A stretch of DNA of 64,000 nucleotides from Bryoerythrophyllum caledonicum (taxonomy: Eukaryota > Streptophyta > Bryopsida > Pottiales > Pottiaceae). The notes under the pieces are model-generated. The model was given only the letters and a program-made list of their open reading frames with translations. It was not told the origin of the DNA and did not search any database. Within the stretch, counting starts at the first letter, position 1. The number at the start of each line of letters is the position of its first letter. Both the position numbers and the translations under genes were made by a program. Of the stretch, positions 1-64,000 are shown in pieces. Where the stretch lies: positions 1,007,001-1,071,000 of the forward strand of contig OZ020518.1 of assembly GCA_963971425.1 (NCBI GenBank). The letters run 5' to 3'.

Positions 1-1165
1 CCTTGTAGACTCGCCTTCAAGCTCGTTGCAGGATGGTTTAGGATCAAACTCTATTTATAACTCGCCTACCCATGAGCTAGCCCTTGCCCCTTGTTCCAAA
101 CCCACTTGTTGTACTTGCCATGTCCATCACCAAACACTCATGTTCCAAAACCCCGTGTTCTTGCTAAACCTTGTCCCAAAACCCCTATCGCCAAATCTGC
201 CGTCATTTGAATCCAACAACCCTTGGTGATTGTCCCAACAGAGCTCCTCGTTGTCCTATCATAGAGCATCGGGAGGTGCCTTTGCAATGCATGGCTTCAG
301 TATCAATTTGAGCACAATTTCTGTCTCCCATCCTTGCCCTCCTATTCTATTTGTGCACCACCATTGATTGATGTTTTCATTGCCCAACGTGAGGTATATT
401 CTATTGTGACTTATATCATGTGAAATTTACCTTCAATTTTTATGAGAGTTTGTTAGTTTTTCTAATTTTGTTTGTTATTTTGTTAAATTTTTCTACCATT
501 TTTCTTGTTCTTCAAAAATATCACATTCTGAATAAATTTGCTAAATGTGATATTATCAAATATGTCACACCTTGTTTATATCACACTTCTGATATTATCA
601 AGGTTAGACTGTATTGAGATCCGTAGCGCTTGGACTTTGTCGGGATACCTGTTAACGACGACCACTAATTAATTCATTGTGCACAGACTTTGAACGCGGA
701 CCCATTATATTCTTGTGTACAGTCCACAGGTCATAGACGTGTGGCTCTCTGGAATGCTCGCTGCTCGCTGGATTGGCATCAGCACTCAGTCATGCAACGA
801 CTTTCGATGTACGTAGAATAGTAGACCACTTCTGAATGATAGATACTATCTGTATGGCAATCTGGGTGGGCTCCTTTTACATGATAATAGTAAGATTCCT
901 ACTACCTAAACCAGGTAAGAGGAAACACACTGATGAAGTTGTTTTCAGAAGTGTTTACATTCGTCCGTGGAGTAGGTCCATAGATTCAAGACTGAATCCA
1001 AGCAGGTTGCCTCAATCACATGATTCTGAGATTCAAATTCTGTTTGTTTCTGTGGCAAAAAAACAACAAACACATGATTCTGAACCCACGATAGCAAATG
1101 GGAACCAAGAGAACAGAAAAGAGCACGCCAGAGCCGGCAGCGCAAAGGCAGAAGCTTAGTGAAAC
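1..1165. other. No gene recognised; AT-rich intergenic sequence
   Basis: No reading frame here looks like a gene. The open frames are short and share no recognisable motif. A short stretch near 1,030-1,065 (ending in gtggcaaaaaaac) resembles the tail of the SINE-like unit just downstream, so an older copy may lie here. Nothing else can be supported. Confidence 0.5.
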
Positions 1166-1169
1166 TCCA

Positions 1170-1381
1170 CTCCAAATCCAAGTGGGGCTGCAACAAGGCT
1201 TTGTGCACGAGGGTGGGTAGTCGGGTCGAGTGGGTTAGAGGGTTCCACTAGGGTCCCGGTTTCTCTTTGGTCTTGCACTGCCGGTCTTGGTGTGCCTGTG
1301 TGTTTGTTTTGGTTCCTCGGTTCTCTTTGCAATTCAAAACTCGTTTTGTTTTTGTGCCCAAAAAAAAAAAAAAAAAAAAAG
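1170..1381 (+). mobile_element. Possible SINE with poly(A) tail
   Basis: A ~200-bp GC-moderate unit ends in about 20 A residues (1,361-1,380). The sequence before the tail (caattcaaaactcg, then ttttgtttttgtgccc) recurs on the other strand at about 57,878-57,925 as a gtggcacaaaacaaaacg segment, so it is dispersed. The 5' part (gggtcgagtgggttagaggg, then ttccactagg) could be a decayed tRNA-like A-box/B-box region, but this is weak. It could instead be the tail of a longer LINE. Confidence 0.4.
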
Positions 1382-1665
1382 TCCAATCCATTCCATGATT
1401 CAAACACTCCACATGTCGTCGCCCACGATTTGCAGCAGACTCCACATCATGCTACTGGACAGCTTCCACGACGCGACGTTCGAAATTTTTTATTAACATT
1501 ATTGACTTAATGTTGAGACTATCGTTGCGAAATCTGTCGTCATGAATCGCTGGCACACATATGAAGTGACAACAGCTGCCAGGTCAGTACTGTATCCGCA
1601 TCAAATTGTCAAACTGTTCTGAATACTCTCATCTGGATGACTTTGAACTTTCCAGATGCGCTTAA

Positions 1666-2828
1666 CCCCTATGGTACCGTGACAGTTTCACACCAAAAAC
1701 ACTTCAAAATTGTTGGATTCTAGTGCAATAAATAGAGAAGGAAATTTTTTTTGTTTCTTTTTTTGACTGTAAGGTTTCAATAAATACTTATTAAGTTTGA
1801 TACTAACATACTCACAAAATTTCATAAACTTTGACCACACGGATTGAAAGATTACAGTGTTTGAAGTCTAGCAAATGGTTCATTTTCTTGAGTGGATCAA
1901 CACACTTTGACTTCACTTGGTGACAAATTTTTGCACTACACAAGGTCTTAATTCATTATCATTGTGTTAAGCATGATGTTAGATCGTGACACACCAATTT
2001 TTAGAGGTAAAGAAGGGGTGTAGCATACTCAAAACAAATGTGCAAAGAGTGGAAGTTCAAAAATTGCCAATTCAAGTTATATTTATTTTGTGAACTTAGT
2101 ATGTTTTAGAATGATAACCAGAATGGTCAATAAGACGGTTTACACCACATATTGTTGTGGAAAAAAAAAATAAAAATAAAAAACAAAGATCTCTAAGTTT
2201 TATGAGGAAAGGAAGAATTTTTTTGATATCTTGCCAAACAATGTGTGACAATGTGTGACAATGTATGAAAATGTTTGAATTGGGTTAATATGTTATTTTT
2301 CTCTAATGACAAGTACTTTTATTGACTACATGAAAGGAAATAATATTACTTGCCAGTATTGGAAATCTCACATTCAATAGAGTGTCCTAGCAAAAGTTCT
2401 TGAACGTGCGCGACGTGCTTGCTCTCCCCATTTGAAATTCAAAACCCTATAGCTTTTTCATTAAAATGTCAAGATCTTGGAAAAAACTGTTCTCCTATCG
2501 AGGTTTTAATAATACCCTTTTACAATAAAAAATTCAAAGAGGAATGTTAGAAATTGACACCATAGGAACTTAACCAAACCTTCAAAATGCCATTTTATGA
2601 CACAAGGTCTTAACCCCTAAAGTTCCTTGACAATTTCCTTCAAAAACTATAAGTGGTACTAACTTTCAAACCACAAATCCAAAAAATAAAATAAAAATAT
2701 GTCCACGAAGCTCTTATCAAAGGCAATCTAGAATAAAAATTTCAGAGAAAATTGGTTTTTTTTCGAATTTTAGGAACCTGCCCAAAAATCAAGGAATCCC
2801 CCCGAAGGAGACTCTGGTCCTTTAGGGG
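1666..2828. mobile_element. piggyBac-type non-autonomous element (TTAA flanked)
   Basis: The left end reads TTAA then CCCCTATGGTACC, and the right end reads GGTCCTTTAGGGG then TTAA, giving short inverted termini starting CCC with a TTAA on each side, the hallmark of the piggyBac superfamily. No transposase frame is present. The interior (about 1,830-2,400) is homologous to relics at 37.15-37.61, 39.48-39.80, 40.03-40.27 and 60.06-60.30 kb. A second CCCCTAAAG start after TTAA at 2,616 means a shorter nested unit (2,616-2,828) is also possible. Confidence 0.6.
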
Positions 2829-2832
2829 TTAA

Positions 2833-4104
2833 CGGGTTACATATTGGTAAGAATATTCGTTTCGAAGCGGAAAGGGTTTCAGAGCCATGAAAAACTTGGC
2901 AGAGAATCACTTCGGTAGATGTGGAAGATTCAGCAAACTAGCCTGAAGAAGCACGTCAAGAAAAGTAATGAATGGCATCGCAAACGCTCAATGAAAATGT
3001 ACTAGTTAGGACTGAAAGCTTCACTTTTGTGAGCCTGAATAAATCGCCATTTGAGTCTATGATCGCACTGGAACCAGTAATCTTGTTGAACTCTGCACAA
3101 CATGATTTTACAAAAACTATCTGAAGTAGGACTTCCTCAAGTTTCAAGAATGCAGTGGTCGAGACAGACCGCAATTGGTCTGCAAACAACATCATTTCCA
3201 AAGGAGCTACACACATCATCAGCAAGTATCACCAGTTCTCACTGCCGGAGAAAAAAATATACACCGTCATTGATATCTATTTAAAGTTATATGTATATAT
3301 ATATTCACAGCAAGATAGTGAATTACCTCGGTGATGCCGGTGTGCATGAGCAGGCTGCGCTTGTGAGACTTGAAACTTGTCAGTTACAGTATTAGGGCTA
3401 GGATTCGGGTTACCCTTCGCAACTTCGCACTTTCGGCAAACTGTCTTAATAGGTTCCATGCAGATCACTCTCCCGGACGAACTGTGGAAGCGTGTCTTGC
3501 ACAAGAAGGATATGTAGTCTTTCCACATGAACAAGCATATTACAATTACATGGTCTTTTTCCTCACATCAGGGAAAATCTCAACATGTAAAAATTGGACC
3601 ATTACCACTTGACAAGTGGTAAAACTTTTCAAGGCTAGTTTATCGTTGATAAACTAACGTACATGGTTTTCATTTTTTAGAATGTTGATACACTACCGTT
3701 CGTAGGGGTGCATGGTTTTCTTTTTCCAGAATTTCGGTATCAACATAGAGCAGACTCTAGGCCATCCAAATTCCAGATCATGGAGTGACTCTACCCAGGT
3801 ATGCCAGGAGCACGGTTCACTTTGGCTTCATATACTTGTCATTTCAGACACCGGGTGCCCTAACCGTATGGGATATGCATGCAACCATGATCATGATGCA
3901 ACTTGTAAAATTATATGATTTCTTAAGGTGTCATGGGAAATAAGATTGAATATGATTTCCTTCTACAATGTGAAGAGAAAAAGTATAATACTTTTGCACG
4001 CACGTTGTTGATAAAACAAACCATATTTATGTCTCTCACGACTTTTGACTTTTACCCCTTCTTATTGTAGCCACGTCCCCATGATCGCCGTCTCTCTCAT
4101 GTAC
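2833..4104. other. Intergenic, no supported gene
   Basis: Several overlapping frames of 60-89 codons occur on both strands around 2,956-3,920, but none has a recognisable domain, splice pattern or start context. A short TA run lies near 3,285-3,305. Nothing further can be said. Confidence 0.4.
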
Positions 4105-4108
4105 TTAA

Positions 4109-4801
4109 CCCTTTAACAACAAAGGGACCAAAAAGTGGTCAATGAGACCGGTTTTTAAAGAGCCACCACTAATTGACTTGTTGGATTGATTTGCACTGGT
4201 AGGAATAGCAATGTGCTTTGTTTTCCTCCATCTAAGAGGATGTTCCCATGTGATACCCAACCCGGCCAAATTCCTATAGAGCCTTCCCTGAATATAAATT
4301 TAGAGAGTACCAAATTTCAACCCTCCCATGTCACCACCCGGCATACTATTCGAGAAATATTATAATCAATTTGCACGTGTCAAACGCTTTATGAGACTAG
4401 AAAGTGAAATGGTGTCCAACCATGATCTGGCGCATCTCTGACACCTTTTGGTTTTGAATTAGTAAGATGGGAGCTATTTTTATTTTGCGGGCCTGCCAAG
4501 ATGACTTGTCAAGCCTGTCCAATTCTTGAATATGCGTCAGAGTGTAAAGTGGGTTGGGGAATTATTTTGGTCATGGGAGTGACCCACCCCCATCAGATAA
4601 TGGGACGGGCCACACATGGGAATTCGCCCTAATCCATCTTCTTTATCTCCAATCGGTTGAGGCATTAACAAACTTTAGTGATTTGAAAAAAGTCAGCAGT
4701 GAAACGTACCCTTTGTGTAGATATTGTTAACTTTTTTCACGGCTGATCTATTACATTCATAGATTTTTCAAGGCCTTGTGCAAAGCCTCGTTGTTAAAGG
4801 G
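4109..4801. mobile_element. piggyBac-type MITE (TTAA/CTAA flanked)
   Basis: The left terminus reads TTAA then CCCTTTAACAACAAAG. The right terminus reads CTCGTTGTTAAAGGG then CTAA, a one-base variant of TTAA. The inverted repeat is about 15 bp with a mismatch. The ~690-bp interior has no coding capacity. It shares the CCCTTTA start with the elements at 52,148 and 55,202. Confidence 0.55.
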
Positions 4802-4805
4802 CTAA

Positions 4806-6781
4806 GTTGGTACCTTGCCATACCTAAAATAAAAGAAAGAATACATCGTTTTAACAAAAGTGTGTTATCTTACAGTTTTTGTGGTAAACAGATTTTACAA
4901 CGTGCAATATTTTTTGGAAGTGGGAAAGACTTTTGATTCCCTGTTTTGGTATCTGGAAAAACATCCTTATCCTCCCTATTGCAAACTTTGTATTCAAGAA
5001 ATCTATGGATATTGGACAACATTTGATTAGTGATGAAGTCATCCAAAGCTCTAGTAGGATATCCCGTTTTTTAATTTGAATACTAGTATCTGTTCACTCT
5101 TCATAGCATTTTGACATGAAAGAGCTTGGCAGGAGTCTATCCTTGTTATGAACTGATAAATTTTGTGGTTTACAGATTCAAGTAATAGAGCCTGTAACTT
5201 TCTTTAAGAAGTGTTTTTGTAAAATAATGCAAAATTATGAGTCAGTAGTTTCCAAACTTAGCCTCCATGAATCTTTGACACCTTTTTCCTCTTCGAGGAG
5301 ATCATAGAAATCTTGAGCTATTCAGGGGTGATTTCATTGGAAAAAATTACACTAGATATCAAAATTCATGGTATCATTAGAGTTTTCGGAATGGGCAAGT
5401 CAGGAGGAATATGGTGCCAGAGAATATGAGATGTATAAACGGAAAAAAAGAGAGCATGAGGAAATTTCCTATCGCCTTTTTCTGCACCAATGCAATGCTT
5501 TGCAATCAATGTTCTTGGGCCCTACCCCATGCAAGCTAAAGCTCCCCCATAGTACGTTAACCACACGAGAGGAAAGGCAATGAGTTGGATGACTCACATT
5601 GGTTCAAATTAGCAAGTGGTTGCTACATGAGAGGAAGTAGGGGGAGTGGCAAGAATGACATGGAGCAACTTTGTAGCTTTGGAATTTGCATTGGATGTTG
5701 CTTTGGAATCTACATGGCACAATAATTGCATGCAAAAACTACCAGGCACTAGTGCCTAGAAGTCCACAATGTAAGGAGGAAAAGAATATTTTTGGTGCCA
5801 CTAGTGCCATGTTGGAGGAAGTTGTGAAACTTCCTCCTCCTCCCGTGTGGTAAGGCCCTAAGTTCTCACAGGGTTGACCAATAGTTCCCCCAAACCTTTC
5901 CCAAGCCAAGACACCATGTGCATGTGGTCCCGGTTACTAACATAAGACCTTAAGATTTGGGGTACTTATCCAGTGTATTTTGGTGACTTTTAGAAAACTC
6001 AATTATATCACTTCACAAATAAGTGTAGAGTCTGCCTAAGTTCGGAACCTATTGCCAAAATTATGAATAAAATTAATGTTTCACAGTGCGTCGAGTCTTG
6101 AATCTTCATCTTAGCCCCTACAGGACCAAGTGTATGGAATATTTTGTATTCAATTACTTTGTATGAAATATTTTTTCAATCTCAAAGTACATACAAAGTA
6201 ATTGAGTGCAATTGTCTTTCAATCCTTATGGTCAAAATTCACAAAAATCTACCACATTATCTCCTATATGTTAAGAGGTACTTTTTATTCAAACTGCACT
6301 AATGTAGTCTTCTCCGGACAAAGTTACCCTCCACTCTCTCGTCAAGTGAACTTGACGCGACATGTGCAGACACGGTGAACTTACCCTCCTTCACACGCTC
6401 ATCGTATGGTTCGGTGTCTGTGAAGGAGGAGGGGGAGCGAGAGTGTGTTGTTTTGTGTTTGTGAGAGGAGGGGTATGCGGTTGTACTCATAGACGCTCCA
6501 TATTTCGATCCATCCAGACCATCGATCCTTCTCATGACGCACGCGATCGATCGAGTAATGCATCTTAATTCTTTTGTCCCGACCATCTAGAACTGTCCTC
6601 TCGGGCTGTTGAGACCATGATTCATCAAGCACGTCATGACTCCAGTCGCATTGGATATAATATATTCATTGATAACTCTTTTCGTTTCTAGGTTGTGAAG
6701 TTTTTGGGTTTGTGTTTGTGAAGCTTGCATGGTGGAAATCGTTTACCCAGACTTCTAGTGCAAATGAGAGGGTGAGAGCTT
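4806..6781. other. Intergenic; relics only
   Basis: No gene is supported. At 6,110-6,130 the sequence ttagcccctacaggaccaag resembles the CCCCTA...GGACC terminus of the TTAA element family, so a decayed end probably lies here. Purine-rich agaggaggg tracts near 6,420-6,470 create frames without content. Confidence 0.4.
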
Positions 6782-7350
6782 GCTTACATGTTTGCGAGGA
6801 GAGATTGAGAGGAGATTGAGAGGAAAATCAGAGGTTCTAAGATTGCAGTGATTTTGTCCACGCTAGTTGTTTTTGCCGGCAAAGAGTCCGCAGGTTTCCG
6901 GTGCAGGTCCGGAGAGTTCTTGCAAGGGTCGAAGAAGCATGAAGATCCAATGGCACTGGTGAGGGCAACAACCATGGCACTGGAGCAAGAGGAAAAGGTA
7001 CCGTCAATGAACACGGAGAGGCGATGGGTGTCAGTGTTGCTGCAGTCGTACTGTCCAAACAACCTGCATTTGTATGACAATGGCATGCTGGAGGTTCTTG
7101 CTCTTGTCAAAGAACCTAGAGAGTGCCATTGTCATACAAAGACAATACATGACCTCATGGTTCACCAGCACCCATTGCCTCTGCCTGTTCATTGATGCTA
7201 CTATGTTCTCTTACTCCGGTGCCATGGTTGTTGCATGCCCTCACTTCAAGGTGGCGATGATTTTTGCTAGAAAAACCAACTACCGTGGACAAAACCACTG
7301 TGGTTTTGGAACCTCTAATCTCCTCTCAATCTCTCCTCGCAAACAAGTAA
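6782..7350. repeat. Long imperfect foldback (hairpin) repeat
   Basis: The left arm starts with gcgaggagagattgagagg near 6,795 and the right arm ends with its near-complement ctcaatctctcctcgc near 7,325-7,340. The arms pair, with gaps, through to a loop near 7,085-7,120, where tttgtatgacaatggca faces tgccattgtcatacaaa. Each arm is about 270 nt. Transcribed, it would give one long imperfect stem, as in foldback elements or young MIRNA-like loci. Frames of 100-115 codons in both directions are consequences of the symmetry. Confidence 0.75.
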
Positions 7351-7436
7351 GGCACTGGGTGCGTGGAATGACAAGTATATGAAGCCCAAGTGAAACCCAG
7401 CTCCCAACTTACAAAGGCGTGGTCGATCCATTATCC

Positions 7437-7518
7437 GGAATGTGGATAGCCAAGAGTCTGCCCATGTTGATGCCGATCCGGAATGTGGATGGCCGAGAGC
7501 CTGCCCCCATATTGATAT
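7437..7518 (+). repeat. Short tandem duplication (~50-bp unit)
   Basis: The unit beginning ccggaatgtggat and running through cgagagcctgccc occurs twice in direct order, differing at a few bases. It lies in a GC-richer block (7,400-7,760) with no recognisable product, just before the CACTA element. Confidence 0.5.
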
Positions 7519-8317
7519 ATGCTTGTTACCATTTGCGGGCGTCATACATGTACGCCAGCCACAGGGAGCTCAGTCCGGGAAGCCCGATGAAGATCACGTG
7601 CGACTTCTAGATCGGCGCTTGCGCGCAAGGCGTTGCGAAGTCGGGCGACGAGATCAAATTGTTCCGTTTCTTGCAGACCGCACGGCACCGGAACAAGGTC
7701 GGCACGAGAGAAGGGAAACCTTCACGAGAAGCGCCGGCGGAAGCTTGCTTCACAATCATTCACGGTCTGGTTCAGATGTTCCTCGCACTACAAGAGGCCC
7801 CCCGATTAATAACATTTTTGTAACGCCTTCTTTGTGACACATTTGTAACACATTTTCACATACAGTTTTGTAACATGTTTTCGTTCTAAAAGGGTAATAG
7901 ACTTGGTTCGCATTTGTAACAGGTTTTTGTCACATCTCAAACTCTATAAATTCTGGAAATCTATGCAAGAAGTCCAGCATATCTTCGTCATCCACAATAT
8001 CTTCGTCATTAGGAAAGTTCGATTTCTTCAAGATTGGAAGATTGCACCCGGGACACGGAATCTATGGACCTGTACATCTACGAAACTGTGAACCTCTGAA
8101 GGAAGCAGAGGAATTGTGCATAATTTCCGTTGGTGGGCAGGGTTTACTGAAGTCTGTACGATTAGATGATTCGATGGCTCATCGTCGGAGGGTGATTCTG
8201 AAGTGCCGTAGATTCTAGGAAGAGGTGCGTTTCGGAACAGCCGTTCTTGTGCTTTCACTTCTGATTACAGTTGTGCTTTAATAAAGTGAATTCTTTGTTT
8301 TCCATGTGCCAAGCTGC

Positions 8318-8580
8318 ACCGTGAACTTGACGTAACCTTAAGTTTTGCAATTCATTTTCTCTGACGTGCCCAGTACTGCACGTTCACCCCTAAACCCCGA
8401 CCATGGCCTAACCGCAAGTTCTGGAAGTTTTTGTTTTCGAACTACCTGTTGCCTCATCCTAAACCCTGACCGTGGCCTACCGTAAGATTTTGTTTTGTGA
8501 CTTTTGGTTTTCCGTATGTCCATTGATGCAACTGAAACTGTAAACCCTTAACCTAGCATAACCTTAAGCATTGCAACTGT
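8318..8580 (+). repeat. Degenerate tandem repeat inside the CACTA element
   Basis: Three diverged units of about 85-95 bp each carry cctaaaccc(c/t)gac followed by tggcctaccgtaag-type sequence (near 8,390, 8,458 and 8,545). They include telomere-like ctaaaccc cores but no run of perfect telomere repeats. They may be decayed subterminal repeats. Confidence 0.35.
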
Positions 8581-9649
8581 CTGTCATTGTTTCTTACATG
8601 TGCAAGCAGGCTCATGTGGACCAGGTTTGGAATGGCACATAATGCGGAGCGACACAACGATGGTGTTTCAAGGTACTTCCTGTGATCTACTAGCATGGGC
8701 CGTCAGCAGCTTCCCGATTGCAAATCAGTGGTATTCCACCCTGCGAAGGTGAGAAAAATTCATGCAACACCTTCACTGACACACATGTAACTCTTCACTT
8801 TGATGGCCACCGGATTTCTTTTAGTTTCCCTCTTCGAGTTTGGTTGCAGAAGTTCTAACCTCATTTAGGATTGACCCTCCTGAAAATGGAAGGCTGCCCT
8901 AACACTGGTTCTTGACATTGGGTAGATTTTTTAATGTTTGTGGAGAGTGATTGCATCGGTATGTGCAGCGCAGTGTATCGGCCGCAATTCCATTTGATCG
9001 CTGCAAAGGACGCCATCAAGAAGACTATGACTGTGTATGTGAATGTGGTGTGGCTTTTTTCCTGTTCATTATCACTGAATGTTTTATACTAAAGCAAAAC
9101 CCTGTTACCATGTGGTTGTAGTGTTTTTAAACAGAGGTGGACATGGGTGCAGCATTTCTTGGAGTTTCTAGAATGAGGTGAAGGGCGACCGCAGTGTGCA
9201 CTTGATGAAATGGGTCTGGGACCTGTCGCTCAGGAACATGCATTTGTGCTTTCAAAGGTGCAGGTATTTGAAGAAAAAATTATCTATTTAAAAAAAACAG
9301 AACTACGTGGGTGTCTAAAATTAATAGGGCCTTGCTGATTTGAGAAGGAGATGGCGAACTCATTTTTTCCATGCACACATTCCCTTCACTGATAATTGCG
9401 ATGTGCTTGTGACGCTGTGTTAGTACTGTATAGTGAGCTTATTAGGAAGATTTCTCTGCTGGTTTGGGTTTTGTGGCGATGAGCTCTGGTTTCTAGTGTC
9501 TGAAGCGATGTGGACGTCCAGCTCTCCACTTCGAGTGCCGGGTCTACATTTACCGTGAGGCGCTGCTTGCCGTGATTTGTTTTTTGTCTATTGTCTATTG
9601 TTTACTGGCTATGGTGGGATCACATTGCTGACTTTTGGCTGGGCTTGCA

Positions 9650-9731
9650 GTTATCTGATGGCGACACTGTCTGGTGCATTCCCATTGAGAGCCGGCAATC
9701 GTTAGCGCAATTCACCAACCCGGAAATCCAG
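9650..9731 (+). pseudogene. Captured exon-like fragment (possibly neprosin-like)
   Basis: An 81-nt block is bordered by a good acceptor (gggcttgcag before it) and donor (ATCCAG then gtaaggaac). It encodes a 27-residue segment containing LSDGDTVWCIPI and ending NPEIQ, resembling the DGD-x-x-x-C-V ... H-x-IQ stretch of plant neprosin (DUF4409/DUF239) propeptides. Near 10,060 a GTIS-x-x-x-RRR segment after ttgtttcag is reminiscent of the GTIPIRR motif of the same proteins. Neither is long enough to prove the family. No continuous gene can be assembled. Confidence 0.3.
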
Positions 9732-12070
9732 GTAAGGAACGCAGAGCCGATCTGTCTACTTGTGTGGAATTTTTAATTGATGGGTGTCTAAAATAAATAG
9801 GGCCTTGCTGATTTGAGAAGACTTAAGGTTTTTGAGGTTGCACGAGCACCACCGGAAAGGAGGAATGGTGTTTACGGCCACTCACTTTCCAGTAAAGCTC
9901 CAGGATGCAAAAACATCTTGTAACCTTTTGATAAACTCACAAACCAAAATCTTACGGTGGGCCACGGTATGCTTCAAAAACATGTTGTAACCTTTTGATT
10001 TTCCAATTTTCCAATCTCACTGTCGTTGTGGCTGTTATTGGGCTGTTGTTTCAGGGTGGCACAATTTCGACAGTACAACGCAGGAGACTACGGTTGAGGT
10101 TCCCAAGTTCGCACCCCGGATACACTCAGCTGTGAGTCTACAGTGAACTCGAAAATTTCAAGGTAGCCTACATCGACTTCTCCTGGAACTGGTGTGGCAT
10201 AACTCCCTACTGTTCATGTGCCTTGAATGGTTTTCGTTGTGCCTAGAGCAGATCAAGTACGGTGCTTCGGAAATGATGCGGTTGCAATTGGCTTCTCTGG
10301 ATTGTTTCAGGCCTCTGTAGACTCACAGGCGAGGAGGGGCGAAGTCAAGTGTGCTCATTGATCAAGACTCTGATAAGAAAGCCACGATTGTGGAGAAGAG
10401 CTTCGGAAACTCGGCAGCTATTTGCGATTTTTGTGCCAGTTGAAGGTCTGTTCCATAATTGATACATCTGTTCACATGTGATTTACTGTCTTGTTATTAA
10501 TTCGTTTGAGATTAGAGGCTTTGATATGCATTAAGATACGTTTTAGTGATTTGATATTGTAGTTGTGGCTGAATCTATAATTGCGCTTTTTGTTCATAAA
10601 TTTTTCGGATCTGAATCTAACATCTATTTCGCTAACGCAGATAGAGAAACATCACACAGAGAAACATCACACGGTAATACTCGGTCCCAATGTAAATTTT
10701 CATCCGGAGTTCATTTATGTTATCTGCAGGTTAGTACATGTCTTGTCGAGACAAACTTTTACATCTGATTTGGCTTTCTAAATCTTATTTACGTCTATTG
10801 TATTCTGTTTTTGGTTTAGGTCTTTGATTCCACAGTCGTCTGTGACGAGGCGTGTGTCTAGTTGTCTGTGCCTACATAGATATTTGATTTCGTTTCTAGT
10901 TCTTTGTCATGTCCGGTCTGTTTAAACATTAATAACACTAATGGTGGTGAAGTTTAATAACACATTGATGTTCGGTTGCAGGAAGTCGGAAAGTCCTCTG
11001 AGTTTCATGTATTAAACTTTGTATCAAACTAGCGACAGTGCCCTCAATGCATCGATCATCGGCCCATGTACTACTCTGACTCGGCTCTTTCATGCCGGTA
11101 TCTCTCTTTAACTAGGTGAGGCTCGATCAAGACTTCAAGACTTCACATATGTTCGTTGTTTTCTTATCAGTTTGATACCCATTGAAAGTTTAGCAGTATT
11201 AGAACCGCCACAGGACTGTACATGCTACAAATATACTTTTCTTCACTACGATAGTGGGATAGGCTGCATTAAGCACATTGTTTTTTAATAGAGAATGTCT
11301 ATTTCTATGATAATTTTTGTTCTGTGACTATTATTCTGTGACTATTGTTAAGTGTGGGGCCTTTGTTTGTTCTGACAGGCTAAACGAGAGGAGATTTGTC
11401 TTTCAACATTGAGGAGGAGCCAAAGTCAATTGTAGCTCTTTTCGAGAATGTGCACTTCAGAACCTGTGGCTGAACGATGTTAGGCTGGGAGTGGCTACTA
11501 CACTATCTCTAGATTTAGTGAAATGTACGATCAAGGTATGAAAATCTATGTAATAGAAGTGGTGCAGCTTCTATGTAATTTGGAATTCTGCAATAGAAGA
11601 TGTACGGGTTTTTGAACATCTTCAAATTTGAAAATGTCACACCTCTATAGATAGCGTATTGAAATGAAGATTTTTGCACTATGTACAAATTTCAACTCTA
11701 AATCTACGAAGTAGATGATGCCTACAATCCACAAATCATGAAGTCCTTTCTATCGAATCTCTACTTCGGTGGGAAATTCTACGACGTTCAAATGACCAAA
11801 CTAGGTACATGTCCTGCCAAAAATGGATGATGCAAAGGCGAATGAAAAGTGTTACAAACACGTTTGTAACCTGTGGGAACTACGTTCCAAAGCCCTCGAT
11901 TGTAACACTTCTCAGATGTATCCATGTAGATACATTTGCATCACACTTGTAACACTTTTGTGCCTATCTTTGCAACATGTTTTGTACAGGAGCACTTTGA
12001 ATTTCTGTTACAAAGATGTTGCAAGGTAGTAATAAACTTGTAATAAAACGGTCTATCTGTTGTAGTGTCG

Positions 12071-12626
12071 TATCTTCTTCCACTCCTCCCTCGCTCTGAG
12101 AGCTCTTCTCGTGCTCGCTCTCTGTGTAATCTTCACAGACGTAACATGCGAGGTGCAATTCAATGTCCGATGAAGAAGGTCTAGGTTACTTCCAGAAGCT
12201 CCGACTCCACATACATACACGGTCTGATCCTCGCGGAACCGTCACTTCTTCCTCTCTTTGACGCCCAGTCCGCATCCTGCCTTCTTAAACTTCACGGGTC
12301 ACATGCTGCGCATTGCAATGTCGGATAGAGAAGCTCTAGTGTTTGCAAACTCGTTGGATGCATGATGCAACTTCAAAGCTTCCAGGGAAACTCATTTCCA
12401 GCCAGGTTTTTCACGTAAGGATTCACGATTCGGCCGAATACTCTGTCGAAGAAGTGCATTGAGAAGCGCCAGGGTTAGCAAACTCCTTCGATGTTTTCAG
12501 AGCACAAGATGATATCACACAATGTCTGCTTTCATTGATGAACTTGGCGTGGCGCGCACAATCATAAATTTAGTCCATCCCCTTACCGATGGATCTCGTG
12601 TAAGTTTGGTCTGAGTGGACAAGGAC
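12071..12626. other. Intergenic; weak internal duplication
   Basis: No gene is supported. Two segments (about 12,140-12,195 and 12,300-12,345) share gcattgcaatgtc(c/g)gat and a gaagctctag-type continuation, suggesting an old local duplication. Confidence 0.3.
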
Positions 12627-12636
12627 CTGAGAGCAT

Positions 12637-12911
12637 GCCCAGGGCGAATTGAACCCTCGTTGGGGAGTTTCCCGAGGGGGCTTGAGGTGGTGGGGCCAAA
12701 CCTAGTCCCTATTTTGTTTTTGGATGGGCCCTAATTATAGCAAGGGAGGATTTACTAGGGTTAATGATGGCCGTAGGCTCCAAATTTGTCCCCAACAAAT
12801 CCAAAAAAGCCTTTGGACTTCCAAAATAAGAGGGCTAGAAAAATGACCCTAGGCAATTAAGACAGAGCCACCTTGGGTAACTCCCAACAAGGAGGTCAAT
12901 TTACCCTGAGC
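12637..12911. mobile_element. Mutator-type MITE, 10-bp TSD
   Basis: The termini are GCCCAGGGCGAATTGA on the left and TCAATTTACCCTGAGC on the right, about 40 bp of imperfect inverted repeat including the cctcgttgg.../...ccaacaagg arms. The flanks CTGAGAGCAT (12,627-12,636 and 12,912-12,921) are identical direct repeats. A 9-11-bp duplication with long inverted repeats fits the Mutator superfamily. Length is 275 bp with no coding. Relatives lie at 58,613 and 58,901. Confidence 0.8.
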
Positions 12912-13407
12912 CTGAGAGCATGATGCTTTCTCTCATAAAGGTTTCCAACTACGGCAACAACTCTACCAAGGAGCACCATTCTAGCACATCAAATGAATTC
13001 TATCAATCAAGTGTACATATATGTCGTTCCCTAGGAGGCAAGGGTAGTATTGGTGCGATACCTTGTCCCAGTTTTGAAGCGGTTTGAGATTTCAGTCAAC
13101 TAATTTCACTTGACGGATCTCGGGACAAAATTGGTTGCAGTCACAGTATGGGTTATATGTTCTAGTGCCAAGGAAATGCAGCAGGAAGGATTGATTATGG
13201 CTTGGGTATTAACATATTTACATTAGATACTTGTCATTTACTTTATATACCCAGGGTAGTATGCCTTGTAGTTTCATCCAAATAAACATGTAGAAATCAT
13301 GATTTTAGAATTGTATGTGTAGCACTTGTTTTCTATTTTTGGTACATAGTAGTATTTTATAATTCAATAATTTCTTTACTACAAGCTAGATTCTAATGAA
13401 AGGGCAC

Positions 13408-13502
13408 ATTTGAAGGAATCCTCTATATGTACCTTTTAGAAGAGTCCATATAGAGGTACATATAGAGGATTTAAAAGGTACATATAGAGGATTCCTTCAA
13501 AA
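13408..13502. repeat. Small foldback
   Basis: gaaggaatcctctatatgta near 13,413 is faced by tacatatagaggattccttc near 13,480-13,499; a second tatagaggtacatatagagg sits between. The arms are about 25 nt. Confidence 0.65.
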
Positions 13503-13552
13503 GGCACATTTGATTTAAAGGGCACATCCAAAGAACAAAGTGATTCCTCCAA

Positions 13553-13690
13553 AAGGCTTTGTTCCACAGGATATCTTTCTAGGTTTCACCTAAGTACTCC
13601 AACAGACGGGTGTGAGACCGTTTCTTTATTATTAAAGAGAAAAAATTTATCTAGGTGAAACCTAAAGAGATACCCTTTGGAACAAAACCT
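13553..13690. mobile_element. Small MITE-like foldback inserted in repeat B
   Basis: The left arm (tttgttccacaggatatctt then ctaggtttcacctaag) is matched by the right arm (ctaggtgaaacctaaagaga then taccctttggaacaaaa). The arms are about 40 nt with mismatches. This block is absent from the right-hand copy of repeat B at 32.27 kb, so it inserted after the two copies formed. Confidence 0.6.
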
Positions 13691-14104
13691 TTTAACATGC
13701 AATTAAGCAATTATGTACTTGGCCATTTAAAAGTGCACTTAGGAACCACGACGGCCATGGCGCACCAAAAATCCCACATTTGAATTTTTTTTGTCAACTT
13801 TGAAAAAAAATTAGAGTTCTTGGATCAATATTGTGTGCAATTAAAAATGTCAATTTGATAAGATGTTAAATTGCTTTTTCAATAAAGTTTTAGTGGAACG
13901 TCGTTGAACTTTGATAAATGTCTATTTAATATCATTGTATAAAATTTTGTGAATAGCTTATAAGAATAGTAATGTAGAAAAGATGCAATCATCCAAACAG
14001 AATTGCCAATTGATATGAAGAAATTCCACATGGTACATGATACATAAGAAGAAGACAAAAAAATGAAGGCATTTATACATGCACTTGGTGATGTAATTAA
14101 TCAA

Positions 14105-14175
14105 TAGTAAAAACTTATAGCATTTATTATTTACATAGTGTGCCTACACTATACATGATATTTAAAGTAGTACTA
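14105..14175. repeat. Relic of the CTACA MITE family
   Basis: The segment agtaaaaacttatagcattt followed by tagtgtgcctacactata matches the subterminal sequence of the MITEs at 36.2, 36.64, 54.9 and 58.1 kb. Only a fragment remains. Confidence 0.4.
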
Positions 14176-14189
14176 AAATTCCACTCTTT

Positions 14190-15440
14190 ATATGTATAGC
14201 GGGAGGAGAGTAGGAAAAGAGAGGAGGGGTACGAGAGAGGAAAGAGGCCCCGGGTTTAGGTTTGGTGGTGTAACTTTGAGGATGGCCGTGAGTTTAGGGT
14301 TTTGCGGGTTTAGGATTCTGCGGGTTTGGGGCAACGGCATCAAGTTCATGACTCCAGGGGTGTGCCTCGTCACTAGCCAGCCTCAAAATCGAGGATTGGT
14401 TGTGGCCAATCATCGCCATCGATCTCATTTGAGAAGATCATCGCCCTTCAATTTGAACACACAGGTATACGTGATATATCCAAAGGAAATGAGTGAACCC
14501 ATATCAAGGTAGGAGACCATTAAACAATTGATTCATCAACCCTAAGCACCATGCGGGCGCAGTTGGCTACTTGGCCTATCGGCCATGGGACATGACCTTG
14601 GCATCCAGATCAATGGCCCACAATAGGTGCAGGAGATCGACAGCCAGATCTTCTCCCACCGAGTCCTTGATTTTGAGGCTGGCTAGTCGCAAGGAGGGGT
14701 GTGCGCGCACATACCCGTGTGGAGGTGAGAGGGTACTGTGAAGGAGGGGGTGTGAGCAGCGGCGGATTAGGATTCTGCAGGGGTGGAGTAGCGGCGAGGT
14801 TTAGGACTCCATGGATATGTGTGCACACACTCGTACGGGAGAGGCGAAAGGGGAGTGTATGAGGGGAGGGGATGTAAGCGGAGAGATAGTATGAGCTGCG
14901 GTGTAGGCTTTGAGGTAGGGAGAGAGGGTTTGACTGGCGGCTGGGAGAGGGTGTAGGGTTTGAGCAGCGGCGGGGAGCTGTAAAGAGAGGAGAGGGGGCT
15001 GTGAGCTGTGTGGAGAGGAGGGGTTGTAAGCTGTATGGAGAGGAGAGGCTATGATCTGTGTAGAGAAGAGGAGATGTGAGCTGTGTGGAGAGGGATTGAG
15101 CGGCCGTGGAAAGAGTGTGTGAGCGAGGGGCAGAGTGTGTAAGTGGCGGAGAAACATGCGAAGGAGAGCTGCAACTCAACGCCGCCCAAAACCAAACGTC
15201 CAAGGGTGTGCGCGCACACACCCCGCATGCACATATCCGCCCTAGATTTAAATTAATAAAAAAATCTAATATAAAATTAAAGCTTGTGGGCGAAAGGCTA
15301 CATGAGCTCCCCACGGGCTCTACGGGCTTTGCGAGGCGAAGCCAAGAAGAGCTAGGAAATTTCAACCTAGTTCCCTTGGTCACCCATCCGAGTCCTATTC
15401 CTTCACCATCTTGCTTAACTTCAAGGTTGCTCAACTACCT
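14190..15440. repeat. Purine-skewed low-complexity block with minisatellite
   Basis: The plus strand is rich in gaggagaggg and gtgtgag. Between about 14,985 and 15,095 a ~30-bp unit (gagctgtgtggagaggag and variants) repeats at least three to four times. A 274-codon minus-strand frame across it is a serine/proline/leucine low-complexity string with no domain; the asymmetric base composition explains it. No gene is claimed. Confidence 0.6.
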
Positions 15441-15665
15441 CCAGCCGGTTTTTACTAGCCTTGGTGATGTTCAAGCCTTGGAAGTTAATATCTTTACACT
15501 TAATGCTTCGTTTCACAAATGATTTGTTGCACTCACATCAAGGTATGGTATTTCATTATATGACAGTACAAACACGTAAGAAAACAAATGAATCACCAAA
15601 GTATTGGAAGTGATACACGACTAATATTGTCTTATGTTTCAAGATGTATGTATAGATTTTAAGTA

Positions 15666-16253
15666 CAGTGGGGTACCAATCAAAATGTCGTTTTTGTATT
15701 CGCAGTGAGAAAAATTTCAGTACTGCCAACTTTGAAAGCCTCCTAAGAACTCAAAAATTTGTATTTTACCACGAAATTTTTACCAAAGAATTATCTTTAA
15801 GTTAATTACATGTATGCTAAATTTTGAGGCCAAAAGATTCACCAAAAAAAAAGTTATTCAGAATCTACCAACATTGGTAGCTGTGGAAATTTTTTCACTG
15901 CTGCCAACTTTGACAGCCTCCCAAAGATTGATTTTTTTTTTTTTGCCATGAAATTCTTGGATCAAAAACCTCTTTATGTTAATAACATATGATAAAAATT
16001 TCAAGGCCAAAAGATTAATACAAAAAAAGAAATCCACAATCTACCAACATGTGTAGTTGTGGGAAACAATGGGGGAAACCATTTCATTGCTACCAACTTT
16101 GACACCCTCCCAACGGTTGAGAAATTGTCTATTTACCATGAAATTTTTGGCTCAACATGATCTTTATGATAAAAAAATTCGTGCCAAATTTCAAGGTCAA
16201 AAAATTTATACAAAAAAAACATTTACAATCTACCAATGTGTGTAGTTGTGAGA
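15666..16253 (+). repeat. Left terminal inverted repeat (subrepeated)
   Basis: About 580 bp, complementary to 31,420-31,997 over nearly its whole length. It consists of three to four diverged ~190-bp direct subrepeats, each with the order: ccaactttgacagcctccc, accatgaaatttttgg, aatttcaaggccaaaagat, atctaccaacatgtgtag. The same subrepeats occur at 35.19-36.06 kb. Confidence 0.85.
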
Positions 16254-16756
16254 TACCTTTTATTAAAGACATTGAAATTGTTGAAGTATGTCAGACAATC
16301 ATGCTTCTAGATTGAAATTCTCCAGATGATGCAATCTCTAAGGTCTTTCTAAAAGAGGGAGATGGGTGAAGAGTAGCTCCGTATTTCCCGGTGAGGAGGG
16401 TTTAGAGTGTTAGACAAACTCTTGTCCCACAAGGCAATAAGAGGTGCTGGTCCTTACTTGCAAGCCCACTTGTGTGTGTCAATATTTGTTGAAAGGTGTG
16501 GTGAGTATAGACATGTGTTGGATTGGAGCTTTTTGGAATAGAACTAGATTGGATCTTGCAAGAAGGTTGTTGGAGTCTAGAGGTTATGATCTATGAGGTA
16601 GATCTGCAGTGGGCCCTGTGTTGGATTAGATCAGTAGCAACCAATCCACAACCTTCACCGTAAGATCCAGATCTAAGATCTAGATCTCAATAGGATAGGG
16701 ATACTCACACACTCAACACTTGAACCATCCAAACCGGGTCACATCCAACAAGAGAG
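16254..16756. other. Internal non-coding sequence of the Tc1 element
   Basis: No frame with content. It includes a small near-palindrome at 16,660-16,695 (agatccagatctaagatctagatct). Nothing more can be supported. Confidence 0.4.
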
Positions 16757-19700
16757 ATGTTGCACAAGATCAAGCCGCCCAACCAACAACAATCAGATAC
16801 TCTTTTCTTACCTTACACTTGCTTGCCAATTGCTTTCTATTTCATTACAAGTTACCCTCTTTCTAACAAACAGAGACACCACAAAGGCACAACAAGACAC
16901 GCACGAAGGATACACTCGAATTACAAGAACAACGCCAATCAACATACAAAGAGGTCCAAATCACGGCAGACAAACCAACAATCAAGACACCGACGACTCC
17001 ACATCAGAGGTATGATTCCTCTCACCATTACACTCATCATATGCTTAGCTCTAAAATATGTCCACATCATTAGATCCCCTGTCATTAGCATGCCACAAAT
17101 CACACCACAAAATATGCACACACATCTATCAAGACAGACATTGCAGGAAATACATAGTTTGCCCTATAGGAATGCCTTAGCCAGCAACGACCGGAAACCA
17201 CACAAAGACGACAGGGCAGAAAAAACCAAAGACAAGACCTCTCGTTTTCCTCACAAGCACAAGCGTACAAGGCATCAACAAACGAAGCAGAGAACAAACG
17301 CAGCAGAGACTCAAGACGGTGACAAAGACGCCAACACCGCAAGCCAGATCACCATTCGAGTAGGGCTTTGCAAACAGGTACCACATAGCACAAACAGGGA
17401 TTTCAAGAATTTGAACAAGGCAGCCGGCCTTGGCCTTACAAGCAACAGAAGATATCCTCGGCAAGGACAACAAAGTTTGGCACTCAAGAACAAAACCAGT
17501 ACCGAAGTGACGTTGCATACAGACTACTCTACAGAGGATGTCCAGCAGTGGTCGTCCCATAGGAACACTACTTACAGTTCACTCATAAAGGCGCCAACCA
17601 AAGGAAACAAAACTCATATTGTATGTGTACACACACAAGAATCCAACAGTAGCAGCACAAGCGTGGATGAGACAACCCGACCTCCCCATGCGCCGCAGGT
17701 AAGTCTTCATACTCTAGCTCCTTGGTCTTCCTTGTGCTTCCCTCCAATTCCAAAATTCTCTAACAACTGCAGAAGAAAAGCCGCCACAGTAGACACCAAC
17801 TCGCCCCACCTACAATATGAGCAAGATATCAACGGACCAAAAAACCCATACATCAAGACTAGGCGAAACCCTAACGACATTACTTCTAAAAAACACCAAG
17901 GGAAGGAAACAACATGCCTAGATCCAAAACACAGCCATCACAACCATCAAGATTTAATCGAACAGCTAGCACTCCCACGTAACCCGAGCCGCCAGCATCA
18001 AGAATGAAGGATGCATCCAACGTCAACAGATGTATTCATCACATGTCAAGAACAAGCAACAAGGTATATAACACTACACCTTTTCTTGCAGAAATCCTCT
18101 TTTCCTCATTCAGCGCACACTCCCTCTTCTACTGCATTTTGTCTCCTCTAGGAAAGAGCACACTTGTTGGAGAGAGACACCAACCATCTGTCAAATCGAG
18201 CGTGCACAAGGAAGGACTACAGGAAAGGACGGAAACATCATCTATTGAGCAGCCCGACTTGGGTGAACGCCTCAACCATCTGCAGCACAGCCGCGGAATC
18301 TACAGACAGTGGAGCACATCTTATCCCCTATTTTGTTGTCAATACAAAGTTTTGTTGTTTCTATGTGTTTCTATATCTAGCTCTTAGATCTGAGGTCAGC
18401 TATGACCACCGACCCCTCAGAAACTCACCATCTGTATTACAGCCGATGCATGTGAAGTATATGATTGAACACAACACTTATTGGCACACTAACTCACCCA
18501 AACTCGAATATCTACAGGGACAGATCAGAAAGGAAGACGAGAGGACAAACGCGCACAAGATCAATATCACAACAAAAGGCCAACAACTACAAGACAAGCA
18601 ACCCAAGAAGACGTACCTGCAAATGGAGATCAATCGACGTCGTCGTCGATACCCGATCGTACGCCGCCGGAGACGACGGGTTCAACGCCGACAATGCCCA
18701 GTACCACATCAAAAACGTCGACTAGCAAGCAGTCGACAGCGCCCACTACTACACCAACAACGTCAACTTACAAGCAACCGACAGCGCCCACTCTCACACT
18801 GTCCTAGGAGACGTACAGTCAAGAAGGCCCACCCTCGAAGACTGCCCCGAGCACAAATCGCAGACCCCAACAAACGGATACCCGAGATCCACCCTCACCG
18901 AAGTACGGCGTGCTGCCTCAGCGAGCCCCGCCAAGCAGGCAGACGTAAGAGACATCAAGCAAGCACACATAGGAGGCATCAAGCAGGCCGTCAAAGCGAA
19001 CACCGGGGTGACATTCAGGGAGGGAAGCAAGCAGACAGCAGGAAGGAGTACCGCCTAGCAGGTAGTCGGCGGAAGTACGCACAGCATGGTACTGGAGAGT
19101 CCAGGCGGAAGGAGACAGGGGAAGCGGGAACCCCTAGACACTCACAGCAGTTTGCTGAAGAAGGACGTGGGGAGAAGTGAAGAACCGCAGAAGGAGGAAG
19201 AAGCGCAACGGTCGCTTCAAAAACCCCAGCCGTCCCAGCTTGACCTAAAGCAGCACTTCTCCCTCAACCGTGTGGAAGCTGGTCCCATCACCAAAGGTAC
19301 CAAAGCATAAGTCGACCATCAGAGGTTTCCTCTCTCCTACTGAATCATTAGTTCAAACTTAGTCTTACAGGAAGGTGGCCCAAGCAAGTCAAGGACAACA
19401 ACACCCAAGTCACAACCAAACTACCAGGTCATATTACTCTCTCACCCCCATTACGATTCTATGTCATTTGGTGCCATTTGGTTTATTATGCAAACCCATG
19501 GACATCCAAACAATACTTAATATAAAAAAAACTTTCTTGGGAGGTAGCCAATATTCTGGCACCTCTCATGTGTGTAGTCTTGTAAGGTCTAGTAAATATC
19601 AAACTACTAACCCACAACCTCTAGCATATAAGAGTCAATTCTATCCTTTGCATGCTGTTAGAAGGGTTAATCTTCACTCCTTCTTGGCCACCTTAACATC

Positions 19701-19815
19701 AACAAGCCTACAAGGCATGTTGTGGGGAGATGTTAAGAACAAGATGATAAGGAGTAAAACTGAAGCATTACTCTACATTCAATTTAGTAACACTTTATGT
19801 TTTTATCTCTACAGA
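16757..19815 (+). other. Low-complexity leader region with intron-like borders upstream of ORF1
   Basis: Open frames of 416 and 338 codons run through here, but they are basic, Lys/Arg/Gln/His/Thr-rich strings with no domain, and the A/C-rich composition keeps them open. Several GT-AG segments look like short introns: GCCGCAG|gtaagt (17,700) to aactgcag (17,771), AACAAG|gtatat (18,062) to ctcctctag (18,149), CAAAG|gtacca (19,299) to cttacag (19,370), and CTACCAG|gtcata (19,426) to tctctacag (19,814), the last ending one base before the ORF1 ATG. It may be the 5' leader of the retrotransposon, a captured host leader, or unrelated. A TCGACAGCGCCCACT repeat sits at 18,733-18,793. Confidence 0.3.
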
Positions 19816-21401
19816 ATGTCCCAGCCACAAGCGACCACCACACCTTCCAAGAGGTTGTTTACGAAAGTAATTGGAGAAAATGCATGTCGTGAGGCTGGAA
19901 ACCATAACACCTTAGCTGTCACTAGTGTCATCCAGAAAAAGGGGAGGGCAACAAGTTTTCCCTCTACTAAATATTGGCTAGGCTTCCAAACCATGAATGC
20001 AATTGCTAAAAACAATGGGGGCCTAAAAATCCCTATTTCTACTATAGAAGAATTAGAAAAAAATGGACTTAACAAACAACAAGTGGCTAAGAGGTTGGAG
20101 GCAATGCCTTCATTCTCTTTTGTTCCCCAAGAAGAATGGTCTTCTAAAAGGAGTGATGGGAAAATTGGCAACCACTTCAATCTCACCCAACTTCCAAGTG
20201 AAGTTGAGGTAGATGAAAATGGTTTTGCCTTGGACTACCAAGTGTCAATACACTTTGAATTGGAAAGTCAGCTCTGGTCTAAACATGTTGTGATGGAAAT
20301 GGTGAAAACAAGGCTCAATGAGATGGAGATTCCCTTAGGAACAAGGATTGGAGAACCAATAGCCATTTTTTGCCATCACCAATCCGACAATTGGACTCGT
20401 GTGGTTAAATTGCACCTAAAAAACCCGGATATTGATGCCAAAGGGTTGTTGCAAGGGCGAAAACCTTTCATCCTTACCCTAAATGAGGGAATTCCACACC
20501 TAGGAAGAGTGTGCAAGTCATACGACTCCTTGGCTTTTTCACACCTACTATCAGTAAAAATTACCGGCCCAAATCTTGTAAACAAAGAACCGTATGATTT
20601 ACATGCGGAGATTGTCAAAGACAGCTTTGCAAGAGGTTATGATTTCGAAGTGACAGGAGTAGAAAAAAAGGCTATTCTGAATTTGCATGGGTCAAAACTC
20701 CCTCCCCGGAACAAGCGGCAAAAGTTAAAGACTACAAAGTCTCATTTTATAATGAGATCTTTGGAACTGTTTTTGCAACCCAGAAAATGGATGAGGATGA
20801 GATTGCAAAAAAGAATTGTCTAATTCTCATTGCCAAAAACCTTAACAAAACAAAAAATGAAAAAGAACTTGAGGAAGGCTTAACATCTTTATTAGGGGAA
20901 GAAAATGTGGTGGACACATTCTTCAAGCTTGAACATGGCCGCCATGTTGGTACATGCAATATTGAATGCCTAAATACTGCCGTATACAAAAAACATGTTA
21001 GATAGAGCAAGAAATTTCATGGGAACTATATCATGTTCACTCCGCACCCCAAAAGCTTGGATGGAAGTAACAAACCTAGCGCAGAAGAACTAACAAGACT
21101 AGGATTTACGGATGTGAACGCAGCTGTAGCCAATGCGGTGATAGCCATGGAAAATGGCCCAAACAAAGGCAACGGTGTCACATTAAGCCAACTTCGGAAA
21201 GAAATGAAAACCATGGAAGGGGAAATTGTAGAAGAAGCAAGACAATACGCGGATATGATACAAACAAACACGATAAAGTCTCTAAAAGGGGAAATGTCGA
21301 CTCTTAGATCCCAACTCATTGCAACAATCATGGCAGTGGAAACACAAGCATCGGAACGTGAGCAACGCGTTATTGAAAGCAAGATGGACACCTCAAACTA
21401 A
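19816..21401 (+). pseudogene. Retrotransposon ORF1 protein (RRM-like, coiled coil), broken
   Basis: The start ATG at 19,816 follows a strong acceptor-like tttttatctctacag. About 528 codons run to TAA at 21,399, with one frameshift at an A7 run (20,663-20,669) and one in-frame TAG (21,003-21,005); sequence on both sides joins smoothly. The N-terminal half has no known motif. Around 20,810-21,000 a segment starting NCLILIAKNLN and ending near ECLNTAVYKKHV has the beta-alpha-beta spacing of an RRM. The C-terminal ~75 residues (about 21,170-21,398) are charged heptad-like sequence, probably coiled coil. An RNA-binding ORF1 with coiled coil that chaperones the RNA is typical of LINEs. It shares the reading frame of the downstream poly-Asn/2A/ORF2 stretch. 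Confidence 0.65.
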
Positions 21402-21514
21402 TAGCGTCAAACAACACTACAATATTAAATAACAATATAGTATATATATACTATAATAATAACCATTATAATAATAAACATAGTATATTTATATACTAAC
21501 AAACAAATAAAAAG

Positions 21515-22470
<956 letters not shown>

Positions 22471-22529
22471 AGCAACAACAACACCCTACACCCCTTCCAC
22501 TAATAGCCAAAAACACTACTCATTGCAAA

Positions 22530-22577
22530 CTATTAATTATACTCTGCGGAGACATAGAAACTAACCCTGGACCAATG
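22530..22577 (+). other. 2A ribosome-skipping motif at the N-terminus of ORF2
   Basis: The codons at 22,530-22,574 read LLIILCGDIETNPGP, then ATG at 22,575. This matches the 2A consensus (D-V/I-E-x-N-P-G-P) exactly, with the usual hydrophobic stretch before it. During translation the Gly-Pro bond at such a motif is not formed, so upstream and downstream products are released separately. 2A motifs are known in picornaviruses and in several APE-type non-LTR retrotransposons (trypanosome L1Tc, sea-urchin elements). The frame continues upstream through the AAC tract, with no ATG until 22,575 and stops at 21,399, 21,402 and 21,438. Confidence 0.9.
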
Positions 22578-24273
22578 CCAAATATCTTCCACAACCATCC
22601 AAAAACATACAAAAGATTATCAAAAATATATTTTATACCGAATACTATAAAACTCCACCTCGAATATCAACACCTGGCATCTTCTTTTGCACCACTTCTA
22701 AAAAATAATCACATATTTCACCAAACTTATTCCACCCTCTATCCCAACATTTCCCACTACATACATCAAAAAAACAACAACCACCCATCCACACACATCT
22801 TATTTGCCATTATTACCACCCTCCACCCTTCAATAGACGAATGCAACAATATCACCAACCAACATTCTGCTAACACAAACCCAACATACTGGACAAATAT
22901 ATTACTAAACACCCTATCCTCTCTACATAATCCCCCTGAAAGACATATAGATACTCTCCACCCATACACCAAATTCCTAGAGGAAAACCAACACCTCTTC
23001 GAACACAAAACCACTCTACACATTCACCTATATAACTTTATTCATAGCCAAACCCCACCCCCTTCCCCTGATGAAGTACAACTAAAATTTCCCTACTTCC
23101 CGCATAATCTTATCCTGGAAACTCTTAGATGCTTTGATCCAATTCATGCTTACACGCACCCCACCCCAACACCCGCCTACATTTCCCCTCCACTCTGTAA
23201 CCACGACAATATAGACAATAGAAGCACATATATAACTACATGGAACGCTGCAACGTTAAACACTGCTTTACCATGCATCCATAATCTAACCGCTCACACC
23301 AACACACCATCCGCCATAATTGCCATTCAAGAAACTAAACTAACCGCTACTAAATCCACAAAATACATCCAAAAAACATTCCCCGATTATAAACTTATAT
23401 TTTATAACACTCATTCTCTCACACGATGCATCCAACAACGAAGGCCATATACACCGGCAAGAGGAGGCCTACTCATGCTCATACACCAATCATATGCCTT
23501 CCCCGGGAATATTACTAAAATACCCACCCTGGCTAATATATCACCATATCTTCAAATTACTGAAATTACTAACCGACCCCTTCAACCATGGCTCATTCTT
23601 CACCTATACATGCCCTCTCACATAGAAGACTCTAGGCTTATTCCGGAGATCCAAAATTCCATCACTTCACAAATAAATATACACACTAACCATACAATAA
23701 TACTTTGCGGAGACTTTAACCGAGATATCGCCCTTACCGGACGGCAAAATGGAGGGGTTTCTACCCCCCCAATGGACATAGACTATCAATGGCAAAATTA
23801 TACGGATAACCTAGGGTTATATCTAATCCCAACCAATACATAATACTCTCGTCAAGGTGGACATAATTACACACACTAGCCTAATTGATGGATTTTACAT
23901 TAAAACACCTAACCATACCCGTTATACATCTACCACAAATACCACAACCAACTTAAACTCGGACCACTTCCCAATCCAACTCAATATACCTCACAACACC
24001 CTTATAAGTAGACCTCCCACAATCATCAACTCAAATGATACTAAAATACTAAATCCTATCCCAAAAGAAAACCTTTATAACTTTAATACAATATTCTTTG
24101 AAAAAAATTCACTACAAATAGACTCCCTTACAGATATTCTTTCTAACCACCAACACCTCACACACATACAATGGCAAGAAGCTTACACGACTCTTGACAA
24201 ACTTATTAATGAAATTTCTACTATATTAGAAAAAACCTGTAAAGTGCCCCTGATCCCACAACTCACACCTTGA
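22575..24273 (+). pseudogene. ORF2 N-terminal part: APE-type (EEP) endonuclease
   Basis: The first frame gives 422 residues to 23,843. Residues 1-215 have no recognised domain. Then come the EEP motifs: TTWNAATLN (221-229), IAIQETKL (249-256) and ILCGDFNRD (376-384). The last motif, NSDHFPIQLN, is in the next frame at about 23,953-23,982, so a frameshift near 23,845 splits the domain. APE endonucleases of LINEs nick the target DNA to prime reverse transcription. All four signature motifs (Asn, Glu, Asp-x-Asn, Asp-His) are present, so damage to this domain is recent or limited. Confidence 0.88.
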
Positions 24274-24825
24274 ACCTCAAAACAAGGAGGATATCTCCCG
24301 AGAAAACTAGCCAAAAAGTGGAAACAACATCTTGTCACATACCACACTATTTGTAAAACAATTTACATTGCCAAAACTAACCAAAATTGGCAAACCCACC
24401 CCATACTCTCCAAGATACAAAATCTCTGTCATCCTCAAATCCCACAAGTACCACCACCCAACACCCCTCACGAAGACTGGCTAAAAGACATTGCAATCAT
24501 TGCAAAAACTGCCAACAAAGATGCTCGGAAAATTACTATAAAATATGCAAGAGAATGTATCAAAAAAGCCATTTCTAAATATTGTCAATTATACGAAACT
24601 AGCCCAAAAAAGATTAATAGAAAAGTCTTTTGAAAATAACACAAACCTGCCACTAGACTGTATTTTGGATCAAAACAATAACATTCTAACCAGCCCAGAT
24701 GACATCGCAAACAAAATACATTTTCAACAATCCATAAACAATAGACCATCCACCCCCCATGCCACCTCCAACCACAACATACACCAACATGCACGTGCGG
24801 AGTTAGGCAATACCCATGGCATGAT
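24274..24825 (+). pseudogene. ORF2 linker between endonuclease and RT, frame-broken
   Basis: Short frames in two registers (24,387-24,578 and 24,545-24,913) cover a basic, Lys/Asn-rich stretch typical of the spacer before the LINE reverse transcriptase. The frame changes at least once. No motif is recognised. Confidence 0.6.
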
Positions 24826-25752
24826 TTGGACGGATTTACCATTGATAAAAGAGGCGAACCGACAACACCTCTCCACACATATTATAACAGAGACACATAC
24901 AACATGTGCCTAAAAAAGTTGGGAACCAACAAAGCCCCCGGACCGGACCATATACCTAACTCAATTCTAAAAAACATGCCTCCAAGATTCCATGACCTTC
25001 TATCATTATTCTTCCTTCATTGTTACAAACAAAAATCCATTCCCGCATCTTGGAAAACAAGTCTAACAATCTTATTATACAAAAAAGGCAACCCATCCGT
25101 GCTACCTAACCACCGACCTATTGCCTTAGCTAACACCATTTACAAGTTATATATTAGCACACTAACATCAATATTATCGGCCTATGGGGAAAAACACCAA
25201 ATACTACACGAAAGCCAAGAAGGGTTTAGAGCCGAGAGAAGTACCACCCAACAACTTCAAACCCTCATAGCAGCTCTTGAGGATGCAAAATTCACTAATA
25301 ATGACATTTACATACTCTACATTGACTTCAAAAACGCATTTGGTTCCATTGACCACCCTCGATTGCTAGCCATTATGAGCGATCTTGGGTACCCGGAAGA
25401 TGCAGTCACACTAGTTGGTAATATATACTCCCAATCTACCACTACATACACTGGAGAATTCTTTGGTAATACACGCCCTATCCCCATCCAACGTGGTACC
25501 ATCCAAGGCGATACATTGAGCCCATACCTCTTTATTATCTTTCTAGAACCTCTATTGAGATGGCTTCAAAGAGGCAATAATGGCTACACATTTGGCACTT
25601 CAAAAATCACCGTAAACTCGGCCGCATATGCCGACGATCTAGCGGCCATCTCCGGTCGTCTTAAATCACTCCAAATTCAATCAGACAAAATAGACAAATT
25701 TTGTCTATGGACCGGGATGGAACTTGGGGTCCAGAAATGTGCCGTAACTTGA
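24826..25752 (+). pseudogene. ORF2 reverse transcriptase domain
   Basis: A 308-codon frame holds the LINE RT blocks in order: NKAPGPDHIPNSILKN (start), HRPIALANTIYKL, EGFRAERSTTQQLQTL, YILYIDFKNAFGSIDH (motif A Asp), IQRGTIQGDTLSPYLFIIF (motif B) and AAYADDLAAISG (motif C, YADD at 25,627-25,638). A TGA at 25,750 ends the frame, but similar sequence continues in the same frame (CPNKSKINL..., YIYLGINLVPS) to about 26,000, which is the RT thumb. The enzyme copies element RNA into DNA at the nick. Confidence 0.95.
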
Positions 25753-26430
25753 TGCCCAAACAAATCCAAAATAAATCTGATCGCCTTCAAAGCCCTTATT
25801 CAAGCTACCAATATCCACTATCGTAACCAACCAATTCCGGTTCTCAACCAAAACCAACCCTATATATACCTTGGAATAAACCTAGTCCCATCTTTAAAAT
25901 GGAAAATTCAAATTCACGCTACTACTACAAACTTATTAAGCAATGCAAGGAACTTACACTTTGTCTGGCCACATTGCAACAAAAAATAAAAATGATTGAT
26001 ACCATCATACGTCCGGGTATCTCATATAGTTTCTATGCGGTCCCTTATTCCATGCCCGCCATACACAAACTTGATAAAAAAAATCATAGCCATACAAAAG
26101 AAAGTATGCGGACTCATTAATTGTACGCCCCACGTCATAACACAACTCCCCCACGAACTATTCATATTAGAAGCTTTTTCCCTCAAAAATGCCTACCCAC
26201 GTTGCATTGGAGAACAACTCCAGAATGCACTTGACGATAAAGGACGACTATGACTAATTTACAGTGGACTCCTTTGGCACATCCTTGCCATTTATGGAGG
26301 AGCACAATACCTCCAAAGACTTAAAAAATCTGATTGACTTCGATCTCCCATTACCCGCACACTTTTTCTACTCAAAACAGAAGGTCAAACATTTCTAAAT
26401 AGCACACTAGAAGATTTCCTACCAGGCCCT
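25753..26430 (+). pseudogene. ORF2 thumb and linker, frame-broken
   Basis: Continues after the TGA with the thumb (YIYLGINL) and basic helices (EQLQNALDD region near 26,210-26,250). The peptide KSD*LRSPITRT near 26,325-26,355 matches SDCIRSPITQTFFLL in copy 2 on the minus strand at about 63,790-63,850. This shows the two copies are homologous through here. Confidence 0.75.
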
Positions 26431-28041
26431 GTGCCGCTCGAACAAAATTGGGCAAATGAAATACATAACCTTCCTAGACTTGACCGACAATTATCCGCCA
26501 AACTCCTACAAAAACTTTTCTCTGCAAACATTACCGATCTAAAACAAATTACACTACCAAATGGAACACACCTTATGGACGACAAGAGCTACAAAACACT
26601 CTATGGTACCCCTCATAAATTAATAAAAAGTGCACTAAATATTGCTAAACAATTATTTTGTCACCCTCCATGTCTCCCTATATGCCCCAACCCTTGCACC
26701 ACTCACGCCCCACCATACACACTTAAAGACTCATACATCATCAATCACAATGACATCCACCCCAACATCAACCTCCCATTAATCCCTCCAAACCCGCCAC
26801 ATTCAAGACCATATGCCCCTCCACCACATATATTAAAAAATCCTTTCATACACCCAATAAATAACATAACCGCGCACAAACATAGAAAGTACATTGACTC
26901 TAACAACATAAGCAAACAATATGCGTCATACCTACGCCATTGGTCCCACAATAACAACACCTACGCCAAAGGGCTCCCACAAAGAAATCTTTTCCCTTGG
27001 CACAACCCAAATACTTCCTTATATAATACCAAAATCCTCACACAATACTACCTTAGAACTCAAAACAATTATTACCTAAATATCATACAATTACACCACC
27101 CCCAAGCACAACCTCGAGATAGAAGATTTGTCACACCACCTCTTATTATCCCCCTCGTTAACATCTTTACAACCGAATGCAACCCCGAAACGGGCATCCT
27201 AGCACAAAAAAATACAATCAAAATACAACAAGATAATGCCCACATATACGAAGGTAATGGTAGACATCTAATAACCATACCACTCGCTAGACTACAATGG
27301 CTCTGGAACCAATATTACAACGCACTACAAACCCCCATTAACATTGAACCAATACCCCAAACATTTGAAACCGAAATTGTTTGGCTATACCAAAGATATA
27401 ACTACCGAATACCCAAAAATGACCCCCTTAAAAATGCACACTATACAATACCCGATCCTATCTTAGACTACCTTATTACATCTCTGAATATCACACATTC
27501 ATACTTCTCATCCCCCGTTACATGCTCCACAAAAATCTCAAAATTTTACTCTCCATTCGAATGCGATAAGATTTTTGGTTCTCTTGGAAAAGCTTTTGAT
27601 TACAAGTGGAGCGGAATAGGCCTTGCACACCCTCACAACGAAGAAGAAACACAACAAGCAACACATTGGGCACGCCTAGCGGCAAATAATGATCCCAACC
27701 ACAACATCACCATTATTATCACTCCCGACACTCATTGGTACCACAACCCTAACCCACACTTAGGCCCATTCCCGGACTCTCACATCATAGTACTATTTGA
27801 AGCGGACTCTATGACTTACAAAGAACCCACTATACCACCGCAAATACGAACACCCCGCCTTGAACCAGCAACCCTACGTATCCTATGTATACATCAACAA
27901 ACTCGAGAAATAGGTACTCTAGAAAACCTCACTCATCTCACTTTGATAGCAAAAAATCTAAACATTAACAAGGTATACACCGCAATTGCTTCTCCCACAC
28001 CCATTTCAACCCGTGTAAACCGCAACAAAAAAATGGTCTAA
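26431..28041 (+). pseudogene. ORF2 central region with PCIF1/Dam-like methyltransferase-like domain
   Basis: A 536-codon frame. Residues 1-300 have no recognised domain. From about residue 310 come LYQRYNYRIPKNDPL, then SYFSSPVTCSTK (about 350), YSPFECDKIFGSLGKAFDYKW (about 370-392), GLAHPHNEEE (397-406), and ITIIITPDTHWY (about 428-439). The order SPLN-like, D-x-x-FGS-x-G, (N)PP-like, then a strand ending in P-x-x-x-W resembles the catalytic half of PCIF1-type N6-adenine methyltransferases. The catalytic NPP(F/Y) position is HPH (27,628-27,636) in this copy and also in copy 2. Function is inferred and may be non-catalytic. A generic Rossmann-like fold is an alternative. Confidence 0.55.
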
Positions 28042-28081
28042 TACCCCCCACACAAACATCTCCACATCACCAATTACCGAA

Positions 28082-28840
28082 TTGAGCCTCCCCCTCTCCT
28101 ACTACCAAATTAATACAGACCTTAAATTTGATCCCAACTTTAGCTACTACACTGAGGGCTCCTTTAAAGAACCAACCGAAGTAAGCCCGGGACATTGGCA
28201 CCGAGAAAAAACCGGTTATAGGATATACAATTCAACCAAACAAATTAAATTAGGCAAAAGACTACATGGACTCCAAAATATTCTAAGAGCCGAAATGATG
28301 GCTATACACAAAACCCTTAAAATAATCACCACTCAATACTCAAACAAACCGGCTCATATTTTTACAGATTGCATAAATGTATTATATCTCCTTAATACAC
28401 ACATTAAACACCCTACTTTACACAACAGTCATCTGGATAAAACTATCCTTACATCTATGGTTGCAATGCTCCAAAATCGTACACAGATTACTACACTCCA
28501 CAAAGTCCAAGCTCATGCTAATATCGATGGCAATGAACAAGCCGACAAACTAGCAAAGGAAGGAAGAGAAAAAACCCACAAGAATGCCGAACACCCATAC
28601 AAACACGCCCATGCCACTCCATATTACTTTCATAGATATGAATGGCCTTCTATAGGTGAAACTCCCGATAAAGGCCCTATACGATTCTTGGACAAATACC
28701 TCAAAAAACATGATCTTGTAAATAATCTAGAAAAACTTACAGAAAACTTACAGAAAACTTCCCCAATATTGATAAATGGACTGGCAACCCAAACATTCAT
28801 AACGTACTGTCCAACAATTTTTGGAAAAATCCCATTATAA
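28082..28840 (+). pseudogene. ORF2 RNase H domain (catalytic Asp replaced)
   Basis: A 252-codon frame, one frame step from the previous one. RNase HI motifs: YYTEGSF (residues 23-29), RAEMMAIHKTL (about 71-81, catalytic Glu), HIFTDCINVLYLL (about 96-108, catalytic Asp), and HANIDGNEQADKLAKEG (about 145-161, His and final Asp). The first motif normally reads YTDGS; here the Asp is Glu (codon 28,154-28,156), and in copy 2 it is Asn. RNase H removes the RNA strand after first-strand synthesis. Confidence 0.87.
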
Positions 28841-29614
28841 CGGATCCTCAAATCACATGGCTAATCAAATTCCGCACCGGACAATACATGGGTAATGCCC
28901 GCAAACAACTCTTCTTTAGAATAGAAAGATTCCCTACAATTACATGTCCAATTTGCAACACCACGGACATGGCTATATGTCTTACTCAAGTGCCAAAACC
29001 CCCATATATACTCACTAATTGTTAAAAGACATAACAAAGCCGTATGGGCTATTTGTAAACTATTTATATCATCAACCAAATCCCGGTGTTTCATTCTCAT
29101 GAATGCCGGAACCTTTAATGACAATCCACAAGAAAATACGGTCCCTCCTTGGCTATTACCATGCATCTGTCATATTCAAAGATGCCACTGTAATGCAAGA
29201 TTCAAACCGGACCTACTATGTGTTAGAGGACTTTCATACAAAGACCCCCCACCAAACCACATAGACCCTGGTCTCACCATCCAATTTATTGAATTCACAT
29301 ATTGCAATGATAGATTCTCTCCGGACACTATTGCAAACAAAACAAATAAATGCCAACCACTACTTGATGATATTCAAGCACTAGGATGGAAAGTAGACCC
29401 CCTCATTGTCATCACTGCAGGTGCTAGAGCCACCACCTTCATTCCCTCAATGACAACCCTTGAAGAAACATTTAAAATCCCCATCACTTCAATCAAAACC
29501 ACCTTTTCAAATATTAACATTATTGCAATTCAACATGCTATGTCGATACTCCTACATAAACATAAACTTAAAAACAACCAACCCCTTCCGGACGCTTCGA
29601 ACCCCCCTCCATAG
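28841..29614 (+). pseudogene. CCHC knuckle and restriction-like (PD-(D/E)XK) endonuclease
   Basis: Near 28,930 the sequence FPTITCPICNTTD begins a C-x2-C-x9-H-x4-C knuckle; it is intact in copy 2 and frame-broken here. A 171-codon frame (29,099-29,614) then gives ARFKPDLLCVRG (residues 33-44), TIQFIEFTYCNDRF (60-73), then K81 and K84 (KxxKY in copy 2), and GWKVDPLIVITAGARAT (96-112). A PD, a strand with an acidic residue, a downstream Lys and a CCHC just upstream is the layout of the restriction-like endonuclease of R2-type elements. An APE domain at the other end makes this a dual-endonuclease element. Confidence 0.65.
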
Positions 29615-29872
29615 ATCTACACCTGCATTTGCATTTCATTGTACTTGCCCTCCCTCTTTTGGGACTTTTTGGGACTTTTTGGGACCTAGGGTCCTTTTGA
29701 TATTGGTTACTAGTTAGTGGGTACATAGTGTCTCCCCTTGAAAGGGGGAAGTAGTTCCATACTACTAACCCATGCCCGATGGGCATAGACTTAGTGGTGA
29801 AATGAACGGACACTTCACTCACACCGGCCCTCTACGGAGACCGGCGTTCTTCTTCTTCTTCTTATAATCTCT
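29615..29872 (+). other. Retrotransposon 3' UTR and tail
   Basis: Starts after TAG at 29,612. It has three copies of gggacttttt (29,660-29,690). A block gtgtctccccttgaaagggg (about 29,729) is shared with copy 2 as gtgtctaccctcgaaagggg. It ends with a stem (accggccc...agaccggc, 29,823-29,846) followed by (CTT)n. The same stem plus CTT tail closes copy 2 at about 60,315-60,360. A conserved 3' stem is probably the RT recognition site. Confidence 0.7.
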
Positions 29873-30430
29873 AGTCATAAATGCTTCTCAAAAAAATCAA
29901 GGATAGCCAAATTTAGTTGTGTGCACTTGTCACATCTCAAAGACTGCGCTTGTTTAAAAATTGGAGACCATATATGTATGAAGAAGTTTTTTCCTCTCAA
30001 TAAGAATGCTTGCATTTACAATAGAGCATTTTAGGAGGTGGGATGTGGGATGATGAGAGAAGCAAGTGATGGGTGATTATTTTCTAAGCACAAGATTGAA
30101 ACTTTGTGAACATGAGTGATTGAGTGAATGAAAGATGAGTTAACTGAGTAAGTCTAGGCTATGTGATAACTGAGTGGCTGAGGCATGGGATGAGTGTCTG
30201 AGGATACATGGAGATATGTGAGATTTTCTTTAAGAGTGAGTGAGGTTATAACGTACATGTGGTGACTGGTGAGGTCTGGTGAATGAGTGAAGGCTGTGAG
30301 GCAGGATGATGGTGAGTGATTGAGGGTATGTGAGATTTTTTTCTGATGACTGAGTCAGGTTATATATGTGCTCAGTGAGTGAGGCTGGATTATGGTGATT
30401 AAGTGAAGGCTAGATCATGGTCACTGAGTG
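29873..30430. repeat. GTGAGTGA-rich degenerate repeat
   Basis: From about 30,045 to 30,430 the sequence is a loose repeat of gtgagtga / gactgagt / gaggct words (for example tgagtgattgagtgaatgaa). There is no fixed period and no coding. It sits between the retrotransposon tail and the Tc1 transposase. Confidence 0.55.
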
Positions 30431-31411
30431 ATGGCTATTTCAGATGAAACTCGTGCTTGCATAGTAGGTTTGAGTGAGGTAGGGAAGACAGGAGTTTTCA
30501 TTGCAGCTATTGTTAGAATCCATGTTAGAACAGTCCAGAGGGTAGTGAAGAAATTTCGAGAAGATTGAACCTATAAGTGCAAACCTTGTGGTGGAAGTCA
30601 TGCTAAAAAGCTTAGTGATAGAGATGTCCGTACTATTGTACGTGTCTCAAAAACTCATCGTCGCTCGACACTCTCTGAGATCACTAATATATGCTCTACT
30701 CAAGTGTCTAGATCGACTATTCGAAGGGCCTTACATGAGAGTGGCATTTTCAGTCGAATTGCTGTTAAAAAACCTTTTTTGATACATCGTCACATGTCTA
30801 AACGATTGGCATTTGCTCAAAAGTATTGTGGGTGGACTATAAAAGAATGGGAGAGAGTTGTTTGGACAGTTGAGTCTACCTTTGAAGTTGGAAAAAATTC
30901 TAAACAAGTTCATGTTTGGAAAAATGCATATGAGCGCTATTCATCAAGTTGTATAGTTCCAACTTTTAAGAGTGGGAGAACTTCTTTGATGATTTGGGGT
31001 GCATTTTCTGGAGGGCAAAAGTCACAACTTGTTTTTATGCCCAAAGATAGACGTTCTGGTAAGGATTTTGTTGCAGTGGTCTACAATGTCGAGTTGCTTC
31101 ATTTTATGAGTAGAGTGCCACAGGGATTACTCATGGAAGACGACGCACCTGTCCATCGTAGCAAAGTATGTGAAGAATGGAGACAAACACACCTTTTGGA
31201 GAAGCTCGATTGGCTTGCAAATTCTCCCGATCTCAATCCAATTGAGAACCTTTGGAAGATTTTGAAAGATGCTGTACAACATGGCCCAATATGTCCAAAA
31301 AATTTAGATGACTTAAAGGTAGTTATTGAAAGAGAGTGGAGGTTAATCAATGGTACAAAGCTCCTTCAACTATGTCATTCTATGCCCTCTAGGTTACGAG
31401 CAGTGATTTAG
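30431..31411 (+). pseudogene. Tc1/mariner DD34E transposase, inactivated
   Basis: The frame runs from ATG at 30,431 to TAG at 31,409 (about 326 codons, normal for Tc1), interrupted once by TGA at 30,566-30,568. N-terminal part: helix-turn-helix (RTVQRVVKKFRED; VSRSTIRRALHESGI). Catalytic core: WTVEST at about 30,863-30,880 where the first Asp is Val; EDDAPVHRS (second Asp, 30,704-frame residue 146); SPDLNPIENLW (Glu, residue 181). The spacing is 34 residues, that is DD34E. The stop and the Asp-to-Val change both abolish activity. The gene lies just inside the right inverted repeat, as in intact Tc1 elements. Confidence 0.9.
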
Positions 31412-31419
31412 GCAAATGG

Positions 31420-31997
31420 AGGACATACACGTTGGTAGATTGAAAAATATTTTTTTTTATAAGTTTTTTGACCTTGAAATTTGGCATGAATGTTGTTATC
31501 ATAAAGAGCATGTTGTGCCAAAATTTTCATGGTAAATAGACAATTTCTCAACCGTTGGGAGGGTGTCAAAGTTGGTAGCAATGAAATGGTCCCCCATTGT
31601 TTCCCACAACTACACATGTTGGTAGATTGTGGATTTCTTTTTTTGTATTAATCTTTTGGCCTTGAAATTTTTATCATATGTTATTAACATAAAGAGGTTT
31701 TTGTTCCAAGAATTTCATGAAAAAAAAAAAATCAATCCTTGGGTGGCTGTCAAAGTTGGCAGCAGTGAAAAAATTTCCACAGCTACCAATGTTGGTAGAT
31801 TTTGAATAACTTTTTTTTTGGTGAATCTTTTGGCCTTGAAATTTGGCATACATGTAATTAACTTAAAGGTAATTCTTTGGTAAAAATTTCGTGGTAAAAT
31901 ACAAATTTTTGAGCTCTCATGAGGCTTTCAAAGTTGGCAGTACTGAAATTTTTCTCATTGCGAATTCAAAAACGACATTTTGATTGGTACCCCACTG
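31420..31997 (-). repeat. Right terminal inverted repeat (subrepeated)
   Basis: Reverse complement of 15,666-16,253 with scattered differences. It starts near catacacgttggtagattg and ends GGTACCCCACTG, followed by TA. It carries the same three to four subrepeats in opposite orientation. Confidence 0.85.
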
Positions 31998-31999
31998 TA

Positions 32000-32264
32000 C
32001 ATGAACAATGTCGTTTTCAAAAAAAAACAAAAACCAATTTAATAATCATATATTCTACATAAGTTTAAAACAATAGTTATCATATATTTTGCATATTATT
32101 CACGTACGTACAAGTTATTTAACGCAATATGTAACGCAACATGTAACGCAACATGTAACACAACAAACACAAAAATTTAATACAAAAGATTTAGTAAGAT
32201 TTTAGCATTTTAAAAATAAAAAAATTGGGGGCAAAATCTTTTGGTTTTTGAGTGCCGAGTAGTG
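32000..32264. repeat. AT-rich spacer with 14-bp tandem repeat
   Basis: Between the Tc1 right end and repeat B. A unit of about 14 bp (acgcaacatgta) is repeated three to four times at about 32,123-32,163. No gene. Confidence 0.6.
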
Positions 32265-32620
32265 CACTTGGCCAAGTGCATAATTGCTTAATTCAACATT
32301 TTTTTATAGGAATCGCTATGTCTTTTGGGTGTGTCCTTTGAATAAAATGTATCCTATGAAGAAATCCTCTATGTGAGGCCTTCAAAAGAGTCCTTCAAAT
32401 ATGCCCTTTCATTGGAATTTGAGTTAGTAGTAGAAAAGATATAATTGATTTGAAAAATACTATTGTGTACCAAAAATGGAAAAATAAGAGCCACATATAA
32501 ATTTTTAATATCATGATTTGTACATAGTGAATCTTTTTGGATGAAACTATAGGGTATACTACCATGGGTATATAAAGTAAATGATGGGTTTCTATAAAGT
32601 ATATGAAGTATTAATGGGTA
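32265..32620 (+). repeat. Dispersed repeat B, right copy
   Basis: Matches the reverse complement of 13,225-13,745 except for the small foldbacks found only there. Together the copies form a mirror-image pair outside the Tc1 element ends. Confidence 0.7.
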
Positions 32621-33384
32621 TTTAAAGTACATAACAGGTATAGAATGGGTACATTTTATTTTTCCATTTACATACATATACTTAATTGGCAATTGCCAAC
32701 GGCCCGTCGGGAACGACAAGGGATCAACTAGTTACTTACAATAATTATATTATTTTTGGGTATATGTAATATCTAAATTAATCATACAATATTTAAACAT
32801 ACAAAAGAAAAGTTAAAACAATAAATAACAATAAAAGGAAATGCATCTAGTAAGAATAAAGAAAATAAAAGTGCAAAATCTCTAAGTTTTGTGCCTATTT
32901 ATGTAGAAGAATGAAATAAAATTGTCGGTGCCCATTAGCTTTGATGCCTCTTCATGTGAAATTTTTTCACCATAAAAGGTTTTTTTAACTAAATTTTCAA
33001 GTAAATTGATATCAGTTAATTGTATAAAAAATCCTGGATATTTTGAATGACTTCCAAACTACCCACCTTTCCCTGAAAACTGCCTTGGGTTGCATGATAT
33101 TTTCATCAAATGTTGCTGAATATCACTTGTTATTCTTCTTTGTTTATATTTTCGGAAGTATTTCATGCTTTTGTTTTTTTGTTTTCTTTTTTCTTTTTTT
33201 GAAATTGATTTCCAATCGTATAGATTATTTCTTTACACAAAAAACATGGTTTTCTTTATTCATGATGAATACTATATTTCTGATCATATTTTGATACTTA
33301 AATTAATCAAATAGCATTTAAACAGACAATGAATTTGCAAAAAATTGAAGTGCATACATTTAAAATTAAGAATGAGTTCCATGT
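32621..33384. other. AT-rich intergenic, nothing recognised
   Basis: Short frames only, for example an 83-codon Phe-rich frame at 33,043-33,294 that reflects T-rich composition. No motif or splice pattern. Confidence 0.4.
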
Positions 33385-33595
<211 letters not shown>

Positions 33596-35050
33596 TTTTT
33601 TTTACTTGGTGATTAATAACTTTGAAGCCTCATGGCGTGAAGATTTATTTTGGTAAAATCCCATATAAGGGAACATTGATTAGACCTTATATAAAAAAAA
33701 TCTCTCAGTTTTTTTAAGTAAATTCCGAATTGCCTACCCTCTAAAAATTGCTTCGGATATAAAAATAAAATTTTCATCAAATTTTGAATGTAGAAAAAAA
33801 ATTTACTCCCACAAAGCTTTTAGAAGTGCTCATCTACAATAGAAATCCCAAAGGGGATTGTTAAAAACTAATAGAGCAGGACATTTTGAGACATTCAATC
33901 CTGTAGTAGGTAAAACCTATTGAATCCAATTGCTTTGTAATACATGATTTACTCTAGAATTCATTGTCCAAGAACAAAGATATCTTGGACTTATAATATT
34001 TGTCTCATATTATTTGACTTAATTTAGAATTCTCGATGATATTTATCTAGAATTGATAGAATTTTCAACAGGGAAAAAACAACATCTTATTAAATAGTAC
34101 ATTTTCCTTTTTATTTTTCACAATTTTTTTTGCGGGTTGTTAATTTTATTTATCTTTATAAATTCCTTAAAACAAATAAGATTACTCCTCTAAAGCTTTT
34201 CAAAATGCTTTATCCTTGATAAAAAAATCTTTTAAAAAAAGAATATTGAGCTTTCAGCAATGTCATGCATGTCATCTTGAGATATCTTGACAAAACCTCT
34301 ACTGCACAAGTATTTTTATTTATTTATTATTGTGCACGAAAAATGGCAATTGTGCGTGAAAAAAGCGGCAGCATGTGATACTTGAGGTTAGAACTGTCCT
34401 ATCTGTAACAAAACTCAAACCATATGGCGCTATATCCTGACTATGTTCCATGCATGACTTTGATTGTTTTGCCATGTTATCATCTGATTTCTTTTCCTTC
34501 CTTGTGCCTGGTGTGCTCGGGCTAAGGTTGGATAACCTATCACCACCATCATTGCCAAAATCCGCCAGCCGCCCACCCCATTTCCGAAATTTTAGGAAAG
34601 TCAGTTTATAATTGGGTCTCACTTTATAATTGGTTCACAGCTCTCGATTTTTAGTCTCTTCTGCTCACAGTGATGGGTGCTTTGACAAGTGGTCATTAGC
34701 ACAACTTACTGTGGAAGCAGAGAGTATTGTGTGTGGAGGAATGGGTCACGGCTTACTATCCACTTAAAAAATTTGTAGCAATTTCAATATGAAGAAATAA
34801 ATGGTCACGACAATTGCAATATTCATGAAATCCTATTTTGAATTCCCAAAAAAATCTTACCACGTATACAAACGTTATAAATAGGTGAGCAAGCTTAAGT
34901 TGGTGGTTATAGGTCATCCAACCTTAGTTGAATCCTTATTGTCTCCAACAGAGCAAAGGCAGTCCCCAAAGACCCTATCTTGGTGCAAGGACCTTGTCTC
35001 ACTACAAACCTTTCAATGATGCTACCAAATATCTTCTCAACATTCGGTAG
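33596..35050. other. AT-rich intergenic, no supported gene
   Basis: No frame has recognisable content. A 100-codon minus frame at 34,320-34,622 lacks any motif. Nothing else can be supported. Confidence 0.4.
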
Positions 35051-35054
35051 TGAA

Positions 35055-35112
35055 AAGAATAAACAAACACTATAGTCACGCCGGTCCCCTCCGATGACCG
35101 GAGTTTGTCTTC
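35055..35112 (+). mobile_element. Solo relic of the retrotransposon 3' tail
   Basis: gaataaacaaacactat then cacgccggtcccctccgatg then accgg matches the terminal block of copy 2 (gaacaaacactttattcacg, ccggtcccg...gaaccggcg) and copy 1. Only the last ~55 nt is recognisable, so it is a heavily 5'-truncated insertion or a SINE that borrowed the LINE tail. Confidence 0.55.
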
Positions 35113-35186
35113 TATGTGAATTCTTGACAAGGTCAAAAGAATATGACCCGAATGTACAGTGATGGCATTTTTTCATATTGAAATTT

Positions 35187-36062
35187 CACTTTTGTCAACT
35201 TTGACACCCTCTCGAGGGCTGAAAATTTGTTAATTTCCCATCATACTTTTGGCACAATATCATCTTTAAGTTAATAACATGTGTGCCAAACCTCTAGACC
35301 AAAAGATTTACATAAACAAAGATATCTAAAATCTACCAACATGTGTAGTTGTGAGTCATCCATTGGTGCCAATTTTCACACCCTCCCTAGGGCTAAAAAT
35401 TTATTAATTTACCATGAAATTTTTGGCACAAGATCATCTCTACATTGATAACATGTCTGTCAAATTTCAAGGCCAGAAGATGAATATGATAAAATATATT
35501 CAAAAACATTTCTCATAGTTACACATGTTGGTAGGTTTTGAATATCTTTTTTTGTATTCATCTTCTAGCCTTGAAATTTGGCACACATGTTATCAACATA
35601 GAGATGATTTTGTGCCAAATTTTTTACGGTAATTAACAACTTTTTAGCCCTCGAGACGGTGCCGAAGTTGGTAGTAGTGAAGTGGTTTCTCCAATTGTTT
35701 CTCACAACTACACATGTTGGTTGATTTTGATTTTGATTTTGATTTTTTCTTTTGAAGATCTTTTGGACTTGAAATTGAGCACACATGAAAATTAACAACT
35801 TTTCAGTTCTTGAGAGGGTGTCAAAAGTTGGCAGTAGTGAATTTTTTCTCACAACTACATGTGTCGGTAGATTTGATTTAATTTTTTTAAAAATTCATCT
35901 TCTTGCCTTGAAATGTGGGATACATGTTGTCAACTTAGAGATGATCTTGTGCCAAAAATTTCATAATAATTTAACAAATATTCAGCCCTCATAAGGGTGA
36001 CAAGCTGGTAGCAATGAAATTACTTTCTGTGGGAATGCAAAAACGCCGTTTTGATTGTCACC
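35187..36062. mobile_element. MITE-like foldback built from Tc1 TIR subrepeats
   Basis: The left half (35,187-35,365 and on) carries the subrepeats of the 15,666 TIR in left orientation; the right half (about 35,510-36,055) carries them in right orientation and ends aaaacgccgttttgattg, close to the 31,997 terminus (aaaacgacattttgattgg). The centre is near 35,460-35,500. It looks like an internally deleted, diverged relative of the 16.3-kb element. The outermost bases have decayed and no clear TA pair was confirmed. Confidence 0.65.
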
Positions 36063-36205
36063 TCGCTATTCAATACAAAGGTACCGGAGTATGAAGAAAT
36101 TGACCGCAAAAGTGAAATATTTAGTCATTGTCACATTTAGGTCAAACTTCTCTTTTGAGAGACTCCTAATTTATAGCTTGGTACTATAAATTATCTAATA
36201 TAACT

Positions 36206-36426
36206 ACATTGATTTTGATGTTTAGTGTCATGGGCAGTAAATGACTTGTAAATGCTATAAGTTTTCACTCTTGATGAATCTTTTTACCGACCATGTCCAC
36301 TATGATCCCCCTCGTTGAGTAGTATAGATTGTTGTGGTCTTAGTAAAAAATTATATCAAAAATAAAAACTTACAGCATTTACAAGTCATTTACTGCCCAT
36401 GACACTAAACATCAAAATCAATGTAG
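36206..36426. mobile_element. CTACA-family MITE, copy 1
   Basis: Inverted arms of about 60 nt: ctacattgattttgatgttt, agtgtcatgggcagtaaatg, acttgtaaatgctataag on the left and their complement (cagcatttacaagtcattta...caatgtag) on the right. Total 221 bp, no coding. A near-identical arm sequence occurs at 58,111. Superfamily is not assigned because no clear target duplication was read. Confidence 0.8.
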
Positions 36427-36639
36427 TCTATGTATGGGTTATTATTGTGTATTTAAGAAAAATATAAGGGCAGTTGACCAACATTTGTGATTGGGGTAAT
36501 TTGACCCTCGGTATCTGGTACATGACCGGAGTAAATGCTCTGATTTAAAGAATGAGTAAACTCGATGATTGGTTGCAGTTTGTAGGCATGAACACTGAGT
36601 CTCAAGTCCAAAATCTACTCAACCACAATTACACATACT

Positions 36640-36862
36640 ATTCTAAATTTGGTGAATAGTGTAGGCACACTATATGATTTATAAATGATATAAGTTTCTA
36701 CTCTTGCAAGAATATTTTTACCACCCATGTCAACAATGAGCACCTTCTTTAAGTAGTATAGATAGATGTACTCTCTATAAAGATCTTCATAAAAAATAAA
36801 AAGTTATAGCGCTTTCAAATCATAAAGTATCACTACACTAAACACCAAATTCAGTATAGCTG
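36640..36862. mobile_element. CTACA-family MITE, diverged copy
   Basis: The left arm ctattctaaatttggtgaat with agtgtaggcacactat pairs with the right arm tacactaaacaccaaattca then gtatag. The interior shares tataagtttctactctt and tttttaccacccatgt with the other copies. Confidence 0.6.
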
Positions 36863-39800
36863 ATTCCAGACTATGTTCTAAACTTTGAGGAAAATAGTCC
36901 AATACACATGGCACTAAAGAAGTATCATATAATATCCTAGGATACTTCTATACTTGATACATATTTACTTGTATTTGGCTTATTTTGAACACACCCAAGT
37001 GCATGCATGAGCTCAAAATTCATAAAATTGTGTATTAAGATCCTAATCTTTTCATATTGTTACAAGGTTTCTAGGGTTCAATACTCTTTTCATATTAACA
37101 CAAAGTTTCTAGGGTTCAATATTGTCCATATAAAAAATGACTATCATTTAATAAGTGAAACATGGATTTCGGTACATCATTGCCATACAATCTTTATATC
37201 AAAATGTCAATGTTTAGGGAAGGGAAGGCGTGTAGCATATTAAAAACAATTGTGCAAGGAGCGGGGGTTCAAAACAACCAATTCATGTGTTATTATTTTG
37301 TGATCTCAGAATGTTTTACAATGAGAATCCAAGCGGTCAATAAGAAGGTTTACAATCAAATTTGTAGGAGAAAAATAAAAAGTAAAATATATGAACCTCT
37401 CTAAGTTGTATGTAAAATATGGTACCATGGCCACTAATGTATGAATGTATTAAATGTTAGACTTGACTTTAAATGATGTTTTTCACTAAAAACAAGAGAT
37501 TTATTTTGACAATATGAAAGGAAAATATATTAATTGTTAGTGTTGAAAATCTCACATTCAATAAAGTGTTGTAGCAAAAAAAATTGGCGTTTGCTTGATG
37601 TGCCCGCACTAGAGAAGTTTTACTTTAAGATGGCATATTATATATTTTCATAGGTCTTATATGAATAAATATAATATGCACATGTAGCGTACTCAATGGT
37701 CACTTTTGACTCCTCCTTGTAGAATGAATTATTTCTCTTGGACGTAGTGCTTCCAATACAATGGATATGACCTAGGTATCACATGGAAATCACCTAGATA
37801 TTATACAGATATTGATTAAATGTTACACAAGTATCACCTAGCAAAATCTCTTGAATTTCAAAAAAATTGGACACTTCCCATTTTTAATTAGTTATGTAAT
37901 AATGTTCAAAAGTAAACACTATGCAAGGTACCTCCTGACTTCTTGCATATTTGTACAAAATTTCAAGAATTGTAAATGTAAATTGCAACCATGAAAATGT
38001 GTTCGAGATTGGCAAAAGCCAATATTGGAACTTTTGTCACTTACGGGTTGAGACTTATAATATAACATGTTAACAAGATATACACTTCACCATGTTAACA
38101 AGAAACACTTCACCATTGTTTTCACATTCTCGCATTGGTGGTGGATAAGGTCTCGTATCCTTCTTCCTCATCCTTTCAATGCACATCAAAGCAATACCTC
38201 AAGTGCACTATGGCCTCCTTGACACGAAGCATTGTAATTGCATGCCAAAACCAACAGCACCTATGGCCAGCTTTGGCCAAGTTCCATGAATGTGCCTCTC
38301 AAGGCCGGGGGTTTTTGGTCTACTTGACTTAACAATTTGGGACTCAGGGTTGGGTGGTTTTGGAGAAGTCAAGTGCATGACAAGGGGGTCTTACATACTT
38401 TTGACTCTCAATTATCGTAACTAATTATTTGTTATAGATAAAAATACAAAACCACTTGCACTCTTTATTTTTTCTTCTTCTTTTTTGGGAAAAATATCAT
38501 TCATTTTTAACATCCACTGTTGTAGCGCAAATTACCTTATTTTCTACCTTCACTATGGTTTATGGTATTTCCACCTAAATTCTACACCTGAAACAACTAG
38601 CGCTCAGGGGAACATTGAATTCATGCATTTTGTTGAAGCTTAAGGTAACTATACCTAAAACTGCTCACCTTGGGATTTGGAAACCCACCTTTTATATCTA
38701 TCCAAGTCAGGCATTTGTGAGCGGAAATGTCAGACACCAAAAGATTTAGGATGGTTTAACACATGGTCAATTTTAGATATAGTTATCTAACTAGAATTTT
38801 TTTTCCACTTTTCTTCTTCATCAAGAAACACCCAAGTGTAGGGAGGTTGGTTGCTATAAAAACAACACACATGTCATTAAATCGGACATTAAACTCGACA
38901 TTAAACTGGACAATGTATAGTGCCATGACACAAAGACTGTTACCAGTTTCATATGATTGTTTTCAGTACATAGTAATTCTCCATAAAGTTGAATTCTGTT
39001 AGATTTGTAATTTTGAGCACATTGGTATATGATTGTGGTAGATATCATCATATCACCAAATTTTTGTTCCAAAATATAAGATTTTTTTCTATGGTGATTT
39101 TAAAATTCCATTCACCGTTTTAATCAATAATTGATAAAAATTCATTGATAATGGACTTTGAAGGAAATAAAAAGAGTTTTGTAGAGAATATTAATGCGCA
39201 AGCCTCTTCTTTAGAAGAAAGTATTTAAAAAGTTGCGCGATTTGAACAACAAATTCAATGCTCTTCTTTTATAGTGACTAAAAATTCTATAATTGCATCT
39301 CATCCAAATTAGAACCATGTATTCACAAATATGATCTGTACATAGATCAATTTGTTACATTTTATTTGTTTAGAATATGCCTGCATTCATTTCAATTATT
39401 CACTTTGGAATACATAAGCCACAACACTTGGAGCACATGCACATGGTCTACAACAATAATTGAATGAGATATCAGCTGTCATGCAGGTTACAATGAGAAA
39501 CCAAGTGGTCAATAAGAAGATTTATAGCACATCTTGTAGTAGAAAAATAAGAAAGAAATTATATGAACCTCTCTAAGTCGTATGTAGAAAAGATTATTTT
39601 TTTCGGTATCTTGGCCACCAATGTGTCACCATGAATATAATCCTAGACTTGGTTTAAAGTGCTACTTTCACTAATGAGTAGAAATTTTGTTTGACAATAT
39701 GAAAGGAAATTGTATTAATTCCTAATGCTGAAAATCTCACATTTAATGAAGTGTTCTATCAAAGGTTTGTCGCATTTCCTGATGTGCCCGCACTTGAGAA

Positions 39801-41360
39801 CTTTTCCTGGAAGTCCTCTACTATATTTTTTCATAGATTCGATGAGAATGAATATTATATTCCATACATCCTATACAATGGTCACTTTCGACTCTTTGTT
39901 GTAAATGTGCTTGAGATTGGCAAAAGCCAAACATTGGAACTTTTGCCATTTACAACTTAAGACTTATAATATTACATGCTCATAAGACACAATAATCTTT
40001 GACAAAAACAATCGACTAATTCGAGTGTTTGAAGTTTAAAAAAAATGGTTCAGTTTCTATAGAATGTTGAGAGGATCAACAATGCTTTGGCTCCACTTCA
40101 TATTACTTTTTAGAATCCACAAGGTCTAAATCTTTAACATTGTTAAACATGATATTACCTATTTCTCCACCTTCAATTCTATGGATACAAAAGGGGTGTA
40201 GCAAATTATAAATAGTTCAATAAGAAGTACAGATTTCATAACGCACATTTTATTTTTTTATGAATTTAATACATTTTATAATGAAAATCTAGGATCTACA
40301 ACTATCTTACCTAACAAAGATCTCTATCTTTGTTGCTTTCGTTGTGAGAAGTTGCGGAAGAGTAAAACAAGAGTAGAGGGGAAGTGGGTATCTCTTATTT
40401 CCCAGAACGCTTACGTTTTGTGCAAAATGTAAAAATATATCTCTCATTATAATTTTATTCACTTTGGGGTTTTGAAATGTTTTGAAACTTTAAGCATTAC
40501 TAGCTCAATAAGTGGGCAATACTAGTTTTTATTGTTGGTATAAAAGTTTAGAAAAACTTAATGCTTAACCCCAAAAAGCTCGATCCATTTCATAGGAATC
40601 TATACTTTGTTCATTAAGACGAGGCTAGACGAATTTGGATATCAATTGAAATCTAAAGTTATTGGCAAAGGCTTTTTCTACTTTGACCCTTTTGAAAAAA
40701 TGATATTCTAAGTGTCTTAAAATTTTGAAAATAATTTATCAATACGTTCGAGTTGAATTGCAAGAGTCCTTTGACTAGGATTTGAGTCAAACTTGCGTCT
40801 ATAATTGGAGAATTGTCATTTAATCTAATTTCATTGTAGATTTGTATTTAGGCATGTTATATCATCCATTGTTGCGATTGGCATTGACTTTTGTGATTTT
40901 AAATAGCACAGCCTAAAATTCCTACTAGCTCCTTAGTAATTACCGATCTTCCGTTACACAACAACATGGCAAAAAAAACATTAAATTCCCAAACAAGTAT
41001 GTGGATTAAATACTTAGCAAACAATATTTGCTTCTATGCAAAAACTTGGAATACTATGTAAACCTTGTGCAAAATAATTCATGATGATAAATCATTTTAA
41101 TGCTTTCTTGGACAAACATATTGCAAAATACATTGTTCTATACATTGCAAAATGCATAGCACAATTACTTCAAGAGAAGCAAAATATTATGTCTTATATA
41201 CATACATTTGAGTTGATCCATACATAGCCTAATATAAAGAACTTTATCATTTCAATGGCGCACACAACATAGTATTTAGTTATAATAAAATAAGGATTTG
41301 CACCTTAATTACAAAAGCCCATACAAAAATAAACTTGACAATATGTGCTGAGCACTGATC
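36863..41360. repeat. Gene-poor region with relics of the TTAA element interior
   Basis: About 37,180-37,610, 39,480-39,800 and 40,030-40,270 match the interior of the 1,666-2,828 element (for example gtcaataagaaggtttaca, gacaatatgaaaggaaa, aaaatctcacattcaa versus gtcaataagacggtttac, gactacatgaaaggaaa, gaaatctcacattcaat). All are in the same orientation and lack clean ends. The frames at 37,007-37,404, 38,135-38,332, 38,763-39,002 and 39,751-39,960 have no supported product. Confidence 0.55.
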
Positions 41361-42382
41361 TCAAGGAATTGAGCTGGTTGAAGCAAAATCCTTCTTCTGT
41401 GATTTATTTTTTTCCCTTTGTATGTAGACCTCCATGTAATCACGAGTACGTTTGATAGACTTGCTTGTAATGTCTGTTCGTCCTTCGAAATGCACATGTG
41501 GATGAAGAGAGTCCACGGCTTTTGATGATCGTATGTGCTTCACCTCTGTATACAACCTCTCCAATACAACATTTGTATGCTGCATTAACATACACCCTCC
41601 AGCCATAGACTCTTCGTGAATTCCTTGAAGAAGTTGTTGCATCTTGATTGACATAGATTCTTGAGTAGGTTCTGTACGTACCTCTTCTCTAATATCACTA
41701 TCATATCCAGAGATATCTGCTACTAAAGAAGATTTAATATCTTCTTCTAATTCTTCTTCAATTCTTCGTGGTGTTGCTTGGCTTTTCCGTGCTACAAAAT
41801 CTGGATCTAAAGTCCCATGCGCAATTTCCCCATTCTCTCTAGAATGCTCGCTATGATAATAAATTACTTCACCAATAAGAGGATATAATTTTAGACGCCG
41901 AATAGCAAACCTTGCTAAACACCCTCTTTTCTTTGATTTCTTATGCTTTGGATGAGATCAATAGTCTTCTGGCCCATATGGGCAATAATACCTAAACATC
42001 AATGTTTATGTTTTAATATTTAGGTGTTTAAACATCATATATATTACACATCATAAATGAACAAAATCAATATTTAAAATTGCAGAAAATAAATAAATCC
42101 GTACCATGTTTGAATCAATGATGAACTTAGTTGTGGTCGCTTGAGCTCCTTCTTGTCCTCAATGCTATCTTCAATTGCCCATCCAATATTGGAACCATTG
42201 TCCATTGTTTGACCATCCATAAAATCATTCATTCTTTCCCATAAAATATAAGCTGTCATAATGGTACAAATAGAAGAATCTCTTGTACCACGACGTTGGC
42301 CTTGAGTCCATATCAAATTGTTGTAGTGGATGGGTCCAGGACCTGGATATTGTATAGATGGTGGCACCTTTCTTCTCCCCAT
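41361..42382 (-). pseudogene. Two-exon gene of unknown function with one in-frame stop
   Basis: Exon 1 is 42,105-42,382 (ATG at 42,382; donor TG|gtacgg) and exon 2 is 41,361-41,991 (acceptor gatgtttag). The phases agree (2 then 1). The joined frame has about 302 codons, interrupted once by TGA at 41,958-41,960 in the context EDY*SHPKHKK. After it come GCLARFAIRRLKLYP, EVIYYHSEH and EIAHGTLDPDF. The C-x-x-C, then H and GC-x-A-x-F pattern suggests a small zinc-binding domain like those in plant transposase-related proteins. The C-terminus is Lys/Ser-rich. It may be a domesticated or dead transposon gene. The family is not recognised. Confidence 0.5.
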
Positions 42383-43520
42383 AACTCTTCTCTAATATAA
42401 CAAAATCAAGAAACATATTAATGGACTATGAAGTACACAAGTAAAAGTTACATCATAATATCAAATGGATATTATGCAATGGATATAGTAATTCAATTTG
42501 AAAAATTACAGACTCAAAATTGTATTTATAAAAACAAAAAATTATCAATATGAAGACTCAGATAAACACATCCTCATAAATCCTAAGTATTGAAGTAGCA
42601 TAAACAAATGTAAAACAACACATATGATGAAATAAAATATATTTTCCTACTAAGACTGATCATTACAAAACATTCAAAGAAATATCATAGTATACTATAT
42701 AATATCATTTTTTTTTTAGACTCACTATCCTTTTGTCCCATGGCCATCAAATAGTTGAAGAGAATAACTGAACACTATACTTACATTAGCCCCTTTAGAA
42801 ACTGGAGTTCTTTTAATTTAATTTGTGTAGACCACGTATGCTGCGACCACTTTCCAGTATATCTTAAATTGATAATAGATCAAATACGAAGGACATTTTT
42901 TACAATTGAAGTGTAGAAGGATTTAAAAAAAAGAATAGAATGTTCAATAAACAAAGATAAAAAATATATTTTCATGAGTAATGAAAATAAATGTACTTAA
43001 TCCTTATACATCAATGAAAACCCATACATATGTGTACGTACTTTACATTAAAGAATACAAAAAATGCATTGAAATTTTAACAAGAGTTTCACCAATGGAT
43101 TAAAATAATCAGTACTAGGTTACTCTAATTGAATAAAGTGAGGTTTAAGCTCTTCATAAACAAATCACTTAGATCAACATTATCACTTAACTTACATGCT
43201 CTTAAACACTCAATCATGTCTTTCACAAACCAAGTGATGAATGCATTGTGATGAACACTGCTACCCTTTGCACATAGCTACTAGTGTATAAGACGAAACT
43301 GAAATGCACGATGAGTAACATACCTGTAGAGTAGGGGTTGATGCGGGAGAATGGCGCTGCGGGAGCCGAGCTGGTTCGATGACTTTGTTAAATACAGTCG
43401 AAGGCCTTCTCAGGGAGAGCGAGAGGAAACGCCCCGCGGGGAGTGATGCAAGAGCAATGGAGCGATGCGACAATGCAGGAGCAGAGCTGGTTCGGTAGAG
43501 AAGACGTGTAAGTTCGGCAA
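42383..43520. other. AT-rich intergenic, then GC-rich duplicated block
   Basis: No gene is supported at 42,383-43,320. From 43,321 to about 43,500 composition becomes GC-rich, with gagctggttcg repeated (43,368 and 43,483) and a segment (43,411-43,470: gagagcgag, cgccccgcggggagtg, gagcgatg) resembling 44,371-44,420. This duplicated block abuts the last recognised Rieske-like exon. Confidence 0.45.
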
Positions 43521-44112
43521 TATTCCAGCGAGAATTTGGTGTGGCAAAGAGGGCACTCTATTCGCGAAGCTCCTGGAGCTCCATCTTCGGCACCTGATTC
43601 AGCTGAATCAACCTGCAACCAGCTGAAAGAAAAGTTAAAAAGGGCATCACATCCATAATCAAGATTACACTCGTAAGAAAACACCATTACCTTGCCCTCA
43701 ATGATGGGAAACTTGCATGAAGTACAGCTCTCTAGAAAACCCTAGAATGAGTAAAATCAAGGACCACAATAATGTCACCCAATTCTTGAAGCAGTTGGTT
43801 GCAGAGCAAGAAAGATCAAGTACCCTGCATTGTTGTGGATGATAGCCTTGATCTTCCCCTCCGGAAGCTCCTCTTGCATCAACACCTGGAAAACAGATTC
43901 TCTACAGAGTTAGGACAAATTCTCTACATAGTTAGTTGAATCCCATGTGTGAAGAAAGCAGAGATAGAGACACTCCTTTTCGTTTCTTCTTGAAGGTGGT
44001 TCATCAATACAGCATTGATGACTAAAATGTACAAGATATGATATCATACCTTCGTAACAAGAACAACCCCACCAAATGTAGGCTTTACTTCCTCCACGAG
44101 CTCCACTGCATC
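43520..44112 (-). pseudogene. Rieske-like / CxxC protein, four exons recognised, ends missing
   Basis: Exons with matching phases: 44,050-44,112 (DAVELVEEVKPTFGGVVLVTK), 43,824-43,885 (VLMQEELPEGKIKAIIHNNA), 43,691-43,727 (CTSCKFPIIEGK) and about 43,520-43,612 (VDSAESGAEDG..., IECPLCHTKFSLE). C-x2-C followed ~30 residues later by CPLCHTKFSLE recalls Rieske domains (CPxHGxxFxL), though the usual His ligands are mostly Cys. Plants have Rieske-like thylakoid proteins with altered ligands, so a chloroplast protein is possible. No start exon or C-terminal exon could be joined; the downstream side runs into the GC-rich duplicated block. It may be truncated, or the rest may lie in exons I could not recognise. 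Confidence 0.4.
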
Positions 44113-45120
44113 CTGCAAGTGCAGAATGATACCACGAAATTTTACTGAACATTAACCATGCAAGTTCAAGTTGAACAACTCCTTGACTACCTTCAGACTT
44201 CAAATTATCAAGAATCGAGACATTATTCCTTTCTATCCAAATTAACGAATCTTGAACGAATTGCAGATTTATGAAGCAAAACTATGGAAGAGAGCAAATA
44301 GGTGTATGCAAGTAAGCGGAAGCCATTCGCATAACCCGTTTACCTATACATCTGTATAATAATGCCGACTGAGCAAGAGCGAGGGCGAACGCCCTGCGGG
44401 AGTGAGGCGAGAGCGATGGCCAATGCAAAGGTCGTGTGGGGTTCTCGAGCGAGGCGGGAGCGAGGCCGTTATAGACGCGCACCGCGATACAAGTCGAGCG
44501 TTGCAGACGCGCACCGCAATACAGCTCGACCGAGCGAGGCGGGAACGAGGCGGGGGCAATGCGGAGCGAGGTGGGGGCGATGCGGCGCGAGGCGGGGCGC
44601 GAAAGTTGCGGGCCGGGGCTGCGCGAAAGTTGCAGGCTACAAGGCCGTTGCGGGCCGGGCGGAAATGGGGGCTGCCCGCTCTGGAACTAACAGAAAAGAG
44701 TTCATCCAGGACCCCACGCGAGTTAAGTCCCAGCGTGGGGATGATATCCTGCCAAATCGCATTGTTGACGTCCATGAACAGAGGCGGTAACTGTAGCGTG
44801 AATGACTTCTGGGCCCACAAGAACACTACGAAATAGAAACTTGTGATCCAGAAAGTTTGCGGGAAATCAATTCAGAGGCGCCGCTGCAACAGAAACATGC
44901 TAAATACTGTATGCGCAGAGATCCTTGCTCGGCAGCAACTTATAACTTGCATGCTACTTGAATTCACTCCAGGAATAGTGCATTGCCAGCCTCGTTTCCC
45001 ACCACTTTACCTTAGCATCTTTCCATGAGCTGCACTAGCATTTGCCGCTTGCAGTGTAGAGAAGTTCGCTGCAAACCACAATTTGGTGCGTCCAGCAAGG
45101 AAACTATCAGCGGTGTTGGT
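44113..45120. other. GC-rich repeat block and unassigned exon-like sequence
   Basis: 44,360-44,660 is a CpG-rich imperfect repeat of gcgaggcggg(a/g)gcgagg words, giving Arg/Ala/Gly frames on both strands with no domain. On the minus strand at about 44,700-44,826, a segment FLWAQKSFTLQLPPLFMDV then NNAIWQDIIPTLGLN looks like real protein and follows a possible acceptor (tttcgtag). It could be an upstream exon of the Rieske-like gene, or another gene. It was not joined. Confidence 0.35.
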
Positions 45121-45123
45121 GCT

Positions 45124-46212
45124 ATGGCGCAGCAGTTGGTGTCTGGTACGTGGTCCATGGCGCAGCTGAGCACGCGGCTGCGGCGAGTGTCCAAGACGAA
45201 GCAGTGGGAAGTTTTCCAGCGCGTCATGCTGGCCATCGTCTTGATCATTTGGCTCGTCACTGTGGTGACCTCGGTGGTCTCCCGGCTCACCACCTCAGGT
45301 ACGTGGGAGAGTGCCAGACAGTCTGTACAGGAACATGCTGTTTGTGAGGATCTAGCACCGAGGACTCGATTTTCTCAGCCTGGAATTCAAGAGGGTCCAG
45401 ATCTGAGAAATAGAGCTCTTCTGTATCGAGAAATTCTGAGGGTTGGGGTTGGGTTTCCAAAGATCTGGACAGGCGCCAAGATTATTTTTAGGTGGAAAGT
45501 TCTCGCTGCCCAGTTCAGAGAGTTCTCTTCATACTTGCCTTTAGAGATCTCTTTATCTGAATTGTTTGCCGCTGCAGATGTGAAGTCACCGAAGTGCTAT
45601 GTACTAGTCTGTCTCTTCAAAAGTGTTGATGAAGGCAGGCTTTCCCTTTGTTTTTGCATTTCCTCTCATTTGAGTTGTTTCCTCTCATTTTGAAGTGGCT
45701 CTTGTGATTTGGATCTGACAGTACCATTGTCTGCAGATTCGGGAATGAGATCAGCTTCCTTCGACGGAGAGTCGGCCACAACTGGTCAACTCCTTTTGCA
45801 CTCGAGGAAACTTGCATCATGGTTAGTTGAGTGTATGTTTGTGTGCAACCATCTTGACGGAAACCAAATTCAAGGAGTACAATTCTGAGGGAGATTGTTC
45901 AGAAGACATCCTACTTACCGTTTGGCTGTAAACTTGCAGGGTTGAACGATGATAACGATGATGCATCTGCTCAAGTTGTTGCCACACAACTCCAGGAATA
46001 TTTATCTCCATGCAAACAACGCATCTTGATGGATTGCGAATTCCTTTCGTCTCGTTTTCTCCTCTTGAACTCCTTCTCATTCAGGTGTAGAAGTGGATAT
46101 CTACGATAAAAGCCAATCAATGATGGCTGATGAGGGCAGTAGTGCACTTCTCAGGCTTGGAAGTGAACCAGGTTTGGGAGATTCAAGCCGTGACTTATCA
46201 GCAGTGACTTAG
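45124..46212 (+). CDS. Putative small single-pass membrane protein (2-3 exons)
   Basis: Exon 1 is 45,124-45,298: MAQQLVSGTWSMAQL, RLRRVSKTKQWEVFQ, then a 20-residue hydrophobic helix (VMLAIVLIIWLVTVVTSVV), ending at TCAG|gtacgt in phase 1. The last exon is 46,085-46,212 after ttctcattcag: VEVDIYDKSQSMMADEG... RDLSAVT and TAG, also entering in phase 1. An optional 48-nt exon at 45,737-45,784 (DSGMRSASFDGESATT; acceptor attgtctgcag, weak donor gtcaac) keeps the frame. Product is about 100-116 residues: basic N-terminus, one membrane helix, acidic C-terminus. Family not recognised. An upstream in-frame ATG at 45,025 is possible. Confidence 0.45.
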
Positions 46213-46905
46213 AATAGTAACATTCATTCAAATGATCGACCTCGCCGTGCAATGCATGGCGAAGTGTTGCAGACAGTAGGTCTACATTTGTTTCCGAATG
46301 TGCATAGATTCACCATTTTAGTATTCTTCCACAATGCACAGTGTGGAAAAACTCAATCTTTGTTAAAATAAACTGAACATAAAGAGTTGTCAGACATTTC
46401 TTACCGTAACAGTCTTGGGGCATTCGTAAGTCCTTTCGTGTCTTGTCCTGGTTTGATTCAATTTCAAACAATCCTCTTCAAATCTGATTGGCTTCATTTC
46501 TTCATTCCACATGATGACAATCCCCTGCAATGACTTTTCTGAAACGGAATCGCATTCCTGTTTGGCGAGGGTACATTTTCACTTAGAACGACGTCGTTTT
46601 GTCAGACATTTCTTACCGTAACACATTTTCACTTAGAACGACGTCGTTTTGTCAGACATTTCTTACCGTAACACATTTTCACTCAGAACGACGTCGCTTA
46701 AAGAGTTGAGAAAATGTGTCCTTAACAAAACTAGCTCCGAAGTAGAGCTGTGATTTGTCTCTGCATCTGTGCAAATTATCATTCCTTGAAAGATAAAGCT
46801 CCTCCACAGTTCCCCAAGTTCTCTTTGAAAGTTGACAATCTCCATCACCATCGCCTTGTTTATTATGAAAAAGGTGTAAAAAGCGGATGAGCGAGAAAAT
46901 TACGA
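46213..46905. other. Intergenic between convergent genes, with tandem repeat
   Basis: Lies between the 3' end of the plus-strand gene and the 3' end of the minus-strand CHORD-like gene. Apart from the 50-bp tandem repeat at 46,573-46,698, nothing is recognised. Confidence 0.5.
46573..46698 (+). repeat. 50-bp tandem repeat, 2.5 copies
   Basis: The unit begins acattttcacttagaacg, continues acgtcgttttgtcagac and ends atttcttaccgtaac. Copies start at 46,573, 46,623 and 46,673 (partial, with a one-base change). A lone half unit (gtcagacatttcttaccgta) occurs at 46,388-46,410. Each copy contains aacgacgtcgtt, a perfect palindrome with a GACGTC bZIP-type core. Confidence 0.9.
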
Positions 46906-48018
46906 TCAGAACCGAGTAGCTCCATCGTCATATGATACATGTTTTCCTACACGACAAGGAACCGCGTTCTCATCGTACACACCACAACACGTCCACCGTC
47001 TCTTCCAGTTCTTGCTGCCTGTGCTCGGTCTCTCGCCCTCGTCGTTCCACTTGTAAACAATGACTCCACTGGCATCAGTCCACTCTCCGTCTATTCCCTG
47101 GTGCGGAGGCGCCAAAGCGTACAGCCCCTGGTCCCCTGGTATCACCACGCACGAGAAAGCCATTTGAGCATGACAGGGTGACTACCGATTGGCCGCCTCA
47201 AAATCATCATAAGTGTAATGAGTTGCCCTCTCAACCCAACCACCTCAAGCAGCACCTCAATAATAGGAGTGTTCACAGCACTAGGAAGGCTCCCAAAAAA
47301 CAAAAAAACCATGACTATTGAATGAAGGAACCCCTTCTAGAAATCTGAAGGACAGTCATGGGTTCCTTGATAAAAACGAACAACTGATATGCGACCTAAA
47401 ATAGCACCTCAATTTGTTAGCTCACCTCAAACACTACATTAAAGTTCACCATGTGCAACTACTGTATGAACAACTAAAAACACTAGACTTTAAAACTGTG
47501 CAGAGAAATGACTACTGATTGGAAAAACGCGAAGCAAATGCCATTCATTTTCTTCAACTAAGTTACCCGCTAATGTGCAAAAATTGATGAAATATAATTA
47601 TATTTGATACCAAAACTTGGAGAACCCTAAACCCTAAACCCTAAGCCTTACCTGTCATGTGACCGTGGTACTTGCAAGCCACAGGGCTGTTGTCGTCATC
47701 TCGGTAGACAGTCCCGCAGCGAACACAGACCTTGAGCACCGCTTCTCGTGCACTGACTGTAACAAATTTCACGTCGTACCTGACATATTTTGTTGAAGCT
47801 CCCACATCACGGAAACTTGAATTATCAGCCAGGGAACCGCTGGAAGAGCTGCACTGATTGGGTAGGCTTTTGCCTCTTCCGTGAGGAGGGTTTCTGAAAG
47901 CTAGAGGATAGAGGGAGCACATGAGGGCCTCCATTAGGAAGCATGTCCTTGGAGACTGCTTTCGCTCAGTGTCTGGAACACAACAGTATGTGTGGTACTC
48001 GGCTAATATCTGTAACAT
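46906..48018 (-). CDS. CHORD-like zinc-domain protein (two exons recognised)
   Basis: Exon A is 47,652-48,018 (5' limit uncertain: ATG at 48,018, or an acceptor ttacag just after it); donor ACAG|gtaagg. Exon B is 46,906-47,135 (acceptor gtgataccag). Phases 1 and 2 agree. Exon A ends VCVRCGTVYRDDDNSPVAC then KYHGHMTG; exon B has PPHQGIDGEWTDASGVIVY, NWKRRWTCCGVYDE, PCRVGKHVSYDDG and ends GATRF. The order C-x2-C, NSP-x-AC-x-YH, W-x-CC, C-x4-H fits a CHORD-type two-zinc fold with an extra loop. The Ser-rich N-terminal part has no domain. The role is unknown. More 5' exons may exist in 48,020-48,590. Confidence 0.6.
47620..47644 (+). repeat. Telomere-like repeat at a 5' splice site
   Basis: Three tandem ccctaaa units end within a few bases of the intron donor of the CHORD-like gene. 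On the transcript strand the intron starts gtaaggcttagggtttaggg. Plant interstitial telomere-like boxes are common near promoters; here one begins an intron. Confidence 0.85.
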
Positions 48019-48597
48019 AAAGGTGTGATATACAGGTTATACACATGTGATACTCGACTGATACTTCAGTGAAGGTTGCACGATACTCGGGTTTTATCGT
48101 CATAATACTCAGGTGGTACTCCGGCGATACTTGGGTCATGTTGGTCAGTCGAAACTGACGTCTTCTAACGAATGTGTAATTCCGACATACAATATGGAAA
48201 TTGGTTTGAGCCTTTACTGTACTTGGATCCTACAGGTTGCGCCACATTGCGGCCACCATAGATGTGCTCAAAAGCTAGTCATCTAGAAGGACAGACCATA
48301 CAAAGGAGGGTCTCTGAGGTAATGAACAATTCCTAAGAGCTCATAGCCAAATCAGACCTAGCACCCAAGCATTTACGTAAAACCCATCAGTACAGGACTA
48401 CAGGAAGAACTGAAGGTTATTCCGAGCAATTAGGGAAATTAGGACAACACAACACCAGATCTGCTGATTGAGGTGAACCGAAGAATTAGTGCGCCCTCTG
48501 GCAAACTGTATGATCTCACATCGGTAAACATAGAACACCAGGTGTGGGAACCTGGCACACAGTTTATGGAAAACCGCCTCACATCACATGAGTTGAG

Positions 48598-51524
48598 TTA
48601 TTTAGCGATGAAAGCGGCTGCTTGAGCCAGAAGAAGCAGGGGCCTGGGAACCGACTGGCCACAGTCGTCCAGCAGATTCACCAGATCGTTAGCCTGCAGA
48701 GCAGCAGCTCCGCTACACAATGTCTCAATCCTGCCATTCAAGCTACTCCGTGCCATCCCTGTCAAAATCTGTGAGTAGTGCTGTGTAGGCCAGCTCAAAT
48801 CGTAGTTAATACTTACTTCTACTTTCGATAATAACTGGGGGTCGATGGGAGTGTCGAATTTCGCAACCAGTATTCGGCGTCTCTCTTCCCTGGGATCACA
48901 ACAAATCAGACGTCCCAGTCAGTTTCAGGAAACGGAATGAGCAAAATCACTTATTCGGACGTGATTCAACCATACTCAGCTTGCTTTTTGCTCCGACCAG
49001 CAAAAGTCTCCTAGCAAAGGACAACATTCAAGCTTCACTTTGCGGGCGGTATCATTATCAGGCTGATAAGTAGGATTGCATTGGACACTGATCAAACTTA
49101 GTTTCAACTAAAAGCTGGAAGCAGGAAATAAGCACCAATTTAGCCGACCTATGAGATACAATCGCGGACTAGTTTCTTGGCACTACGACCCGTAGTTTCC
49201 TACTAGAGAATAGGCTGCAAAGAACATGGGACCGTCACATGGGAAGTGCAAAAGCACTGGGAAGAATGTATAATACCTCAAGGGCGTAATAGCAGAATCA
49301 CTAATAATTTGAGGAACGAACTTGTGTTTTAGAAGCAAATCCATTGCTGGAAACTCCTCTATACTTTTTACTAAAAGCAGCACGTCTCCCTTGATTCGGT
49401 TACTCTCCTGACTCTTCCGTACTTGCTCAAGGATTTTGTCAATCTGGAGCATCACAATCACAAGGTCGCCATTCACGTTATTATTGAGGTGAAACGAGTT
49501 TACGAGACCAAGTTGTCGGAAATTGGTGACTGAAAAAACGAACCCTCTTCGACCATCAAAGACCTTTGAACACGAAATGGCACACGGTGAATATACCTTC
49601 AATACTTTAGATCCCTGAGTTGTCACTATAGAAACCAGCTGCGAGATGCAGGCACTGCAAGCTGGCACAGTCTTCTCTGTTTCAGCTCGAACGATCGGGT
49701 GCTGAAGCCAGCTGCCAACTGCACTGACCGTCTCCGCTGAAAACGTTCGGCTCAAAACCCCAACCTGTAGGCCCTTTTGAAGTTGTTGCCGGATGCTCTC
49801 TAATTGCTCTTTGAAGCCTTCATTGATAAGATCATCTAAGCCATCCACAACCTGTGCCAAAAGATATTGCTCGAATTGATCAACGCAGCGCATCAACATT
49901 CAAGGGAATAATGAAGAGAGCTCCAGGTTGATCAAAACAGCGTAACTCTCACGAGAATGAAACAATACACATAAAGAAGCTAAATGGCAAAGGGAGCGGA
50001 TGCCTCACAAACTGGAACTGATTCTTTGCCCAAAAAAAACAGCTTAAGCTTACCACGTATGAGACTGATGAGAGACTTAGAGCGCTGAGAGTGAGCAGCT
50101 GGATAAGGCGATCAGGCGTTGCTATAACAATGTCTGGTGTCTGCACGGCGAGCCTAATTCCCAAAACCCCAACTCATAGAAGGTCACTTCCTGCACTTTC
50201 CAGGTCCGGTAACCAAGAGCTCTGTCACTCACGCACGCAAACCAATCCTAACAACTGATTCAACCAGAAAAGAATAAAAAACTGAAAGATTACTAGAACT
50301 GAATTCAGAGCATACAGAAAATTGCCCTACCCGTTAACCTGGTGCTCAACGGATGCGTCGGAATGGAGACTAACTGAGTGGATGTTCAAAGCTTTCTTCA
50401 GAGGCTTGCAAATCTCGCGAACCTGCAGGAAAGAAGACGGGCAATACTCAGGAAAACGACGTCAAAACGTCCTCTTCGGCAGCAAATTGTAATGGATACT
50501 TAACCATGCCGACAAAGACGCATATTCGTAAACAAGTGCTCAGGATCTGAGCAACATAAAAATGATCGCACTGAAGCCAAAGAATGTCAAAATCAGATGA
50601 CCTACACCTGATCATATAAGCGGTATAATCTAAAGGTGAGGCAGAGCAGAGAAAGTTGATGCATCATCAATTAGGTCAATTAGATGAAGAGAATTACCGA
50701 ATGAGCTTGCTCCTTTGATTTCACTAATACTAAAGCGATAGGACCTTGCGTCGATCTATACAGCTTCCGTTGCACAGCAACGTGAGGAGCAGCTCCCACC
50801 ACATACGCTTGAATGCAGGAAGTGCCGCATCCAGTTCCTAGCACGCCAACTCCTTGCGCACATGCGTGCCACCATTGTCGCTCAAACTCACCAACACCTG
50901 ATCCAAGAGAGCTCTCCTCCGCATCTCTAGCCTCAAAAATGGACGAAACTGCCAACTGAAAAGCACTAGACGCGTCGCCTTTCGCTTCCGAGACGACGCG
51001 ATCCAGGCTGGGATCCCAGACGACCTTCTTCAGCGGCCGGGAGCTAGAAACTTTCACGTCTCCCTTGTGAGAGCCATTAGCTTGCGCTTTCTTGGCCGGG
51101 CTCTTCCTCTCATTCACGCCATTAGGCTTCGTTTTCTTTACAGGTTCCTCAGTTCCAAGCTCAACATCACTCATCGGAATCTCATCCTCCACAGGCCGAG
51201 TGTTCTGACCAGAGTCCCGGTTCTTGCGATGCTTCCTCTTGTTAAGAAACGGATCATCAGGTGTAGGAAGCGAATAGCACATTGCCTGCAACAACCAAAA
51301 CACGCCACGAATTCCAAATCAAAGGCTGTACCTCGGAACTCTAGGGTTTCAGAACGAAGCGCTCCGCACATTACCTCGCACACGCGCCGCGTCCCGGCCT
51401 TCCTGCGCCGCTTGTGCGCCTGCACGCCCTCGACGGCCTCCGTGGTACCCGCTCCCGCTCGCCGATTGCGCTTCCGAATGGCCTTGTTCTTCTTCTTCGC
51501 CAAAGCGTCATCTCCTTTCGCCAT
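48598..51524 (-). CDS. DEAD-box RNA helicase-like protein with degenerate motifs (8 exons)
   Basis: Exons: 51,375-51,524; 50,698-51,285; 50,339-50,422; 50,054-50,140; 49,597-49,851; 49,277-49,443; 48,817-48,889; 48,598-48,768. All borders are GT-AG and phases agree, giving 524 residues. Residues 1-140 are Lys/Arg-rich, as in nucleolar proteins (KKKNKAIRKRNRRAG, AHKRRRKAG). Helicase motifs follow in order but are altered: P-loop region GTGCGTS (200-206, no GKT), LVKSKEQAHS for PTRELA (237-246), IATPDRL intact motif Ib (280-286), VVVDGLDD for DEAD (303-310), LSRT for SAT (336-339). So the fold is probably kept without ATPase activity. The telomere-like promoter box fits a ribosome-biogenesis role (inference). 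Confidence 0.82.
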
Positions 51525-51842
51525 CTCTCACCTGTATCACACCAAGACCGCCTCTCAATTCTCAAAGCAATCCACACAAAACATGAAACCAACAGAAACC
51601 TCTCGCACTCCACGAGTGCAGTGCAATGCCAGAAAGTAGAAGTAAAATCAGAGAATCAAAGTTGAGTATAGGCTGCATTGACGAAATGTGGAGTGAGTTA
51701 GGGTTTTATGAGGAATTGTGAAGGAACCTCCTGATGGTATGAGGTGCGTAAGGATTTCCACAAGGCGCAGCAGCGAGGGTTGAATCGAGAAAAGGAAGAG
51801 CGCAACGATGGAGAGAGAGTGATGAGGGGCAACGAGAGCTTA

Positions 51843-51864
51843 AACCCTAAACCCTAAACCCTAG
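51843..51864 (+). promoter_or_regulatory. Telo-box near the helicase-like gene start
   Basis: aaaccctaaaccctaaaccc, followed by tagtaag, lies about 320 bp upstream of the ATG at 51,524. In plants such telo-boxes mark promoters of ribosomal-protein and ribosome-biogenesis genes. This agrees with the basic, nucleolar-looking product. Confidence 0.7.
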
Positions 51865-52147
51865 TAAGTCCCCACAGTTCTACTTAGACTCCCAACTGAG
51901 GAAGAGAACCAGAAACCAACTCAGGACCAGAAACCGCAGATCTAGATTTTGATCCCAAAATCAGCGCAATTCGTAGACACAGCTTTCAATGGTCCCTTTC
52001 CGGGCCGAAATCAGAAAATTGGTAGATATACTATTGAAACCCCTTTATTATCGCCGGTCCAAGACCCAAGCACTCCACTATCACATGTACCTATTCAGAA
52101 GATGTCCAGTAGAGAAGTAAAATTGGAATGTTTGTGACCCAATTTAA

Positions 52148-52406
52148 CCCTTTAGTGCCAAGGAGGCCCAAGCTGGCACGGAACGGAGGTGCCAAGCTTT
52201 CAATGCCTATTTTGGAACGGAGGTGCTCCCTAGAATTTGAGATTGCATGTGACTCTCTTATGCCAAATTTGACCACTACAATCCCCATAGATGTGATTTC
52301 CATGAATTAGTATCACGGTGATATGTATTTGATGTGTACATGATGTTTTGTATAATCTATAACACAGAGTCTCTAGGGCTCACCAGTCATGCTTGGCACT
52401 AAAGGG
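52148..52406. mobile_element. piggyBac-type MITE with perfect TTAA duplication
   Basis: TTAA (52,144-52,147) then CCCTTTAGTGCCAAG; CTTGGCACTAAAGGG then TTAA (52,407-52,410). The 15-bp inverted termini are perfect. It is 259 bp long with no coding, so the transposase must come from elsewhere. The perfect ends suggest it is the youngest of this family here. Confidence 0.85.
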
Positions 52407-52410
52407 TTAA

Positions 52411-52953
52411 TATCATAATCTTGTACACATGTTTTGGATTTGCAATTTTGTGATACTGTAGAATGTGAGCATGTGTTTTGGACTTACCATTTTGTGATAA
52501 TGTGGAACATGCCCTAAAAGATAATAGAGTGGATTGTTGGTTTCATGGTTTCAAGGACTTAGCTAGCCATGAAATGGGCTTTCTAACAAATCTTGAGGTG
52601 AAACTGTTGTTGGGTGGAATACATGCTATTGTTTGGGCCGTAAAATCAACCTTGATACACCAAAAAATAATTTACACCCATTTCAAAATCATTGGCTACA
52701 TCCGAGATTTCATTTTTTTAATACTCAATGTCAACATAATTTGATATTGGGCCAATTTCAATGTAGACACATGTTTGAATATTTTTCATGATTTGGAAAA
52801 ACCCTAGTATTCCATTAAAACTGAACCTTCAAGAAATGAATCAAAATGAAGATACCACACAAAACCAAACAATATACATGATTTAGTTTATGCCAAGGGG
52901 AACTAATTATTCAAGTGTGTACTCAAGTGGGTTTAAGGAAAAAAGAATGGGAC
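52411..52953. other. 3' flank of the transporter gene
   Basis: AT-rich, no independent gene. It probably contains the transporter 3' UTR on the minus strand; no clear polyadenylation site was distinguished. Confidence 0.4.
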
Positions 52954-55900
52954 TCATGTTTTAAAGAAATGGAAACTCTTTGCTTCCACAAGCAAAGATC
53001 TAAAACCACCAATTGTTGACACAAACATCAGCGCCACGCCGAACCAGATCACAGCCTGCAAACATTGCAAATAGCTCATCAGATCACTGAAAATATTGCA
53101 CAAGATAGCCTCCCTTGAGGATTATTATAAATTTTGAGAACTATTTAGAGCTAATTTAATGCAATTCAAAGTGAAAAAAGGAGGGAGTATCATATTCACA
53201 CCTTGGGTGATGTTACAAATAACTATCAAGCAATCCATCACTCATACTCACTACAACACCATCTACAAATAGGGTTCAGGTGAAAGGGATTACCCAGTTC
53301 ATAATCCAAGACCGGCTCATTCTTTCCGGCCGGTAGATCATCAGCCACATGATTGATGGCAGCTGCATATTCACAACACACAAAATTAATCTATTTTATA
53401 ATTCAGGATGTATGTCTCATATTATACTTTTGTACCAAAACATGTCTTGCCACTCCCATTCTTATTTGATCTCTCATTTCTACTCCCAATCTTAAATTAA
53501 GTTGTTGATGCACTTGGATCCTACAAAATGCACCACTTAGCAGCTAGCCATGGATGCCCTTAATAGCATGGGCAAAACCTAGTCTACTAGACAAATTATA
53601 ATATATTTTTTCTCATTTCTAAACAAGGGGAATTGGGCACCAAGCCGTACTACTCTTTGAAGTTTTCATGTAAGTTGTAATTTACATTTCTTAATGCACT
53701 TGGGTTTTATAGAGGATACCATAGGCACATGTAAAACAACACAATTCATCCATTTTAATACCAAACTCAAATCTAGCGCACTAACTATGACTTTGTTTTG
53801 TGATAGTTAACTTGTACAATATCATTTTCACTATGAATTATCATATCTAGTGCACCTCACAACTTGTTCTAATGTTGAACTACATACCAAAATTTTGGAT
53901 GAAAACACAAAAAATCAAATAATAAGATATAATACCTTGTTCTAATATGTTCTAATACATCATATGGTTGTTCACTAATGGATGTTGTTCTGATTCAAAG
54001 TTAGTGAGTTTTTGATGTTAGTGGAGCTCACCATATGAAATACAATAATCTATGTAGTGATCATACATAATTTTGACAAAAATATTAAAGTGAAATAAAG
54101 GGAGATAGGAAATAATTAAGTGCACAATAGTCCGTCCACTTACAAAGTAGGTGGTTGGAGAGAAGGCAAAGCCACCGAAGAAGCCAAGAAGAGCTGCAAA
54201 GAATGGGAACGTCATGGCAATGAACATGGTGAAGCCCACGTAAAGCGAGCGCGTGACTAGCCGCAAAAGCGTCGTGGGCTTGAATTTCAAGCGCCCAACC
54301 AAAGCCGATTCCAACATGTCATACACAGGCATGGCATAAATCTGCACATCATCACATAACTCACGTTCAAGAACAAAAATAAGGAGAGAATCTTCAACCT
54401 TTTTGAAGAACTCCTCAGAAGACAACTCAAACAACTACATTGATAATGATATTTAGTGTCAGCTGCACTAATTACCTCATAAATGCTATAACTTTTTATT
54501 TTTGATGAATTTCTTTTACCAACTATGGTCATGAAGCTACTCTACACTTATGACTATGGACGTGTTTGTTGGAGGTAAAAATATTTACCTAGGGTGAAAA
54601 CTTATAGCCTTTCAAAAAGGTTAGTATGGACAACACTAAATATCATTATCAGTGTAAATCTAATACCCTACGCGTTGGTCGGGTTCATACAAAATTCATT
54701 CAAAATGGAGGGTGACCAAATTTTTTGGAAAATATAAAATATTTGTCTAAGGTGATACCCATGTGATGCCCAAGTCATACCCTTGTAATATCTAGGCAAT
54801 ACTCATGTAATACCTAGGCAAAATCCATTGTGTCCAAACCATTGTGTAAAAAATTAATAATTCGTTTGTAAGGGCATGTCCAAACCCGACCAAAATGTAC
54901 AGTAACTACACTATAATTGAGAATTAGTGTAACCACACTAATTAATTTGTAAATGCTATAAGTTTTTACTTTCGATGAAGGTTTTTACTATGAGCACGAC
55001 TACTGATACTATTCAACAAGGGGAATCATTGTAAACATTGTTGGTGAAAACATTCATCACAAGTAAAAACTTATTAACATTTTAGATCATTTTACTGTGC
55101 TTAACACTAATTCTCATTTTTAGTGTAGTTAGAGTGACTATTAAAAAGCAAAAGAGGCTAACTTACAAACAACAATAGCAATCGTGTCACTCCTCACTCA
55201 ACCCTTTAACGCCTAACCGAACCTGAACCTGGGAGTTAGTAAAGAAGTAGTGTATTAAAAAGACCTCATAGATGTTAAAGGGTTAAAAAGTGTCGCACTC
55301 CACTGATGCAGAATGTTAAAAGGGTGCTGTGTCTTGTCTTTTGTGTTTGAAGTAGTGAGTGGAAAACGACACAGTTGCGAGTTGGGAGAATACCTGATAG
55401 CTTCCAACGACGTGAACGACCACCATCAAGTTAGCGATGACGACCAACCACGTCGGCTGCGACACGAATGTGATGATGTCGTCGGTGACCTGATTACCAT
55501 AAGCCCAGTACCCTATCAGCGCAACAGGGAAGTACCCGGCCGCTACCACGGCGTATGCGACCTTCACGCCGCGCCACATCGCGATCTTCGACGGCTCTTC
55601 CGGACTGGTGGGCAGCGTGGACTGGATCTCGAGCACCACGTTGTGTCCCGCATACGCGAAGGCCATGGTCCCCAGCGCAGTGAACGCGCCGAACCACTGG
55701 TCGGCGGTGGTGAGGATCTCAGGCACGGACTGCACCTGAGACCCGCCTGGTTGCGCGATCTGCACTGGTTTGAACTGGGGTAGTCCGTAGCTCACTGGAC
55801 GTAAGAGCTTGATGTCGCCGGGCAGTGTGTGGCCGTAGTGAGCTGGGATGGCCCACGCGATGGTGGAGTAGCTGATGGACATGACTGCGGCGGCAAGCGA

Positions 55901-57394
55901 GATGCCCGCGATGGAGTTGAAGTTCGGGAGCTGCGCGAGGACGAGCTGCACGATCGCGAACAGGGAGATCCAGAAGACGATGTTGTCCTGCAGGTGGCAC
56001 TGGCTGCCACACGTTATGGCGTACGCGTGCTGGAGCGACTTGCCCGCGGTGACCATGTACACGATGCACACGCCGACCTCCACGACGAGCTGCATGGGGA
56101 CCACGATCCACAAGCCCAGCTTCGGCCCGAAGGCCTCCTGGCCCAGCTCATGGTACCGGTCGAAGCGCCGCCCCGGGACGCACTCGTGCATCTCCACCAT
56201 CTGCCAGAGCGTGAACAGCGTGATCACCCAGGAGAGTATGAGCATCAGGATTCCCGGGCCCCTGCAAATCAAGGCAAAGAATGTATTAGAGTCTGAAGCA
56301 GGATGCAAGGGTGGAAGATCTTCACTGAAGAAACCACAGCGACATGTATATTGAAAGAGAAGCGACAAGTTTACTGGTAGTGTGCGATAATTCCAGTAAG
56401 GTTTTCTTCGTGAAGTAAAAATCACACTTAAGTAAAGCTTTTGCTACTGAAACATAACGTTTTGAAGAAGTTTTTGTACCATGTGAGGTAGACCATGGCG
56501 TTGGGCAGGGCGAGCACGCCGGCGCCCATCATGGCGGTGACGTTGTGGAACGCGGAATGCTTCCAGGTGGCGCTGCGGTTGGTGTTGATAGGCAGCCATG
56601 CTTCCAAGTCCTTACTATGCTCTGTGTTCTGCAGAATTTCCACACAACAGCCGTAAGTATGCACTGTAAGAGGTTTTGGAGGATTTCAGAAATAGAGTCC
56701 AAGAACTTAAATTGCAGGCACTGGTTGTGGTGCTTACCCTTTGTGGCGGCGCCAAGAGAACAGAAGATTGCTGCAAACCAAGCACGGTGCATTGCCAGTG
56801 AGCAAGGGGCATATATCCTCATTTAAGAACAGATGTCAACAGAGAGATCCACAAAGTAGTGAATTTAGTAGCCTGTGTTTGTTAGTCCGAGTGTGTCAAC
56901 AATACACTAGGCTTTGATAATTCTTGAATAGTAAACTTCGCCTCAACTCACAGCCAAACACGTGCTTCTTACCGCCTAACTCCTAACCTTTTCAAGGATC
57001 TGTCTCTGAAGTTCATGGCCCAGATAAATTTCAAATAATATGCTGTGAACAGACACCAATTTTCAGATCAAAACCTTCACTGCTAGCATAGTACGTGTAC
57101 GCCCTCACTTTCTAAGCACACCTTCCATTCATCCCGGTGCGGACAGTAGAGAAGTGCGCATCGGACCTTCAATTTGGTAGTAGCCGCCCACAACTGTAGC
57201 CACTTCCCTAAACCACGAAATTGAGAACAAACTCCCGTCTAATTGATCAGAAATCCAGTGGGCGAATAGTGCTCCAGAGCTGGATCTGACGCCGAGATCT
57301 AGAAACCAACCAGTGCTTTCAACAGTGGTAGAAATCCTAGACTTACCTTCTGAAGCTCGATGCCGTAAGGATCAAGCGACGAGTCGTGCGCCAT
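52954..57394 (-). CDS. Lysine/histidine-type amino-acid transporter (LHT-like, AAAP family), 6 exons
   Basis: Exons: 57,347-57,394 (ATG at 57,394); 56,480-56,628; 55,394-56,261; 54,144-54,341; 53,294-53,362; 52,954-53,055 (TGA). All borders GT-AG, phases consistent, 477 residues (plant LHTs about 440-450). Family landmarks in order: SAFHNVTAMMGAGVLALPNA (helix 1), GPGILMLILSWVITLFTLWQ, EMHECVPGRRFDRYHELGQ, AFGPKLGLWIVVPMQLVVEV, LPNFNSIAGISLAAAVMSIS, FAYAGHNVVLEIQ, YFPVALIGYWAYGN, VVVHVVGSYQ|IYAMPVYDM, MTFPFFAALLGFFGGFAFSP. These proton-coupled plasma-membrane carriers take up amino acids. The loop between AHYGHTLPGD and TTADQWFGAF is about 30 residues longer than usual. Introns 3 and 4 are long and hold MITEs. 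Confidence 0.93.
54436..54657. mobile_element. CTACA-family MITE in transporter intron 3
   Basis: The left arm actacattgataatgatatt then tagtgtcagctgcacta pairs with the right arm acaacactaaatatcattat then cagtgtaa. The interior shares ataactttttatttttgatg and the family spacing. Within intron 3 (54,342-55,393). Confidence 0.7.
54909..55135. mobile_element. CTACA-family MITE, second copy in transporter intron 3
   Basis: The left arm ctacactataattgagaatt then agtgtaaccacactaatt pairs with the right arm acactaattctcatttttag then tgtag. The interior has ataagtttttactttcgatg. Same family as 36,206 and 58,111. Confidence 0.7.
55202..55282. mobile_element. Mini TTAA-type foldback in transporter intron 3
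   Basis: TCAA then CCCTTTAAC on the left; GTTAAAGGG then TTAA on the right. It is only 81 bp, with the same terminal motif as the elements at 4,109 and 52,148. Probably an internally deleted relic. Confidence 0.5.
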
Positions 57395-58104
57395 TGTGTA
57401 CAGCCTCCGGTGATCTCCTGCCCACTTCAAGTTGTCACATCCTCTGAAGAAATCCGAGAAAACTCTGCACCTGGGGTGCACGGCGGAAGAAGGAGGAGAA
57501 CGACTGTACACTTAGGTTGTGCATCCTCAAATGCGGGATCGCAATATACACCCCAACCCTGTAGTGCTGAATATTTGACAGTCTAGGTATTCTTGCTGCG
57601 CTTGCTAAGTTTAGTCACCAGTGTTGGGCACATGATCGCTTCTGACCGGTGATCACGACGCTGCGGGAGAATCTCGCACCGGGAATCTAACGGTGCAGCA
57701 CTTCCTGTGCACGTGTGCGTGCAAGTTGTTGTGTTGAAGTACTACCTCTTTTAAAATCGAACCTTTTTCTGTACAGATGTGGAGAAAGAAAGGAGTACCA
57801 GCACGTTCACCTGCAACAAGTTTGGTACTTTTACCGACAGACGGAGTCCTTCTGGAGGTGCAATAAGAGCCCTTTTTTTCTTCTTTTTTTGTGGCACAAA
57901 ACAAAACGAAGTTTGAGTTGCAAAGATGTTTTTATTCTATTTATTTTTTTATTAATTCATTCATTCATTTATTTTATGAACTTAATTTGAAGGTGAACAG
58001 TGTGTCTTACTTGGGTGAAGCATTCCTGACGTTTACAGGGATTGCAGAGTTGATGTATGTGCAATTTGGATAGAATGTTCGTCTTCTCTAAAAAGATGGA
58101 GCAC
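57395..58104. other. Upstream region of the transporter; SINE-tail relic
   Basis: Holds the 5' UTR and promoter of the minus-strand transporter near 57,395-57,600; no TATA box was confidently chosen. At about 57,878-57,925 the complement of the SINE-like tail from 1,330-1,370 is present. Short frames elsewhere have no content. Confidence 0.45.
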
Positions 58105-58107
58105 TAC

Positions 58108-58326
58108 ACTAATTTTGATGTTTAGTGTCATGGGCAGTAAATGACTTGTAAATGCTGTAAATTTTTATTTTTGATATAAATTTTTACTAAGAGCACAACA
58201 ATGCATAATACTCAAAGAGGGGATCATAGTGGACATGGTCGGTAAAAATATTCATCAAGAGTGAAAACTTACAGCATTTACAAGTCATTTACTGCCCATG
58301 ACACTAAACATCAAAATCAGTGTAGA
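58108..58326. mobile_element. CTACA-family MITE, copy 58
   Basis: The arms (ctacactaattttgatgttt, agtgtcatgggcagtaaatg, acttgtaaatgctgtaaa and complement) are nearly identical to copy 36,206, so the two are recent relatives. 219 bp, no coding. Confidence 0.82.
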
Positions 58327-58612
58327 GTTAGGCAGGCGGAACCGGAGGTGCAAACACGGCGAAGTTTGTTATTGAGGAATGTTGACAGTGCCTTGAGTTG
58401 TGAGTATCTTACCATGTGAGGACCAACAAATTACGCAGTTACTTTCTGATCCAACGCATGACCAAACTTCCAGCTACTTAGGAGATATCTCTAGCAGAGG
58501 TGTTGATAACTTGATACCATTTTCATAAACAGTCATGGATCAGCTTTTCATCATGCGAAGAAACTACAAAGTTACTGATACCCTGTCCTTTCACAAGTGT
58601 TGACTAACAACC

Positions 58613-58889
58613 GCCCAGGGCGAACTGACCCCTCGTTGGTACTTACCCGAGGGGGCCACGAGGTGGTGGGGCCAAACCTCGCCCCTGTTTTGTTTTTGGA
58701 TGGGGCCCTATTTATAGCAAGGGAGGGTCCTCTAGGGTAAACAATCGCGGAAGGCTCCAAATTTGTCAAAAAATCCAAAAAAAGCCTCCTAACCCCCCAA
58801 AATTAAATGGGCTAGAAAAATGACCCCATGCAATTAAGACGGAGCCCACCTCGGGTAAGTACCAATGAGGGGGTCAGTTCGCCCTGGGC
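58613..58889 (+). mobile_element. Mutator-type MITE, 9-bp TSD
   Basis: CTAACAACC (58,604-58,612) then GCCCAGGGCGAACTGACCCC; ...GTTCGCCCTGGGC then CTAACAACC (58,890-58,898). Inverted termini of about 40 bp and a perfect 9-bp target duplication. Related to the element at 12,637 in sequence throughout. Confidence 0.88.
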
Positions 58890-58900
58890 CTAACAACCAG

Positions 58901-59178
58901 GGCCAGGGAGAATTGACCCGCTCGCTTGTCCTTATCCGAGGTGGGCCCCGTCTTAATTACATGGGGTCATTTTTCTATCCCTCTTATTTTGGGGGGTCAC
59001 AAGGTTTTTTTTGGATTTTTTGGACAAATTTGGGGCCTACGGCTATTGTTTACCGTTGAGGACCCTCCTTTGCTATAAATAGGGTCCCATCCAAATACAA
59101 AATAGGGGCGAGGTTTGGACCCACCACCTCGTGGCCACCTCGGGTAAGGACGAGCGAGGGGGTCAATTCTCCCTGGCC
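58901..59178 (-). mobile_element. Mutator-type MITE inserted into the flank of its neighbour, 9-bp TSD
   Basis: AACAACCAG (58,892-58,900) then GGCCAGGGAGAATTGACC; GGTCAATTCTCCCTGGCC then AACAACCAG (59,179-59,187). The interior is the reverse complement of the neighbour at 58,613, with differences. Its target site overlaps the right target duplication of that neighbour. Confidence 0.88.
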
Positions 59179-59187
59179 AACAACCAG

Positions 59188-60300
59188 GGTTGCGTCTGAA
59201 ACCAGTTCCGAGTTTTTCACATCTATAATTATTTTGATCTAGTCAACATCGACGTCTCTCCAGCTTCATTATCTACCCAAAAAAAAAGGAGATCAAGATG
59301 TGCAAGACCAAAGAAAAAATAGTGAAAGATGTACACCAGCTATATCTGTCGGTTGTGATGTTAACAAAGTAGAAGATGAACCAGGCTTGGAATAATCTCC
59401 GCAAGGATCAACTAAGGTAGAGGCACCCAATTCCGAATGGCCACCCAATTCCGATTAGTAGAGTATACATGGAATGGTGCATGAAAATGGTAAATGCATG
59501 GAATGGTGCATGAAGCGATCCAAAACCGATAACTCAAAATCTGAAAACTCTAGTCAGTATCGGCATTGGGTCATGAAGTGTGCAATTTTGGGTTGTTCCA
59601 CCTCAATTGAGCTCTCATTGGTGGCCTTGCCTTGAAAGTCGAACAAGACCGATTGGCATTGGGTACCCTCCATGAGTTGGTTATCCATGGCATGTCTACT
59701 CTCTTTTTACTCACTCTCACTTATTGGCATTGGGCACAGGAGGGCAACAAATCTCACCTACTCTAGAGTTTGATTATGGGCTCCTATGGTTTTTGGGCTT
59801 TTAAATTCTATATCAATTGCAAATCTTTGAGATTAAATTTGAAAAAATATTTGTTGAGTATAATTCCTAATTCCACAGCTTTCTACATAAATGTTTTTGA
59901 TATAAAATGTCATTTGAGTCCCCAATTAACTTAACCCCTAGAGGACCAAGGCGTTTTCCCCTCAAAATCACTCCAAAACTGCCATTTTCAACGCATTCAA
60001 CACAAAATGATCCAAAATGATTAATTTAGAAATTTAACCAAAGGATCTTGTACTAGAGTTGTATGAAAGTGTGTGGTGAAAATTTTGGTAAGTTTGACCG
60101 CATGGATTGAAAGATATTAGCCTTTGAAGTGAGACATACACTCTTTTGGAGGTCATACTAAACACCTTCAACAAACTTCGACCACCTTCTATGGCATTTT
60201 TTTGCACTACAGGCCATGATTTTATTTTTTCAACTTGAAAAGGATCATGTTAGGTACATGTGTGCCAAATTTTAGAAGTAGAAGAGGTGTAGAAGATGTC
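59188..60300. other. Intergenic with relic of the TTAA element family
   Basis: No gene. At 59,931-59,955 TTAA then CCCCTAGAGGACCAAGGCG is a left terminus of the TTAA family. About 60,060-60,300 matches the interior of 1,666-2,828 (accgcatggattgaaagata versus accacacggattgaaagatt). The retrotransposon copy 2 tail begins inside this relic, so the right end is displaced or lost. Confidence 0.55.
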
Positions 60301-60578
60301 CTAAAAAATCTTGCAATGGAGGAAGAAGAAGAACGCCGGTTCCCGCACGGGACCGGCGTGAATAAAGTGTTTGTTCGTTCCATTACTAAGACCATGCCCA
60401 CCGGACAAGGAATTAGTAAACTGAAACTACTTCCCCCTTTCGAGGGTAGACACTCTGTAACAAGTAGCCCGAAACCCATCAAACAAACAATCAATCAATC
60501 TAACCAACCAACTAACCAGGCAAGTAGCCAAACACCAGAAAACCAACCAATCCAGAAAAATCAAGGCGGGGGAAGAGT

Positions 60579-61091
60579 TTAAGGGGGGTCCTGTGTATCC
60601 GGAAGGGCTTGGTTGTTTTCAATTTTGCGTTTATGTAATAAAATGGACATGGCATATTGAGTAGCGATGGTGTTAATTTTTTTAAAGGTGGTTTTAGTTG
60701 TTTCAACGGGTATTTTGAAGGTATCTTCTACAGTTTTCATAGATGGGATAAAGGTGGTGGCACGAGTGCCAGATGTGATTACAATAAGGGGGTCCACATT
60801 CCATCCAAGGGCAATGATGTCGTCAATAAGGGGTTGGTATTTATCTATTTTGTTTTGAATTGTTTCCGGAGAAAATCTATCGTTGCAACATGTGAATTCA
60901 ATGAATTGAATGGTGTAGTCTTGGTTAATGTGATCGGGTGGTGGATCATTATATGTTAAGCCTCTAACACAAAGGATGTCCGGTTTGAGCCTAGCATTGC
61001 AATGACACCTTTGAGTCTCACATGAGCTTGAGAGTAGCCAATGAGGGACCGTATTTTCTTGTGGGTTGTTATTAAAGATGCCGGCGTTCAT
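60579..61091 (-). pseudogene. Copy 2 restriction-like endonuclease domain
   Basis: A 170-codon frame with ARLKPDILCVRG, IQFIEFTCCNDRFSPETI, NKIDKYQPLIDD and GWNVDPLIVITSGTRAT. The PD, the Glu of IEFT and KxxKY are all kept, in agreement with copy 1 and with R2-type nucleases. Confidence 0.65.
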
Positions 61092-61133
61092 TAATATAAA
61101 ACATCTTGATTTGTTGTAAGAAGTGATTAGTTT

Positions 61134-61499
61134 TCAGATTTCCCATACCGCTTTATTATGTCTTTTAACAATTAGGAAGTGTATGTGGTGATTTTGGCAT
61201 TTGAGTAGGACATGAAGCCATGTGTCGGGGTCTGTTGAAGGGCATATGGGGCATGTTATGGATGGGAATCTTTCTATTCGAAAGAAGAGTTGTTTGCGAG
61301 CGTTTCCCTTATATTGACCAATACAGAATTTGATGAGGCATGTTATTTGTGAGTCTGAAATGATGGGATTTTTCGAGAAATTTGTAGAGAGTTCATTGTC
61401 TATGTTGTTATTGTTAGTCCATTTTTCTATGTTAGGAATATTTTCTGAGATTGTGTCCAGGTTGTTGTAGAGGTCTTGTTTTTCGAGATATTTCCCCAA
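61134..61499 (-). pseudogene. Copy 2 CCHC knuckle region
   Basis: A 121-codon frame with an intact C-x2-C-x9-H-x4-C knuckle (CPICPSTDPDTWLHVLLKC), preceded by LIKFCIGQYKGNARKQLFF and followed by HFLIVKRHNKAVWEI. It joins RNase H to the nuclease. Confidence 0.8.
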
Positions 61500-62200
61500 A
61501 AATCTAATCGGGCCTTTATCGGGGGTATCTTCTTTGGAAGGCCAATCTTCTTTTTGGAAGTAGTATGGGGTAGCATGGGCATGTTCGTGTAGTTCTTCTG
61601 CCGTTTTGTGTGTTTTTTCGCGGCCTTCTTTTGCTAGTTTATCTGCTTATTCATTGCCATCAATATTGGCATGGGCTCTCACTTTGTGGAGGGTAGTGGT
61701 GTTCGTTCGGTTTTGTAACATTTGGACCATTGACATTAGTATGGTTTGGTCGGGGTGGCTATTGTGAAGGGTAGGGTGTGTTATTTAAGTGTTTGATAAG
61801 TGAACTGCATTTATGCAATCGGTGAATATGTGAGTGGGTTCATTATTGTATTTAGTTGTAATGATTTGTAGTATTTTGTGGATGGCCATAAGTTCTGCTC
61901 TAAGGATATTTTGTAATCCATGGAGTCTTTTGACTAATGTAATTTCTTTGGTAGAGTTATATATGCCATATCCAACTTTTTCTCTACGCCAATTTCCCGG
62001 GCTGATTTATTCTGGTGGTTTAAAGGATCCATTGGTATAATAGCTATGTGCGGGGTTAAATTTTGGTGTGGTATGAGTTGGATAATTTGGGAGGGGGGGC
62101 GGTGCAAGAAGGTAGTTTAATGTATTGTTGATGTAGTTTAGTTTTGACCATTTTTTACTTCGGTTTATGGGGGTTTGTATAGGTGTAGGTGGGACCATTT
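61500..62200 (-). pseudogene. Copy 2 RNase H domain, broken
   Basis: Frames in several registers. YYTNGSFKPPE at about 62,010-62,045 is the first motif, with Asn (codon 62,031-62,033) instead of Asp. Further on, the Glu-containing stretch (near 61,880-61,915), the ADK motif (near 61,630-61,660) and HAN-x-DGN-x-x-A can be read with stops between. Confidence 0.7.
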
Positions 62201-63737
62201 TTGTGTATAATCGGTGTATGTTTAAGTTGTGTGTTATGGAGGTAACTTCGGCAAGTTGTTCTATACTGCCAAGGGTTTGATTTTGATGGTGGACACATGT
62301 TATTTGTAATGTGGATGGTTCAATTTGGGGTTTTTTTAACTCGGGTGGAATAGTAGGTTCTTCATATGGTATTGAGTCTGCTTCAAATAATTCAATAATA
62401 TGAGAGTCTGGGAATGGGTTTGAGTGTTGGTTATTGTTTTGGTACCAATTGTGGTTTGGTGCGATGATGATTGTATTTGTGTTGTTTGGATCATGTTTGG
62501 CGGCAAGTTGAGCCTAATGTATTGCTTGTTCCATTTCCTTCTCATTGTGAGGGTGAGCTATACCATTACCGATCCATTTGTAGTCAAAGGCTTTTCCCAG
62601 GGATCCGAATATTTTGTCTCTTTCAAAAGGTGAATAGTATTTTCTTAGTTTGGTAGAGCATGTGACAAGGGAAGAAAAATATGATTGTTCAATGTTAAAG
62701 GATGATATTAGTGAGTCTAAAATGGGTGTGGGTATTGTGTATTGCGCATTTTTGAGAGGGTCATTTTTTGGGATTCGATATTTATATCTTTGGTATAGCC
62801 AAATTAGTTCGGTTTCAAAGGGTTGGGTGGATGGTTCTATGTTTGTAGGAGATTGTAGTTTTGTATTGTATTGATTCCATAACCATTGGAGTCGAGTAGT
62901 GGGAATAGTGTGCAAATGTCGGCCATTTTCATCATATAGATGTGCTTGATTTTTATCTATTTTAATTGTGCTTGAGAATGTAAAGATATCATTTTCGGGA
63001 TTGCATTTTGTTGTATAAATGTTTAATAGTGGAATAACTATGGGTGGTGTTACGGATCTTGAGTCTGAGAATTGTTCCTGGGGGTGGTGGGCTAGGATGA
63101 TGTCTGAGTAAATTTTGTTTTGAATTTTTTGGTAGTATTGTTTTAATTTTTCGATATTATGTGTGGAGGTATTGGTGTCGTGTCGTGGGAAAAGGTCTCT
63201 TTGGGGAAGCCATTTATTGTATGTATTATCATTGTGTTGCCATTGGCATAAATATTTTGTGTAGGTATTTTGTATATTATTTGTGTTTGTGTGTTGGATA
63301 TGTTTGTGGTGTATGATGTTGTTAATGGGATATATGGTAGGGTTTTTGGGGATATATGTTAGGGGACGGGGATGGAATGGATGTGGGAGGCTAGGGGGAT
63401 TGATTGGTGGGGGGAGATTTCTTGGGGTGTTGTTATTGTTGATGGTGATGAATGAGTCTTGAAGTATATAGGAGTATGAGTGTACGTTACAAGGGATATG
63501 ACATGTAGTGGGGCTTGTTGGGTGGCAAAATAGTTGTTTAGCAACATTTAGAGCACTTTTTATTAGTTTGGATGGGGTGAAGTGGTAGGTTTTGAAGTCT
63601 TCATTGTTCATGATGTGTGTGCCGTTAGGTAAAGTAATTTGTTTTAGTTCAAAAATATTTTTTGAGAGGAGTTTTTGTGGAAGCTTTTGGCAGGTTGGGT
63701 ATTGAGTGTGTTGTGATTTAGTGTTTCTTGGCGCCAT
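62201..63737 (-). pseudogene. Copy 2 central region with methyltransferase-like domain
   Basis: A 407-codon frame (62,514-63,737) plus continuation after a TAG at 62,514. It contains DKNQAHLYDENGRHLHTIP, ELIWLYQRYKYRIPKNDPL, SYFSSLVTCSTK, YSPFERDKIFGSLGKAFDYKW and IAHPHNEKEM (HPH codons 62,547-62,555), then FPDSHIIELFEADS in the continuation. The same HPH in place of NPP as copy 1 indicates it was fixed before the copies split. Confidence 0.6.
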
Positions 63738-63952
63738 ATTATTTCGAGTGATGTAGGATCAATGAGGAATTTTGGGAACGTACTTTTAAGGTGGACATTA
63801 TCTATGTGTTTTAATAAGAAGAATGTCTGTGTGATTGGTGATCTTATACAGTCACTTTTTAAAATTCTGGGTATGTTTTCGGCACCACCATATCGGGCAA
63901 GGACATAATGAGCTAATCCATTATATATTTTTTCCAAGTCTACCTTTGTCAT
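63644..63952 (-). pseudogene. Copy 2 post-RT linker
   Basis: A 102-codon frame (MTKVDLEKIYNGLAHYV..., SDCIRSPITQTFFLLKHID) homologous to copy 1 near 26,230-26,430, one frame step from the next segment. No domain is recognised. Confidence 0.6.
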
Positions 63953-64000
63953 TTAGAGCATTTTGTAGTTGTTCACCTATACATCGGAGGTATGCATTTT

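Follow-up and report, generated by a model that had tools for sequence, protein, structure and literature searches.

We consider it fairly likely that ORF2 of a LINE in Bryoerythrophyllum caledonicum is expressed by double recoding, with a −1 frameshift at the end of ORF1 followed by release at a 2A sequence, and that a trinucleotide microsatellite, often read as polyQ, separates the two as a spacer that varies freely. This reading is built from comparisons of sequence. The element lies in a stretch of 64,000 nucleotides (contig OZ020518.1 of assembly GCA_963971425.1, positions 1,007,001 to 1,071,000 of the forward strand), referred to here as the window, and all coordinates are those of the window. 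The 2A peptide LLIILCGDIETNPGP, recognized from its translation, from other copies, from database relatives and from codon changes, is encoded at 22530–22574 (+) and is followed directly by an ATG at 22575–22577; the in-frame translation of 21450–22600 ends ...THCKLLIILCGDIETNPGP, and then comes the ATG. The window element itself is best explained as a decayed copy of a high-copy, partly young family.

Structure and relationships of the element

ORF1 (19816–21398, + strand) was delimited from the reading frames, a start codon at 19816 and 85 protein relatives of its X-joined reading. A frame change near 20650 and one in-frame TAG interrupt it. Its end and the stop codon (21392–21401, +) are followed by a linker at 21402–22529 (+), defined with TRF and from the linkers of other copies, which holds a (CAA)n microsatellite at 21515–22483. 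ORF2 (22575–29611, +) has been disrupted by several frame changes and by stops, and was traced from the reading frames and from 34 long relatives of its X-joined reading. It contains an APE-type endonuclease (PF03372, 23238–23744, +), matched at E 3.8e-5 with 24.0 bits against a cut-off of 24.5; a reverse transcriptase (RT; PF00078, 25090–25749, +), recognized by Pfam, by a PDB search and by its place in a tree; and an RNase H (PF00075, 28202–28567, +; Pfam, E 6e-12). An APE domain N-terminal to the RT is also present in the relatives P0122, P0136 and P0145. The C-terminal region of ORF2 (28925–29611, +) is RLE-like, with the pattern KPD...E..YC.D, as judged from an alignment to the C-termini of seven long relatives in which the D and the E are invariant. 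Pfam gave no match in this region, and a PDB profile search with it returned weak R2 entries only (E 0.13). The 3′ end of the element (29612–29864, +) carries a TTC-type terminal repeat; its limit is approximate, the alignment with a second copy ending at 29861. This second, related copy (60319–63691, −), whose 5′ part lies beyond the window, is 70% identical to 26497–29861 over 3.4 kb.

The initial annotation had called the element a plant-type LINE. We regard a Dualen/RandI-like non-LTR retrotransposon as the best explanation and would not assign it to the plant L1 elements, because an RLE-like C-terminus is present together with the APE domain and because the RT falls among green-algal rows, with a Dendrobium row outside. 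The 34 long relatives include 11 proteins from Haematococcus lacustris, one from Pleodorina starrii and one from Dendrobium nobile. In an RT tree built from database relatives only, named Dualen/RandI references not being among them, the window sequence grouped with the Haematococcus, Pleodorina and unnamed rows (28 rows, support 98/96). The row from Dendrobium, a flowering plant, which we take to be an L1, fell outside this group with six others. The nearest match of the window RT in the PDB search was R2 (E 1e-28), followed by LINE-1.

Several further observations concern the parts of the element. A stretch of the PCIF1_WW family (PF12237) lies between the RT and the RNase H in both copies, at 27349–27726 (+, Pfam, E 1.3e-10) and 62517–63737 (−, E 2.1e-9), and is also listed for 5 of the 34 long relatives. 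PCIF1 is a cap adenosine methyltransferase. Josephin (PF02099) is listed for 11 of the 34, among them P0131, P0136 and P0145; in the last two it is placed after the 2A and ahead of the APE domain. The sense strand of ORF2 is markedly poor in G, with a GC skew of about −0.3 to −0.6 over 22500–30000, and that of ORF1 has a skew near 0. This change near 21.4 kb could have marked ORF1 as a foreign insertion, an explanation that was rejected because an ORF1 end stands before the 2A in 51 of 60 genome copies. A comparison of ORF1 with the ORF2 relatives gave no similarity; the listings of ORF1 and ORF2 relatives share two contig sizes (403715 and 10476), which is a hint only.

Other repeats surround the element. 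An inverted repeat of ∼575 bases (15663–16241 and 31427–32000, 94.6% identical, 15 kb apart) encloses the element region, and pieces related to it recur at 35181–36057. A Tc1/mariner-type transposase ORF (PF01498, PF13358) is found just 3′ of the element at 30704–31411 (+), and a self-complementary repeat of ∼560 bases (85%) lies at 58615–59176, with a partial match at 12636–12914. The host also has an amino-acid transporter gene (PF01490), which we take to be LHT-like and of plant type; a PDB search with this transporter gave no match.

Conservation of the 2A sequence

The genome of the window (437 Mb in 894 contigs) yielded 5052 candidates, from which 96 copies were scored and the 60 top-scoring of these were examined. 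The strict motif [DGCN][VI]ExNPGP is kept in 57 of these best 60 of 96, with a small bias toward the motif from a query in which the 2A makes up 15 of 437 residues. The window copy reads DIETNPGP, in agreement with the StopGo/2A core (D/G/C/N)(V/I)ExNPGP. The three copies that do not match read NLGP, NRGP and NPSP, and in one of the 57 motif-bearing copies (L067) a stop replaces the Cys codon directly 5′ of the motif. When P0065 was used as a second query on the same genome, 79 candidates were scored and the main hits listed began at residues 43–65, upstream of the P0065 2A (residues 70–77); P0065 is of the same family, and hence this is no independent test.

Database relatives gave a similar picture among the 120 listed of 202, 81 of which begin at or after the Met and carry no information on the motif. 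A strict match was present in 30 of the 39 that reach upstream. One core 2A residue is changed in each of P0019, P0022, P0027, P0033, P0058, P0074 and P0076, and in P0025 and P0038 the corresponding sequence is out of frame or nothing 2A-like is present. The residue after NPGP is K, R or I, and not Met, in 7 of the 30 strict-motif relatives; in the genome copies, all 28 representatives have Met after the 2A.

Among these 28 representatives the codon changes within the 2A are mostly synonymous. By a crude count that includes broken copies, pN/pS is 0.26 for the 15-codon 2A window, 0.85 for the preceding 9 codons and 0.13 for the following 30 codons. The preponderance of synonymous changes, together with the seven relatives that lack Met after NPGP, indicates that the 2A codons are translated and conserved at the protein level. 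The motif that the initial annotation had noticed in front of the ORF2 ATG is therefore where it was reported, recurs in other genome copies and in upstream-reaching relatives, and appears, as a translated and conserved sequence, to be placed so as to split an ORF1-derived product from ORF2.

The hexapeptide LIILCG that precedes the D at p12 fits, as judged by eye, the L-rich StopGo class ending in (A/S/C)G, one of whose motifs is described as active in an assay (PMC12846837). Beyond the immediate family, NPGP occurs in 8 of the 34 long ORF2 relatives and is missing from 26, among them the best hit P0122, so that the 2A is not a general feature of the wider group. Six Haematococcus proteins among the 34 carry GD(V/I)E(A/V)NPGP, P0144 has GDIHPNPGP and P0153, a distant row, has GNVEKNPGP; in P0136, P0145 and P0144 the NPGP is upstream of the endonuclease. 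Collections of viral and prokaryote contigs contained matches to the 2A pattern, yet no relative was confirmed in them.

Frame relation of ORF1 and ORF2

The ORF1 C-terminus could be located in 51 of the 60 copies. ORF2 and the 2A are shifted by −1 relative to ORF1 in 36 of these. The ORF2 frame is open, defined as free of stops between the ORF1 stop codon and the 2A, in 35 of the 36 and closed in the other. In all 35, the ORF2 frame extends back into ORF1 by 19–121 nt, as would be required of a downstream frame entered by a −1 shift, and the two remaining frames contain 2–24 stops each. ORF1 is in the ORF2 frame in seven copies, including the window copy (L009), and in the third frame in eight; none of these 15 is open. 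The 16 of 51 copies outside the −1 open type are read here as products of decay. These DNA comparisons come from one genome and from related copies, and the open −1 type accounts for 10 of 23 representatives (<97% identity).

The relation is clearest in the copies with the longest frames. An open frame of at least 2000 aa, a length that includes the linker, was found in 27 copies. The ORF1 end was located in 24 of them (the exceptions being L036, L037 and L062), and all 24 are −1 and open. As ORF2 alone is ∼2340 aa, the 2000-aa cut does not itself demand an open linker. In the open copies no stop interrupts the linker ahead of its repeats, a state reached by 0 to 1.6% of mononucleotide shuffles, the tests being on related copies that are not independent of one another.

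The end of ORF1

The last codons of ORF1 are nearly invariant at the level of bases. GTCAAAC stands directly before the ORF1 stop in 49 of 51 copies, the exceptions being L040 and the window copy, which has CTCAAAC followed by TAA. TAG or TAA follows the ORF1 end in 50 of 51 copies, the stop being lost in L068. This segment, GTCAAAC plus TAR in intact copies, is the proposed −1 shift site, identified by comparison of copies and by column conservation. Across 23 representatives, TCAAACTA at the ORF1 end is 96–100% conserved. This includes the third codon positions −7 (G), −4 (A) and −1 (C), at 96–100%, whereas the 13 remaining third positions among the final 48 bases are conserved at 39–91%.

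The 85 database relatives of ORF1 (identity 37–55%) end in a similar way. Asn is the final residue in 48 of the 50 that reach their end, and the 38 best-aligned relatives have no third-last residue other than L, T or M and no penultimate residue other than S, T, I or L. These C-termini, available as protein sequences only, fit codons of the form xxG NNA AAC.

When the heptamer G_UCA_AAC is set against X_XXY_YYZ, the A_AAC half fits and the P-site half does not. Slipping from AAC back to AAA supplies what a −1 site requires of its A-site half. On our own reading of the codons, re-pairing from UCA to GUC in the P site would be poor. RNAalifold predicted no pairs in the consensus of 22 sequences from the proposed shift site, each 35 nt long, and single RNA folds at this site differ among lineages.

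The linker and its CAA repeat

In the ORF2 frame the CAA tract reads as polyQ in an abundant subfamily and in many other copies, and as poly-Asn or His/Asn in some (e.g. L050, L056 and L063). In the window copy it reads as poly-Asn in the 2A frame, an alignment of frames attributed to indels. The abundant subfamily consists of 22 copies with the peptide RLSIILCGDIETNPGP, in which the tract contains 52 to 227 CAA repeats. Of the 21 in which the ORF1 end was located, 20 (including the reference) are at least 99.6% identical over the 730 bases around it; L030 gave 86% in an ungapped comparison, presumably because of an indel. Since these copies are near-identical and their repeats nevertheless range from 52 to 227, the subfamily is young and the length of its repeat varies freely. 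AT palindromes like AGTATATATATATACT recur in the linkers of L034, L046, L049, L057 and others. The ORF2 frame translates them as VYIYT or VYLYT, and they could represent RNA hairpins or mere low-complexity sequence.

Two other explanations of this region were discarded. Insertion of a 5′-truncated element into a CAA microsatellite is at odds with the presence of CAA-type tracts between ORF1 and 2A elsewhere and with the TTC at the 3′ end of the element, although some RLE elements are described as targeting microsatellites (PMC4640811). Ribosomes scanning onward from ORF1 to reach the ATG that follows the 2A would not have a free path, given that linker AUGs are out of frame in 7 of the 35 open copies; a further 23 have one in-frame linker AUG and five have none.

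Proposed expression of ORF2 and alternatives

We consider it probable that ORF2 is reached by a −1 frameshift at the ORF1 stop, followed by passage through the variable linker and release at the 2A, so that ORF2 would start with Pro. ORF1 would be translated and most ribosomes would stop at TAR. A fraction would slip by −1 on the last codons, with G UCA AAC being re-read as GUC AAA CUA, and would continue in the ORF2 frame through a stop-free repeat linker of variable length, polyQ in the abundant subfamily. After LIILCG-DIETNPG, StopGo would free the ORF1-linker-2A chain and the ribosome would go on to make ORF2 as a separate chain from Pro. ORF2 would then need no start codon of its own, and its level would be set by the rate of the shift. 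Among the features read directly from the copies (the 2A, its conservation at the protein level, the −1 relation, the open linker and the base-conserved ORF1 end), the shift step would account for the base constraint on the ORF1 end, for the constant −1 offset and for the frame being open, and the release step for the 2A. It is from these features that we infer slippage at the ORF1 end and a 2A that works in the host.

The main rival, which we judge unlikely, is that translation initiates within the linker, by reinitiation, by CAA-aided internal entry or at a non-AUG codon, and that the 2A trims or retargets a short repeat-rich leader. CAA-rich leaders favour ribosome entry, which would suit such a model. 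So would the 23 of 35 open copies with an in-frame linker AUG, which comprise the abundant subfamily and two other copies. These 23 reduce to only 2 of the 10 open representatives, and an in-frame AUG is absent from the other eight. Leaders of this kind, translated and released through an N-terminal 2A, are described for sea-urchin NLRs (PMC4981915). However, the ORF2 frame is also open 5′ of the AUG and into ORF1, which initiation in the linker does not require, and both the conserved bases of the ORF1 end and the fixed −1 relation would be left unexplained.

It is very improbable that ORF2 simply starts at the ATG behind the motif, with the 2A-like codons an untranslated relic or a chance resemblance. 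The ATG is there in all 28 representatives, and the 81 of 120 listed database gene calls that begin at this point or later would agree with such a start; the conserved amino acids of the motif, its mostly synonymous changes, the K, R or I in place of Met in seven motif-keeping relatives and the open −1 linker would not.

The initial annotation had suggested that ORF1, 2A and ORF2 form, or recently formed, a single frame cut by skipping or joined by stop readthrough, and this we find scarcely credible: frame 0 of the window copy does agree with it apart from stops, and the more distant relative P0144 has a 2895-aa frame with its GDIHPNPGP near residue 1000, but ORF1 shares the ORF2 frame in only 7 of 51 copies, none of them open (against 35 open in −1), and the 85 ORF1 relatives showed no 2A motif and, where they reach their end, mostly stop at the same place (48 of 50 after Asn). 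The tract of ∼360 codons that the annotation had seen upstream of the motif does share its frame with the 2A and, across intervening stops, with the 3′ portion of ORF1, and consists of (CAA)n. That continuity of frame reflects decay of the window copy and not an ancestral trait, as four stops lie between its ORF1 stop and the 2A and the frame of ORF1 differs in the copies with an open linker. A frame-shifted and non-conserved upstream sequence had been named as evidence against the annotation; the upstream sequence is frame-shifted relative to ORF1 but is kept open.

Significance and comparison with known systems

If frameshifting followed by 2A release is the correct reading, the lineage would provide a non-LTR element combining both recoding steps and a case of native 2A use in a plant-like nuclear genome. 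A literature search of titles and abstracts, which took in few subscription papers and is thus weak evidence of absence, led us to recognise neither a 2A in Dualen/RandI elements nor a LINE that combines a frameshift with a 2A. The way in which LINEs keep ORF2 protein scarce relative to ORF1 is unsettled for many clades, and the present sequences predict a definite and testable answer. They also provide 2A sequences that evolved naturally in a plant-like nuclear genome, and in the variable repeat a possible spacer with little length control between a frameshift site and a release site. A 2026 survey of viral StopGo sequences reports no evidence of natural use in plant viruses (PMC12846837).

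Dualen/RandI elements are described as having two endonucleases and an RNase H (PMC4640811). The window element resembles them in its APE, RT, RNase H and RLE-like region, in an RT that lies beside those of Haematococcus and Pleodorina, and in a 3′ repeat that is not poly(A), as tabulated for RandI (PMC3747384). A 2A is also present in 6 of the 11 Haematococcus proteins among the long relatives. It differs in its −1 related ORF2 and its PCIF1_WW-family stretch and, whereas the Dualen/RandI elements are from green algae, its host has a plant-type amino-acid transporter gene.

For LINEs that bear a 2A, Odon 2013 is reportedly the main survey. Such sequences are described in LINEs of trypanosomes (L1Tc) and of animals, for example sea urchin (PMC5972666, PMC11512398, PMC4981915). 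There, as here, the 2A shares its reading frame with the enzyme ORF of a LINE that has an APE domain; in contrast, the present family has an ORF1 with a conserved stop and a −1 step before the 2A, and its RT appears to belong with the dual-endonuclease elements.

The proposed shift site resembles the X_XXY_YYZ sites of viruses such as arteriviruses in having A_AAC as its A-site half and, close by, a stop in the zero frame. It departs from them in the GUC of its P-site half and in that no stimulatory structure was found within 35 nt. Deviations in the P-site half are on record, for example GUU in equine arteritis virus (PMC3542737). The combination of StopGo and a −1 frameshift on one mRNA is described in cardioviruses (PMC5009743), and the likeness lies in having both recoding events on a single mRNA. 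In the cardioviruses the shift is just downstream of StopGo and diverts ribosomes to termination, whereas the shift proposed here would occur upstream and would open the way to the 2A and ORF2.
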